A stretch of 64,000 bases of DNA, from positions 682,001 to 746,000 of the forward strand of contig NZ_CP022535.1 in assembly GCF_002237575.1 (NCBI RefSeq), read 5' to 3'. Every line of letters starts with the position of its first letter. Within the stretch, counting starts at the first letter, position 1. The position numbers and the translations under genes were made by a program. The stretch comes from Spiroplasma corruscae. GTDB taxonomy: Bacteria; Bacillota_I; Bacilli_A; Mycoplasmatales; Mycoplasmataceae. Below are positions 1 to 64,000 of the stretch, piece by piece. Below the pieces are notes generated by a model. That model saw nothing but the letters and a program-made list of their open reading frames with translations, did no database searches and had not been told where the DNA came from.

Positions 1-2049
1 AATTTTAATTTCTTCTTTTTCCAATAATATGACAAGACATTTTTCAACCAGTAATCTTATTGAGATTGATAATATTATTTTTCTTTTCAACAAATCATAT
101 ATTGGTAAAGAGTTAAAATTATTTTCCTTAATTATATTATTTGAGTTATTAATAATAGTATCAATTATATTATCATTTAGAATAATAACTTCATTCAATT
201 TTATACCTCATCTAGAGTAAATTTTAGTAAGATCTAATCATTTTTTATTCTGGCAACTATAATAGTGCAAAGATTCATCTAATAAATTACTATCATCAAC
301 AATACTATTTATATTTCTTAAAACAGGAAGTAATGCTGTTACAATATATTTTTTATTATCAGAGTTTTGTAAATTATCTATTCAATTTTTAAATACTTTA
401 ATAGCATTATCTTTATTATCATATAATTCTTTACTATCTTTATCAAAGAAATCACAAAAGTCTAGAAGACCTGTAGTTTTATTTTTCGATACCATAATAG
501 TTTTAGTTTTGTTCAAGTCATACTGGCATGACCTAATAAAATCAAAATTATGAGATAGTATAATTAATTTGTTTTTTTTATTATCATGTATAAAATCAAA
601 TAGATATTTCAAAATTGAATGTTTATTTTTATAATCAAATGATTCTACTAAATCATCCAATATTAGTAAAATAGGACTTTCATTTTTATATTTCTCTTTA
701 ACAATATTAATAGAGAATAATAACTCAAGGAAGAATACAACTTTTTTTTCTCCTGAACTAAGAGTGTCGTCCATTAATGAATCAAAATTTTTGTTTACAT
801 TTCCTTCACTATCCTTAACTTCAAAAACAAATTGTGGTGAATCATAACCTAATATAGAATTATATCTATTTTCAATTCTAACATCAAATGGAAAATCAAA
901 TAATTCATTATAATCTTTTATTATTTTGTCTCATTTTGTGTCATCATACTCGTTAATTAATTTCTCCTTACTTTTAAAATATTCTTCTACATTCTTAACT
1001 TCATTTAAATATTCAATGATAATTTCCTTTTGATCTGAGAAAACTGATTCAAAATAGTCAATTAAAAAATTATCAAGGTTTTCGGTTTCCTCAAATACTC
1101 ATGAGTTGTTCTCATTTATCATATAACTAACTATTTTTTTTGATACTGAACCAGTTAATTCTTTTTCTATAATTTTTATAAGATTTAAAGTATCCTCGGA
1201 CTTATATATATCATTTAATACTCTATTATATAAATCATTTAATTTATATTTATTATCAATAATCTCTTCAATGTTATTTACTAAATCCTTAATTACTAAT
1301 TTATTTCCTACATTAAAAAATTTTTTATTTTTATCGCTAAAAAGTTTGTGTATTTGTTCTAACTCATTAAATGTAAATGAATCATTAGTATAATGAGATG
1401 ACTTTTTAGTAAATATATGTTCTCTATATGCTTTAATTTTATCAGAGTTTTCCATAAAAACTTTTACCTTATTGTCTAACAAAATCTCTAACAGTTTACA
1501 ATCTAAATTCTTATCAATAAACTTATTTTCTCATTTTCTAGCTCTAAGAAAATCAATGACTTGTTTTCAATCTAATTCTTTATTTGCATTTGTAATTCTA
1601 CAAATAATATTATTAACTTTTGAATTGTCCCTAAAATTGAATTTTGACTTTAGAATTTTATAAAGCTTGTCAACTGATATTTTTCTTTTTTCTCACTCTT
1701 CTTCAATCTCTTTTTTAAGAAAATCATTTTTTATTAATGAAACAATTCCTTCAATATTAGATAATTTAACTTTATCATATTCATTAACAAAACAAATTAC
1801 TCTATCATCTGAATCTGATTTAACATTTGTGTAATTTTTATTAAAAATAGTAACGTCATAATCAGGCATTTTATGAAATCATCTCTCTTCAATCTCTTTT
1901 GAATTAGTTATATTTTTTAAAGCTTTTACCAATGATGTTTTCATAGTTCCATTATTTGCATAAATTAATGAGCATTTATCTTTAGATAAGTCTAAAGATT
2001 TATTAAAACCTTTTATTCCATAGACATTATTAAATTTATTTATAATCAT
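1..2049 (-). CDS. ABC/AAA_13-type ATPase, probable conflict-system ATPase (3' end outside window)
   Basis: The reading frame is open from an ATG at 2047-2049 to base 1 when TGA is Trp, so at least 682 residues are visible and the C-terminus lies outside. A strong GGAGGT ribosome binding site sits 6 bases upstream. The N-terminus carries a P-loop of the unusual form NNGTMKTS (about residues 30-38), which I associate with the AAA_13/RloC-like family. The ABC signature SSGEKK is near residue 431 and Walker B LILDD near 463, with a coiled insert between, as in SMC/OLD/RloC-like ATPases. Such proteins usually act as sensors or ATPase subunits of phage-defence or anticodon-nuclease systems; no nuclease domain is visible before the window edge. 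It follows the 2137-3567 gene but is separated by a terminator hairpin, so it may have its own promoter. Family call fairly sure; specific role unknown. Confidence 0.75.
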
Positions 2050-2092
2050 TATATACCTCCCCAATATTATGATTTTACAACTTAATAAAGAA

Positions 2093-2123
2093 AAAAACAC
2101 TAATAGTTTGCATTAGTGTTTTT
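2093..2123. terminator. Bidirectional hairpin terminator between two minus-strand genes
   Basis: AAAAACACTAAT (2093-2104) pairs with ATTAGTGTTTTT (2112-2123) around a 7-base loop. There are A and T runs on both sides, so it can terminate on either strand. It lies between the stop of the 2137-3567 gene and the start of the ATPase gene. Confidence 0.75.
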
Positions 2124-2136
2124 ATATATAAGGAAA

Positions 2137-3567
2137 TTATTTGATAAGTTTTAAAACCTTATCATGTACTTTTTTTACTGATTGGAAATAAATTAACTTT
2201 TCTTTTAGATTTTCTAAGTTTGTTTCTTTATTTATAGAGTTTTTATGAGCCATGTGTTTATTATAGAATTTTTTTAATGCAACCAAATCATTACTATCTA
2301 TTTTTATTTTCTTCATATTTTCTCTAACACCTGATTGTGACATTTCACCAACCAGTATGTTAATTTCTTTATGAAGTTTTTCTACATCATTCAAATGATT
2401 TGTAACTTTAGTTATATCTTCTTCACTCATAACTCTTTTATCACTATTAAAAATTTCTATTAAATTGCTAATAGTGTAATCTAATTTATTATTTAAACTA
2501 TAAATTACTAATAACTCTTTTAAATTTGTGTAATTACTTAAGAAAATTTTTAATACATCATCACTTCAATTAAAAGTTTCTTCTTTATTAATTAATAACT
2601 TTAGTCCTAATGTAATAAAATTGTTTGAATTCTTAATTTTTAAATATGAATTAACGGTATTGCATTTAATTAAATAAGAATTAATATTTTCTATTATATT
2701 TAATAATAACTTATTTTTAACTTCGTATATTTTATTGGAATCTATAAGAAAGTTTAGAGCTAATTCAGAAATATTTTGATCTTTACTATATTCAATCACC
2801 GAAGAAGAATATCAGTATGTACCAAAGAACTTACAAATTTTAACTTGTCTAACTCCAACTTCTTCAATAATGTATAGATCACTATCTTTGAAAAATTTAA
2901 GTTCTTTTTCATTAAGATTCATGACGTATTCATTATTTAATTGATCAAATCTGCCTTCTAAAATTTGATTATCGTATTTTAAATCTAATAAATTTATGTT
3001 CCTCTCTTCAATAGATGAAGTAAAATCCTTTAGTGATAATTCATAATATTTATTAGAGTTATTTACAAGTTTTATTTTACATATATTATTCTCATAAATA
3101 TATTCATAATTATCATAGTCATCATCGATCAAAATGTTTTGAACTACTTTTGAACTAACAAAGTCTTCATCAGGGTTTAAGTTATTAATTATATAATTCC
3201 CATCTTTATAAATATCACCTGCAAATACTTTATTACCAATAATAGTTATATCTAATGACGGGTAATAATAATATTCTCAATTACTTACTTGAAATGTTGG
3301 GACTAAGGAATTGTTTAATATATTTTCTATATCTTCACCAGAAAATTCTTTAGACTTTTTAAGATATAGGCTAGAAAATAATTTATATAAACTTCCATTC
3401 CCAGTAATTTCTTTTATGAATTCAATAGCTTGTATTGGATCTTTGATATTTTTTATTATCGATGCAACTAAATATAAGTCAAAAGAGGATTTTTTAAATA
3501 TTTTTGTAACAACTTCAATTTTTCTTAAATACTTAGATAATTTTAAACTTACTATCCCTTTTGTCAT
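2137..3567 (-). CDS. Uncharacterised protein encoded downstream of SF1 helicase
   Basis: 476 residues with TGA as Trp, from ATG at 3565-3567 (GGAG eleven bases upstream) to TAA at 2137. The start lies inside the last 35 bases of the upstream helicase gene, so the two are translationally coupled. I recognise no domain, no signal peptide and no clear membrane segment. The N-terminal 90 residues are basic and helical-looking, the centre is rich in Asp, Asn and Tyr, and the C-terminal 100 residues look coiled (repeated Lys-Glu-Leu). The tight coupling to the helicase suggests a partner subunit, perhaps for target recognition or effector function; that is inference only. Confidence 0.7.
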
Positions 3568-6061
3568 AGTTTATTTCTCCATTTGGTGTTATGCTAATTT
3601 TTATTCCTTTTGACTCGATATATTCGATAATATTATTTAAGTAATTATTTTTACCACTATTAGGAGCAGACATAACTAATTTTTTTAGATTTATGTTTCC
3701 GAACAAGAATAACTTATCTTTCGCTCTTGATAGTGCAACATTAATTCTTCTGAAATCTTTCAGAAAATTAAGTTTATTAATATCCGTAACAACTGTGCTT
3801 ACCAAAACAATATCTGATTCTTTACCTTGAAAAGCATCTATTGTATCAATCTCGTAACTTCTAAATTTTATTTTTAGTTTATTTATTAGTTTGCTATTAT
3901 CTCTTATGAAATTCCTCAACTGATCTTTATAAGGAAATATTGTTGATATCTTTATTTCTTGTGGATTTTTAACATTATTAATTAAATAGTTTAACATTAC
4001 TTTAATTGCTTCGTTTTCATATATATTGAAACGTGATGTAGAGTTTGAACTACTAGATTCAGTTCCATTTAAAGGTTCTATAAAATAAACATCTTTATCA
4101 TTACTAATTATTTCTTGGTCTTCTTTAAATGCAACTAATTTATCATCTTTATCTTTTCTATTACATTTTAATTGATTATCATAGAACACATTATAAGTAG
4201 AAAGAATTTGTTCAGTTGATCTATAGTTCTCATTTAACAATACTAGTCTGTCACTTTCCTCAGCTTTTTTTATAGTTTTAGAAAAGATTGATTCTATATA
4301 TGTTTTTTCAAGTAAGTCGAACTTTTCTTCATCATAAGATTTTAAATCTTTTACATCATCTTTAGAAAACTCTAAGATTGGTGATAGTTGATAATCATCA
4401 CCTACTAATATTATTTTTTCTACATACGGTAAGTATCTTAAAACTTCTGTGATTGGGCATTTAGAAACTTCGTCAATAATTAATCACTTAAAGTTTTCTA
4501 ATACTTGATAACCTTTTCTTCCAGAAATTGCAGTTGTAGTTGTTGTTGCGCCAATCACATAATAATCATCTGGTAACTTTTCAGTAAATGATATTTTCTT
4601 CTCTCCCTTAAATTTTTTATAATCATTTAATATGTTATTTTTGATCTCTTCATTTTGATAATCATTAATGTATTCTTCAAATTTTGAAGCTCATGTATCA
4701 AATAAAGTTTCATCAATATTATTTAAATCATATCTATTATATTTATTTGTAATTCTTCTCGGAATAACTGGGTCTTTATTCTCAACTAATTTATCCAGTA
4801 CATTATCAATAGCAATGTGTGTTTGAGATGAGATAATGACTCTCTCTTTTAATTCTTTTGTAATGTATTGGATTATTGAGTTAATAACATGAGTTTTTCC
4901 GGTACCTGGAGGACCTTTTATCAATGTAATCGGATTTGAATCAATACCTTTTAGGAATGCTTTTGTTTGAGAAATGTTCAATCCTTTAGTATATAGTTCA
5001 ATATTATTTATTTTATTATAGATTGTTTCATTTGGCATTTTTGCATCACCAATTAAATATTCTAATAAATTAATTGCGGTTCCACTATTACCTTCTTCAA
5101 TTAGTTTTAATGAATTTTCAATTGACTCAATTTTTATTTGTTGACCTTTATCATATAATAATAAATATTTGAAATCTATTTCTTTATCATAACTAACACT
5201 TAGAACTAAGCTATCTCTATCTTCTTTTATATATATTAATTCAACTTGAACTAATCCATTAATATTATTTGAATTAACTTCACTATAATTACTCAGGAAT
5301 AAATTTTCTTTTTGTCTAGTTATTTTTTTATATATATTAGTTTTCTTTTTTACTCTTATTTTTTTTAATGTAAGTATATCTTTTTGAATTGATTTATTAA
5401 TGTTCTCCTTAGAAGAAGGAATTGTATAACCGATTAATATTTCATTATTATCATATACTGGTTCGAAATCTTTATAAATTGTTTGTAACTCATTATTATT
5501 ATTAAATAATTCTTTACAAGTTGAACTAATAAAATATTCTTTTTTAGATACGTTTTCAATCACAAAATTATCATTATTATTTATTTCATTATATAGTTCT
5601 TTATAGTATTTAAATATATCCATAAAATCAGAGAATTGAGATATATTGAAAACAAAATCCTTACTATTGATTAAACTCTCAAATAAAGTTCTTAATTCTT
5701 CAATACTACTTGGCTCTAAATCATTAAAACTAATTGATTTAGTAAAACCTTTTGTTTGTTCATACGATTTATTTTTGAACACTTTATACTTATAAATAAA
5801 CATATTAGCACCTAATGGTGTTCTATAATCACAACTTAATGAAGCATATAAAACTAATAATCCAACTGATAATTTTATTATTACTTCTACATCTTTTATT
5901 TCTTTAATTAAATCTGGATATTTTAAATCTTTTTCAATAATTATTTTTTTTGTAGTTATTTTAGAATTAATAAAAGAATTTTGTTTTAATTCAGTTTTGA
6001 TAATTTTAAATTCCTCAACATTATCAAGGAACTTTGCATTTGTTAATTTGAATTTAATCAT
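3533..6061 (-). CDS. Superfamily 1 DNA/RNA helicase (AAA_11/AAA_12, Upf1/Dna2-like)
   Basis: 842 residues. The helicase motifs are in order: motif I KGPPGTGKT near residue 382-390, motif Ia with QTHIAIDNV, motif II LIIDEVSK near 527, motif III with VGDDYQLSP, motif IV NENYRS near 612, motif V DAFQGKESD near 745 and motif VI RRINVALSRAKDKL near 770. This is the layout of SF1 ATP-dependent helicases of the AAA_11/AAA_12 pair. The N-terminal 370 residues are not recognisable and may be a nucleic-acid-binding or substrate domain. The ATG at 6059-6061 overlaps the preceding small gene by 19 bases and has GAGG upstream; the 3' end overlaps the next gene by 35 bases. The three genes therefore form one coupled unit, likely in phage defence or DNA processing. 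Confidence 0.9.
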
Positions 6062-6483
6062 TGTTGAACCTCTTTTTTACAATATAATTCTGATATTTTA
6101 TTTTTATTATACCTATATAATCTTTCACTTTTATCTGTTCTTCTTTTATACAATTTTTTATTTGTTTTTAGTTTGTTAATTCTAGTGTAATTTTTTTCAT
6201 CTAACATTCTATCAGTAAATAAATTTAGTCTAGATCTAGTTTTTCTTTCTTTAAAATAAATGTCATTCTTCAATGCTGCTTTATATAACTCATATTCTGC
6301 TTTTAAAATTAATCTTGGTTTTTCCAAACATCAATCTTTATGGTCTTTCTTAATACCTCTAATTTCTTTAGCTTTGTGACTAGCTTCTTTAAAACTATAT
6401 GCAATTATAGGTAAATAAATAGCAAGATATTTATTTCTCCCAACATGACCAAATTTACATAATATTAAATAGTATTTTTTGAT
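6043..6483 (-). CDS. Small basic protein heading the SF1-helicase operon, likely ATC start
   Basis: 146 residues ending in TAA at 6043, with very many Lys and Arg. The N-terminal part contains KFGHVGRNKY, then LPI, then a helix rich in KEASHKAKEIRGIKKDHKD. I recall a small uncharacterised family with a Cys-x3-GHVG-x-x-K-Y motif next to helicases in other Firmicutes and Mollicutes, but I cannot confirm it here. No ATG, GTG or TTG lies in frame before codon 53 (a TTG at 6325-6327). An excellent Shine-Dalgarno sequence, AGGAAGG at 6491-6497, sits 7 bases upstream of an ATC at 6481-6483, and an in-frame TAG lies at 6496-6498. I therefore place the start at ATC. The 3' end overlaps the helicase gene by 19 bases. 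Confidence 0.65.
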
Positions 6484-6488
6484 AGTAT

Positions 6489-6497
6489 CACCTTCCT
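6489..6497 (-). promoter_or_regulatory. Ribosome binding site deciding an ATC start
   Basis: AGGAAGGTG on the minus strand ends at the correct distance from ATC at 6481-6483. It is the only good Shine-Dalgarno sequence in the 5' part of the small gene and overlaps the in-frame stop codon, so initiation must lie downstream of it. Confidence 0.55.
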
Positions 6498-6543
6498 AAA
6501 TTTGTAATCAAAAAAAATAACGTCTTATTTTGTTTTTTTTGTT

Positions 6544-6745
6544 AGGTGTACAACCTACTCAGATTTAAAAACCTTTTTGGGTGTATGGACTTTATTAAAA
6601 AGTTCCTTCGTTTTGCATAATTATAATAACATATAGAAAATAAAAAGCAAACATAAATATTTACTTTTTTTAATTTCTTTTAAATGGGTGTACACCTAGT
6701 TGTGCAAAACGAAGGAAATACACCCTTGGTTTTTACGTTTTGCAA
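6544..6745. promoter_or_regulatory. Operator-like region with inverted repeats upstream of the helicase operon
   Basis: The 15-base word TGCAAAACGAAGGAA is present twice in opposite orientation (minus at 6603-6617, plus at 6703-6717), with a partial third copy near 6735-6744. GGTGTA or TACACC half-sites recur near 6545, 6580, 6687 and 6719, and 6687-6696 is the perfect palindrome GGTGTACACC. A minus-strand promoter with TATAAT at about 6620-6627 lies just upstream of the first repeat. The arrangement looks like a repressor-controlled promoter for the 6483-2137 genes; the binding protein is unknown. Confidence 0.5.
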
Positions 6746-6797
6746 GTTAATTATAACTTAAAGTACACTTAATGTCTATAAAAAAATAAAATTTAAA

Positions 6798-7752
6798 CGT
6801 TAATCTAACAATATCAATATTAATTTATTTTTGTATTTTTTGATTCTAGCATTTCTAAATTTATAAGTAAAATCGATATCATAATTATTTAAAATGTTCT
6901 CTTTAACTTTTGATTATAGTTCACTTATTTTTAAAAAGTTGTTATCAAATACTATATATAATCAATAATTTGAATCAAATATCACTTCGTCTTGATTTTA
7001 ATATAATCATCTTATTAATATCATAGGTTCATTTTTAATAATATCTTTATAGTTACCTAATTTTGACAATTAATCTTTTAATTTTTGACCCACTGACTTA
7101 GATACATTTTAATCATACATAACACCATTAATATAAAGTTATCAGATTTATTATGAACTAATGTAGGGATAATATCTTCATAAAATTAAAAAATTACACA
7201 ATCAATTTAATCATTCCTAAAAGTATTTATTTTTTTTTATTTTTCTAAACTTCTTAACAGAGATAGTTAAAATTTCATCTTTTTCTTCTTCTGCTAGTTC
7301 ATCTTTTCTATTTAAAACATTAACATAATAATCAAAACCATTTGCATTGAAAGGTCAATTTATATCATAACCATAATATTTGTGGTAATCATCCATTGCA
7401 ATATTCATTTTACAAAAAGAGTCTTTACCATATTTATATTCGTTTCTTAACTCGGTGAATAGTTTTTATAAATATCACAAAGTATTATGATATCCTTTAA
7501 AATAATTAAAATTCGGTATTTTCTTTATAACCATCAAACAATATGCTTGTACATAACTATAATATTGAATATCATTAACAATAAAATTATAATTATATTT
7601 CTTAAATTGTTCTGAAACATCACTTGTTCCAGAAAAAATATAACAAAATAATTTTACTTCCTTTGTTATATTATTTGCTTATCAATCACTTCTTCAATAT
7701 AATTTAATAATCTCTTTTTTAACCAAGATACTACAAAACACTAACTTCATAA
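6798..7752 (-). pseudogene. Decayed D12-class DNA adenine methyltransferase
   Basis: The minus strand starts MKLVFCSILVKKEI at 7752 and then breaks repeatedly by frameshifts and TAA codons. A stretch near 7480-7660 reads FSGTSDVSEQFKK, NYNFIVND and IQYYSYVQAY, which closely matches the SAM-binding motif I region of D12-class N6-adenine methylases (F-x-GTG-x-V-x3-FK, then ND-x-x-YYSYV). A second open block at 7240-7450 contains MDDYHKYYGYDINW and VNVLNRKDELAEEE. A third near 6810-7010 reads NYDIDFTYKFRNARIKKYK. At least three frameshifts and several stops mean no functional enzyme. It lies directly downstream of the PD-(D/E)XK nuclease gene, so it was probably the modification gene of this block. 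Confidence 0.6.
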
Positions 7753-7820
7753 TTACTATTTTAAATATTAATATATAAAAATAATTATATATAATATAAC
7801 TCTATATAATATATATTTTT

Positions 7821-8768
7821 TTAGTTATCAAAAATCTCTTCTAATGTTAAATTTTTAAATGAAAATAAATTAACTTCATAAGTAACTTCTTTAATCAAAT
7901 CAGAATGATTTTCAATATATGGAATTTCTTTTGTGTCTATAAACTTAAGAATAACATTCTTATGATCGAACCTAACAAGAGTTCTATTATCATGTGATTT
8001 CTTTATTTCCTCAAAGGTATCTTTAATCTCGCTTGCTAATTGAGGAATTTTTAAAAATCAATCAATTAAATCGATTACAGTTTGTCCGCTTTTTTTTACT
8101 AATTTAATACTTACAGCTGCATAATAATCATTTATATTTTTATTAACTTGGTCATTTTTCATCTTAAACATTCCATCTTGGCTTGTTGTAGTCTTAACTT
8201 CAATATTAATATTTTTATTATTATGATCAATTTGAAAATCTGTTTTTGAAGTAAACTTTTTACTTTTAATATTTTCAATGTGATAAGAACTTGAAAGTTC
8301 GTTTAAATATTTTTGGTTTTTTTGTATAACCAATAACTCTCCAATTAAACCTATTTGAAACTTTTTATCTATTTTTCAAACAACTCCAAATATATTTTCT
8401 AATTCACAAACAATATCATAAATACTATTTTCAGTTGCTTGTTGTAAAAATATTTCATAAATCATTCTAGCTATTTTTTCTGGGCAATTTTTCACTAAAA
8501 AAATTATTTCTGCATCTGTTTTAGTATCGTCAATCTCAAGTAATAATCTATCAGATGGGAAACCAATTGCTCTTTCATCTTCTTTAGCTGCTACACCTAT
8601 TCCACTAATTGATGGGTAATATGAGAAGTTGGGTTTATTAAGAGTCTTAACACCCTTTGGTAAGTTACTAAAATCTTTGATTTGTTTTAATATAAAATAT
8701 TGATTTGAACTTTGTATTTTGCCTCAAGCAAATCCATTTGAGTTTTCTAAAATATTAATGTTTTCCAT
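7821..8768 (-). CDS. DUF4420-like PD-(D/E)XK motif protein (restriction nuclease subunit)
   Basis: 315 residues from the ATG at 8766-8768, two bases after the Z1 gene stop; an in-frame ATG at 8781-8783 is an alternative and neither has a good ribosome binding site, consistent with coupling. The fold signature is at about residues 176-192: TDFQID, then IEVKTTT, giving the D...E-x-K metal site of the PD-(D/E)XK nucleases. The upstream part with GERA-like and FPSDRLLLEI segments also fits DUF4420, a family found beside Z1 and MORC/MutL-type ATPases. Length fits the family. It probably acts as the DNA-cutting component of the DndC/GHKL/Z1 cluster. Confidence 0.8.
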
Positions 8769-8770
8769 AC

Positions 8771-10195
8771 TTAACTTGTTCATTTCAAAGACATTGTTTT
8801 AAACAATTCTTCTATTTTCTCCTTTTTTCCAGAATTATGTTCATATAATTTACTATACATATCTCTTATATTACTTTCTAAATAATAAATCTCTTCATAA
8901 AATTTTTTAGCTACTTTAGTTACAAATATTTTCATTTCTTTAATGAATTGTTCTCTGTACCCAAACCACCTTGCTCTTTGTAACAATGTGTCTGATGTCA
9001 GATTATTTGGTGAAGCGTGATTTATCATAATTTGATACAATAAATTATCAAATGTAATACCTCTTGATAATAAATTACCACCAATAATTATTTCTGGTGT
9101 ATCTTCTCTAATATAATTAATTCCTTCAATCGTATACTTAACTTTTAATGCATTTAAATATAATTTAAATTCTTTTAATTCATCTCCACCAACATGATTT
9201 AAAAAAAAGTCATCTTTTTCAATTTTTATTAAATTTACAATAAATCTAAAATAAGTGGCTAGGTTTTTTATCTTATTTTTACTACTATCAACATTTATTA
9301 AAAACTGAAAATTTCTTGAATACTTAAAACATATACATAGAAAATCTGTAATAGTATTTTTCATAAAATTATTCAATTTTTCGTTGTTATAACTAATATT
9401 TTTTAAACCTTCTACTAAGTTTTCCTCAAGCTCAATATAACTATTATTATCAATAAATTCTTTTAATCCACAATAACTTTTAGAAGAACTTAATGGCACT
9501 AAATAATCTGGAGTTAATGAATCTGTATATGATAATAAATTTGCGTAAGGTGTAGCTGTAACAGAAAAATATAATTTATTTTTTGTTTTATAACTTAGTA
9601 ATTTGTCAATATTTGTATTAACTGTTCTATCTACTTTGCTTTTCTCGGAAGAAGCTTCGTCTGCTTCGTCATCTATTATAATAATCTTTCAATCTTCATA
9701 ATCAACTTCTGATAAATCTTGAAAATTTTTAAGTAGATTGGAAATGTTTTGTTTAATCCCATACAAGAATTGACAATTTTCTGATTTAAGAAAAAAATTA
9801 TTTAGTTCTTTAAAATCTTTGAAACTACAATCCTTATTAGATTCCTTGAATCTACTTACGTTTTGTATATTTAAATTATTTTTTGTACCAGTAAATAATA
9901 TAAATTTATTAAATCCTTTATCTCTTAACATAGATGTTAAAAATATCATATTATTTGTTTTACCTGATTGAACTTCACCAAATAATAAAACTTTTTGTAT
10001 ACTTTTATTAAGATCTATGCATTTGATAACTTTATCCATATTAACTTCAATAACATCACTTAATAAGTTAATGCCATACGAAGGATTATCTTTTATAAAT
10101 TTATCCTTTGTTAAATTAAAAGTTTTCTCTGGAATGAATTTTGTTTCTCTTTTTATTGATTTATCAATAATTAATCTTGCTTTACTAGTCGACAT
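8771..10195 (-). CDS. Z1-domain SF2-like helicase/ATPase
   Basis: 474 residues, ATG at 10193-10195 with GGAG upstream, overlapping the GHKL gene end by 11 bases. Motifs: Walker A GEVQSGKT (73-80), DEAD-like box IIIIDDEADEAS near 171-182, motif III SVTATPYAN near 212, and the Z1 hallmark GGNLLSRGITF (372-382) followed by LLQRARWFGYR (404-414), equivalent to SF2 motifs V and VI. The Z1 superfamily is known from MORC/MutL-linked restriction systems and from the MzaABCDE anti-phage system. It likely couples ATP hydrolysis to DNA translocation for the adjacent nuclease. Confidence 0.9.
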
Positions 10196-11966
10196 TATGT
10201 AAAATCTCCACTATTTGAAATATTTTATTTAATCTTTCTTTATCGCTCTTGCATGTTGAAAGAGAACATAATATTAAATTTATGATTGGGTTAATCAACA
10301 CCAATAAAGATTCATCTTTGATACCTTTCTTGAATCCATAAAAGTCTTTGTTAACATGAAGTATTAGTAACTGAACCCCATCTAAAATAGAACTTTCAAC
10401 CTTAAAAATTCTTAAATTATCATTATCAAATTCAGTGTTATTAATATTATAAGTTAGGTTGTATAAAGTATTAGCAGTCTCTAATTCTCTAACAGAAAAC
10501 GAACTAATAGTTCTCTCGTCATCATTATCCGGGTCAATCATAGTTAATTCTTTTGGAATAACATCAAATTTTTCTAGTGTTTTATTTTTATTAACAATTT
10601 CTGAAAATCTTTCAATTTCTTGTTTTATTTCTTTATCACTTTTAACTTGTTCATCCTTATGAAAAATTAATTCAAGCATTTCTCTAAATATAGGTTCAAG
10701 GTTGCTTTTGAATACTGATATAATATTTTTTTCGATATCTTCTTTAACAGTGCCGTGAAAACCCATTTTATTATTATCAACTCTAAATATCTTTTTATCA
10801 TCCAGTTCAATTTCACCGATAAATCTATTATTTATATAATAACTTTTATTTGATAACGCTTTGTCAAATGATAATCATGTTAGAGTATTAAGTTTTGAAT
10901 TAGGACCAGCGATAATTGCTCTTCCATCTTGATAAACAGATAACCCATTATATTTTAATAATGCATCATTCTTACCAATAAATCCAAATATAAACGGAAT
11001 CTTGTAATTTTTATACTCATTTTCAGCTAATGCAATTTTACACTCAAATTTAAATTCTTCTTGCTTTTCAAATTTCTCAAATATATCACCGTATGTAAGA
11101 CCTACAAAACCAACATTATCTTGTAATTTATTTTCATAAGCTTTTTTTAATATGTTATATCTTTCTTTATATTCTCTTGTTGTATTTATATTTTTTCCAG
11201 GAGCATATTCATAATCATTTTTCCCAAAGCTTGATATAAATGAGTTAGGGATCATCGCTTTTGTAATGTCTATACTTTTACCATTAGACATCTCTTCATT
11301 ACCTTTTTTATTAATAAAACTCAAATTAATAGACAACATTCCTTTTCTCAAGAATCTAGCATATCTACATGCTATTTGTTCTTCTAAGGCTTTTCCTGTA
11401 TTTTTTTCACCTTTTCTAAACATTTTTGCATCATATCTACCCGCATGAACTGATTTTAAGTGTAATTTATCAATTTTTATAATAGTACCATTTTTATAAT
11501 CAAACTTATAACCTGATTCCTTTGATATATCAATATTTTTTACATCTGTAAAATAAAAATCCTCATCTTTTAATTCATCAACATCTAGAGTTAATGAGTA
11601 GGCAAAATTATCATTTATATGCTTAGTGTATATTCTTAATCTTTTTCCAAATCAAATGGAAGCCATTTTCATCCCAACACCAAACATGTTTAAAGAATCA
11701 CCTTGTTCATACTCAGACTTACCATTTTTAATTGCAATGTCTCTTTTATCATATGGTATTCCACAAGCATCATCAGCAATTATCATGTATTCATCCTTTA
11801 AATTTACTATAACGTTAACGTTAACATGCTGTTGATTATAATCAAGAGCGGATTGAATTGAATTATCGATAAATTCTGAAATCATATATATATGACTTGT
11901 TGTTTTATCAATATATCCTAGAAACTCTCTATTAGTTCTAGGTATTTTATTTTTGTTTTCATGCAT
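10185..11966 (-). CDS. MORC/MutL-like GHKL ATPase of restriction-type cluster
   Basis: 593 residues. The Bergerat ATP-binding fold is clear: N-box EFIDNSIQSA (31-40), G1 box DDACGI (65-70) and G2 box with FGVGMKMA (95-102). I chose the ATG at 11964-11966 because GGAG lies 10 bases upstream; a GTG at 11973 is too close to it. Prokaryotic MORC-type GHKL proteins are established partners of Z1 helicases and DUF4420 nucleases. The 5' end overlaps the DndC-like gene by 20 bases and the 3' end overlaps Z1 by 11, so the block is strongly coupled. The C-terminal 250 residues have no recognised domain but contain acidic stretches. Confidence 0.85.
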
Positions 11967-13407
11967 TTCTTTCACTCTCCATTGTTAAGTTTACTTTATT
12001 ATATATTTTTTCTATTGAATTTTTATCCTTTTTAAGTGCATTTTTTACAATATCAAATAATTCATTTATTAAACCTATTTCTTCATCTGAAATAACTTCT
12101 ACTCCAAAGTTTTTCATATTATCATTCAATTCTTGAATTTTACTTAATAATTTAGTTCTATATGAAAGCGTGTACGGTCCTAAACCGACAGTTGTTAATT
12201 TATTGTTATTTTTATTCTTATTTAACTTTATTACTATGTTTTCTGGTAATGTAATATCATTTTCGTTATATGGATTTATAACATTATTATTAACAAGTTC
12301 TTTATACTTATCCTCAGTTAATACTTTAATAAATTTACCTTCTCATGATAATTGGTCATTTTTATTATCATATTCACCATATATTATTTTATTTCTGCCT
12401 TCTTTTTTTGGCAAAAAATATACTCCATCTTTTTCTTTTAAATCCATAAATCTATATTTTATCAAAGAAGCCACTTTTGTTTTTTTATTAATTCTGAATG
12501 ATGCAAAATATCTATTCTCTAAAAGATCTCTTTCTTTTATTAAATCATTTCTAAAATCCATTAATGGTTGCAACCAATCGTTACCAGAATTAATAAATCC
12601 TTGTAAAGATTTATCTTGAGTAACTACAGGGCAAAGTCAGCAACCTCATCTAGAATTTCCACATCCTTTTTGAAGTTTATCATCTAATGAAGAAGGACAC
12701 TCTTCAACTCCAACTGATGAATCTTCATATAATATAGATAGTTTGTTATTGTTTTTTTTAAAGTATTTTAGGTTTGATTCTCCTAAATATTTTCATATAT
12801 CAAACAAACTAAAGTTTTCAATCGGTGCAAATACATAACTATTATTTGTATTATTTTTTCTTAATAGTGAGTTTTCAATTTTAGTGTTTATTAATTTTAA
12901 ATCTCTACTGTTTGATTCTCCAGTTCTAACTCCTAAAACGGTTAAAACATCCTTATTATTCTGATCTAATTTATTTATATACTCATTCATTGGTTTGATT
13001 TTTAATCTATCGGTACATCATCTAAAACTTTGATTTGGTAGTGGATATCCCCTTCCAATTAAATTAACTCAAAACGACTCATTATAATCAGGTAAAACCT
13101 TATGAACAATAACAGGTAAGTTATTAAGTTTACAGAATGATTTTATAATGTCTAATGATTCATTCAACTGCTTTAATACAATTGGATTTTCAATAAGTGT
13201 ATCAGAACTTACAATATGAAGATCTTTATTATAAAATTTTTTATCTATTTCCAATAATGATTCAAGTATTATTTGAACTAACACACTTGAATCTTTCCCT
13301 CCTGAAAAACCTATCATTCAAGTATAATTACTATTCTTATAGATATTTTTTATATTATTTTTTGTTTCTTTTATTTTTTTAACGTGCAAATCTAGTCTAT
13401 TTTCCAT
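11947..13407 (-). CDS. DndC-like PAPS-reductase-family sulfurtransferase
   Basis: 486 residues from ATG at 13405-13407 (AAGGA five bases upstream) to TAA at 11947. The PP-loop FSGGKDS (34-40) that binds ATP is intact, followed by a PAPS-reductase fold. Cysteines for the iron-sulfur cluster are at SFRWCTDRLK (about 125-134) and GCGNSRWGCWLCPVV (about 246-260), the latter very like DndC of DNA phosphorothioation. DndC with DndA, DndD and DndE puts sulfur on the DNA backbone; none of those partners is visible here. Next come GHKL, Z1 and DUF4420 genes with overlaps, so it is the first gene of that operon. Function in phosphorothioation or a related modification is inferred. Confidence 0.85.
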
Positions 13408-13483
13408 ATACATCCTTACTCATTTTAATAATTATACTATTGTTTTCATTATATTATTTTTAAAATATAATAAGCAATTAATA

Positions 13484-14854
13484 CTAAATAAGGTATTTAT
13501 AAATAATCTTTTGATTTATTTGCTTGGTTTTATCAAAATACAAGTATTCCATATCACAATCTATAAATATACAATTTTGTAATACCGAATTACTAAATAT
13601 CATATTATCTAAGTGAGAGTTATTAAATTTTACATTTTCAAACCTACATTCGCTAAAAACTGTATCGCTTAAATCAACATCATTAAAAGTCACATTTAGA
13701 AATTTACAATTCCAAAACTCTGATTTAGAAACTTCTGAATCATTAAAAACTATATTATTAAAGTAATTTTTTTCATAATTAGTATTTCTTAAATAAGAAT
13801 TATATATGTTTAAACCATCTAATCTACAACTATTGAAATTTGAATAACTAAAATCTGAATTATATATATAACTTTTGAATAGAAATACATCAATTAATTC
13901 TGTATATTTTAACATGCTATTATATATTCAACAGTTTTCAATACTCCCTTTCTTAAATATATTTAATTTATAATTTATTTGATTAAAACTTGAATTAATT
14001 ATACTAAAATCATAAAAATTACAATTATCTTTTAAATCTTTATCGAATTCACAGCTATCAAAACTTGTATTTTTATATATATTTGATAAATACTTCGACT
14101 CTCTAAACTTAGTGTATTTATAAGTAACTCAATAGCAAGTATTACAACTCTCTAAATTTTTTAAAAAAGTTAGTTTATAAAAATCAGAGTTGTTAAACCT
14201 AGAATCTAATAATTGACAAAATTTAAATAATGTATTTTTAAAATTTATATAATGAAAATCTATTGAATCAAACATTATATTCAATAAATAACTATTATAT
14301 ATTTTGCTATGATCAATATAAACATATTCTAAACAAGAGTAGTCCAATTTTACATTATTTATAACACATCTATTAAATAAATTATCCCTTAAAATTGATT
14401 CTGAAAAGTCTGCTCTTATTAATTCTGCTAATTTTACTTTATTACTAATAAAAGTTGTTCTACTTAAATTTGTATTTAATAACATTGCTCTTGAAAAGTC
14501 ACAATTGTTTACAAATGAACTACTATAGTTTGTAAAAGTTAAATCACAATTATTAAAAGATATTAATTCTAAATAATTCCTCATAAACACTGTATATTTT
14601 AGAATCGATGAGTTAAAATCGATATTTAATAAAATAGTATCAATAAAACTTGAATTAATCACAAATGAATTACACAAATTAATTTGTTTAATATTCATAT
14701 TTTTAAGATACGAACTAATTATGTAACTATATTTTAACTTTTCATTTTCAAAAATACCGCCAAATAATTTTAAAAGGCATAGGTTTAATGCATTTTTATA
14801 TTTTATATTGTAAATTACAATACCTTTTTTGTTTTTTATTAATAATTGATTCAT
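13484..14854 (-). CDS. Pentapeptide-repeat protein
   Basis: 456 residues made almost entirely of A(D/N)LXX-like five-residue repeats, for example SSFIDTILLNIDFNSSIL and NSYLLNIMFDSIDFHYINF, with a Phe, Leu or Tyr every fifth position. Such proteins fold as right-handed beta-helices; the Qnr/MfpA class mimics DNA, but most are uncharacterised. There is no signal peptide. Repeats run end to end with one less regular stretch in the middle. It is flanked by DNA-processing genes, so a DNA-mimic or inhibitor role is possible but unproven. The gap of 168 bases to the upstream helicase gene shows no clear terminator. Confidence 0.85.
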
Positions 14855-15022
14855 ATATTATTTCTCTCTAAAGTTTTATATGTTATTAGTTTACATCAAT
14901 GCTTATAAATTAAAATAAGTTTAATTAATAAATTAATTAATAAATGACTATAATTTATTAAGCAATATATTTAATATTACACAATAATTAGATTTGATTA
15001 TATATAATACTACTAATAGAAT

Positions 15023-18000
15023 TTATAATTCCTCCTCATACAATTTAATTTCTGATTTAATGTTAGTAATAAATCTTTTTCTTACAACTTGACTTTTATC
15101 TCATCAATCAGTTGATAATATTCTTATAAACTTTCAACCTCTGTTTTCTAAGTACTTTTGTCTATCATAGTCGTTTTGTTTACTAAATACACTACTATGG
15201 AAAGTTAAACCATCACATTCAACTGCTAAAACATATTGTTTTTTTAAATAATCATATATTGCTAAATCAATTTTATATCCAGATGCTGGAACTTGAGTAT
15301 GAAGTACATAATGATCTTTATCTAATAACTTATTTATTTCATCAAATACTTCAACTTCAAAATCACTATCAAATTGTTGGTTATAATCATCTTTATCTAT
15401 ATTAAATAACTTTGTTTCATTATTTAACATTATTTCTAATTCTTTTTCATATTTTGTTGGTTCTTTTAATAACTCACAATATTTTAAAAAATCCTTAAAA
15501 TCAAGTACCCCTTTTTTATCGGAGTTAATGATTGAAGAATTAATTGATTTAATAACATACATCTTTTCTTTTGCTCTTGAAATTGCAACATTTAACCTTT
15601 TTTCACCATTAACTTGTGCTAAAGGACCAAAATAATTTTTAAATACATTTGTTTTATCATATGAAAATCCAACTGAGAATATTATTATATCCCTTTCATC
15701 TCCTTGGACATTTTCAATACTCTTAACAAATAACTCTTCACCACTTTCTTTTTGATATAGATTAATATATAAGTCTGCATTAACTGCACTTTCTTTTTCT
15801 AATAAATCTAATATAAATGATTGTTGTTCAGAGTTAAATGTAATAATACCGATTGATTTATCTTTAATTTTATCATTGCTTAATATAAATCTAACTAATT
15901 CTAATACAGTATTAGCTTCTTCAATATTAATTCTGTTTTCTCTTATTCCATTTACTTCAATTAACTCTATTGGTCACTTTACATATTTTACTTGTTTACT
16001 AACAATTAATTTATTTTCATAGTATTTTGCATTAGAAAAATCAATTAATTCTTTATTTTTGCTTCTATAGTGATATTGAAGCATTGAAGTCTTAAATCTA
16101 CCTTTAGCAAAATCTAATAAACTCTCAAACTTCATTGCTTCTTTAACTTCATAATTAACTTGGTTAATAATATCTTCTTCTATCTCTAAAGATTCTTCTA
16201 ATATATCACTTTTCATCTTAAAGAAACTTGTTGGAGCGAGTTGCTTATCATCTCCTGATATTACATATTTTTTAGCACGATATAAAATAGGAATACATTT
16301 CTCTGTAAATATTTGACTAGCTTCATCAAATATAGCATAGTCAAAATTACTTCTTTTTAAAGGAAGGATTTTACTATCAGAAATAATTTCAGGAGAACCA
16401 ATTATAACAGGAAAGAATAGTCTTAATAATGGTAAATAATTTTTAAATAGTGTTGATATTCTCATATGAGTTTTTGTATTAGCGATTTTTCTTCCTAAAT
16501 CATTAAATAAAGTTTTATAACTTTTTTCCAGATTATTTACATCATCTTTATAATTACCTAACTTTACTTTTTTTACTATATATGAGAAATAATTATATAT
16601 AATAATTTTCTTATTATTATTAATTTTATCTTTTGACAAATTACTTATTTTGTTGAACCAATCATCAGACATGAATAAAAATAAATCTGCAAATTCATTT
16701 TTAAAACTACTACAATATGAAGCAATTAAAACATTATTAGTCAGATTACTTATTATATTGTTTGAATTAAATATACCTTTAATAAACTTTAACATTGTAA
16801 TTACTTCGTTATTTGAATAAGTTGAAGTGAATTTATTAATAAATGATATAAGTTCTAAATATTGCTCTGATTTAATGAATAATTTATATTTTCTTCTATT
16901 AAATATATTAATTTTTGTTTTATTTTTATGTTTTTTAATAAAGTTATATAATAACTGTGATAACAAATTATTTTTATATATCTCATTTATTAATTCTTCA
17001 TTATATAATTGCACTTCTAATAACTTGTGTAAAAAGTTTAATTCTTCAACTAAGTAATTTTTTTTAATCAATAAATCACTAACATTTATAAATAAGTTTA
17101 AATTATTGTATCTTATTATTTCAACATCTATTTTATTAATGTTACTTAGGTACTTTAAATAAGATAAATACAACTTACCCATTTCACCTTTAAATAATTC
17201 TTTATATTTTTTTACATTATCATAATATTTATCTAATATAATTGATTCTTTATCATTTAAATTACTATTAGTATTGGTATTGTTTAAATAATCAATTACA
17301 TTATTATACATCTTCTTTATTTTTTCAAAAATTATACTTGCTGAGTCGTTGTTATGAAACATTAAAGTAAAGTTATTTAGATTGTGTAATTTATCATAAA
17401 CTACTTTTGATGCTACTTTCTTTTCAGTGACAAATAAAGCTGTTTTATTTTGATTTATTATGTTTGCTAATAGATTTACAATTACTTGTGATTTACCAGT
17501 ACCTGGTGGACCAAATATAAATGTAGAATTTGATAATGATTTAATTACTGCATTTTTTTGAGTAAAATCAAGTGATGATACATTAACAAAATCTGATTCA
17601 TTATAGTCATTATCAAAATCTTCTAATATATCGTTTGTTTCCTTAAATATATCATCTAAAAAGCTAATGTCTTCATTTTCTAAAATGTTATAAGCTGAAA
17701 GTATAGTACTTGATGCTATATCATATATACCAAACGAGCATATATTTAGACAAAAAGCTTGATTAAAGTACTTATTATTATTTTCTTGGAATAATCTTCC
17801 TGCTTCATCTCTTTTATATCCTTTAGTATTTTCAAACTCTAAATTAGAAGTATTTATGAAATTTTGTGGATCAGTTAATCTATATCCAATAATGTCAAAA
17901 TAAGAAACTAATTTTTCTATTATCTGTTCTTTATCATTTAACATTAAATCTCCTAGATCTTTGAACTCTCATTGTTTTTTATTTTTTAATGCTAAAATAT

Positions 18001-18496
18001 TAAATAAAGAATTATTTAATAATAGTTCATCTTCTATTACTACATTATATACAGAACCACCCAAATCATTAATTGCTATTTTTTTTAGTACTAAAGGCGC
18101 TCTAAAATAGTCGCTTTCATTAGTTGATGCGCAACCTTCTACAAAATATAAACCCATATATAAGACATTAATATTTTTTTCATTTGATTGGGTTTTGCTC
18201 TTTTGAATTATTTTTTTAATGTGTTTAGCATAACTCAATGTACCTTTTGAAGTTAAATTATCTTCACTAAGCTCTACATCATAAAAACTTATATAAAATG
18301 AACTATTATTTAGAGCTTCTTTTAGTGTAATTGGAGTTTTATCATTCCTATTTGATCTTAATAAACCTAATTTTTCTAACTGTTTGAAGTCAATTGTTAA
18401 TGCAGATGGTAAAAAACTGTTATAAAATATACCACTGTTTTTATTACTATTTAATAATCTACTTTTAAAATTCTTTAATAATTCATTACTATTCAT
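15023..18496 (-). CDS. DUF4011/SF1 helicase with C-terminal Vsr/MTES_1575-like nuclease domain
   Basis: 1157 residues, ATG at 18494-18496 with AAGGA upstream. The N-terminal region fits DUF4011 (APLVLKKIAI, LYMGLYFVEG). The helicase core has Walker A FGPPGTGKSQVIVN near residue 325, Walker B YAIFDEASQ near 715 and motif III SGDDKQLAPTSFF near 745. The tail, after residue about 1060, reads YKIDLAIYDYLKKQYVLAVE then CDGLTFH and ends with RGWKFIRILSTDWW, which is the REase-type fold often fused to these helicases. Such proteins are common in Firmicutes and Mollicutes and are thought to act in DNA repair or defence. It is a single intact frame only with TGA as Trp. Confidence 0.9.
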
Positions 18497-18599
18497 AAAT
18501 ATCCTTACTCTTAATATGATATTAACAAATATTTTTTACTCTTATATAAAAATTATTATTTATTATATATGCTATATAAAAGCTAAAATTAGCAAAGAA

Positions 18600-18628
18600 A
18601 ACTTATACACATTTATAAGTCTTTTTAA
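18600..18628. terminator. Hairpin after RecD2-like gene
   Basis: ACTTATA and TATAAGT pair around a short loop with T-rich flanks on both strands. It lies just downstream of the stop of the RecD2-like gene on the minus strand; the surrounding 190 bases hold no gene. Confidence 0.5.
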
Positions 18629-18693
18629 ATATGTATAATTTATAAAATATATTAAATGTTAAAGTTAAATAAAATAAGTCAAAAGTTTATAAA

Positions 18694-20952
18694 CTATTTT
18701 TTCAATAATTCTAAAAAATTACCATTACCTTTTTTGTATTCGTTTTTTAATATTTTAAAGAAATCTTCCTTCTTACCTATAATTATAATTTTTTCTTTAG
18801 CTCTGGTAAAACCAGTATAAAGTGATCTTTTTGTAACAAAGTTATCTATTGAATTAATACCAGATAAAATATATATAACTTTATTAAATTCATTTCCTTG
18901 CATTTTATGTAAACTAATTGCAAAGGCACTAGTTAAAAAGAGTTCTTGATCTTTTTCTTTAAAGAATAACTGTTTTGTTTTAGAATACAAGGTATTAATA
19001 TCACCTTGCTCTAAACTTATTACAATTTCATGCGTATATATACTATTATAATAAGGTTTTATTTCTTTAATATATCCGATTTGACCATTAAATAAGTCAA
19101 AATTAGCACCTGTTTTAATACTATATAAATTTTTTGTTATTAATATTTTCTCAAATAAACTATATATAAGGTTATCATTATAATTTTTACAAATTAATGG
19201 TTTTAATTTATTATTTAAGTTTTCGCAAGAGAATATTTTATTTTTTTTAAAAGTATTTAGATTAGATATTACTTGTACTTCTTTAGATTTTAAATCTAAA
19301 AAATTACAATTCTCATGTTCCTCAACTATTTTGTTTAATACTTCTGACTCTTCTAAATCAAAATGAAATTCTATTCCCTCAACTTCTTCATTAATTATTT
19401 TATTAAAGTATTCTTCATCTAATTCATCTTTATTAACTATAATTTTGTTTGCACAAGTAATTATATTATTTGATAGCTTATGTCTTTCATTATCTAGTAA
19501 TGTCACTGTTGGAATAACTTTGCTATCTATTAAGTCTTCAAATACATTACCAATTCCTATTGGTGGTAGTTGATTTTTATCGCCAACTAATATAATTTTT
19601 GTTGTATTTAAATCAATAGCCCTTATTAAAGAGTAAAATAATCATAAATTAATCATTGAACACTCATCAATTATCAGTACGTCTATTTCTAGTTTTGATG
19701 ATTCATTAAATTCGAAATTACTTAAACCTCTTGATTTTAATAATTTATAAATATTCTTTATCATTACCCCACTATTTAACTTGTCAAACTTTTGTTTGAT
19801 GTTATTTGTTGCCATTGCTGATAATGAAGTCAAAGCCACTTTAAACTTTGGCCCTTCTATTTCTAATAAATCAATTATTGACTTGATTAATGTTGTTTTA
19901 CCTGTTCCAGCACCACCATTAATGATTAAAATATTATTTTTTATAAAGGCTTCAAGTGCTTCTTTTTGCTTTAAGTTTAGACTATTTTTATCTGCAATAT
20001 AATTAATATTTAATTCATTAATTAAACCAAGTTTTTTATTCGATTTCAAATAGTCTGAATTATTATTAATATAAATCAATTCCTTAAAAAAATTTGATAA
20101 GTTTAATTCAAATTTATAATATATATTTAAATAAAATTTTTCTTTATCAATAATAATAATATGATTGTTATCAATACAATAAGATAAAACATCTTCTTTA
20201 ATACTTTCATCAATATTATCCATTAGTTTAATAAAACTTTTTCGACTTAAATACGTTATATTTTTTCTAATATTACTTGATAATATATTTAATATTAGAA
20301 ATATTGCATTTAATTCTACTGGTTCAAATTGGTAGCTTATTGATCGAATTATGTCATAAAGATCATTAATAAATTCTTCTTTTTCAAAATATATATTTTC
20401 ATTTTCCAAGAAATTAAATAAATTAACAATCAGTACATCTTTAATAGATTTTATTTTTTTATTTATATTAGATAAATCTTGATTGTTTTTATCCTTAAAT
20501 AGAAATGTTTTAAAAACATTAAAACTTAAACCATTATTAAAAAAGAATTTTGCTACTTTTGTTGTTGTATTATTTACAAGCATAGAATCCTTAATAAATC
20601 AATCAAATATATTAAGATATGTATTAACTTTTTCATACTTTTCTATAACTTGATTTATACTTATTTCATAAAACCCTATATAATATTTCATTTCTTCATA
20701 ATATGACTGAAATAAAGTTAAATCAAATTCCTTTTTAGGAAACACGTTAACAACTTTTATAATATTTTTTTGTGAATATTGATAATTATCAATTTCAATT
20801 ACAACATTATCACCAATCTCAATTTTAGATCTATCGATTAAATCAAAATTATCATTACCAAGAAAAAAATGCAATGTTAATTCCTGAACTTTTAACAATA
20901 TTATTTCCTTTTTGAGTTCTACTAATTCTCCTATGTTATATTTTTTATACAT
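18694..20952 (-). CDS. RecD2-like ATP-dependent exodeoxyribonuclease/helicase
   Basis: 752 residues, ATG at 20950-20952, TAG at 18694. Helicase motifs: NGGAGTGKTT near residue 350, LIIDECSM near 428, and a C-terminal UvrD_C_2 region with SAFAISLHKMQGNEF and YTGFTRAKEKI. This is the layout of RecD/RecD2-type SF1 5'-3' helicases. The N-terminal 120 residues form an OB-like segment as in RecD2. It is probably a housekeeping or repair helicase, though it lies inside the defence-like island. Divergent to it is a plus-strand kinase remnant at 21158. Confidence 0.88.
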
Positions 20953-21157
20953 ATTTTTTACCTTTACATATCTATTATATATTATTGTTAACTGATAAAA
21001 GTATATTTATAACACTTTTATATAGTTTAATATTTTAGTAAATTTTTTTATAATATATTAAAAGTTTGCATATGAAAATAATTATTTATTGTATACTTTA
21101 ATTAATGAATTCTCATTTTATAAAAGCTATTCTAAATTTCTTCAATTGGGGTGTATT

Positions 21158-21655
21158 ATGATTTTTACTAAAGAATTTAAAAATATAGGTCTGTCCAAAA
21201 AAATAATTAAAAGAAAAAATTATTTAGTAAAACAAAAAAATAGTAATTATGAAAATATGTTTAAAATATTAAATATTGCGAAACTTAATAAATTTAGATA
21301 CATACCTAAAATAAAAGAAATAGATAATTATTATTATAGATACAAATATATAAAAGGATTTACATTATCTAAAATACAAACAATTGATATTAAAATTATA
21401 TTATTAGTATTATCTATTATTATTAAACTACAATTATTATACAAAGAAAATGGTAAGGTCATTAATCATAATGATATAAGCCCATTAAATGTAGTATTTA
21501 ACAAAAAAACATAGATCTATTAAAATTATTGATTGAGATAAAGCGGGTTTTGGTAATGAATATCATGACATAGCTTATGTATGTTGATTATGAATTAATT
21601 TTGGTGTGATAATAAAGAAAAAGAAAAAAGGAATTTAAGTAGACCATTTGCAAAT
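21158..21655 (+). pseudogene. Truncated, frameshifted choline kinase/aminoglycoside phosphotransferase-like gene
   Basis: The frame begins MIFTKEFKNIGL and reaches the kinase catalytic loop NHNDISPLNVVF, then breaks at an A7 run near 21503-21510. In the next frame it continues with IKIIDWDKAGFGNEYHDIAY, the DxD-type metal-binding motif of LicA/APH kinases. The coding sequence then stops where a 20-bp inverted repeat typical of the IS ends in this window begins (21630). The C-terminal lobe is therefore missing. It would have phosphorylated choline or a similar small molecule. Confidence 0.6.
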
Positions 21656-21680
21656 ATAATAAATGGTCTACTTAAATTCC
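21630..21680. repeat. Perfect 20-bp hairpin matching the IS end family
   Basis: GGAATTTAAGTAGACCATTT (21630-21649) and its exact complement (21661-21680) are separated by 11 bases. The same AAGTAGACCATTT core with an identical loop occurs at 36550-36583 at the end of an IS copy. It is either a remnant IS end or a terminator it carried, and it truncates the kinase gene. Confidence 0.7.
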
Positions 21681-21744
21681 GTTATTCTTATTTAATTATA
21701 AATAGAATTAATTCAAATTAATATTGTACTTATTTATTACCAAA

Positions 21745-22336
21745 TTAAAATAAAAAATTATATAGTATTAACTTATTCCAAATATTAAATAGCTTCCTTA
21801 AATTTTGAATATTCTCCATCATAATTATAATAATTAGAGTGTTCAAAAATATTCTTTTAAATTTATTTTTATAAATAGATAGTATAGATATTGTTAATGG
21901 ATATAAATTTTTTTCATTTAATGAATTATAATAATAATTTATATTTGCAAATTTAGTATCAATAAAAACATATTTATCACTAGTTTTTTATTTATGTTTT
22001 ACTAATTCAATCCTTAGGTATATTGCAGCAAAGTACATTCTAAAAGTTTCTATTTATACATACAATTTATTCACATACATTATAAAATTAAATGTAAATA
22101 ATTTTTCATTTAACAAATTATAAAAGGACATTTATTCGATAACTCAATTAATTTCTTTATATAAATAACCTCATTTTAGAATACTTTCATAAAACTTATT
22201 ACTCTTATATATTTGTAATTTTTATAATTAATTATATGACTATTTTATTGTAATTATTGAATAAATTATTCAAGAACATTAAAAATTTCAAATATTGTTG
22301 AATCTAAATATCTTAGTTCTTTCATTTTTCATTTCC
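21745..22336 (-). pseudogene. Decayed gene of unknown function
   Basis: On the minus strand a start with GGAAATG upstream gives MKELRYLDSTIFEIFNVLE, then the sense frame continues after shifts as SNKFYESILKWGYLYKEI, FTFNFIMYVNKLYV, FRMYFAAIYLRIEL and DKYVFIDTKFANINYYYN before TAA at 21745. At least three in-frame TAA codons and one frameshift break it. No family recognised. Confidence 0.35.
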
Positions 22337-22841
22337 TATGTTGATATATTATAATATTATCCATAATCTTCTTATTTATGAATAATTTTAACAACGTAAA
22401 TTGATTCAACTTTTTTTGCCATAAATTAATTCATATCATTATTGCGAATGACTCATGTGTTTATTTTCTGTTTTATAATTAGTTTTTTTTAGTGAACTTT
22501 TATATGAAAAACTTAGATTTTATTTTAGACTATTTAATTTTACTCTTCTTAATATATAATTTAAAATTAAAGATTATAAAATGATTTCCACACAATAAAT
22601 TTCTAATTATTATCTAAAAACTCTAAAATATTGATTTAATATATTTAATTTAATACTTATATTAGTTTCTAATAAAAAATTAGAATCATCTTCATTAATA
22701 ACTACTTTACATAAATGTATTGGTTACAACTAAATACATCATTAAAACTACATATTTTAGATTTTAGATAATTTCACTGTATAGTACTAATCTAAGTTAC
22801 TTCATTTAATAAATATTATATATTATAGTTTTAATAATAAA
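22337..22841. other. Gene-free AT-rich stretch
   Basis: No frame longer than a few dozen codons, no convincing hairpin and no recognisable peptide. Probably decayed coding sequence like its neighbour. Confidence 0.4.
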
Positions 22842-25070
22842 TTACACTTCTATGATTTCAATAATTTCTTGATTGATTTCTTCTTCAATAATATTATCAA
22901 TATTTAGTAATTCAAAATTAATTAATGAGGCATGCATTTTTTCTTTTAACACAATTGCACAACCATAATTAATCTCTTGGTCATTTCTACTAAACAAATC
23001 ACTACAAGAAACTCTTAAATAAAATTTATCAGTTTTTCTTGCGTAACCTTTAGGATTAATAAAATCTTTATTAATCAGAACCTTATTGGGGTCATACTTT
23101 TTAAAATGTTTAATTAAATCAACTTCAGTAGCATTTTTACCACTTGTTTTGGAAGTTCCTTTTGATTTAAAAATATCATCTCACCCTCCTTTTATGTTCA
23201 TATTTGTTATTTTAAATTCTAGATTAATTGATGAGTATTCATCGCCTAATTTATATGAAGGAACTACAAAATAAGATAATCCTATCCCATAAGTAAAGTC
23301 TTGTTTTAATTTTTCATTCTCAAAAGTTGGTAATATAATCTCAATAAATTTATCTTCTTTTGGTTTAATTACACCCTCAACAATCAATAATATACTTTCA
23401 GTATTATTATCAAATAAAATATTTGGAATTTTATATTCTGAAATTTCAGACAATAAATTAATAATTGCTTTAACTGATTCTAAACTAAGCTTATATTCAT
23501 TCATCAAATAACAACATTTTCTAGCCGTTAATGGGGCAGAAAAAGATGTGCCATCTTCCCATGTTAAATAACCTTCGCTATCAATTGTATATTGAAAGTT
23601 ATTAGAACTTTCTTCATTATATATATCATTTGAGATTTCATAAGTATTGGGTTTTATAAATCTACCAAAAATTTCTTTTGAACCAGAATAACTAGTTTTT
23701 CTTAAAATACCATTTTTATCTTCAAATAGAGAACCGACAGTTATAGCAGACAATGAATCCGCTCCTGCTGATAATTCCTTTTCATTATTTCCTGCAGAAA
23801 CAATAAATAGAACATTATATTTTTTTTGTAATATGTCAAAATATTGACCTAACAATGAAATACCATTTGAATCGTTTTCAGAATTTATTGATAAATTTCA
23901 AATTTTAATATCTCTTGAATTATTTTTGATAATATTATCAATTTTTTTCATAAAATAAAACATATTAATAGGATCAAGGGGTAATATACCAAATAATTTT
24001 ACTTTAAATACTCCTAAATCATCCTTATATTTAGGATTAATAATGTCATGCCCTATAATTAAAGTAGAAACGGAAGTGCCATGACTGTAATTTTTTTGAA
24101 AATTAAATCCCTTAATGTTTGGAAATGGTTCTTCCACATAATCAACATAGCTTTCTCAACCATTACTAAATGAACCATATGAATCAATAACTCCAATTAC
24201 ACCATTTGTCTTTAATCCTTTATCAATCGAGATGCGTTTATTTATATTATTATAATTATTTGATACTTCTATTTTTAAATCTCTAGAAGCATTTGAAATT
24301 AAAAATGGATACAATTCAACTATTTTGTTTAAAGTGATTTTATCTAAGTTAATAAATTTCTCAAGTACAATTATAGATTCTTCAATTTCGACTTCTTTAA
24401 TTTTTAATTTTTTTAATATATTTTCAAATGAATCTATATCAAAAAAAGTAATTATTTGGCCTTCTGTAAATGCTCTTTGATTTGTTATTTCTAACTTTAA
24501 AATCTTATAAAACTCGTTATAGTAATTAGCAAATTTTTTTAAATTATTTTGTTTGACATATTCATTAATTTTATCATTAATTTTATTTTTATAATTTTTT
24601 TCCTCAGGCATTTTATCCTTTTTATTTTTAGAGCTTATAATAATGTATTGATTTTTATAATAAATTATTTTGTTTATTAATCGTTGTGGTCACAAATCAA
24701 TCAATTCATTTAAATTATTTAGTGTATTTTCAATATCTTCTCTCGAACATGAATATACAATATCAATTTGATCTATTATTTTTTTGTTTTCAAAAATATA
24801 ATATGACCCAATTTGTTTGGGAGATTTATCATTATTCTTAAATATAAGCTCAATCCTATCTGTCTTAGGTAATAATCTACCAAATCTTATTTTTATCGGC
24901 ATTAAGTTAAAATCACTTTCAAAGTAAGTGAATTGATTTAACACATTTTTTATCATAACTTGTAATTCAATTAGTTTATTTAAGCTTAAGTCTCATTTTA
25001 AATAATCAATACCTCCTCCAGCTGGTTTTTTTGATGGTTGATAAGGACTTTTATATCTTATTAGTTTCAT
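22842..25070 (-). CDS. Subtilisin-like (S8) serine protease paired with AAA+ ATPase
   Basis: 742 residues; ATG at 25068-25070 with AAGGAGG upstream. The catalytic triad is visible: Asp in GVIDSYG (about 296), His in YSHGTSVS (about 329) and Ser in DGTSFSAP (about 509), plus the oxyanion Asn in SAGNNE (about 428). There is no signal peptide or lipobox, so it should act in the cytoplasm. The 150 residues before the catalytic domain and the C-terminal 180 residues are not recognised. It overlaps the end of the AAA+ gene by 20 bases. AAA+/subtilisin gene pairs are widespread in bacteria and suspected to act in conflict or protein quality control; the ATPase may unfold or present targets. Confidence 0.88.
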
Positions 25071-26058
25071 CTTTTATCCTCCTTATTGTCGAATAACTTT
25101 TATTTAAAATAATGGACTTATCTTTATCCGAAAATAATTTTGAATTAATTATATCTTCTTCTGCAAAATTTAATATCTTGTATACACTATGTTCAAGATT
25201 ATATCCGTTAAATAGTGAATCTGTTAATATCTCATCTATTTGAGCGTAGTTTAACTCATCTTTTTTATATGTAATTAATTTATTTATTAAATTTATTTTA
25301 TGATCTATTTTTTTTTCAAGTGCTTTTTTTATTAGACTATCTTTAAATACTACAATATCGATTGTACTAAAATAAAATTTAACATTAAATCTTCTTAATG
25401 TAGCAGAATCAATCATATCGATTCTGTTTGTGATTGCAAATAAAATCGTTTCTGGTAGTAACTTATCTAGCATTAAATTAAAACTTCCTATCATTCTGTG
25501 ATATTCTTTGTTCATATTTTCATCCCTTGAACCTATAACTGAATCAAATTCATCGATGATAAAAATACTATTTTTATATCTAATTATTATATCTTTAAAA
25601 AGTAAATCCATATTTTTTTGTGTTTGACCAATTAATGAAGATATTAATGACGAAGCACTTATACTATAAAGATTTCTATTGGTTAATTTTGCAATGTCTT
25701 TAACAAATGTAGTTTTACCTGTACCAGGTTTTCCATAAAATATAGCTTTTATTAATCCTAAATTTCTTAGTTTTGTTTTATCTCTGATTATATTAACAAA
25801 CTTTTGAAGGTAATCATTATTTTCGTTTAATATTTGATCATTTAAAACACACTCTTCAAGGATTAATAGTTCTTGATCCATATTATTTGATGAGCTAGTA
25901 ATCATTTTGTTTGAACCTAAAATATTTAAAACATACTCAGCATCATTATACCTTCCATCTGCTCTAAGTGATTTGGCGTAGTTTTTTAATTTTTTTATTG
26001 ATTCATCTGATTTAATAGTTGCCAGTAAATCTATAATATCTTTAACTGATTTATCCAT
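25051..26058 (-). CDS. AAA+ ATPase partner of subtilisin-like protease
   Basis: 335 residues with a classical AAA module: Walker A YGKPGTGKTT (108-117), Walker B FIIDEFDS (166-173), sensor and arginine-finger region NRIDMIDSATLRRFN near 210-225. It most resembles FtsH/proteasomal-type ATPases without protease domain or membrane segment. The first 100 residues are helical and may bind the partner. The stop overlaps the protease start, so both are made together. The promoter region contains five 21-bp repeats (26103-26207). Confidence 0.9.
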   Translation of the reverse strand: MDKSVKDIIDLLATIKSDESIKKLKNYAKSLRADGRYNDAEYVLNILGSNKMITSSSNNMDQELLILEECVLNDQILNENNDYLQKFVNIIRDKTKLRNLGLIKAIFYGKPGTGKTTFVKDIAKLTNRNLYSISASSLISSLIGQTQKNMDLLFKDIIIRYKNSIFIIDEFDSVIGSRDENMNKEYHRMIGSFNLMLDKLLPETILFAITNRIDMIDSATLRRFNVKFYFSTIDIVVFKDSLIKKALEKKIDHKINLINKLITYKKDELNYAQIDEILTDSLFNGYNLEHSVYKILNFAEEDIINSKLFSDKDKSIILNKSYSTIRRIKDETNKI

Positions 26059-26102
26059 TTTTTACCTACCTATTGTTGATTTTATCACTTTACAATTTAA
26101 AT

Positions 26103-26207
26103 GAGTAATATTATAATAATTATGAGTAAGATTATGCATAATTTGAGTAAGATTATGCATAATTTGAGTAAGATAATGCATAATTTGAGTAAGATAATGC
26201 ATAATTT
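26103..26207. repeat. Five 21-bp tandem repeats upstream of AAA+/protease operon
   Basis: Four near-identical units of the form GAGTAAGATTATGCATAATTT run at 26124-26144, 26145-26165, 26166-26186 and 26187-26207; a degenerate fifth unit precedes them at 26103-26123. Units differ mainly by ATT or ATA before ATGCAT. Each unit carries the palindrome ATGCAT and spacing equals two helical turns, so a protein could bind all on one face. They end 45 bases upstream of the ATPase start. Confidence 0.85.
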
Positions 26208-26378
26208 GATTAAATTTTTATAATATATAATCAATATTTTAAATATAATAAATAGTTGTTGAAATAAAATTATTTTAAAATGATATCTAAATCTAATAAA
26301 CACCATTAATTTTAATATTGTAGAAAAATATTCACTATAGTAATATAATAAGTTTATAAAAATATGGAGGATATAAAA

Positions 26379-27035
26379 ATGAATGATGAAAGTAATGATT
26401 TTAGCATAAGTTATTAGTATATCGATTGATATAAGAAAATCAAAAAGCCTTCAAAGTCAAATGAGTAGGAAACTTAGTTGACACATCAAAATTATTAAAT
26501 GATTTTATTAAAAATTTATTTATTAATGTTAATAATTTTGATGAAAATTATATTAATAATAGTATACATTAAGGTGATGGTATAATCTTTATTAAAAAAT
26601 TATCTCCTGATAGTAAAAATAAAGAACATAATAAAACAATTGAATTACTATTTAGTAAAAGAATTTTATTATAAATTATCGTGATCAATACAAAGATTAT
26701 AATTTTAGCGCTGGATTAGGTTTTAATTCTGGCGAGTCGTGATTTCAAAAAGTTAAAGATATTTTAGGTAAAATAAATAATGTGCTTTATACTGGTAAAC
26801 AGGTATCGAGATCTACAAAAGTATGCTCGTTATAACCATTTAAAAATGAAAAATATAAAAAAATGAGATTTATTGGAATTAGTAAAGAATGTTATGATCG
26901 ATTAAATGATGATAATAAGAAAAAAATACTTTATTCAAATCTAACAAGTGAGATGTCGAAAATGAATAAACGTTCAATACTACTTAAGGAATTAGATTTT
27001 GTAAAAATGAACAAAGATATATTGAAAATTAATTA
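26379..27035 (+). pseudogene. Decayed class III nucleotide cyclase (Pycsar-like)
   Basis: After a GGAGG site and ATG at 26379 come peptides in shifting frames: SISIDIRKSKSLQSQ (cyclase D+R motif), NSIH then GDGIIFIKKL (the GDG metal motif), and a long stretch NFSAGLGFNSGESWFQK, DILGKINNVLYTGKQVSRST and MRFIGISKECYDRL. This order matches the class III cyclase domain of the Pycsar PycC family better than house-keeping cyclases, in my reading. Several frameshifts and TAA codons make it non-functional. A membrane protein remnant follows, as in Pycsar operons. Confidence 0.5.
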
Positions 27036-27440
27036 AACATTACCAGGTAACTATATCAACAGCTAATTCATTAATATTAATTGCACTAAATAGTTTTACT
27101 AAACTTAGTTTGATGGATAATATTATGATCATAATATGTTTATTATTAACTATAATTTTTTTTCATAGGTATTTTTCCACTAAAAATATTTAAAAGAAGA
27201 AAAGTTTTAGATACTAATAACATATTTTCAAGAAATTTTTTTACACTGAGATGAAATTAATTTGTTAGAAAATATAATTTTTTAAATAGAAATACCAATT
27301 AAAATATCAAAACATAAGCAATTTTGTATTGTCTTATCAATAATAATTGAATTTGCCTCTATATTAATTATGATTATTATATTGTTTATAAAAATAAATC
27401 CATAAGTTATCGATTTATATATTCTTATTCGTCTATTATT
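27036..27440 (+). pseudogene. Decayed membrane protein resembling a Pycsar/PycTM effector
   Basis: Frames shift but pieces are coherent: TISTANSLILIALNSF followed by a hydrophobic helix IMIIICLLLTIIFF, then FPLKIFKRRKVLDTNN, IFSRNFFT, LRWDEINLLENIIF and a final hydrophobic stretch IVLSIIIEFASILIMIIILFI. Two helices near the N-terminus, a soluble segment and a C-terminal helix fit PycTM-type effectors. Position immediately after the cyclase remnant supports this. Confidence 0.4.
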
Positions 27441-27604
27441 AGCGAGTGTTTTCATATAATTTGATTTGGCTGATAGTATATGATATGTAGCTATTATTTA
27501 ATTAATTAGATATAAATTATTTTAGATGATATGATACTATTTAATAATTAAATAAATATATAAAAACTTTTGGAGTAAATGAAACTAATGAAGGGATAAG
27601 TAAT

Positions 27605-28360
27605 ATGATTTTAGCTAAAACTAGTAGTTTTTATGAATATCTGTTGATTGCACTTATAATTTTTAGTACATTATTTTTATCTCATACTATGTTTATATTT
27701 AAAAAAACTTATATAAACAGAAATATGAAATATATGAATGAATACTTTAATAAAATTATAGACTTGGATAAATTAAATACTATTAATAAATATAGTTTTA
27801 AAAAGTATTTTAATTTATCAGGTAAATTTATGATTACCGGGATAATTGTTAATGTAATATTTTCAATTATTTTGTATTTTACTTTGAACGTTGATAATAT
27901 TTTAATAATATCTATATTAATTTTAATTTTAAGTTCTACTATTCTAATTTTTGTTTTTATTTACAATAATGTTTTAGTTTACATTAAGTATAAAAAAGCT
28001 AATGATTTTAGCGAAAACGATGCATTTGATTACTTTAATAACTTAAAAAATAAGTATGGAACAGAATTATCTGAAATAACTTTAAAAACAACAATTAGCA
28101 TGAATAAAAATCATTTTTCAGTAGAAAAGATACAAATGAAGTTTAAGAGATTATTAAGAAAAATAAGAAAACCAGATATTTATTTGAAAGCATATAATGA
28201 ATTTAAAAATTATTTATATGTAAATTATATGTGTTTAACTAGATATAGCATGATTGTTAATACCTCTAATATATTAGTAGATGAAAAACATGTTGATATA
28301 GAAAAGTATAAATTAGTATTAATAAAAAACTTCCTAAGTTATCTTTATAATAATGATTAA
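27605..28360 (+). CDS. Membrane protein of unknown function
   Basis: 251 residues, ATG at 27605 with GGGATAAGT-type site upstream, TAA at 28358. One hydrophobic helix near residues 8-30 and two more at about 75-95 and 98-125, then a basic soluble C-terminal half with LLRKIRKP. No family recognised. Its frame is intact although it lies just downstream of decayed cyclase and effector genes, so it may be the surviving member of that group or unrelated. Confidence 0.65.
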   Translation: MILAKTSSFYEYLLIALIIFSTLFLSHTMFIFKKTYINRNMKYMNEYFNKIIDLDKLNTINKYSFKKYFNLSGKFMITGIIVNVIFSIILYFTLNVDNILIISILILILSSTILIFVFIYNNVLVYIKYKKANDFSENDAFDYFNNLKNKYGTELSEITLKTTISMNKNHFSVEKIQMKFKRLLRKIRKPDIYLKAYNEFKNYLYVNYMCLTRYSMIVNTSNILVDEKHVDIEKYKLVLIKNFLSYLYNND

Positions 28361-28367
28361 AGTTTTC

Positions 28368-28440
28368 AAAATAAAAAAGAAGCTGAATTAGTTCATCCTT
28401 TAAAAAAGATTAACTGTTTAACTTCTTTAATTCTTAATTA
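28368..28440. terminator. Weak hairpin between convergent genes
   Basis: AAAGAAG at the left pairs with CTTCTTT at the right of this stretch, with a loose inner stem. It lies between the end of the plus-strand membrane protein gene and the end of the minus-strand lipoprotein gene. Confidence 0.35.
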
Positions 28441-28476
28441 GCTTAATAACTATTACAAAATTATAATAACTTTTTA

Positions 28477-28932
28477 TTAATCATAATCAATATAAAAATA
28501 AACTACACTTGGAAAAATAATACTTAATAGTTTATTTAAACTTTGTCAAGTATCTTGGATACTAATAAAAATGTCAACTTCGCATTCAAATGTTGAAACT
28601 GGTTCATTTAATTCGCTTATTATTTTATAATCTACCAAAAATATATCTGAAGAAGGTTTTGTTGATTTATCAATAGTAAGATTATAACCACTGTAATTAC
28701 TTGGAATTAATTCTTTTTTCATTCATTCTTCAAGTTTTGTATTAATATCTTCTTTTTTAATATTATTAAAATCTGTTGAAAGTCTTGCAGATTGTTTTAA
28801 TTTTTCTATTGATTTATTATAAAAATTATATAAATTATTTTCAACTGTTACAGGATTAGTACAAGATATTGTCATTAATGGAAGTTGAGAAGTTATAAAT
28901 ACACTAGCACAAATAGTAAGTAACTTCTTCAT
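28477..28932 (-). CDS. Small lipoprotein, last gene of ABC/lipoprotein operon
   Basis: 151 residues. Signal MKKLLTICASVFITS with lipobox MTISC near residue 24 predicts a membrane-anchored lipoprotein. The mature part resembles the lipoprotein at 31872-32348 (shared W-x-x-(I/L)-N-x-LL and preceding hydrophobic strand). Its ATG overlaps the stop codon of the ABC ATPase gene. Likely an accessory of the transporter; substrate unknown. Confidence 0.8.
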
Positions 28933-29732
28933 TATTTCTTTTTACTTTCTTTAATAATTGATGCAATATCTCTTGGTTTATTGATATTATTTTCTGCTAG
29001 ATTATCTTCGATCAATGATGAAATATCTTTATTTTTATGTTTTTTAGTAACTTTAAGATATATTTCTTCTAATGAATCTTTTGATTTATCAAAATAATTT
29101 AGATAAACAGTTTCTCCTTCTTCAATAATAACTACCCTACTAATTACTTCTTCTAGTTCATTTATTAAATGACTAGTAATTAATATTCCAATCCCAGATT
29201 TAGCAAGTGATCTTATGATATTTAAGAACTCTAGTCTGTTTTTCACATCTAAATTTGCTGTAGGTTCATCGAGAATAATATATTCAGGGGAACTAATCAG
29301 ACAATTCATTAATAAAGCTTTTTTTTGCATACCTGCACTTAGAGATTTGAAGGTCTTTTTCTTATAATCTTGCAAATCTAATGACTCACATAACTCATCA
29401 AATAGTTTTAATGCATCAGCTTTTAATACACCAGATAATTCAGCTTCTAATAAACAATAATCTCTTAAAGTTATATTTTTTGGGTATACACTTTGGTCAG
29501 GAAAGAAACTTAACTTATTAATATAACCAGTTTCATATATTGATTCATTATTGTGCAATACTTGTCCACTATTTTTCTTATACTCTTTAAAAATTGATTT
29601 AATTAATGTTGTTTTACCTGCACCATTATCTCCAACTAAACCAACTACTTCTCCAGGAGATATTATTAAATTAAAATTTTTAATTCCTTTATTATTTTTA
29701 AATAAAGTTGTAAGTTCTACTATATTAATCAT
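28932..29732 (-). CDS. ABC transporter ATP-binding protein
   Basis: 266 residues, standard ABC domain: Walker A VGDNGAGKTT (34-43), Q-loop around FFPDQSVYP, signature LSAGMQKKA near 130, Walker B YIILDEPTANLD near 150, switch histidine in LITSHLINE. The C-terminal extension after residue 210 is polar. The ATG sits inside the preceding permease stop (TAATG), so translation is coupled. It energises one or both of the permeases at 29732 and 32360. Confidence 0.93.
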   Translation of the reverse strand: MINIVELTTLFKNNKGIKNFNLIISPGEVVGLVGDNGAGKTTLIKSIFKEYKKNSGQVLHNNESIYETGYINKLSFFPDQSVYPKNITLRDYCLLEAELSGVLKADALKLFDELCESLDLQDYKKKTFKSLSAGMQKKALLMNCLISSPEYIILDEPTANLDVKNRLEFLNIIRSLAKSGIGILITSHLINELEEVISRVVIIEEGETVYLNYFDKSKDSLEEIYLKVTKKHKNKDISSLIEDNLAENNINKPRDIASIIKESKKK

Positions 29733-31492
29733 TATTTATCACCACTTTTCTTGTAAATTCTAGATACGTATATTCAATAACACATTCCAATAAAACATAA
29801 AGAAGTTATTATATAAGCAATATATAATGCACTTAAATTAAAGTAACTGTCAATTGAACTATATTCTGGTTTAATATTTGGATCATCAAATTGTTCTATA
29901 CTATTTGTTTGATAAACCATTGTATAAATTGGTCCTCTTAAAAAAGAACATTTTTGAACAAATGCGTCATAATAATCACCCGAACCAAAGGAATTGGCCA
30001 TAATATAGAAGTTATTAAATGGATATAAATTATAAAATAATTTGTTAGTCTCATAGTTAGATTCTTGATTAAAGGCGTATGTTGGCAATATAGCTTCTGG
30101 TTCTTTTAATGAATCAATTAGTATATATAGCATTGATAAGTAATTATACGGTATTTGAATATTATTATTTAAAAATAGCCAATTTGATTCAAATTTTATT
30201 TTTTCTAAAATTTCAATTTCACTACTGTTACTGGTAAAATAATCGGTATGAAACTTAATATTATAGAAATTATAATAAAAAGCATTTTCTAATATTTTAT
30301 TAGTTTTGTTTATCTCTTCATTATTAGTGTCAACTATTTTTTTTGCATTATCTAATATAAGCGATTTATTAATTCCATTTTCTCCATAAAATATATATTT
30401 ATCATTTTTATTAAAATATGAATTATTTCAGTATGTGTTCATATTTATTTTTGGGTCTATCTTATTAGGGCTAAGTAATACTGAATCATTAATAAATAAA
30501 TCTTTAGTAAATAAATCTTTTAAATCTTGGTTAAAATTATCATCAAAAGTAAAACTGGCCTTATTTTTATAAGAAGTGTTATTCAAATAACCTGTAATAA
30601 AATCAACTACTTTATCTTCTTTACTCAATAAATATAATTGTGGTCTTAAAATACTATCTGATAGCATTCAAGAAATAAATTTTTTTATAGCATTTTTATC
30701 TAAATAATAAATTGTTTCATCTTCATTTTCACCAACAAAATCTATTTTAAGATTGTTGTTTACAAGACTAACATAATCATTAGATAATTGTTTCGATTGA
30801 TTATAGTCTTCATAAAGTTTTATTAAAAGCTTATTATTATCTTTACGTTCTTTATAATTTTCATATCTATATAATGAAGAAATGACATTAGAATCATATA
30901 AGTCAGTTGAACCAAGTGCAATAAATAATCCTGGTCCTATTACAGGATACATAAAGAATAAAACAGAGAATAATCAAGTAACTGGTAGAGTTTTTTTATA
31001 ACTTTTAGTACACACAGCTAATAATAATGTAATTCATGTTATTAACAGATCAAATGGAACTAATACAAACATTCCTATAGAATATCTATTGGTTATCAAT
31101 TCACTTTGAAAAATATTAGTTGTTAAAGAAGAAAAAATATAAAGAATATAAACAAGTAGTATAAAAGTAATACTTATGATTTTGTTTGCTAACAATTTTG
31201 ACATAAAAATTGTTGTTGGCTTCTTACCTTTTCTTATCATTAATGATTCAATATTTGAAATGTGATCTTGTATAAAAAATTCACTTAGATTTGTAATATT
31301 ATAAAATGCTATAAATATCATATTAAATAAGATTATAAATATAGAACCAATAGTAACAAACATAAATTCATCAAAACTATTAAAAACTATTAAGGAAGTT
31401 AATATATTTAATAATATAACAACCATTAGAGGTATATAAAACATTTTTCTCTTTAAAGTTCTTAATATTGAAAATTTAAAAATAACTGACAT
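29732..31492 (-). CDS. ABC-2-like permease with large extracytoplasmic domain (paralog 2)
   Basis: 586 residues with TGA as Trp. Hydrophobic helices are clustered in the first 165 residues (FYIPLMVVILLNILTSLIV, MFVTIGSIFIILFNMIFIAF) and at the extreme C-terminus (ALYIAYIITSLCFIGMCY), with a roughly 350-residue soluble domain rich in Tyr, Asn and Phe between. It carries the motif ISNIESLMIRKGKKP shared with the paralog at 32360-34147. Ends TAA overlapping the ATPase start. Confidence 0.75.
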
Positions 31493-31506
31493 ATGCTCAC
31501 TTCCTT

Positions 31507-31872
31507 CTATTCTTCTACTCTAACTTCAGTTTTACCCAATAATAACTCTGAACTTGAAACAGCAGTTATATATACTTTTGAATTAACAATTGATTTATTA
31601 TCACTTGTAAATGCATTATCACTATAACTTATTAAATAATCAGTATTTAATTCAGGTATGCTAATAGATAACCTATTAAATAGAGAAGTAATATCTAAAT
31701 TGATACTTTTTTCTACTTCTGACTTTTCAATCCCGCTTTTAACATTATTTATATTAACCATATCCAGATATACCTTGGTTTGTCTTTCATTTGATATAAT
31801 CTCACAAGAAACAACTGTAATTGAATAACTAGAAAGAATAATTCAGGAGAATAGCTTTAATAATTTTCTCAT
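31507..31872 (-). CDS. Small lipoprotein
   Basis: 121 residues. The start ATG at 31870-31872 lies in TAATG at the end of the upstream gene with GGAGG nearby. Signal MRKLLKLFSWIILSS and lipobox TVVSC near residue 24. The mature part is polar, ending LLLGKTEVRVEE. It lies between the two transporter halves of the operon. Confidence 0.75.
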
Positions 31873-32348
31873 TATTTCATACCTCCTTCATCAGTTTTTA
31901 CTTTTAAAACAATGTACTGATAAATTCCAGAAACTAATAAATTATTAATATTCTTTCAAACACCATCTAAATTAAAGAAAAGATAAATATTAAAATACAT
32001 TAATTTTTCATTATTATTTGTGTAATCTTCACTGCTATATCTATCAAATTTATAAACTAATAATAAAATATTATCTTTTGGATTCATATTTACATCAAGT
32101 GAAATTTCCCAATTATATAATTTAATTTTTTTTACTGTATCATTAATTCATTCAATAACTTTTAAATCATTATTATCAGTATAAGTATTTTCATTATTAA
32201 CTGATTGTACATATAAATAATTAAATGTAATATTACTATTTGTAATTGCAGGACCATATTTTAAATTATCACCAGAACAAGAAGTAGTTATACATGAACT
32301 ACTAATTATTAAACTTGTTGATAATAAAGAAATAATAATTTTTTTCAT
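31872..32348 (-). CDS. Small lipoprotein, paralog of the 28477 gene
   Basis: 158 residues. Signal MKKIIISLLSTSLIISS and lipobox TTSC near residue 24; ribosome binding site GAGGAGG upstream. The C-terminal half (MYFNIYLFFNLDGVWKNIN) matches the corresponding part of the lipoprotein at 28477-28932. The stop overlaps the next start in TAATG. Confidence 0.78.
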
Positions 32349-32359
32349 GTTAGCCTCCT

Positions 32360-34147
32360 CTAATTGTCACTACTTTTTTTATAAATAAGTTTTATATAAG
32401 CACTATAAGCTATAACAATTAAACTTATTGATGATAATATCCAAATTAAATATGGTGTATATATATGAAAGTAAGGTTCTGGTTCTTTATATTCATTTGG
32501 TATTTTTGGGTCCAGAATTGTTTCTAAATCATTAGACTTTATTATATTGTTTCAATATAATGGTATTTGGAATGCAAACGATTTATAAATAAAAGCTTCA
32601 TAGTATTTATCTTCAATACCAATATTATTTGCCATGATAAAAAAATGCATAAAAGGATTTAGATTATAATATAAAGTATTTCTTGTCTTATATTTAAGAT
32701 ATGAAAAAAATTTATCAGAAGTTACTGTTTTAGGTTCTTGTTGTAGATTAATCAAAAAATAAATTAAATTAGAAAAATTATAAGGAACAATAAAGTGCTT
32801 TTTAATTAATTCAATATTATTTTCTAGAATAAATTTTTTTTGTGTATTAATAATTAATGAATTAATATTTGTATAAAAATATAATTGATAATAATAATAA
32901 AATTGATTTCTTAATATTTGATCAATTGAATTAACTTCTGAAACACTACTTTCTATTAGTTTTGAAAAATCAATATTTAGTAGAGTATTTTTTATACCAT
33001 TATTACCTTTATAAACTTCAAAACTATTATTATTTATAAAATAAACATTATTTAAATATTGATTTGTATTTGAAGTTGTATCAACTGGTTCAGGTGAAAT
33101 AGCAATTAAATCTTTTAAGAATGGGTCGCTTTCTTGTACCTTCAATAAATCAGAAGAGAAGTCTTCGCCAAATATAACCGTTAATTTATCATCAACTTTT
33201 AACGATTCAATATATTCTTTTATAAATGTTGTTAACTTATTTTGTTTATTCTGATAATAAAAATCTAACGTTTGTCAGCTACTGCTACTAATATTTATTA
33301 AATAATTTTTAATTTGATTAATATCATTATTATTATGTTGATTATATCCACCATTTATTTGCTTAATATTAAAAAGATTTTCATTATTAAAAACATCGTT
33401 ATATGCAATTATTCTGGTGGTATCATTATAATCTGCATATAACTTATTTAAAATTCTATTATTATTCTTTCTTTCCAAGTAAGTATCATACAAACCTAAA
33501 TTGTCACCCATAGTAACACTTGATAATGATAAATCTCCAATATTAATAATATATAAAATCATTGGTCCAATTGTTGGATATAAACTAAATAAAGTAGCCA
33601 TAATTCATGGTAGTGGTAAAGTTGATTTCATTTTCTTTGTACAAACACTTAATATTAAAGTTATTGATGTAATTAATAAATCATAAGCAATCAAAGCAAA
33701 AATACCAAATGAGTATTTATTGGTTATTGGTTCTTGAACTTTAAATGTTGTTATATTAGATAAAGTTATAAATAAAATAAATATTACAAAGCAATAAGTT
33801 ATTGAACAAAGTTTATTTGATAATATTCTTGATATGAATATATTAGATGGTCTCTTACCCTTTCTTATCATTAACGATTCAATGTTTGAAATATTATCTT
33901 GAATAAAAAAATCTGTTATATTAGCTGTATTAAAAAAAGTTAAGAATAATAAATTTAAGACAATCAATACTATAGAAGACGTAGTTATGCTGTCTGCTTC
34001 TTTACTAATAATAAAAACTATAGACATTATAATAATGTTTATAGTTAGAATAATTGAAGTTAAAATAATAAATATTTTACTTTTTAATATTCTTAGTAAA
34101 TAAAACTTAAACAGAAAAACTTTACTCATAGATACCCTTTCAATCAA
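32360..34147 (-). CDS. ABC-2-like permease with large extracytoplasmic domain (paralog 1)
   Basis: 595 residues, same architecture as the 29732 gene: N-terminal helices (FIILTSIILTINIIIMSIVF, SIVLIVLNLLFLTFF, LCSITYCFVIFILFITL), then LFSLYPTIGPMILYI, a long soluble part and a C-terminal helix (LIWILSSISLIVIAYSAYI). Shared motif ISNIESLMIRKGKRP. There is no ATPase gene between the two permeases, so one ATPase may serve both as a heterodimer. Confidence 0.75.
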
Positions 34148-34164
34148 CGTTTTATAATTAGTGA

Positions 34165-35844
34165 TTAGTTATTTTCAATATCATAAAATACAACAATGCT
34201 ACCAATATATTTTGTAGAACTTTCTTTAGCAATCAACTCAGCTAAACTCTCATCATAAAAACTATCGCCAATCATTATTTCATTTGCATCAAGATTTATT
34301 CCTGGATTTGCTAAATTAATATACTTAACAATTTCTTCAAGTGTTGGTAATGAATTATTTGTTGTTATTGTTCCTAATCTATCGTTAGAAACCAACTTTT
34401 CTAGATCTTGACATTTATAATAAGTATAATTAACAACAAATTCACCAAAATATCTCATATTACTCTCGTTACATGAAATTGTTGCACTATTAGATGTAAT
34501 TGATTTAATATAATAATCTCTTTCTGGTAATGAGATTTCATTATTTAATTGTGAAACTTTTGTTAATATGTCTAAAAGAGTTGGTTTATCTTCTGTGCCC
34601 TTTATTATATTTAAGTCTTTGTTTTTTACTACGTTGTTAATATTAGAGAACTTAACATACTCAAGAAATACTTGAGTTGAATATGCATATATTTCACAAG
34701 TTTTTTTTGAATCTAATGTAACTATATAATTATCTCCATAATTATTATATAAACTGAAAACAAAATCATCTAATTTTAAATTAAGACCAACATTTAATTC
34801 ATTTATTCTATTAATAATATCTTCTTTAGAATCTTTTATATTATCTCCTTTTATAACCCCTAAATTTTTATTTTTCACTGCACTATCTAATAATCATTTA
34901 TAAGTATAATTAAACTCTACTGTACCAGTGTAATAACTACTGTTTGTAGAAATAACTATAACAGATTTTCTATTATCAATTTTTGATTGTGTTTTATCTA
35001 TATCACTATCTTTAAGTTGTATTCCTTTGTATTTATTATTTAATTTATCTAATATATCTTGAAAAGTAGCTAATTCATTCTCTCCATTAAACTCATTTAA
35101 ATTTAAGCTTGCATTTGAAATATCTTTTTTACTTATATCACTATTAATTATGAACTCTAATTTTCTATCAGCGGCATTTTTATATGAAAGCTCAATAACA
35201 GCAGTTTCATCAAACGTAACATTATTAGCTACTTTTAAATTAATTGTAAACGAAGATTTGTCGTCACTACTATTATTAACATCAATACTTTCAAAGTATT
35301 TATTATCTTTTTCTTTAGTAAATAATAATTCATCTTTTATCGGTTTATTTATTGTTACATTATAATTAATAACATCATATGTTTTAACTATTATAGGATT
35401 ATTAAAATTAGTAACTATTTCTGGTCTATTCTCGTTGGATAATACTATTACTTTGAAATTTGATCAATTTGATCCAATTGATAATGATATTTCATCTTCA
35501 CCTGCTCTTAAACCTTCAATCGTTAATATATATTTTTTATTTCTACTATCATCCGATACATTTTCTCCAAGTTTAACATCCGATACATTTGTATAGTTGT
35601 TTCGACTATAAGCACTAAGTGATAAAAGATAAGCGTTTTTTACTTTTACTTCAACTTGTATTGTTTCATTCTCATATACTTTTTGATCACTTACAGTAGA
35701 GAATTCAATTTCATTATCTTTATCTTCAGAAATGTTTCAACCGGAATTATCACCAGATTGATATTGTACTCCACAAGAAACCATAAATAAAGAAGGTATA
35801 AATATTAAAAAAATAAATGTAAAAAATAGTAATTTACTTTTCAT
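34165..35844 (-). CDS. Large lipoprotein with repeated ~85-residue modules
   Basis: 559 residues from ATG at 35842-35844 with AAGGAGG upstream. Signal MKSKLLFFTFIFLIFIPS and lipobox FMVSC near residue 24. Early part has Ig-like beta segments (EFSTVSDQKVYENETIQVEV). The C-terminal half repeats a unit with L-G-x-I, DI and L-N-x-x (for example LNIIKGTEDKPTLLDILTK and LGTITTNNSLPTLEEIVKY), a type seen in Mollicute surface lipoproteins. First gene of the operon; probably the surface-exposed component. Confidence 0.75.
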
Positions 35845-36543
35845 TATAACCTCCTTTTAATTATTATATAACTTATAATGTGAAATATAAAAAAAAATAA
35901 TAAAAACAGAATCAGCTAAAATAATTAATATTATGATGTGATTATTATTTAATATAAATATAAAAGCGGGTTAAATAATATGATATTATTAGTTAACTAT
36001 AAATCTATTTTTTAATGTAGGTATGATAAATTATTAATTAACTCAAGTTGTTAATTATTTTTATGTGAAAAATAGATTTTAGGTCCTAAAAATTAATATT
36101 TAACTATTTAAATTATATTAATCTAAATTTAGTATCAGCTAATAAAATTTAATTGTAGTTTAATGGGTTAAAAAAATACTTATAATAAAGGTTTTCTATA
36201 AATAAAGTATTAACTTTCTTAAATAGGAAAATAATTTATTTCATAGAAAGAACTTTTTTTATAAATATTTAGAAATTTAAGAATGTAGCAACATAATGGA
36301 TATTGGGCACTTAGCAATTTATCTAGTTTTGACTAAAATATATTAAAAATATTAATGAAATTAAACTAGAATACCTCGATAAAACAATATAATATTTAAA
36401 CAGTTTGTGTTTAATGATAATATATATATTTCATTTCGTACTTGTTTAGAAATATTTGAAAAATAACTCTGAAAACATTTGTATTAATAAATTTGATAAA
36501 TTATAAAATTAATTTTCGTATTATTTAAATTAAAAAGAATAAC
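35845..36543. other. Gene-free AT-rich region upstream of lipoprotein operon
   Basis: No frame or recognisable remnant. The minus-strand operon promoter should lie within the first 150 bases, but I cannot choose among many AT-rich -10 candidates. Confidence 0.4.
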
Positions 36544-38005
36544 TAAATTTAAGTAGACCATTTGCAAATATAATAAATGGTCTTTTATATATTAAAATTA
36601 TATTTTATTTGTTGTAAATTATTGTAAAAATTTAAGAACTTCTTAAAATAATAATAAAAATTTTCCTTATTTTTAAATTTATTACCAAAAGTTTTATAAA
36701 ATTTTTGTTTAATTCATCCACTTAGACTTTCGTTTGGTGCATTATGTTTAAAGCCTTTTTTAGACATAGAATGAACTATAGAATCATTTTGATTTACATA
36801 GTTAAAAATAAACTCATTAGCAAAGGTAAAACCTCTATCAAATTGTATTATCTTTTAATTTGCTTTTTCAATGGCATAGTTATTTGTTTATTTAAAAACA
36901 GATAATGCACTATTTGAATTTCACTTTTATCAAAACTATAACTAACTATAGTTCTTTTTTCTCAATCATATGATATTAAACAATTAATTCTACTCCTGTT
37001 TTTTCCATTATTTAAAAATATCTTAAAGTTTGGTCCATCCATACCGATTATATTTGGTCGACTATAATTCATTTCCACCAAGTCTTCTCTAACATAGATA
37101 TTATGTTTTTTTGATTCTGATTTTTTAACACTATGTTTCTTTCTACTTGGATTATTTAATATTCATGGATGACCTGCTCTAATTTTTCTAATCATTTTTT
37201 CAGATTCTTTTATGCCTTTATTTACATAAATTCACTTACTTATTAAATTTGCGCCGCTTTCAAACTATTATTTTTTAGATTATATCTATTATTAGTTTTT
37301 TGGCTATTGTATATCTAGGACTATTAAAATTTGGTAAATCATTAAAATATAGACCATTTTTAAATATAATTATTGGGTTCTCTAAATTATTTTTTAGTTT
37401 AAACTTAGAAAATGTATTTTTATGAATTTTAAAATAACTAATTAATCTATTAGTTCCCAAGCCATGCTTTGCAATAAAATAATATATTTGACAGCATGCA
37501 TAATGTTTATAAGCTTTTGTTGCCATTATCATTATCTTGTCCTTCATGCTCATCTTCAACATGTTCAACATTATAGTTGTTGTTCAAGAAGGTATGGACT
37601 TTTCCAAAATTTCTTTACTTGCCATTGCTAATATCTTTTCTTCTTTTTCGAACTTTAATTGTTTTTTTAAAAGTCTAATTTTTTCTTTTAAAACTTTATT
37701 TTCTTTTTCTTTTGTTTTTAAATCTTTAGATACAAATTCTTTTTTTAATTTTTTACTCATTATTTCAACTCCTTTGCATGTTTTAATTCTACTATCATAA
37801 TGAATAAGTTTACTTTTTTTATCTCAAATTCTCATTAATTGAGAACCAACCTTAATATTCATTTCTAAAGCAATTTTATCTAAATTTTCTCCTGATCATC
37901 ACCTTTTTAAGGCTTTCTTTTTTAAATCTTCACTATACTTTCTAGGCATATTTTCCTTTCTAATATAAAAACCAGTTGTATATACAACTGGTCTACTTAG
38001 CTTCC
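36544..38005 (-). mobile_element. Decayed insertion sequence with hairpin termini
   Basis: The right end reads GGAAGCTAAGTAGACCA on the minus strand (37989-38005), next to a 22-bp palindrome at 37971-37992. The left end carries TTTAAGTAGACCA then AATGGTC (36548-36583). The two ends share the terminal motif TAAGTAGACCA in opposite orientation, giving an element of about 1.46 kb. Partial copies of the right end occur at 41640-41830, 54567-54645 and, more decayed, 54900-55040. Confidence 0.7.
36600..37949 (-). pseudogene. Transposase of the hairpin-ended IS, frameshifted
   Basis: From ATG at 37947-37949 (GGAAA upstream) the protein MPRKYSEDLKKKALKRW has a helix-turn-helix and a coiled part (KEKENKVLKEKIRLLKKQL), running to 37275. 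After a frameshift the catalytic part continues: KIRAGHPWILNNPSRKK, NIIGMDGPNFKIF, INCLISYDWEKRTIVSYSF and KKGFKHNAPNESL-like, an rve/DDE core as in IS3-like elements. Several stops and shifts in the 3' half make it inactive. Confidence 0.6.
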
Positions 38006-38006
38006 T

Positions 38007-39020
38007 TTTTCTTAGTTACTATAATCTTATTTTCATATTTTTTAAATATAAATCTAGGTTCACTAGAACTTTCATTTAAGTTTAATAAAATAGATTCATG
38101 TATATGAAATTCATCATTCTCTTTAAAAATAATGTTAAATCTTAATATATTCTCAACCATTCTTCTTCTTTGTCAATTATAATATAAATTCTCTTAATTA
38201 TGCTTTTTTGTAAATACTTAAGTCTGCCTATATCACTTTTTTTAATAATTCTATAACCATATAAAAAACTAGCTAATTATGTCCAGTCATAATCTTTTTT
38301 TATGAAATCAATCTTACTGTTTAAATTATCAAATTTAATGTGACTACTTTTATACTCTCATTTATTAATATTGCTTAAGATTTTTAATATTATATTACTA
38401 GCTTGATCATTGGCAGAAAACTGTTGAATTACACCATCATTAATTAATTCTTGACAATGCTCTTCGCTAATAACTAATTGTTTTTCATTTTCAGGTTTTA
38501 TTACATATAAATTACTTCTAAAATAATTTACAATAATATCTCCATATAAATCTTCATTTGATTAATCAATATGTAAAACATACTTCTCAAAATTTTTTAT
38601 ATTATAATAATCACTTGATTTACAAATAGAATACATATGTTTAATTGATTCTTCGATAAATAATATTGTTTTATGATTATCTACACAACTAATGATTACT
38701 AACTTATTTATATCTTCAAAATTTTTTATTTTACCTGATGAGTTAATTATTTTAAACAACAACAAATTACTATTTAAAAATTTATTGATACTATAACAAT
38801 TTTTAAACTGACTTACATTATTAATTTTTTTTTATAAAGATTCTGCTTTGTACAAACCAACATCATGCATTTAAAAAGGTTGTATTACAATATTTTTAAA
38901 CTCAACTTTATCTCCATCGATTAAAAATAAATTATAATTACTATTTAAGAACTTTGCTAATTAACCTGATAATAAACCACCCGTTCCACCAACACCAATT
39001 AAATAAATACTTTTGTTCAT
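38007..39020 (-). pseudogene. Decayed ThiF/E1-like adenylyltransferase
   Basis: ATG at 39018-39020 with AAAGGAAAA upstream, then SIYLIGVGGTGGLLSG, the Rossmann nucleotide motif of ThiF/MoeB/E1 proteins, followed by FLIDGDKVEFKN and VIISCVDNHKT, again typical of the fold. In-frame TAA codons at about five places and a late frameshift break it. The frame runs into the IS end at 38005. ThiF-like genes occur in plasmid PRTRC clusters; no other PRTRC gene is seen. Confidence 0.55.
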
Positions 39021-39054
39021 GTTATTTTCCTTTCAGTTTTTTCCCTGCGAAAAA

Positions 39055-40002
39055 TTAAAATATTTCCTTATTAAAATTAATAAGTTCTGCTTTTTCACTA
39101 TCTCTTTTATCATCACCATCTAATCGAATTTCTAAATCAACAATACCTTTTATTCTCGATATTATTTTTTTAGAAGTTTGATTGTCTAAACTTTTTAAAT
39201 AATATTTTTCTAACTCATCAATGCTATAGATTGAAGTGATGATAGTTATAAAATTATTTTGTAGTCTTGTTGTTTCATATCTTAACTCAAATAATTTATA
39301 TATGTAGGGTGCTGTTGAAAAATGTATAAATTCAGCTCCTAAATCATCAAAAATTAAAACTTCTTTACTTTTTAAAGTTTCAGATGGTGTTTGATTGATA
39401 TTTTCAAAACTTCCAAATTTTCACGATAATTGATAATTAGCAATTCATTCTTGTATATTAATTATTTTTTTATTTGCTTTATTTATTTTTAAGTATAAAT
39501 ATTTAACAAGTTCTGTTTTACCTACTCCAAATATTCCATACAAATAAATACCTTTAATTTTCTTATTTTTTCCATTATTAATTAATTCAATATAAGGTTT
39601 AAAATTTAAATAACTTAAATCATGATCAATATTAATTTTTGTTTAATCGTATTAATTAATTTTCTTATAAGTTTTTATTTCTTTTACAAAATTTCTATAA
39701 GCTTCAGATTTTTCATTATTAAGATATTTAAAATAATTTGCTATATCTTCTCCTTTTATTAGGTTAACTTTTTTACTGCTAAAATCATATATAATCTCTT
39801 GATAATAATAATCTTGATTTGTTTTATAATTTTTAATATTTACTTCAATCCCAAATCAACCATCAAATTTACTATTCAAATAATAAGATTTATAAAATCA
39901 TATTGTTCCATTCAAATTTCATGGTGATTGAATAGCAAACGCTGTTTTATTTGGATTTCAACCTTTAAACCAATGATTTAATAACCATATTTTTTTGTTC
40001 AT
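39055..40002 (-). pseudogene. DnaC/DnaI-like helicase loader interrupted by two TAA codons
   Basis: One frame from ATG at 40000-40002 (MNKKIWLLNHWFKGWN) to TAA at 39055 contains just two close stops at 39652 and 39643. The C-terminal part has GIYLYGIFGVGKTE (Walker A) and VLIFDDLGAEFI (Walker B), typical of DnaC/DnaI/IstB loader ATPases. The N-terminal 117 residues are intact and could still be expressed alone; they resemble nothing I can name. Upstream lie repeats that may have been an origin. Probably a former plasmid or phage replication gene. Confidence 0.6.
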
Positions 40003-40051
40003 TTTATTTTCTCTTTTCATAATTGTTTAGTTTAATAAGTTTTCAAAGAAC

Positions 40052-40198
40052 AGTAGTTATAATCTTAGATTATAATCTTAGATTAAAAAATAATTATGTA
40101 GATAAAAGTGTATTAAAATATAAATAATTAACTAACAAAATAATTAATAATTGAATAAATTCTAGATAACAATCATAGATTATAATCATAGATTAAGT
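40052..40198. repeat. Two pairs of 13-bp direct repeats (iteron-like)
   Basis: ATAATCTTAGATT occurs twice in tandem at about 40059-40084 and the variant ATAATCATAGATT twice at about 40172-40197, some 110 bases apart. They lie just upstream of the DnaC-like gene start, where plasmid iterons or operators would be expected. Confidence 0.6.
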
Positions 40199-40415
40199 TA
40201 TCTTTACTCATTTTTACATTATAAAAACAAACTAGAAACTTTAATAATTTATTTATTATGAAGTTTTTAAATTTATGTCATGACTTGATATTAAGAAAAT
40301 AAAGTGGTTATATATTTATTAATGAAATATTTTATTAATCTAAAATCAATAAATTTATTTATTCGCTATTATTTCGCGATAGTTACTCACCCTCTTAATC
40401 TTTAATAACCAAAAT

Positions 40416-40444
40416 AAAAACTGCTTTATTAATAGCAGTTTTTT
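40416..40444. terminator. Hairpin terminator
   Basis: AAAAACTGCT (40416-40425) pairs with AGCAGTTTTT (40434-40443), with T or A runs on both sides; bidirectional. Confidence 0.7.
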
Positions 40445-40489
40445 ATATAAATGGTTTTATTTAAATCCCCTAATTATTTCTTTCGCCCA

Positions 40490-40518
40490 AATTAAAAACG
40501 CCGGGTTGTTACGGCGTT
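40490..40518 (-). terminator. GC-rich hairpin terminator of lipoprotein gene
   Basis: AACGCC (40497-40502) pairs with GGCGTT (40513-40518); on the minus strand it is followed by TTTTTAATTT. It lies 70 bases after the stop of the 40588 gene. Confidence 0.75.
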
Positions 40519-40587
40519 AATATTTATTAAACTTAAATTTTATTATATTAGTTTATTATCTTTAATAATTTTTTTTGCGTACTTTTA

Positions 40588-41565
40588 TTAACTTAATGGT
40601 AAAAAAATTAATGCTTCTAATGTCGAATTCTTATTATTATAGTAATAAATATATTTGGAATTAGTAGATTCAGTTTTTTGGGACTTAATTTGTAAAGTAT
40701 CAAGCACAAAGGTTTTATTTAAATTGAAAGTAATATCATTATAGTATGTGGATTTGCGTTCTATATTAAATCTTTTTTTTAAAACTTCATTATCTGAAGC
40801 TTTTATTAGTATATTTGAGTAAACTTTTCTAAAATAATCAGACAATTTATCTCATATAGTAGGATGATTAATTTTAAACTTATTAGTTTCATAAATTAAA
40901 TTGTTATTTTCATCTGATTTTAGGTAAAAATCTGCATCATTGGATCCGTTGAAGTTTTTTATTATATTGTCTAAATCTAAATAAAAAGTTCCAATTATGT
41001 AATTAATCTGAAGTATTTTAACAAATACATCAACTTTATTTCCATTTTCATCTATAGCAAAAGTATTATAAGTAAAAAAACTCACATTTTTTTCTCCATT
41101 ACCATTGTTATTAACAAATAAGTTTGAAGGTACTATTTTCCTTGTATCTTTTTTTAAATTCATTTCATTAATGTAATCATCCAATATTAAACTATCTAAT
41201 GAAGACTTGTTTAATGATATGGCACTCATTAATTCAATATCATAAGGTTTTTCTTCACTAGGCATTTGAAGTATTGAAGAATCTGTAAAGTAAGAGTTAA
41301 TTTTATTAACTTCAATATTATTTTTTCACATATTATCTGAAAAACTAAATTTATATTTGTCAGAAACTAAATTCAATTTATTTTCATTTATATTATAAAT
41401 TTTTAAAGTTCCTAACTGTCCTGAAACGTCCTCATTATTTCAATTTAATTTTGTAACTGGGTTTTTCTCTTCATGCATATCGCTGGGATTATCTGAACAA
41501 GATATAGTAACAAAACTTTGAAAAACCAACATAAAAGACACTACATAATATAATATTTTTTTCAT
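40588..41565 (-). CDS. Lipoprotein of unknown function
   Basis: 325 residues, ATG at 41563-41565 with AGGAG upstream. Signal MKKILYYVVSFMLVFQS and lipobox VTISC near residue 23. The mature part is polar with many Asn, Asp and Lys and no recognised domain. It stands alone, ending at two strong terminators. Its frame has no damage, unlike its neighbours. Confidence 0.78.
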
Positions 41566-41639
41566 TTTTCTCCTTTATTTTTAACAATTCTATTTTACCA
41601 TTATTATAAATATTCTATTTTTATTATAGCATTGATTGA

Positions 41640-41830
41640 TAAATTTCTTCGGTCAAATCATCGATGTTTGTAGATTCATTTCTAAAGCAATTTTATCTAA
41701 ATTTTCTCATGACCAATACCTTTTTAAGGCTTTCTTTTTTAAATCTTCACTATACTTTCTAGGCATATTTTCCTTTCTAATATAAAAACCAGTTGTATAT
41801 ACAACTGGTCTACTTAGCTTCCTTTTTTCT
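41640..41830 (-). mobile_element. Truncated copy of the hairpin-ended IS
   Basis: Nearly identical to 37850-38010: transposase start codon region (41768 downward) with AGGCATATTTTCC context, the 22-bp palindrome at 41788-41809 and the TAAGTAGACCA terminal motif on the minus strand. Only about 190 bases remain. Confidence 0.7.
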
Positions 41831-41883
41831 AAAATATATTACAGTATATTAATAAAAAATTAATTAATTATACATAAAATAAA

Positions 41884-41932
41884 AAAACCAAGTACGGCCA
41901 TGGTATAGAAATGGTCTACTTAGGTTTTTTAA
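41884..41932. terminator. Imperfect hairpin related to IS ends, likely terminator of ABC gene
   Basis: AACCAAGTACGGCCAT pairs with ATGGTCTACTTAGGTT with few mismatches and is followed by a T run on both strands. It lies downstream of the 42185 gene. Confidence 0.55.
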
Positions 41933-42184
41933 ACAGTGTTAATTAGTAACCTTATATTTTAATTTAATATATACAATTATTATAATTAAATTCAAAATTA
42001 TAATATTGGTGAAAGTAATCTATTTTATAAAAGGTTTATATTATTATATTATGGTTAGATAATTGATTTTTTTTAACTATTTTGTAAAAATAGTTTATTA
42101 AAGAAATTGAGTTATCAAATGAGAATTTATTAAATTAAATTTTTAGGTTATTATAAGGATAAGATTTTTATTATCTTATACTCT

Positions 42185-43858
42185 TTAACTGAGTTTTAAA
42201 CAATTTGTATTTTTTATTTTATTATGACTAATAACTATTATTATTTTATTTTTTGATAAATCATTTAAAATATCATATGCCACTTCTTTTGATTCCTTGT
42301 CAAAAGCACTATCAAATTCATCAAGTAATACCACTTCTCTGTCTTGTAAAATTACTCTAATAAATAATATTTTTTGTAACTCTCCTTTTGATAATCAAAT
42401 ACTTTCATTGTCAATTATAGTATCTAATTTATCATCAAGTTGCATTAACTTGTTATATAAGTTAAATCTTTTTAATAAATTGGTCAACATATCATTATTT
42501 AAAATACTTACTCCATATGTCAGGTTATCAAAAATTGATTTATCAAATAAATTTAAATTTTGACCAATATAACTAATGCTCAAGTTATTTTCGATAGTTT
42601 TAGAATCCGTTGAATTAAAATTAATTAAACCTTCATAACTCAGTTCTAATCTAGCTATACAATTTAATAAGACTGATTTACCAATACCATTTTTTCCGGT
42701 AATATAATTTATTTTGTTTTTTTCAAATGAGTAATTAATATCTTTTAGTACGCATTTCTCATCTATGATAATTGAAAAATTCATTAGACTTATTGAATTA
42801 ATTAACTCATTAAATGATAATTTATTTAAAAATAGACTAAAATCATCATTATTTAATTTATATAATTTTAAATTTCTAATATTTCGGATTAGTTGCATCA
42901 AAGGCATACACATCATACCAATAGATATAAAAAAGACAGGTAAGTATATTGCAATCTTTGAACTATCTGAAGAAAATACAAAACCAATACCTATTATTAA
43001 TGCACTCATTGCTAAAGGACATAAGAAAGTTAATAAGCTATTAATTAAATTATTAAATATTTCAATAATTGATATTTTTTTATTTTTATTTTTATTATTG
43101 GTTATTAATAGATCTTTTTCTCTTTGAATCGATGAGCTTATTTTTATTTCATCTATATTTACACATAGATTTACATAGTCTTTGTCAAGATTCTTAACTA
43201 TTGATTTATGCTTAAATACATATTTATTCTTTAAAACTCAAATAATCAAACACAGTACTAATACAATTAAAAAGCAAGACATAACTATGAAGTATAACAT
43301 AAAGTTTTTTAAACATAGCACAATTGATAAACCTACAAAAATAAAAGCAACTTGACCAAGAATTAATGGAATTTTTTTTCAATAATCTTCAACTTGACCA
43401 AGTGTATCAATTAATTTATTTTTATAATTATCTTTAGATAGTTTTCCAGTTAATTTATTATCAATATATAGTTTTTTCAAGTATATATATTTATACTCGT
43501 TTCTTTTATAAACACCTAACTTTTTTGATAATGAAAATGATAAAAATAAGAATATGAAATTAAATACCATTATAACTATTGTGATTCAAATTCAATCATT
43601 TCAATACATTTTATATTTAAATAAATATGTGTAGACACTAAAACCATCAAAATAAACATGAGGATAAAAATCTCATAGATAATATTGTGTGGCTTCATCA
43701 TTCAACCCAACAGTTTTAGCTAATCTGACATAAAACTTTGAGAGTAAAAGAGAAATTATTTGTTCACTAATTAATACTTGTACAATTATTAATATTGTTG
43801 AAAAAAATATAGTTAATTGTAATAAAACTATTAAATAATTACTTTTAAAGATTTTCAT
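42185..43858 (-). CDS. ABC transporter, fused permease and ATP-binding protein
   Basis: 557 residues with TGA as Trp. Helical membrane part with six predicted segments (for example ILIIVQVLISEQIISLLL, FNFIFLFLSFSLSKK, and further helices around 43000-43330), then an ABC domain: Walker A TGKNGIGKSVLLN, signature ILSLSKGELQK, Walker B EVVLLDEFDSAFD. I chose ATG at 43856-43858 because GGGGTG lies 9 bases upstream; a GTG four codons earlier is possible. Half-size exporter that must dimerise; substrate unknown. Confidence 0.85.
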
Positions 43859-43922
43859 ATCAAATAACACCCCATGTTTTTTGTAAAAATGATATTTTAT
43901 TATGTTATATACGTGAATTAAA

Positions 43923-43944
43923 AAAATACTTTATAAGTATTTTT
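43923..43944 (-). terminator. Hairpin right after lipoprotein stop
   Basis: AAAATACTT and AAGTATTTT pair with a 3-base loop; it starts at the stop codon of the 43944 gene and has T-rich flanks. Confidence 0.65.
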
Positions 43945-45022
43945 TATTCTTGAGTTGTGACGTTTAGAATCATCCCACCATTATAAGACAATGATTTATC
44001 TGCTTTACCATAATTATAACTTCCTGAATATAGGACATATTGCACTACATTATCAATGGTTTTTTCTTCTACTAAAAATAAATGTTTAAAAATTGAATTT
44101 ACAAATGGCTCGATTTTATCTTCAGACACTTCATCTATTTTAAATAACTTACTTATAAATGTTTTAGCGTCTACTTTATTAAAGAATAAATTTGCAAATG
44201 CATAAACTTGTTGAATAGTTTTGAAATTAAAATCATATCCTTCAAATCCTTCAGTTTTATTTTCTTTAATATAATTTTGAGCAATGGTAGCAACATATTC
44301 ATAATTAAAACCTAAATAATAGTAATATTTTCCACTAATTACATCATCAACAGGTTCATCCTTATTTTCACTTGGTTTTGAATACTGTTTAATAATTTTT
44401 GATATTATAGCTTCTGACGTTTTATCTTCCTGTATTTCAGATTTTTTTAGAGTAATATCTTTACTTATACCATCTAATGAAGTAATATCTTTATCAATCT
44501 CACCAACTTCTTTACTTGATGTTCCATCTCCACATGAAATAACACTTGAAGCTGATACTGAACCAATACTAATAGCTCCTAACAATCCTAATATTTTTTT
44601 CATTATATACCTCTACTTTCCTAACAAAATTAATTTTACTATAAAATACTATGTTATAACAAAAAAGTTTATAAACTTCTTAAATAGGTACGAATAAAAA
44701 AATTTATTTAAGATTATATTTTTATGGAAAATAATCATATAAAAGTAATTATTTTAGACACAATAATAAAATAAATTGAACATAAATATATATCTTTCAA
44801 TTATATTAAATAATATTAAAACAATATAAAACACTTTTGTCTGTAGAAGACATACAAAATAATAAATTAAAGAATATTAACTATAATCATAAATTATTTA
44901 TTAATAAAATTATTGGTAAAAAATTAAAGTTAAAAAAGAATAAAGTGCTAAAGATTAAATTATAACTTTTAAAGATAAGTATTTTGGTTTTAGAATGTAT
45001 GAATTAAAAAAAAAAAAAAAAA
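43928..45022. repeat. Duplicated ~1.1-kb segment, copy A
   Basis: The lipoprotein gene plus about 420 upstream bases, including an A-run of 17 near 45006-45022, reappears at 46288-47382 with only scattered differences (offset 2360). The IS3-type element lies exactly between the two. Confidence 0.85.
43944..44603 (-). CDS. Lipoprotein, copy A of a tandem duplicate
   Basis: 219 residues. Signal MKKILGLLGAISIGSVSASS with lipobox VISC near residue 24. The first 57 residues are identical to copy B (46304-46963) except one position; the rest is about 80 percent alike by eye. The mature part ends with YSGSYNYGKADKSLSYNGG. A decayed third copy lies at 51050-51510. No known function; typical Mollicute surface protein family. 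Confidence 0.85.
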   Translation of the reverse strand: MKKILGLLGAISIGSVSASSVISCGDGTSSKEVGEIDKDITSLDGISKDITLKKSEIQEDKTSEAIISKIIKQYSKPSENKDEPVDDVISGKYYYYLGFNYEYVATIAQNYIKENKTEGFEGYDFNFKTIQQVYAFANLFFNKVDAKTFISKLFKIDEVSEDKIEPFVNSIFKHLFLVEEKTIDNVVQYVLYSGSYNYGKADKSLSYNGGMILNVTTQE

Positions 45023-45042
45023 CTAATATGAGCATCTAAAAT

Positions 45043-46275
45043 AAAATTGACAGTAAAAAAGTACTTTTATTGTTAAAATTTTATTGAAAGGTGTTCTTTT
45101 TATATGGCAAAACAATGATCAAAACATGAAAAAATTAACATAGTTAACGAGGTAAAAAGAAGCTGGAATAATTAATACTGCAGTTAAATTTAATTTAAGC
45201 ACCAGTACTATTAAGAGATGAAAACATGAAATAATAACTAAAGGAGAAAGTGCTTTAGAATGAGGTAATGGAGTTCAAGCTAAAAGTAATATTAAGAAAT
45301 TCAAATCTCACGATTGGTTATTTAAAGATCCTGATGATATGAGTTTAGAAGAATTGAGAGAGGCATTAAAATTAGAGCGTGCTTTAAAAAAACGTTTGGC
45401 GAAGACTGTTGAGGAAAAGTACTTCGCCATTTTTAATACAAAAAAGTCTTTTTCATTAAAAATAGTTTGTAAATACTTAGGAGTATCAAGATATGGTTAT
45501 TTAAAATGATTAAAAACAGGTAAACCTGAATACAAAAAACTATGAAACAAAAGTTGCTAACAAAATTATTTATATATAATCTTTTTAAAAAACGTTATGG
45601 CTACAATATGATTACACTCATGTTAAATAAGTATTTTAAAATAAACTTAAAACCCTGGGTTGTACACAGATATATGAAAATATTAGGCATTAAGGCGGTT
45701 AAAATGAAAAGAGTACCCGATTATGATAAATTAGGTCCATTAAGATTTGAAAATATGCTAAACAGAAATTTTAAAGCAAAAAACTTAAATGAAAAATGAG
45801 TTACAGATGTTACTTACAATAAAACAAGTTTAGGGATGGTTTATTTATCAGTCATTAAAGACTTATACAATTCAGAAATAGTAGATTGAAAACTTTCTAA
45901 AAGACCTGATAATGAACTTTGTCATATAAATTTAAAATTTTCAATCACAAAAAAGGTAAACCAAAACTTATTCATTCTGATAAAGGTTCGCCATACACAA
46001 ACGAAACTTGAAAATATTTATGTGATTCTAATAATATAAAGATTTTTTATGTCGAGAAGAGGCAATTCTCATGATAACGGCACATGTGAATCGTTTTTTG
46101 TAACTTTAAAAAACGAGTGTATTTATAATTATAAAGTAAATGAGCTAAACTATTCTAATATATATAATATAATTTCTGATTATATTGAGTTTTATAATTA
46201 CGTAAGACCTTCATTAAAGTATAAAAACTCCATACGAAATTCGTATGGAGAAAGTATCTTTTTAATGTCAATTTT
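45043..46275 (+). mobile_element. IS3-family insertion sequence, 1233 bp
   Basis: Ends are inverted repeats: AAAATTGACAGTAAAAA at 45043 and the complement of AAAATTGACATTAAAAA ending at 46275, one mismatch in 17. A perfect hairpin CTCCATACGAA/TTCGTATGGAG lies near the right end (46229-46251). It contains frameshifted orfA and orfB. Confidence 0.8.
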
Positions 46276-46327
46276 AAATGACAAATTCATTATAAAGTAT
46301 TTTTTATTCTTCAATTATAACGTTTAG
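45104..46327 (+). pseudogene. IS3-family transposase orfA/orfB, broken
   Basis: Start MAKQWSKHEKINIVNE at 45104, then after a +1 shift AGIINTAVKFNLSTSTIKRW (helix-turn-helix) and RLAKTVEEKYFAIFNTKKSF. orfB gives FKKRYGYNMITLMLNKYFK (45542-45799), NEKWVTDVTYNKTS (first D), IHSDKGSPYTNE (second D), and MSRRGNSHDNGTCESFFVTL (E). All three DDE residues are present but at least three frameshifts separate the parts. The last frame runs to 46327 through the IS end into the duplicated lipoprotein segment. Confidence 0.75.
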
Positions 46328-47382
46328 AATCATCCCACCATTATAAGACAATGATTTATCTGCTTTACCATAATTAAAACTTCCTGAATATAGGACATAT
46401 TGCACTACATTATCGACGGTTTTTTCCTCTACTAAAAATAAATGTTTAAAAATTGCATTTGCCAATGGCTCGATTTTATCTTCAGGTACTTCATCTAAAC
46501 TATTTAACATACCTATAAATATTTTAGCATCTATTTTATTAAAAAATAAGCTTGCAAAAGTATAAACTTGTTGAATACTTTTAAATTCAAAATCATAACC
46601 ATTAAAACCTTCTGTTTTATTTGATTTAATATAATCTTGGGCCATTCCACCAACTATCTTATAATCAAAACCTGCATATTGGTAATATTTTCCACTGATA
46701 ATATCATCAATAGATTCTTCCTCATTATTATTTAATTTTGAATATTGTTTAGTGATTTTTGATATTATAGCTTCTGTCACTTTATTTTCCACTATTTCAG
46801 ATTTTTTTAAAGTAATATCTTTACTTATACCATCTAATGAAGTAACATCTTTATCAATCTCACCAACTTCTTTACTTGATGTTCCATCTCCACATGAAAT
46901 AACACTTGAAGCTGATACTGAACCAATACTAATAGCTCCTAACAATCCTAATATTTTTTTCATTATATACCTTTACTTTTCTAACATAGTTTATCTTACC
47001 ATAAAATAAAATCTTTTAACTTAAAAGTTTATAAACTTTTAAATAAGTTGTTAATAATATAAATTATTTCAAAAATATAATTCAAAGATGAATAATTATA
47101 TAAAAGTAATTATTTTACACATAATAATAAAATAAATTGAACATAAATATATATTTTTCAATTATATTAAATAATATTAAAACAATATAAAACACTTTTG
47201 TCTATAGAAGACATACAAAATAATAAATTAAAGAATATTAACTATAATCATAAATTATTTATTAATAAAATTATTGGTAAAAAATTAAAGTTAAAAAAGA
47301 ATAAAGTGCTAAAGATTAAATTATAACTTTTAAAGATAAGTATTTTGGCATTAGAATGTATGAATAAAAAAAAAAAAAAAAT
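46288..47382. repeat. Duplicated ~1.1-kb segment, copy B
   Basis: Partner of 43928-45022, including the shared TTATAAAGTATTTTTTATTC edge, the lipoprotein gene and an A-run at 47365-47381. The identical length suggests a recent tandem duplication or IS-mediated event. Confidence 0.85.
46304..46963 (-). CDS. Lipoprotein, copy B of tandem duplicate
   Basis: 219 residues, same signal and lipobox as copy A. Differences are spread over the mature part, for example GMAQDYIKSNKTEGFNGYDF against TIAQNYIKENKTEGFEGYDF, implying some divergence rather than pure copy. The stop is shared with the IS3 read-through end at 46304-46327. Same hypothetical function as copy A. Confidence 0.85.
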   Translation of the reverse strand: MKKILGLLGAISIGSVSASSVISCGDGTSSKEVGEIDKDVTSLDGISKDITLKKSEIVENKVTEAIISKITKQYSKLNNNEEESIDDIISGKYYQYAGFDYKIVGGMAQDYIKSNKTEGFNGYDFEFKSIQQVYTFASLFFNKIDAKIFIGMLNSLDEVPEDKIEPLANAIFKHLFLVEEKTVDNVVQYVLYSGSFNYGKADKSLSYNGGMILNVIIEE

Positions 47383-47771
47383 AAAAATTAATTTTTATTA
47401 ATCAATATGAAAGAAAATAAATAAGTAAATTTTACAATAAATAAAAACAATTAAATTGAGAAATTATTACTTTTATTTACTAATTAAACTTTAAATAATA
47501 ATTAACTCAATATCCTTATCTTAAAAAATAAGATCCAACTAAAGTTAGAAAATAAAATTTATTTCTACTATTAAAATATTAGATTTTATAAATTAATCTA
47601 ATTTTTATAAAATGTGTAACTGATGTAAATTATTTAAAATGATATTTAATTGATGAATTGCATTTCATTTTAAAAATATTTTTTTATATATAAATTACTC
47701 TGTATTCAAATGAACTAACTAGATCTATTTTCCCTCAATTCAATTATGTTTTAGTTTAATAAGAATTAAAA
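47383..47771. other. Gene-free AT-rich stretch
   Basis: No open frame of note. A weak hairpin with TTATCTT and AAGATAA-like arms is at about 47514-47532, possibly a terminator for the aldo/keto reductase gene transcribed toward it. Confidence 0.4.
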
Positions 47772-48641
47772 TTACTTAATTTCACCCCTCTTTTTTACTA
47801 ACTCAAATAACATTTCAACACCGTTAATATCATTATGATTAAAAAACTGTGAAACACCTTTATCCAAAGATTTAATTTGTTCTTTATCTTCATTAGATAG
47901 ACTAAAATCAAATATAGAAATATTCTCTTTCATTCTTTCAATATTAATACTTTTTGTGATAAATGGAATATCTTTTTCATATAATCATCTTAAAACAACT
48001 TGTGCTACAGATTTGTTATGTTTGTTTGCAATTTCTTTTAATATTAAGTTATTAAATATATCATTTTTTCCCTCAGCAAATGGAGCTCATGCCATTGGTT
48101 TAACTCCATATTTCATGTTATTTTCTATTGTTTTTTCTCTTTGAAAAAATGGATTTATTTCAATTTGATTAATAGCTGGAATAAAATCACTATCATTAAA
48201 TAAGCATAAATCAGCCAGTTTATCATCATAAAAATTTGATATACCAATTGATTTTATATAACCTAACTCTTTTAATTTTAAAAGTGCGGACAATGCTTCT
48301 CTATAATACCCAAAAGGTTGATGAACTAAAACTAAATCTACATAATTTGTTTTCAATTTTTTTAAAGAATTATAAAATGACTCAGTTGTTTTATTGGAAC
48401 TATAATTAGTCACTCATATTTTTGTAGTTAAAAAAATTTCCTCTCTTGCAACATTTGTTTTTTCTAGTGCATTACCTATTGCTTCTTCATTGAAATAACT
48501 TTGTGCAGTATCAATTGCACGATATCCTACTTCCAATGCATTTAATACAGCTTTTTCACATAATTCTAAATCTGTTATTTGATAAGTACCAAAAGATATA
48601 AGTGGCATTTCATTACCATCATTTAATTTTATTTTTTTCAT
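47772..48641 (-). CDS. Aldo/keto reductase
   Basis: 289 residues, ATG at 48639-48641 with AGGAGG upstream. The aldo/keto reductase tetrad is visible: Asp in YRAIDTA, Tyr in QSYFNEEA, Lys in LTTKIW and His in LVHQPFGYY, with NADPH motif IKSIGISNF. It reduces aldehydes such as methylglyoxal using NADPH in the cytoplasm. It is divergent from a MerR-type regulator and its promoter has a 19-base spacer containing the palindrome TTAGAGTTACTCTAA, so it is probably activated by that protein under electrophile stress. Confidence 0.92.
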
Positions 48642-48682
48642 AGTTTTCCTCCTAATTACATAATTGTAATTAATTATATAAT

Positions 48683-48707
48683 AAATCATTAGAGTTACTC
48701 TAAGTCA
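48683..48707 (-). promoter_or_regulatory. MerR-type promoter and operator of aldo/keto reductase
   Basis: Read on the minus strand, TTGACT (48702-48707) is a -35 box; 19 bases later comes TATTAT as -10. The dyad TTAGAGT-T-ACTCTAA (48689-48703) fills the spacer. A 19-base spacer with the operator inside is the hallmark of MerR activators. Confidence 0.7.
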
Positions 48708-48762
48708 ATATATATTAACTAAAAGTTTTATTTTATATGATATATTTTTAATAGGTGATTTT

Positions 48763-49128
48763 ATGAATAAAAAGTATTATATAAACAATTTAGCAAAAAT
48801 GTATTCTATTTCTGAACATACACTCAGATATTATGATAAAAAAAATATTTTAACTTGTTTCAAGAGAGATACTAATGGATATCGTTATATAGAAGAAAAT
48901 GATCTTAGATTTATAGAACTTGTGATTTGTCTTAAAAAGACTAATTTAAGTCTAAAAAATATTCAAAGATATTTGCAACTTATAGAGCAAGGTGAAACTA
49001 CAATGAAAGAGAGATTTCAAATAATAGATAAACAATTAAAATTAGCAATAAAAATGCGAAAAGATATTGATGAACAGATCAATTTTTTGAAAAATAAAAT
49101 TGAAATTTTTAAAAAACTTTTAATTTAG
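48763..49128 (+). CDS. MerR-family transcriptional regulator (AdhR-like)
   Basis: 121 residues. N-terminal winged helix with the MerR pattern YYINNLAKMYSISEHTLRYY, followed by NGYRYIEENDLRFIELVICL and a C-terminal coiled helix. There is no metal-binding cysteine in the tail, so it belongs to the organic-stress group like AdhR. It is divergent to the aldo/keto reductase and 89 bases upstream of the flavodoxin gene; dyads in both promoters fit its operator. Confidence 0.85.
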   Translation: MNKKYYINNLAKMYSISEHTLRYYDKKNILTCFKRDTNGYRYIEENDLRFIELVICLKKTNLSLKNIQRYLQLIEQGETTMKERFQIIDKQLKLAIKMRKDIDEQINFLKNKIEIFKKLLI

Positions 49129-49140
49129 TACAAAAATGTA

Positions 49141-49170
49141 TTGCATTAGAGTTACTTTAATGTTTTACCA
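49141..49170 (+). promoter_or_regulatory. MerR-type promoter of flavodoxin gene
   Basis: TTGCAT (49141-49146) and TACCAT (19-base spacer) frame the dyad ATTAGAGTTACTTTAAT (49145-49161), nearly the same as at 48689-48703. Predicts joint control with the aldo/keto reductase. Confidence 0.65.
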
Positions 49171-49206
49171 TTATATTAAAGTTAAAATATTTTGACTTTA
49201 ATATAA
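49171..49206 (+). other. Hairpin in flavodoxin mRNA leader
   Basis: TATATTAAAGTTA and TGACTTTAATATA form a 13-bp arm structure with a short loop, ending right before AAGGAGG. It could block or expose the ribosome site, or be a second operator. Confidence 0.5.
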
Positions 49207-49216
49207 GGAGGTATCT

Positions 49217-49831
49217 TTGAAAAAAATTTCAAAATGAGTATTTAGTGTGGCACTAGTTTCTAATTTATCAATTGGTGCTGTCAGCTGTTCAACACCTGAT
49301 ATAAATAACGAAATAAACAATAACACTAACGAAAATACAAAATCAAAAACAATTGTAGTATATTTTTCTTGGTCAAATGGCACTGAGAATATGGCAAATT
49401 ATATTGCTAACAAACTTGGTGTAAAAACCTTTAAAATAGAAAGAGAATTACCATACTCTTCAAATTATTCAGAATTATCAGAAGACGCAAAAAATGAAGC
49501 GGTAAATAATTTAAGACCAAAAATGAAGGAATACCCAGATTATATAAACAATTATGAATATATATTGTTAGGTTTTCCTATATGGTGGCATGTTGCACCT
49601 ATGATAATTGGTTCTTTTTTGGAGCATTATAACTTAGATAATAAACATATTTTTCCATTTATTAGATCTTCTGCTTATTTAAGCGAACATTTAAATAGAG
49701 CATTAAACTATTTAAAAGATAATTCATCAAAAGATGCTATTATAGAAAAAGAAGTTTATTCAAGTAATAGAAACGATGTAGATAAATGACTTGTAAATAC
49801 ATATTTAGATAAACTTAAAACTACAGAATAG
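49217..49831 (+). CDS. Flavodoxin-like lipoprotein
   Basis: 204 residues from TTG at 49217-49219, six bases after AAGGAGG; ATG is absent in the first 40 codons of the signal. Signal KKISKWVFSVALVSNLS with lipobox AVSC near residue 25 shows it is anchored outside. The flavodoxin fold has the FMN loop IVVYFSWSNGTENMA and GFPIWWHVAPM. Flavodoxins of this type reduce quinones or aldehydes. Unusual as a lipoprotein on the outer face; it may act on reactive compounds there. Confidence 0.8.
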
Positions 49832-49917
49832 TTCCTTACTTTTAATTATCAATTTTAAAAGTTTTTTTTATAAAAAAATATAAAATAAATTTCTTAATTA
49901 AATTGAATTTAAAAAAT

Positions 49918-49950
49918 GCTTTCTCCATACAAATTTTTTATGGAGTTTTT
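49918..49950 (+). terminator. Terminator of flavodoxin gene, possibly from an IS3 end
   Basis: CTCCATA and TATGGAG pair around AAATTTTT-like loop, followed by a T run. The arms match the hairpin at the end of the IS3 element (46229-46251). Confidence 0.65.
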
Positions 49951-49989
49951 TTTATTTCGAATAGATCTATCGCAAATATAAAAACCAGT

Positions 49990-50900
49990 ATAATCAAAAT
50001 TAATAAAAAGTTATTTGAATGAAATAAATAATTTGATTTAAATTAATAAATGTACTAAATCATTATTGTACCGATAACAAATTTACATGAAACATTATTA
50101 GGTAAGTTACTCTTCTTACATATATATACTTTTTATATTTGCACCACATAAACTTTTAAAGTCTATTTATATAAAGTCTGTATTTGTAATATTAAATTAT
50201 AAAAGGTTAACTTTCTTTTATTGCAAAAATAAGTTCCTATAACATAATTTATCATTAGGTCTATTATAAAGTTTTTTATTAACAGTTTTAGAATAATATT
50301 AGTTATTTTAATAAACTAATATATATTTTTTGATTTAATCTTTATAAAATTTACATCAGTAATAAATATTTGATTTATTATATGTGCATTGAATTTTATA
50401 TTTTATAAATTACTATGTCTTTATGAATCTAATATATAATATTCAATGGTTCTATCTCCTAAATATTTTTAAGTTATTATTTTTCATATAAATGATTATT
50501 TAATGGTCTTAAAATATAATTATAATAATTGATCCTTACTTTTATGCTTAGTTCTTCAATTCTTTGAACATTTTAAATGACCAAATTTTGAAAAAAATAA
50601 AATATTTACAACTAATTTAAAATTGAATTTTTTTCAATAAAAAATAGTAAAGTCATTTTGTTAAGTCCTCTTTGTAAAAAGTTTATAATCCATTCTAATT
50701 TTTAGAAATTTATTAATAGTTTCTTTTGTTTTATACAATTAAATTATACAAATTAGTATTGATTATATTCTTGTTTCTATTTTAAATCTCAATTGTACTT
50801 GTGTTAACATCATATATTAATACAGAACTTGCTGTAATTACTTTTGTATTATTAATTATCATAGATTATCTTTTTTAGTCAAAGCTTGATATAAAAATAA
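49990..50900 (-). pseudogene. Decayed IS3 transposase remnant
   Basis: Minus-strand frames give peptides like FITDVNFIKIKSKNIY and KLLIKN, close to the WVTDVTY and LSVIKDLYNS part of the transposase at 45800. Many stops and shifts; no intact domain. Confidence 0.45.
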
Positions 50901-51049
50901 CAATAATAAATAAGAATCTATATAAAAAAAACACTTTATTAATTTTAAATTTATTTTAGGTATTGTATAAAATATTTTTATTAATAATCTGTTATGATTT
51001 AAAATTTATGTCAATATAAGACAATCTTTAATGATAATTACATTAATTA

Positions 51050-51520
51050 TAAAGTACTGAATATAACAAATATTGAGCTACATTATCAATGATATTTTCT
51101 TATGCTAAAAATAAATTTACCAAAATATAAATTTGTTAATAGGTTTATTTTAAACCATAGACTACAAATTCTTAATTTTATATAACCTCAAGCAATTATA
51201 ACAACTGCATCGTAATTAAAACCTAAATATTTTTAATATTTTCATTAATATCATCATCGATGTAATGTGGTTATCTTCGCTTAAATTTAAATACTATTAA
51301 TAATTTAAAATATAGCTCCTATCCTTTTAATTTCGTAGATTTAAAGTTTTTTATATTAAAATCTTGGCTTATACCATATAATGAAGTTGTATCTTTATAA
51401 CTTCAGCAAATTCTTACCTTAACTTTAAGTTTCATCTACACATAAATAACATTTGTGACTGATAAAATAATTCTAATAGGTTTTACAATCAAAATATATT
51501 CTTCATTTATGTACCTTTAC
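51050..51520 (-). pseudogene. Decayed third copy of the duplicated lipoprotein
   Basis: Keeps the landmarks of 43944-44603 in order with deletions: AATTATAAAG...TGAATATA end, ATCATCATCGATG, a leader ending TTCATTTATGTACCTTTACTTTTCTAA. Many frameshifts; not expressible. Confidence 0.5.
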
Positions 51521-51739
51521 TTTTCTAAGAAGATTTATTTTACTATAAAATTTATTGTTTTAACATTAGTAGATAAAATTTTACATTAATATAGATAATT
51601 GAAACTATGTCAAAGGTATAATCAACCTTGAGGAAAATATATGAAAAAATAGTTTACATATTGAAACAAATAAAATTTAAAGTAATTAAATAACTATAAA
51701 ATATATAAATAATTTTAAAACATCATTCAAACCAAGGTG

Positions 51740-52490
51740 ATCAAGAAAATATATACATCAAAATCATGAGTAATTTAGAAACATTAGCCCTGACTTTTAA
51801 TTAAATAACAATGATAAAAATTATACAAAAATAAAAGAACTGAATATATAGTTAAAACTATATAAGGATAAAAATTTACTTCAGTATTTTAATTTGTGAT
51901 AAAATTGTTGGAAAAATAGAGCAAATTTTCATTAAAATATATTACTAATATATCTTTAAAACTTGTATAAAAATAAAGATAGAAATTAAGTTAATATAAA
52001 TTACTTAGATTTAATGAATAACGTTTTGAATATTAATTTACCTGTTATAACTAAATTAAAATATCTACACATTATTTAAAAAAACAAAATTTAGATGCTT
52101 TTTTTAGAGTTATGCTTTAAATAATAAATGAATAAAGTAGTTTATAAAAAAATAACACATTATGATTAACAAATCTGTAAAAAGCAGGTTATTTAGTAAG
52201 CAAGAAACTACATAAAATATTATAAAATATGCATTATATTAATTAAAATGTATCAGTCAATTAAATTATATTTAACTATAAACTAATAAAGACTTTTATG
52301 GTTATTCACAATCTTATGCTAGATTAAAGTTTAATAAAAATTTTTTAACTATTGAAATAAAAAACTTATATACTGCGAATAAAATAGTAATAAAAAACAC
52401 CTTGGCAAGCATAAAATAATATTACAAAAGTAATTAAATAAACAAACTAAAATAATTTATTATATAAATATATATATTAAAATTTTGAAA
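51740..52490 (+). pseudogene. Decayed plus-strand IS3 orfA/orfB remnant
   Basis: Pieces such as KQGDQENIYIK and YGYSQSYARLKFNKNF are reminiscent of IS3 orfB (YGYRR-x-x-x-x-L) but the frame is broken throughout. Confidence 0.35.
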
Positions 52491-52510
52491 AAAGTAAGTA
52501 ATAATTAATT

Positions 52511-52699
52511 TTTATCCTATTAAATTTTATAAATAATATATCAAAAATTTACATTAGATTAATATATTATTTCTTAATACATATCATCAAGAGTTTTAAA
52601 AAATTTACAATCATAAATTTTGATAATAAAATTTATTTGTTAGCTTCATATTAAAAAATAAAATTTAAAATCTAAACAAATGTTATAATTACAAAAATT
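52511..52699. repeat. 189-bp direct repeat, copy 1
   Basis: Repeated at 54661-54849 with about 10 differences by eye and identical length. AT-rich, no gene inside. Confidence 0.75.
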
Positions 52700-52739
52700 A
52701 AATAGCACATATTATTATTAAATTGGTAATTTTTTTATT

Positions 52740-52883
52740 ACATAATGTGAATTAAAATCATAATTTCTAATGATGAAACTGGTATGATTGGTTTTTTTTT
52801 TTTTTTTGAACAAGAATAAATATTTGAACTACTAGAAACCAATAAACCCATTAACCCTGAAGCAAGTAATATTTTTTTAACAT
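52740..52883 (-). pseudogene. Truncated lipoprotein with 16-base T tract
   Basis: ATG at 52881-52883 with GGGAGG upstream. After one missing A in an A7 run the frame gives LLASGLMGLLVSSSSNIYSC, a signal with lipobox, then a run of 16 T on plus (52792-52807) encoding lysines. Coding ends soon after. Homopolymers at both sites could vary. Confidence 0.45.
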
Positions 52884-52904
52884 AATATCCTCCCCTTTGC
52901 TTTA

Positions 52905-53670
52905 TAGTGATCTTTTATAAAAAAGTGCGTATGCTGTGTTATCGTTATTTGCATAAACGTATAATTCAAATAAATATAAACCAATCATATCTTTATTATT
53001 AAAATCGAGAGTTTCAATATTAATTGTTGATGAATCATTTTAATCAAACTCTTTAACAATTATGCGAGAATCATGATCATATCCCAAAGTTTCAAAGCTA
53101 ACGTTTTCTAAATCTTTATAATTTAGAATTTTAATTTTAAGTTTAACTTTATATTTTTTAGTTTGCTTGTTATAAATCATATCTTTATCAGAAATATTAT
53201 ACAAATACTTATCTAGTAAAATATCTTGAACAGCTTTGTTTTTTTTTGTATTTTAATAACCTTACTTTCAGTGTTTAATTCATCTATTTTATAATTATCA
53301 CTGTATTCATCACCATCATCTACTTCTATAATATCTGTTAATGTTACTTTTAGATTTTAAAAGTTTGCGCTATCTTCTAAAAAACTATATTGTACATAAT
53401 AACCTTTTTGATTAGGAATTAGGTTTTTATCAAATGTATAAACTCTTTTACCAGAATTAAAATTATAGATTTTTTGCTCTATATCTTCATGATTTTTAAA
53501 TAATGTATATCTTGCTATTAAATAATTTTTAAAACTTGAAATTCTTCTGCTTTACTATAAATACCTTGTTCTGTATTATAAATTATTCCATTTTCCTTAC
53601 ACGAAACTGGCATCATACAAGAAGTTTGTATCATAGCTATAATTGATAAAGATACTAACATTTTTTTCAT
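52905..53670 (-). pseudogene. Decayed lipoprotein gene
   Basis: Starts MKKMLVSLSIIAMIQTS with lipobox PVSC, then KENGIIYNTEQGIYSKAEEF before a stop; downstream peptides YTLFKNHEDIEQKIYNF and SFLEDSANF continue in other frames. Three or more disruptions. Confidence 0.5.
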
Positions 53671-53786
53671 AAATTAACGACCTATTTTAAACACTTTCAT
53701 TCATTCTTTTTAATTATTTATTTACTTAAAATAAATATATTGATAATTTATATTAACTATACTTTAAGTATAACATATTAAAAAAA

Positions 53787-53805
53787 CTACACATTTTTTG
53801 TGTAG
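53787..53805 (-). terminator. Hairpin terminator containing the stop codon of the preceding gene
   Basis: CTACACA (53787-53793) pairs with TGTGTAG (53799-53805), loop TTTTT. On the minus strand the final TAG of the 54530 gene is the base of the stem, followed by T-rich sequence. Confidence 0.65.
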
Positions 53806-54530
53806 ACTTTATTTTTTCAAATTTTAATTATCTTGCTTTTTTGAATTAATATATACATTATATCAGAAGTTTTGAAGCATCATTTTTTTATTTCATCCAT
53901 ATAATTAATAATATTGTAATTCTTATGAACTTCTGTTTTTGTCATTTGATTTAAAACAAATGCATTATTGCGAATGTAATATAAATATAATTTTATTAAT
54001 TCTTGGTTATTTAAACCTCTATTGATTTTTTTAAGATAATTATTTTGAGCTAGAACTAACATTTTTTTAACAATATTATTTTGAATTATATCCAAGTATT
54101 TATCTATTAATATCAAATCATATTCTTTTGCTAATTCTAAATTATTAGTAATTAGACTATCTACTTCTTCATCTTTTGTGTATATGATATTTTTTGTGTA
54201 ATTATTATTAAATTTTATATATGAAATTATCAATACTATAATTGAAAATATGTATATAACTAAAATTGTTATTAAATAATAAATATAGTCACTTTCATAA
54301 AACTGGTAAATAAAAATAAATCCAATAAATGCAAATGTGTTTAACAATGCAAATATATAAAATGAGCAATATATAACTTTATTTTCCTTTTTAAAAAATA
54401 CAGGTGTAATACCAAAATGTTTTTTAATATTTCAATATCTTTTTTGATATATTAAAAATGCTATTGTATAACATGAAATTCCTGAAAATAAAATAATTGT
54501 AAATGGTAATGCAATATATAACCAGAACAT
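53787..54530 (-). CDS. Membrane protein with N-terminal helices
   Basis: 247 residues, ATG at 54528-54530 with AGGAGG upstream. Helices at residues about 5-25 (IALPFTIILFSGISCYTIAFL), 60-80 (YIFALLNTFAFIGFIFIYQF) and 85-110 (IYYLITILVIYIFSIIVLIIS), then a soluble part with LAQNNYLKKINRG. The frame runs through the terminator; the real end could be earlier if a mutation removed it, because the tail is basic and low-complexity. No family recognised. Confidence 0.65.
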
Positions 54531-54566
54531 GATAACCTCCTAAAAATTTATTTTAATTTTTTTTTA

Positions 54567-54645
54567 CTATACTTTCTAGGCATATTTTCCTTTCTAATAT
54601 AAAAACTAGTTGTATATACAATTGGTCAACTTAGCTTACTTTTTT
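54567..54645 (-). mobile_element. Small remnant of hairpin-ended IS
   Basis: TCTAGGCATATTTTCCTTTC and the palindrome near 54605-54626 match the right end of the IS at 37941-38005 with several changes. It sits just upstream of the membrane-protein gene start. Confidence 0.6.
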
Positions 54646-54660
54646 CTGTAACATTTATTT

Positions 54661-54849
54661 TTTATCCTATTAATTATTATAAATAATATATCATAAATTT
54701 TCATTAGATAAATATATTATTTATTAATACGAATCATCAAGAGTTATAAAAAATTTACAATCATAAATTTTGATAATAAAATTTATTTGTTAGCTTCATA
54801 TTAAAAAATAATATTTAAAATCTAAACAAATGTTATAATTACAAAAATT
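54661..54849. repeat. 189-bp direct repeat, copy 2
   Basis: Second copy of the 52511 repeat; the two flank a block with decayed lipoproteins and the 53787 gene. Confidence 0.75.
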
Positions 54850-54899
54850 CTTTACTCGTTATTTTAATAACTTTATTTTTTAAAATTTCAGTTTTTTAA

Positions 54900-55040
54900 A
54901 ATACTTTATCTAAATTCTCTTCTAAACGATATTTTTTAAGACATAATCTTTTAAATTCTACTATAATTTTTAGACATAGTTTTATTTCTATTATAAAAAA
55001 CCCTTTTTATATAGAGTCGGAGAACTTAGCCTTCTTTTCC
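54900..55040 (-). mobile_element. Heavily decayed hairpin-ended IS end
   Basis: TTTTAAGACATAATC, CTACTATAATTTTTAGACAT and GAGTCGGAGAACTTAGC correspond base by base to the transposase 5' region of the IS but with many substitutions, including in the terminal motif. Confidence 0.4.
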
Positions 55041-55253
55041 TTATAAGAAGTAAAATTAACCTTATGGACAATATTACTATTATATTTTCATAACCTGTTA
55101 TTTTAAATTTATATATAGATACCAAAAATAAATATTAAAATAATGACTATTAAATTTGTAATTATATATATTTTTTTTAAGTATGTGTAATATTTTTTAT
55201 TTTAGATTGTTTAAAAAAATATTTTTGATTTATAAACCTAATTAAAAACTATA

Positions 55254-56051
55254 TTAAATATTTTGATTTTTTAAACCACCTTTTTTTATGTAAAATCCTA
55301 TATAAACAAAAGCACCAACGAAAGGAATTGCTGATATTATAAATCATTTTTTATATACTAAATTATTAGTTAAAAAACAGTTTGTATTTATCAAAAGAGA
55401 AGCACAAATAAAATAACTAATCAATAAAATAAATCCTGCCAATAATGACAATAAAAAATAATAAGTATTATATGTTATAAATCCAGTATTTATAAGATCT
55501 AGATTTAAAGTTAAAGCAAATCATATAATGTAACCTATAAATAAAAAGGTATAAATAAAAATTAAAGGTTTAATATTAATTTGCTTTTTACTAATTTTTT
55601 TAACTTGTTGGTAATCCTCTTTTTCTTGATTATTGTCAACTTTATTTAAAAGTGTTAAATATTTAATAAATAGAAATATATTTATAAATGTTAAAAATGT
55701 TAAAAATGTTAAAAACAAAGTTGCTTTAATATAATAATTTATCTGGTTTATTGAGTACATTTTCTTTCCTTTTAAAGTTGTAAAACCAAATAAAATAACA
55801 TTTTGCGAAAAGTAAACTATACCTAAAATAATGAAAATAACATATAAATATACAAAGTTACCATTTCAAATACTTGTAATTATTTTATCATCTATTATGT
55901 TACTGTAATAACTTACGTAAGTGATCATAGCTAAACCTAAAATCATTAAAAAAGTTGAACATAATTTTATCATTAATTCATATTTTTTTATACTTTTATT
56001 ATCATTTAACGAACCATTACTTGATTCATTTGATAAACTTTTTTTTTCCAT
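55254..56051 (-). CDS. Polytopic membrane protein of unknown function
   Basis: 265 residues in one frame once TGA is Trp. ATG at 56049-56051 with GAGGTG upstream. About six helices: LCSTFLMILGLAMITYVSYY, FVYLYVIFIILGIVYFS, LFLTFLTFLTFINIFLFI, LIFIYTFLFIGYIIWF, YYFLLSLLAGFILLISYFIC and WFIISAIPFVGAFVYIGFY. Ends KKGGLKNQNI. Codons for LTFLTFLTF come from a short triplicated nonanucleotide-like repeat near 55688-55714 that could be unstable. No family recognised. Confidence 0.75.
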
Positions 56052-56388
56052 AAAAACACCTCTTTTTTAAAACTGACAATATTATTTTAAAAAAAATTAT
56101 AAATAAAATTTTTTTATTTTATAAAATGATTTTTAAAAAATAAGAAACTATGTAGATTATATATATAATTGATTTTTGTATTAGAAATTAAAATAATAAA
56201 GAAGCATAGTAAAATTTAAAACATTTAAAAAGGTATTGTTAATAGAAAATGTGAATAAAAAGGCTTTAAAAACGAATATTAAGTCTAGATCTAAATATAA
56301 GAATTTAAAATAAAAAAATAAACTTAGTCTTATTATATGTCAATAAACTCATTAATATTACAATTTTATACATTTCTTAGTATTAAAA

Positions 56389-56455
56389 ATATAAAAACCT
56401 TTTAAAACCTATCGCTAATTAATTAAGCTTATAGGAATTAAAAGGCTTATTTTTA
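56389..56455 (-). terminator. Long hairpin terminator after GH85 gene
   Basis: AAAAACCTTTTAAAACCTAT... pairs with ATAGGAATTAAAAGGCTTATTTTT with an internal loop; followed by T run on the minus strand. 28 bases past the GH85 stop. Confidence 0.7.
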
Positions 56456-56482
56456 AAAAAATTTAAGTTCTTAATATATAAA

Positions 56483-59122
56483 TTATAGTTTAATTTTAAA
56501 AGTTTTAATGTCATTACTATCATTAAATTTATTTATATACTTAATACCAAACTTGAGTTCATCTCCCCTAAATGGGATATTTGGAAAGTAAGCTGCCTTG
56601 ATTGATGACTCTCCTACTCTATATCATTTATTATCTAAATAATAATATACTTCATAAAAATCAGACATATCATTTTTTGCTTCCCATGATAATCTAACAT
56701 TAAGATAGTCGTCATTTCTTTTTATGATTGCTTCAGACTTTAATGATAATATTTCATTATTCGGTATATCTATTTTTGCTTTTGATAAATTAAACTCTCC
56801 GATATTTAATTTAAAACTTTCTTTTTTAGGGTTTATTCTTAAACCTATCTTTGCTAAAATATTTGATCTGTTAGTAGAAATTTTGTTAAGTGATATTTTA
56901 TATCAACCATTTTGAAGTTTCACGATTTCATCAGGTTTAATCTCGATTACTTTCTCGTTTTTACCATCAGATGTATAAGTGTTTATAAAACTTAGATCTG
57001 CAAAACTATCTAATGTAGAATCTTGATTAGTTGTATTATCGGATGCTTTTAATATAAAACTTAAGCTATAATCATCCTTAGATAAATTTGAACCCATTAT
57101 ATTTCAGTCATATATTTTATTAGTAACTCAAGTAGCATCAGAAATAGAACCATCCATATTTAATTTTGATCCTAGTGCTATTGAGTTTCCTTTTTTATAT
57201 ACATCATAATAATCATAAAAACCATTTAAACCAGCGTTAATTGGTAAATTTTTATATATATCATTTTCTATAAATTTAATATCATAAGTATAAGTTGGTA
57301 GTAAATCAGTTAATCTTCTGTTTGTTCATAAATAATTATTTGCTTCACCTATTATTTTGCCATCATTATTTCTATCTATAAATTTAACTCCATTACCTAA
57401 AGAGAAGTTTGATTTAATTGATTTTTGCTCATCAAGATTTTCATCATTTAATGTAGTAAACTCCTGTATTATGTTTCCAATTCCAAAACTTTTAGAAATA
57501 TAACCTTGATTTTTTTCAAAATCATATAGGTTGTTATATACATTATCATCGTCAGGAACTGATTTTCCAGTATCGATTCTAGGGTCAGCCATTATCATTG
57601 TTCGAATGTTACTATACCCTAAAGAACTTATTCCATTATCATTTTCAGATAAATCTCCGTTTAAACCAGAAAACATATAACTTTCATATTGATTAGCAAC
57701 TTGTTGTGCATATACATATGAATTCATTCTTTGTTTATAGTCAGAAAGATCAACATTTTGGTTAGCAATTTGAAAAGCCTGGCTTCCATATTCTCCAGAA
57801 CCAGAACCAGAAAATGAAGATAATGACTGGTAATTTTCTTTATCGTAATTAGAACCTTCTACATTTTCATCTTTTTTTGCATATACAAAGTTTCTTCAAT
57901 CAAAACTTCCAATATAACCATAACTTAATGCAAGATCAACAAGACTATGTACTCTATTTTTATTTATATTATGTTTTTGAATATAATTAACATTGTTATT
58001 TGGAGTAACTCTAAAGTCAGTTTGTATTATATCAGCATACTCACTATTTTTTGCAAATTCTCCATCACTTGGAACTCCATTAGTTGCATTTAATGTACCA
58101 CCGTCTTTATAATATAATATCTTTAAATTTTTTATGACATCATTATTGCTAGATTGAGTTTTTTCTTTATATTGTTTCACAACATCATACGCATAGTTAG
58201 CTGGTGTAACTGTTCCATTTGGTCATCCACCATTAGCTTCATCATTTAAGAATCAACCATCAAAACCGTAATTAACTGCCATATCAATTAATATGTCAAC
58301 AATTTTATATGTACCATCATTATTTTTTTCAATCAAATCTTGCATATCATTTCTTGTTAAACCACCATAAGCAGAAAAGAACATTAAACCAAAAACTGGA
58401 GTACCATTTATATGACCAGCCTCTATTACATCAGCTGCTGGTGGTGATATATTACCGTGTTGTCCTCAATCAAAAATATAGTCTCTATATTGAAAATTAG
58501 AAATAGATTTTTCAAAAATATTTTTTGTTCCCATATTAGTTGCTTGAAATGAACCATTAATTCTTGAATGATCTCTTATATCACCAAAAGATATTCTTTC
58601 ATCTTGACTACTAACAGCTTTTAGTGCAGTTTTTGTTCGCTTTTGTATTTTTTTTGCTGAAACACCATATTTATAATCAATATCACTTGGGTTTTTTCAA
58701 TCTAATATTGTATTTGCACGTAAACCTTTTCGAGCTTTTGAAGTTACACCAAAATCAGATCAAAAATTTCCTGATGAATAAATTTTATTAATTGGAGAAC
58801 CGGTTACGGCTTGTTTAGTTAATGATGCTTTTTCTTTGAAATTAGTATTTAATACATCATAATCAAAATAACTTCCAATAAATTCAGGTTTTACTTCTTG
58901 ATCACTATCAATAAAATTAATGTTATTAGAATTAGTTAATTGATAGCTATTATCTACAGTTGGAACATCAATGTCATATCCTCTTGAGTCATTTGCTCAA
59001 TCAAAATCTTTAAGTGATGATAGATAATTTTTAGTTGATGTTTCTCCTATATTACATGACGTAACTGTAATTGTTGTAGAGAATATTGAAATTGAAAGTA
59101 GAAAGTTTATTAATTTTTTCAT
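56483..59122 (-). CDS. GH85 endo-beta-N-acetylglucosaminidase lipoprotein
   Basis: 879 residues with TGA as Trp. Signal MKKLINFLLSISIFSTTIT and lipobox TSC near residue 23 anchor it outside the cell. The GH85 catalytic domain spans about 60-560: SYFDYDVLNTNF-like start, DYIFDWGQHG, HINGTPVFGLMFFSAYGG, and GFDGWFLNDEANGG near 280-294, where the Glu of NDE is the expected catalytic acid. C-terminal beta-sandwich and Fn3-like parts follow. GH85 enzymes cut the GlcNAc-GlcNAc core of N-glycans. It is the last gene of an ABC operon, so freed glycans may be taken up. Glycan source would be host glycoproteins. Confidence 0.85.
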
Positions 59123-59123
59123 T

Positions 59124-60218
59124 TTAGTTCTCTCCTAATAAAGTTTTGTACTTTTCAAAAGAAGTATTTGCAAAGTCATTAGACTGTTCACAAAGTCTTA
59201 ATAATGGGTTACTTATTAACTTTTCTTTTTCATTAATATTAGCATTCGAATATCTTGGGTGGACATAAAAATTAAATGAGAAATAGAAACCATATCCAAC
59301 TATAACACTTTCTGACTCTGGTCAAATTTCAATATAGTTAATAAACATATTGAAATTTGATGCACAGAATAACATATTTTTCATACTAGTGTCTAATAAT
59401 GGAACTTTATTTTCTTCTGTTTTATCACTGTTATAAGTGGCGTTATACATTAATTGAGCATAAATTTGAACTAAAAATGTACCTGCTAATAATTGCATTA
59501 TTTCACCATTACCATATAGATATTTAATATATATAAATGTTCTTCATTGTAAAAATTGATTAGACTTATTTGATTGATTAGAAATTGATATTTTTCTATT
59601 TAAAGGTTTTAAATTATTTCCTGTAGCACTTATTACCAGGTTTACATTACTTTCTTCTTCTTTTCCTTTAAAGAAAATAGCACCGTCAAGGTCAATTTGA
59701 CTATTTAATAACTGAATTGTTTTCTCATTTGATAAGCTAACCTTAAAACTATATCCCAAGTTTTTTAAATACTTAAAATTATATATTTGTATAAATTCAG
59801 TTTCACCTAAAGTTGATGAAACTACTGAAGTTCCATTAACCGGTGTATCAGGATCATTAACATATGGAAATTCAAAATCAAAATAAATCATATCCTTATA
59901 CTCGTCACCTTCTAAATCTAATTGTTCAAGTGGTGTATAATGTCATTCTAAGTCAAGATCATTATTTTGGTATCATTTTTCTGCTTCGGCTAAAACATCA
60001 TCATTGAAAGATTTAATATACTTAGCTGTTTTTTTTGAATTTTCTAATAATAAATTTTCTCAGTTTCCTAAGAACTTAGAGTTTGTTCCAGGGTCCCTAA
60101 AACTAAATAACTTAGATAATTCATTTTGAAAATAACTTTTTGTAGAACATGATACTAAATTAAATGTCATTATAAAAATTAATATAATGGCATTAAAAAA
60201 TATTAAAGTCTTTTTCAT
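59124..60218 (-). CDS. Lipoprotein of GH85/ABC operon
   Basis: 364 residues. Signal MKKTLIFFNAIILIFIMTF and lipobox LVSC near residue 24. Its start overlaps the permease end; its stop lies one base before the GH85 ATG. Mature part polar with beta-rich segments (IYFDFEFPYVNDPDTPV). Position suggests a substrate- or partner-binding lipoprotein; no family recognised. Confidence 0.78.
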
Positions 60219-61114
60219 TTTTTCACCTTCACAATCACATTACTGTAATTATAATTAATTGCAGTAATAATAAATATTTGAAATGCAATGATTGGTAATA
60301 TTAAATTATAATTTTTAAAAAATAAATCTACTGATAAATTTATAATGATTAAGTTAATAAAATCTAAACTTGTTTCTATATCAATATAAAAGAAATACAA
60401 TAATCAAGTTAAATATTTTTGCGGTACCAAATAACCAAAACCTAAAATACTATTATAGAATTCTGAATTATTTGGGTCTATTAATTGTTCTGATCAAATT
60501 AATGTAACAGTTAAAATTAATATATTTAATATTTGAGCTGTTATACCATTTTTTAAATAATTACCAATGGTATAACCTATAATGAAATTCAAGATAAATG
60601 AAAGTAATAAAGTAAATGTAATTCCTACAACTCTTCTAAATGTTACAATAGTGCTAATTACATCCTCTTTAACTAATTCGCTATATGAAGAAGCTTTAAG
60701 TGCATTTAACATAGACCTATTTATAAAAAACAAATCTAATAAAGATGTAACTACAATAAATAATAATAAAAATATAATGTTTAAAATTATGAATATTGTT
60801 ATTAATGAAATAATAATATAAGATTTCTTTAATTTAAAAATATTTAAATATTTATTAAACATTGTATTATTTCAATCAAATATTAATGAAGTGGCAAAAA
60901 ATATTGAAAATATTGAAGGTAAAAATAATTTATTTAACATTATTGCTGGATTAATAATAATTTTGTCAAAATTATTATTATACAAATATGAAAATAAATA
61001 ATAAATTATAGGTAATAATAACATAAATACATATAACTTAAATGATTTAAATACAGATTTAAAAGTAAATATAATTAATCTAATAAAACTATTTTTTGAA
61101 GTTAAACTATTCAT
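60203..61114 (-). CDS. ABC transporter permease (second)
   Basis: 303 residues; ATG at 61112-61114 inside TAATG of the upstream gene, with GGGGGA upstream. Six helices, for example LYVFMLLLPIIYYLFSYLY, SIFFATSLIFDW, YIIISLITIFIILNIIFLLLF and LLLSFILNFIIGYTIGNYL. ABC-2-like membrane subunit pairing with the 61114 gene. Nearer the start a TTG six codons earlier is possible. Confidence 0.75.
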
Positions 61115-61968
61115 TAGTTCTTTGTCCCCCAAATAAATCTATACTTAATTATCAAAATAAATATTCCAACGATTAACAAAGAAATGAGCAATGGAACCAA
61201 AATATTATTAAATGATATAAATAAATTACTAATATTATTTGTTGATAATATTTGTTGTATACCATAATTATCAATAAATTGATATGAAGTTATCATGTAT
61301 ATAATTCATACGCAATATTTTATAGGGTTGAAATATTCTATTATTGAAACTGAGGTAATTTTAGATGTTATATGTGGAATAATAACTACATCACTTAAAA
61401 AAACAATATATGTTAAAACACCAATGCTTACTGTTATATTAAGTATCTTGCTTCTAAAAAAATTTGTAAATACTATAAACATTAGTAATGCAACTATACT
61501 CATCAATAAAGAAGAAAATATAAAGTTAATTCAGATATATCAATCAATGTCTTTAAAAAGTAAATTATAAGAAATAGGAAACGACCTAATTGTACTTGTT
61601 ATTGATACTGCTAGTATGGTTGAAGCTATAATTGAAATTAACGAAAATATTATATTAATTAATATCATCACAACTGTAAAATTAATTTGATTTAAATTTA
61701 TACTTTTTATTTTTTTTAAAAAGTTTGTAGACTTCCATTCACAAATTAAAATAGATAAATAAAAAGGGACAATTAAGCAACCAATTGATAAGAATCCAAA
61801 CATTTGAGGAGAATACACAACATTAAGAATTATAGTTGACCAAACTCAGTATAATAAAAAAGATATTGCACAAGGTATAAGTAATGAAACTATATATATC
61901 TTAATATCTTTAAGAATTAATTTGAGTAATAACGGAACTAGATTATATGTTTTTTTCAACTTTATCAT
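61114..61968 (-). CDS. ABC transporter permease (first)
   Basis: 284 residues, ATG at 61966-61968 within the end of the ATPase gene (26-base overlap). Six helices, for example ILKDIKIYIVSLLIPCAISF, LSIGCLIVPFYLSILIC, VVMILINIIFSLISIIAS and LVPLLISLLIVGIFILII. Belongs with the following permease as an ABC-2-type pair. Confidence 0.78.
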
Positions 61969-62665
61969 TAGCAATTACCTCTTCAATATCTTCTCCAAAA
62001 TAACTTTCTAAATAATTTTTTATACTTTTTTTAGTTCTAAAAACCTCTTTTAAAGTAATATCATCGCACAACTTACCATCTTTTAAAACAATAATTCTGT
62101 CACATAAAACTTCAATCTCATCTGGAATATGAGAAACAATTAATAATGTTTTATCAGTTTTATTTTTTATTTTTTCAAAATATTTTATTAGTTTTAGATG
62201 AACTTTTAAATCCAACCCAGTTATTAATTCATCAATAACAATAAATGTTGGATTATCAATAATTGCTATAAAACAATTTAATCTCTGTCTTTGACCTAAA
62301 GATAACTTATTAATATCTATCTTTAATATTTCAGATATTTCAAAGATATTAAAAATATCATTTACATATTCATCTTTCTTTCAATTTCTTCCTTTGAAAA
62401 ATTTTATAAGATCAATTGCTCTAGTTTTTGGCGGTCAATTACCTTCTTGAAATTGAATTCCAACTACTTTAGATATTTCATCAGTATATTCAATACTACC
62501 AGAAGATTGTTTTTGAATACCACAAATAATCTCTATTAAAGTTGACTTACCTGAACCATTTGCCCCAATTATTGCAATGTTTTCACCTTTATTAATATTA
62601 AATGTAATACCATCTAAAACTGTTTTTTTACCATACTTTTTTCCAATTTCATTTAAACTAATCAT
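61943..62665 (-). CDS. ABC transporter ATP-binding protein of GH85 operon
   Basis: 240 residues. Walker A GANGSGKST (34-42), Q-loop GIQFQEGNW, signature LSLGQRQRL near 140, Walker B FIVIDELITGLD near 158, switch His in IVSHIPDE. ATG at 62663-62665 with GGGG upstream. First gene of the unit; drives the permease pair. Confidence 0.93.
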
Positions 62666-62690
62666 TTTATTCCCCTACTATAATAGACAT

Positions 62691-62720
62691 ATTTTAATTA
62701 TATATGACTATCTATGACAA
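62691..62720 (-). promoter_or_regulatory. Promoter of GH85/ABC operon
   Basis: On the minus strand TTGTCA (62715-62720) and TAAAAT (62691-62696) are 18 bases apart, about 30 bases upstream of the ATPase ATG. Confidence 0.5.
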
Positions 62721-62770
62721 ATAATCTAGTAATATGTTTTATAAAATATTTTATTAAATTTATAATTATT

Positions 62771-63109
62771 TTAAGACTTGTTATTAATTATTTTCTTATT
62801 TTTTACTTTTCTTATTAATCCAAAATACATATAATAAATTAATTCATATATATAAAACATTAAAGATATTGAAGTATTAACTTTCATGTATAGAAATGAA
62901 TTTAAGTAAAAAAATATAAAGAACATAAAGCATAAGAAAAAATATAGGTTAACTATCACTATAATTACATTAAACGTTAGTTGTATCTTACTTATATTTT
63001 TATCAATCTTATTAATAATTATTAACTTAGTTAATCAATAAATTGATCAAATTAAAAAAATAATTGATGTTATTAAACCTATAATTTCATATATATTAAA
63101 GTAATTCAT
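62771..63109 (-). CDS. Small membrane protein
   Basis: 112 residues, ATG at 63107-63109 overlapping the deacetylase stop (TAATG). Three helices, for example EIIGLITSIIFLIWSIYWL and VNLYFFLCFMFFIFFYLNSF. Coupled to the deacetylase; partner or anchor role is a guess. Confidence 0.65.
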
Positions 63110-63867
63110 TAGAATGCTAGATCTCCATAATTCATATAATATTTTTCACTTTTGTTATTAAATGTTGCAAAATTATAGCCTTTATCAATAAGTTTTTCAA
63201 TTAATTCAGGTAAATATTCTTTAACAAACTCATTTGAATGCATTATCAAGATATTTTTTTTCTCTACATTATTTAAATATCTTTTAATAATTTCATCTTT
63301 ACCATACTTTGTAAAATCTCAATCACCGCTTAAATAACCACCTATCAATTTATCCTGATTAAGTTTTGTTAATGCATCATCTATCCCAGAATAAAACTGT
63401 AAATATGGCATTCTAATTGGAATGGAAGCATTTATAAGTTCACTTGAAGTATTTCTTATTAATTCATTAGTTTTATTTATTTCATCAACTAATTTTTCTG
63501 ATTTCATAACATACTTACTATGAGAATATGTATGATTTCCAATATATGACCCGTTTGCTAGTATCTTATCAAACAATGGTTTTATATCACTTTTATTATT
63601 TTCTATATTACCGCCAACATAAAAAAATGTACCTACAACATTATATTGAATTAATATATTTAAAATATCTGTATCATTTTCTAATGAAGGTCCATCATCA
63701 AATGTAAGCATACAAACTTTAGATTGTGATTCCAACTTATTAACAACATATTTTTTATCACTCTTTATTTGAAATAACATAAAAGAAATAAAGAATGTTA
63801 TTAATATTAAACACATTGAAATATAAGGAATAATTTTGAATAACTTTTTTTTATAACTAAGTTTCAT
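63109..63867 (-). CDS. Membrane-anchored polysaccharide deacetylase-like (NodB) protein
   Basis: 252 residues. An N-terminal helix (IIPYISMCLILITFFISFML) anchors it outside. NodB motifs: TFDDGP (55-60; catalytic and metal Asp), NHTYSH (111-116; metal His), IRMPYLQ (151-157; the usual second residue Pro is Met) and ILIMHSN near 220. Polysaccharide deacetylases remove acetyl from GlcNAc polymers. In a wall-less bacterium the substrate cannot be peptidoglycan; capsule or host glycans are possible. ATG at 63865-63867 with AGAGG upstream. Confidence 0.82.
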
Positions 63868-64000
63868 TTATACCTCTTATATCTAGTTTAAAATATTTTA
63901 TCATACTTTAACAGTATTCAATAAATCAATACTTTTGTTTAGTAATTACTAAAACTACTTTATCAAGAAATATTATTTATAAAAATAAAAAAAGTTTTAT
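63868..64000. other. Gene-free end of window
   Basis: 133 bases of AT-rich DNA upstream of the deacetylase gene; its promoter should be here but no box is distinct. Confidence 0.4.

Follow-up and report, generated by a model that had tools for sequence, protein, structure and literature searches.

A DndC-family sulfurtransferase shares an operon with MORC, Z1, and DUF4420 genes in Spiroplasma corruscae and suggests a sulfur-marked variant of MORC-Z1 restriction-modification

A gene for a DndC-family sulfurtransferase opens a four-gene operon of the wall-less bacterium Spiroplasma corruscae that also encodes a MORC-type GHKL ATPase, a Z1-domain helicase, and a DUF4420 nuclease. The original prediction, made from the sequence of this stretch of DNA, had proposed such a hybrid between DndC and MORC-Z1-DUF4420 genes; we find it to be real, recurrent across the order Mycoplasmatales, and made of mutually linked genes. 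We hypothesize, with a probability of roughly 0.6, that the operon encodes a MORC-Z1-nuclease defense system resembling restriction-modification (R-M), in which the sulfurtransferase would serve as the modification subunit and phosphorothioate DNA would probably be the self mark.

RESULTS

Four touching genes form an operon that is read in genetic code 4

The operon lies in a 64,000-nucleotide stretch of contig NZ_CP022535.1 (positions 682,001 to 746,000; here, the window), which has a G+C content of 0.21 and comes from an AT-rich genome of 1.2 Mb. Genetic code 4, in which TGA encodes tryptophan, is required for reading the operon, because the dndC frame contains eight in-frame TGA codons and one TGG. 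Under this code, the four genes are intact, lie on the same strand, and touch one another, and they look co-transcribed (Table 1). The predicted overlaps and contacts are present: with starts at 13407, 11966, 10195, and 8768, dndC and ghkl overlap by 20 nt (11947/11966), ghkl and z1 overlap by 11 nt (10185/10195), and a gap of 2 nt separates z1 from duf4420 (8771/8768). The starts at 13407, 11966, and 8768 are plausible alternatives to those at 13413, 11975, and 8783, and the alignment of DUF4420 homologues begins at an internal methionine.

Table 1. Genes of the sulfurtransferase-MORC-Z1 operon, in positions of the window
Gene	Protein	Product	Coordinates	Strand	Length (aa)	Remarks
dndC	P0001	DndC-family PP-loop/[4Fe-4S] sulfurtransferase	11947..13413	-	488	Operon gene 1; start ATG 13407 or 13413
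ghkl	P0002	MORC-type GHKL ATPase	10185..11975	-	596	Start GTG 11975 or ATG 11966
z1	P0003	Z1-domain superfamily II helicase/ATPase, short form	8771..10195	-	474	
duf4420	P0004	DUF4420 PD-(D/E)XK nuclease	7821..8783	-	320	Start ATG 8783 or 8768

A scan of the operon for promoters and terminators gave signals at background level only. Upstream, a pentapeptide-repeat gene ends 70 bases from dndC, and 3′ of duf4420 there is no long open frame until about position 6330. The region is a defense island, with helicases and an IetAS-like pair. The predicted lack of a methylase and of an AIPR gene holds for the four operon genes and the scanned neighbors, among which SspB/SspC and BrxC/PglZ/BrxL were not seen either.

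The sulfurtransferase is a DndC with an intact active site

The first protein of the operon matches the PADLOC DndC profile (7e−108) and scores 323.8 bits against the NCBIfam equivalog TIGR03183, whose cut-off is 290.4 bits. In a comparison of families it reaches 360 bits as DndC, 46 as SspD, and 49 as BrxP, making DndC the best assignment by more than 300 bits. The PP-loop and the cysteine cluster, which the original prediction had considered intact, remain so on alignment: the SGGKDS motif and cysteines 133, 239, 251, 258, and 261 are invariant among the DndCs of seven cassettes and 24 canonical DndCs from other lineages. An AlphaFold2 (AF2) model built using these 24 sequences has a pLDDT of 75, with a good PP-loop domain and weak parts in the C-terminal third. 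Its predicted fold matches those of PAPS reductases and of the [4Fe-4S] thiolases NcsA, TtuA, and LarE. A sequence search of the PDB gave no match, and a search of the PDB with a profile (A5) gave only weak, unrelated, or generic ones. No other PAPS_reduct protein is encoded in the host genome, so DndC has no part in sulfate assimilation.

Its partners carry the hallmarks of MORC-Z1 restriction operons

The GHKL protein (Pfam HATPase_c_3, 2.8e−12) retains all of its nucleotide-binding motifs, EFIDNS, DxxxGI, and GxGxK, along with a conserved Lys403. Residues 344 to 354, GLSVYQDGRAI, fit the S5 consensus GhXhhpXXRhl, the defining feature of MORC proteins according to Iyer et al. (PMC2292703), and G344, Q349, and R352 within it are invariant in seven sequences. 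The AF2 model of this protein, made from the single sequence, has a pLDDT of 31, and a search of plasmids and phages with the protein returned no match.

The Z1 protein (Pfam Z1, 2.3e−17; ResIII, 1.5e−6) contains the helicase motifs GEVQSGKT, DDE.D, TATPY, and DTLLQRARWFGYR, and its residues 402 to 412, DTLLQRARWFG, match the Z1 signature DThhQXuRhFG taken from the same study (PMC2292703). The Pfam match of the fourth protein to DUF4420 is marginal, just below the cut-off (4e−6). Residues E149, D182, and E195-x-K197 of this protein are invariant in six homologues, and E-D-ExK is the pattern of the nuclease found in MORC-Z1 operons (PMC2292703).

DndC is always next to MORC-Z1 genes in the order

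Profile searches over 248 genomes of the order detected DndC in eight, and in all eight a Z1 gene lies 0.9 to 1.8 kb away. Z1 is carried by 55 of the 248 genomes, and the chance that all eight DndC genomes would fall among these 55 is about 4e−6 with adjacency not counted, a figure that the kinship of the genomes makes optimistic. The search for co-occurrence recommended with the original prediction thus indicates that the linkage of DndC and Z1 is not due to chance, as it holds in eight of eight DndC genomes, in two families, and in two gene orders. One family contributes the main genus of carriers and a second genus, and a further family is also represented.

GHKL is present in all eight DndC loci, and an intact DUF4420 gene is present in seven; in the remaining locus (L013), which comes from the smallest carrier genome (0.65 Mb), the DUF4420 gene appears to be split. 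The order dndC-ghkl-z1-duf4420 is shared by the window and loci L010, L011, and L012, as well as by L013 with its split gene. In L014, L015, and L135, the order is ghkl-z1-duf4420-dndC, and genes for an unknown protein and then for a DUF262 protein come next. DUF262 genes are nearby or attached in four cassettes altogether (these three and L013). SspE is a family of phosphorothioate-sensing effectors, and it is among the PADLOC matches of the one DUF262-bearing cassette that was scanned. Methylase genes next to L011, L012, and L014 were considered as parts of the cassettes and rejected, as they look like complete, separate R-M systems: DpnII and D12 beside L014, two D12 and an HNH beside L012, and a set homologous to the latter beside L011.

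The position of DndC is held by methylases in sister loci

Sixty-seven Z1 loci of the order were fetched and annotated with profiles built on the sequences in hand, and the resulting counts are lower bounds. Beside GHKL and Z1, at least 8 loci have DndC, at least 13 have a C5 methylase, and at least 4 have an adenine methylase, while two (L141 and L142) combine GHKL-Z1 with DUF262 and have no assigned or adjacent methylase. Many of the remaining loci fall at the end of a contig or within the long-Z1 branch. DndC is therefore shown to occupy a slot that is held by methylases in sister loci, which favors a self mark made by sulfur chemistry. The published core set of Z1 and PD-(D/E)XK genes likewise carries a cytosine methyltransferase (PMC9523054).

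At least 13 loci have a second PP-loop enzyme of 380 to 485 aa with a Pfam PAPS_reduct domain (PP2). It stands at one end, first or last, of a gene set that also includes GHKL, Z1, and a DUF4420-like gene; in 2 of the 13 loci (L149 and L172) it is encoded on the other strand and diverges from ghkl. PP2 scores weakly as BrxP, CysD, or CysH and not as DndC, and its five cysteines, invariant in 13 sequences, form a CC...C...GCxxC pattern that we take to resemble that of Fe-S APS reductases.

On the Z1 tree, the locus labels are clustered, yet they change 14 times. A single clade of the Z1s from seven DndC loci is rejected (p-AU 0.012; the long branch L013 was left out of this test). The eight DndCs, however, are found together on one side of a branch with 99% support when compared to 43 DndCs of other lineages. 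Because the Z1s are not one clade while the DndCs group together, the marking gene seems to have been exchanged as a module. Read most simply, the trees have a single DndC lineage moving like a cartridge between two or more MORC-Z1 lineages, with long branches and the choice of just the nearest outside DndCs as caveats.

Carrier genomes lack DndD and DndE

The predicted absence of DndD and DndE extends to whole genomes. TIGR03185, the profile of the DndD/CxC ABC ATPase, has no match above its cut-off in the eight carrier genomes: seven gave no match at all, and the eighth gave a 34-residue stray match of 16.8 bits. DndE (PF08870) was found in none of the eight, and in all three Dnd genomes that served as a positive control.

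DndC takes sulfur from a desulfurase and inserts it into DNA. A look for DndA elsewhere in the genome, also recommended with the original prediction, identified one aminotransferase-V protein, a SufS-type desulfurase. The housekeeping desulfurase IscS can serve DndC (PMC10853773), and by analogy the role of DndA is plausibly supplied by this single housekeeping enzyme. C5 methylases are encoded elsewhere in six of the eight carrier genomes; in the host genome, they map to about 801 to 806 kb, where DUF262 genes are also found, at a distance of some 110 kb from the operon.

DndC loci of other lineages belong to Dnd operons

Outside the order, we examined the best 80 DndC relatives in 84,980 genomes and the best 80 in viral contigs, among which at least 144 loci score as DndC. 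No Z1 of this kind was found in any of the 144 DndC loci of other lineages, among the matches listed and with flanks of up to 8 to 10 kb. Gene order and length identify the outside loci inspected as DndB-C-D-E-A operons, and DndE was confirmed in three of these genomes. Sampling 392 genomes of the phylum, we found DndC in six outside the order, none with Z1 beside it, and the viral contigs contain five distant Z1 loci, none with DndC. Within this sample and among the matches listed, the hybrid appears to be restricted to this order.

DISCUSSION

A variant of MORC-Z1 restriction-modification

Based on gene content, we file the operon as a variant of MORC-Z1 restriction-modification and not as a Dnd system, because two defining Dnd parts, DndD and DndE, were tested for and are absent. 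With the MORC-Z1-NRE operons (the third type of Iyer, Abhiman and Aravind, 2008; PMC2292703 and PMC9523054) it shares a MORC GHKL with the S5 motif, a Z1 with the DThhQXuRhFG signature, and an adjacent E-D-ExK nuclease. It differs from them in having DndC in the position of the DNA methylase, a frequent but not universal member of those operons (PMC2292703), and in having no AIPR; its Z1 is also much shorter than the Z1 of about 925 aa in the system of PMC9523054. MzaABCDE has a GHKL (MzaB), a Z1 (MzaC), and a PD-(D/E)XK gene as well, but our proteins score 26.1 bits against the MzaB cut-off of 850 and 52.6 bits against the MzaC cut-off of 1500, no AIPR (MzaE) is among the scanned neighbors, a sigma factor is lacking, and DndC is added.

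The operon has in common with DndABCDE (PMC10853773) a genuine DndC by profile and conserved cysteines, and a desulfurase that may be a housekeeping one. In place of the stated core of that system, the DndD/CxC ABC ATPase and DndE, it has MORC, Z1, and DUF4420. SspABCD and type 4 BREX, which combine a PAPS reductase with SspB/SspC or BrxC, also pair a PP-loop sulfurtransferase with an unrelated DNA-handling ATPase, showing that DndD-DndE is replaceable; here, the PP-loop enzyme is best assigned to DndC, and the partners are MORC and Z1.

Iyer et al. described MORC-Z1-nuclease operons with methylases (PMC2292703), and the text of that paper, figures and supplements aside, mentions neither PP-loop proteins, DndC, nor PAPS. 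Similarly, the text of Rakesh et al., whose Dnd systems are centered on DndD-DndE (PMC10853773), does not mention GHKL, MORC, DUF4420, or MutL, and that of a BREX survey (PMC12839542) is silent on GHKL, MORC, and DUF4420, in both cases figures and supplements aside. Subscription papers and preprints aside, we found no description of DndC or phosphorothioate in combination with a MORC, MutL, or GHKL system in the literature searched. The replacement of the methylase by DndC points to a sulfur-marked kind of restriction system that has no description in that literature.

How the system may work

We propose that the housekeeping SufS-type desulfurase would load sulfur onto DndC, the modification subunit by its slot. 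With the ATP pyrophosphatase site of its PP-loop and with its 4Fe-4S cysteines, DndC would activate DNA and insert the sulfur, most likely as a backbone phosphorothioate. The sites of insertion would be chosen by the MORC/Z1 machinery and not by DndD-DndE. The MORC clamp ATPase would scan DNA together with the Z1 helicase, and on encountering unmarked DNA the two would license the DUF4420 nuclease to cut; in some relatives a GmrSD/SspE-like DUF262 protein may be an added effector.

More broadly, we see about even odds that the MORC clamp and Z1 replace DndD-DndE or SspB-SspC in aiming a sulfurtransferase, whether DndC or the APS/PAPS-reductase-like Fe-S enzyme of the 13 other loci, and that MORC-Z1 systems carry the self mark, methyl or sulfur, as an exchangeable cartridge. 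Counting against our preferred explanation, the ABC-ATPase-DndE core, or SspB-SspC, is regarded as needed to aim DndC (PMC10853773). Methylation may also be provided in trans, as complete and separate R-M systems with methylases adjoin three cassettes and most carrier genomes have a C5 methylase elsewhere.

It is rather unlikely that the system is modification dependent or abortive, with DndC tagging DNA and either MORC-Z1-DUF4420 or the attached DUF262 protein, instead of being blocked by the mark, acting on or being triggered by sulfur-bearing or DndC-handled DNA, such as that of an invader. The DUF262 genes of four cassettes, with the SspE match of the one scanned, and the sister loci L141 and L142, with DUF262 and no adjacent methylase, would agree with such a trigger, but the cassette of the window has no attached DUF262, and ordinary methylases, which protect, fill the slot in sister loci.

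DndC may also have a thiolation target outside the DNA backbone, which counts against our preferred explanation as well. We regard as improbable the proposal that this DndC clade modifies a base, a nucleotide, or a signaling molecule within defense, even though the DndCs of the cassettes are a clade of their own, the DndC model is similar to tRNA thiolases and not to PAPS reductases alone, and the PP2 found in the same slot looks BrxP/CysD/APS-reductase-like and not DndC-like: all PP-loop and cysteine residues invariant in the 24 canonical DndCs are kept, and the TIGR03183 equivalog cut-off is passed. Mere coincidence within a defense island, in which DndC would be either a remnant of a Dnd operon since lost or a gene with no relation to the ordinary MORC-Z1 locus beside it, fits the helicases and the IetAS-like pair of the region but is essentially refuted by the linkage in eight of eight loci over two families and two gene orders, by the overlapping frames and invariant active sites, and by the lack of any remaining DndD or DndE in the eight genomes.

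Implications

If a DndC lineage exists solely in the company of a MORC ATPase and a Z1 helicase, DNA sulfur marking could be aimed by a machine other than DndD-DndE or SspB-SspC, prokaryotic MORC proteins would gain a role in both modification and restriction that can be tested, and the mark in MORC-Z1 systems would be swappable. With four genes in bacteria with small genomes, the proposal is directly testable. We found no report of phosphorothioate or other thio-nucleotides in Mollicutes in the literature searched, and our finding suggests that they are worth seeking there.

Cassettes with a second PP-loop enzyme

Thirteen loci of the order (L149, L152, L167, L169, L171, L172, L173, L174, L183, L185, L186, L204 and L205) hold GHKL-Z1-DUF4420-like cassettes in which a second PP-loop enzyme, of the PAPS-reductase family, is the first or the last gene. 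This enzyme is unlike DndC and has five invariant cysteines (pattern CC..C..GCxxC). One of the loci, L204, has two HATPase_c_3 proteins side by side.

DUF262-associated cassettes

In the cassettes of order ghkl-z1-duf4420-dndC, a protein of 293 to 387 aa is encoded between dndC and the DUF262 gene; no Pfam match was found in the two copies scanned, and no PADLOC match in the one copy scanned. In two further loci, L141 and L142, a DUF262 gene directly adjoins the GHKL-Z1 pair, with no methylase beside either pair. The DndC cassette L013, from the smallest carrier genome, has a TAA inside its DUF262 gene, and its DUF4420 gene is apparently split over two frames; decay or frameshift may account for the state of this cassette.

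Surroundings of the operon in the window

No long open frames are present between the UPF1-like helicase and the operon, and this stretch apparently consists of decayed genes. A protein near the DndC cassette L010 has an N-terminus similar to that of the window's DUF4011-type helicase. The window also encodes an AAA ATPase that matches IetA (PADLOC, 3.9e-30), followed by a subtilase that matches IetS (1.2e-27). Judged from these profile matches, the two genes are a predicted IetAS-like defence pair.

Coordinates of features in the window and in loci of relatives
Feature	Location	Strand	Assignment
ATPase, at least 699 aa, interrupted by window edge	window 1-2100		PADLOC candidate PDC-S46, 1.4e-77
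UPF1-like SF1 helicase	window 3533-6061		PADLOC MkoA, 6e-77
Stretch between helicase and operon	window ~6330-7820		
DUF4011-type helicase, MTES_1575 nuclease at C-terminus	window 15023-18496		ProA/Hhe-like
AAA ATPase (335 aa), then subtilase (742 aa)	window 22842-26058		PADLOC IetA, IetS
Protein near cassette	L010:3-1724		
DUF262 gene containing a TAA, DUF4420 gene apparently split	L013:1688-4131		
293-387 aa protein	L014:9232-10395, L015:9490-10380, L135:9641-10522		
Second PP-loop enzyme (example)	L152:2873-4051	+	PAPS-reductase family
Paired HATPase_c_3 proteins	L204:4033-7430		HATPase_c_3, in a locus with Z1 and the second PP-loop enzyme
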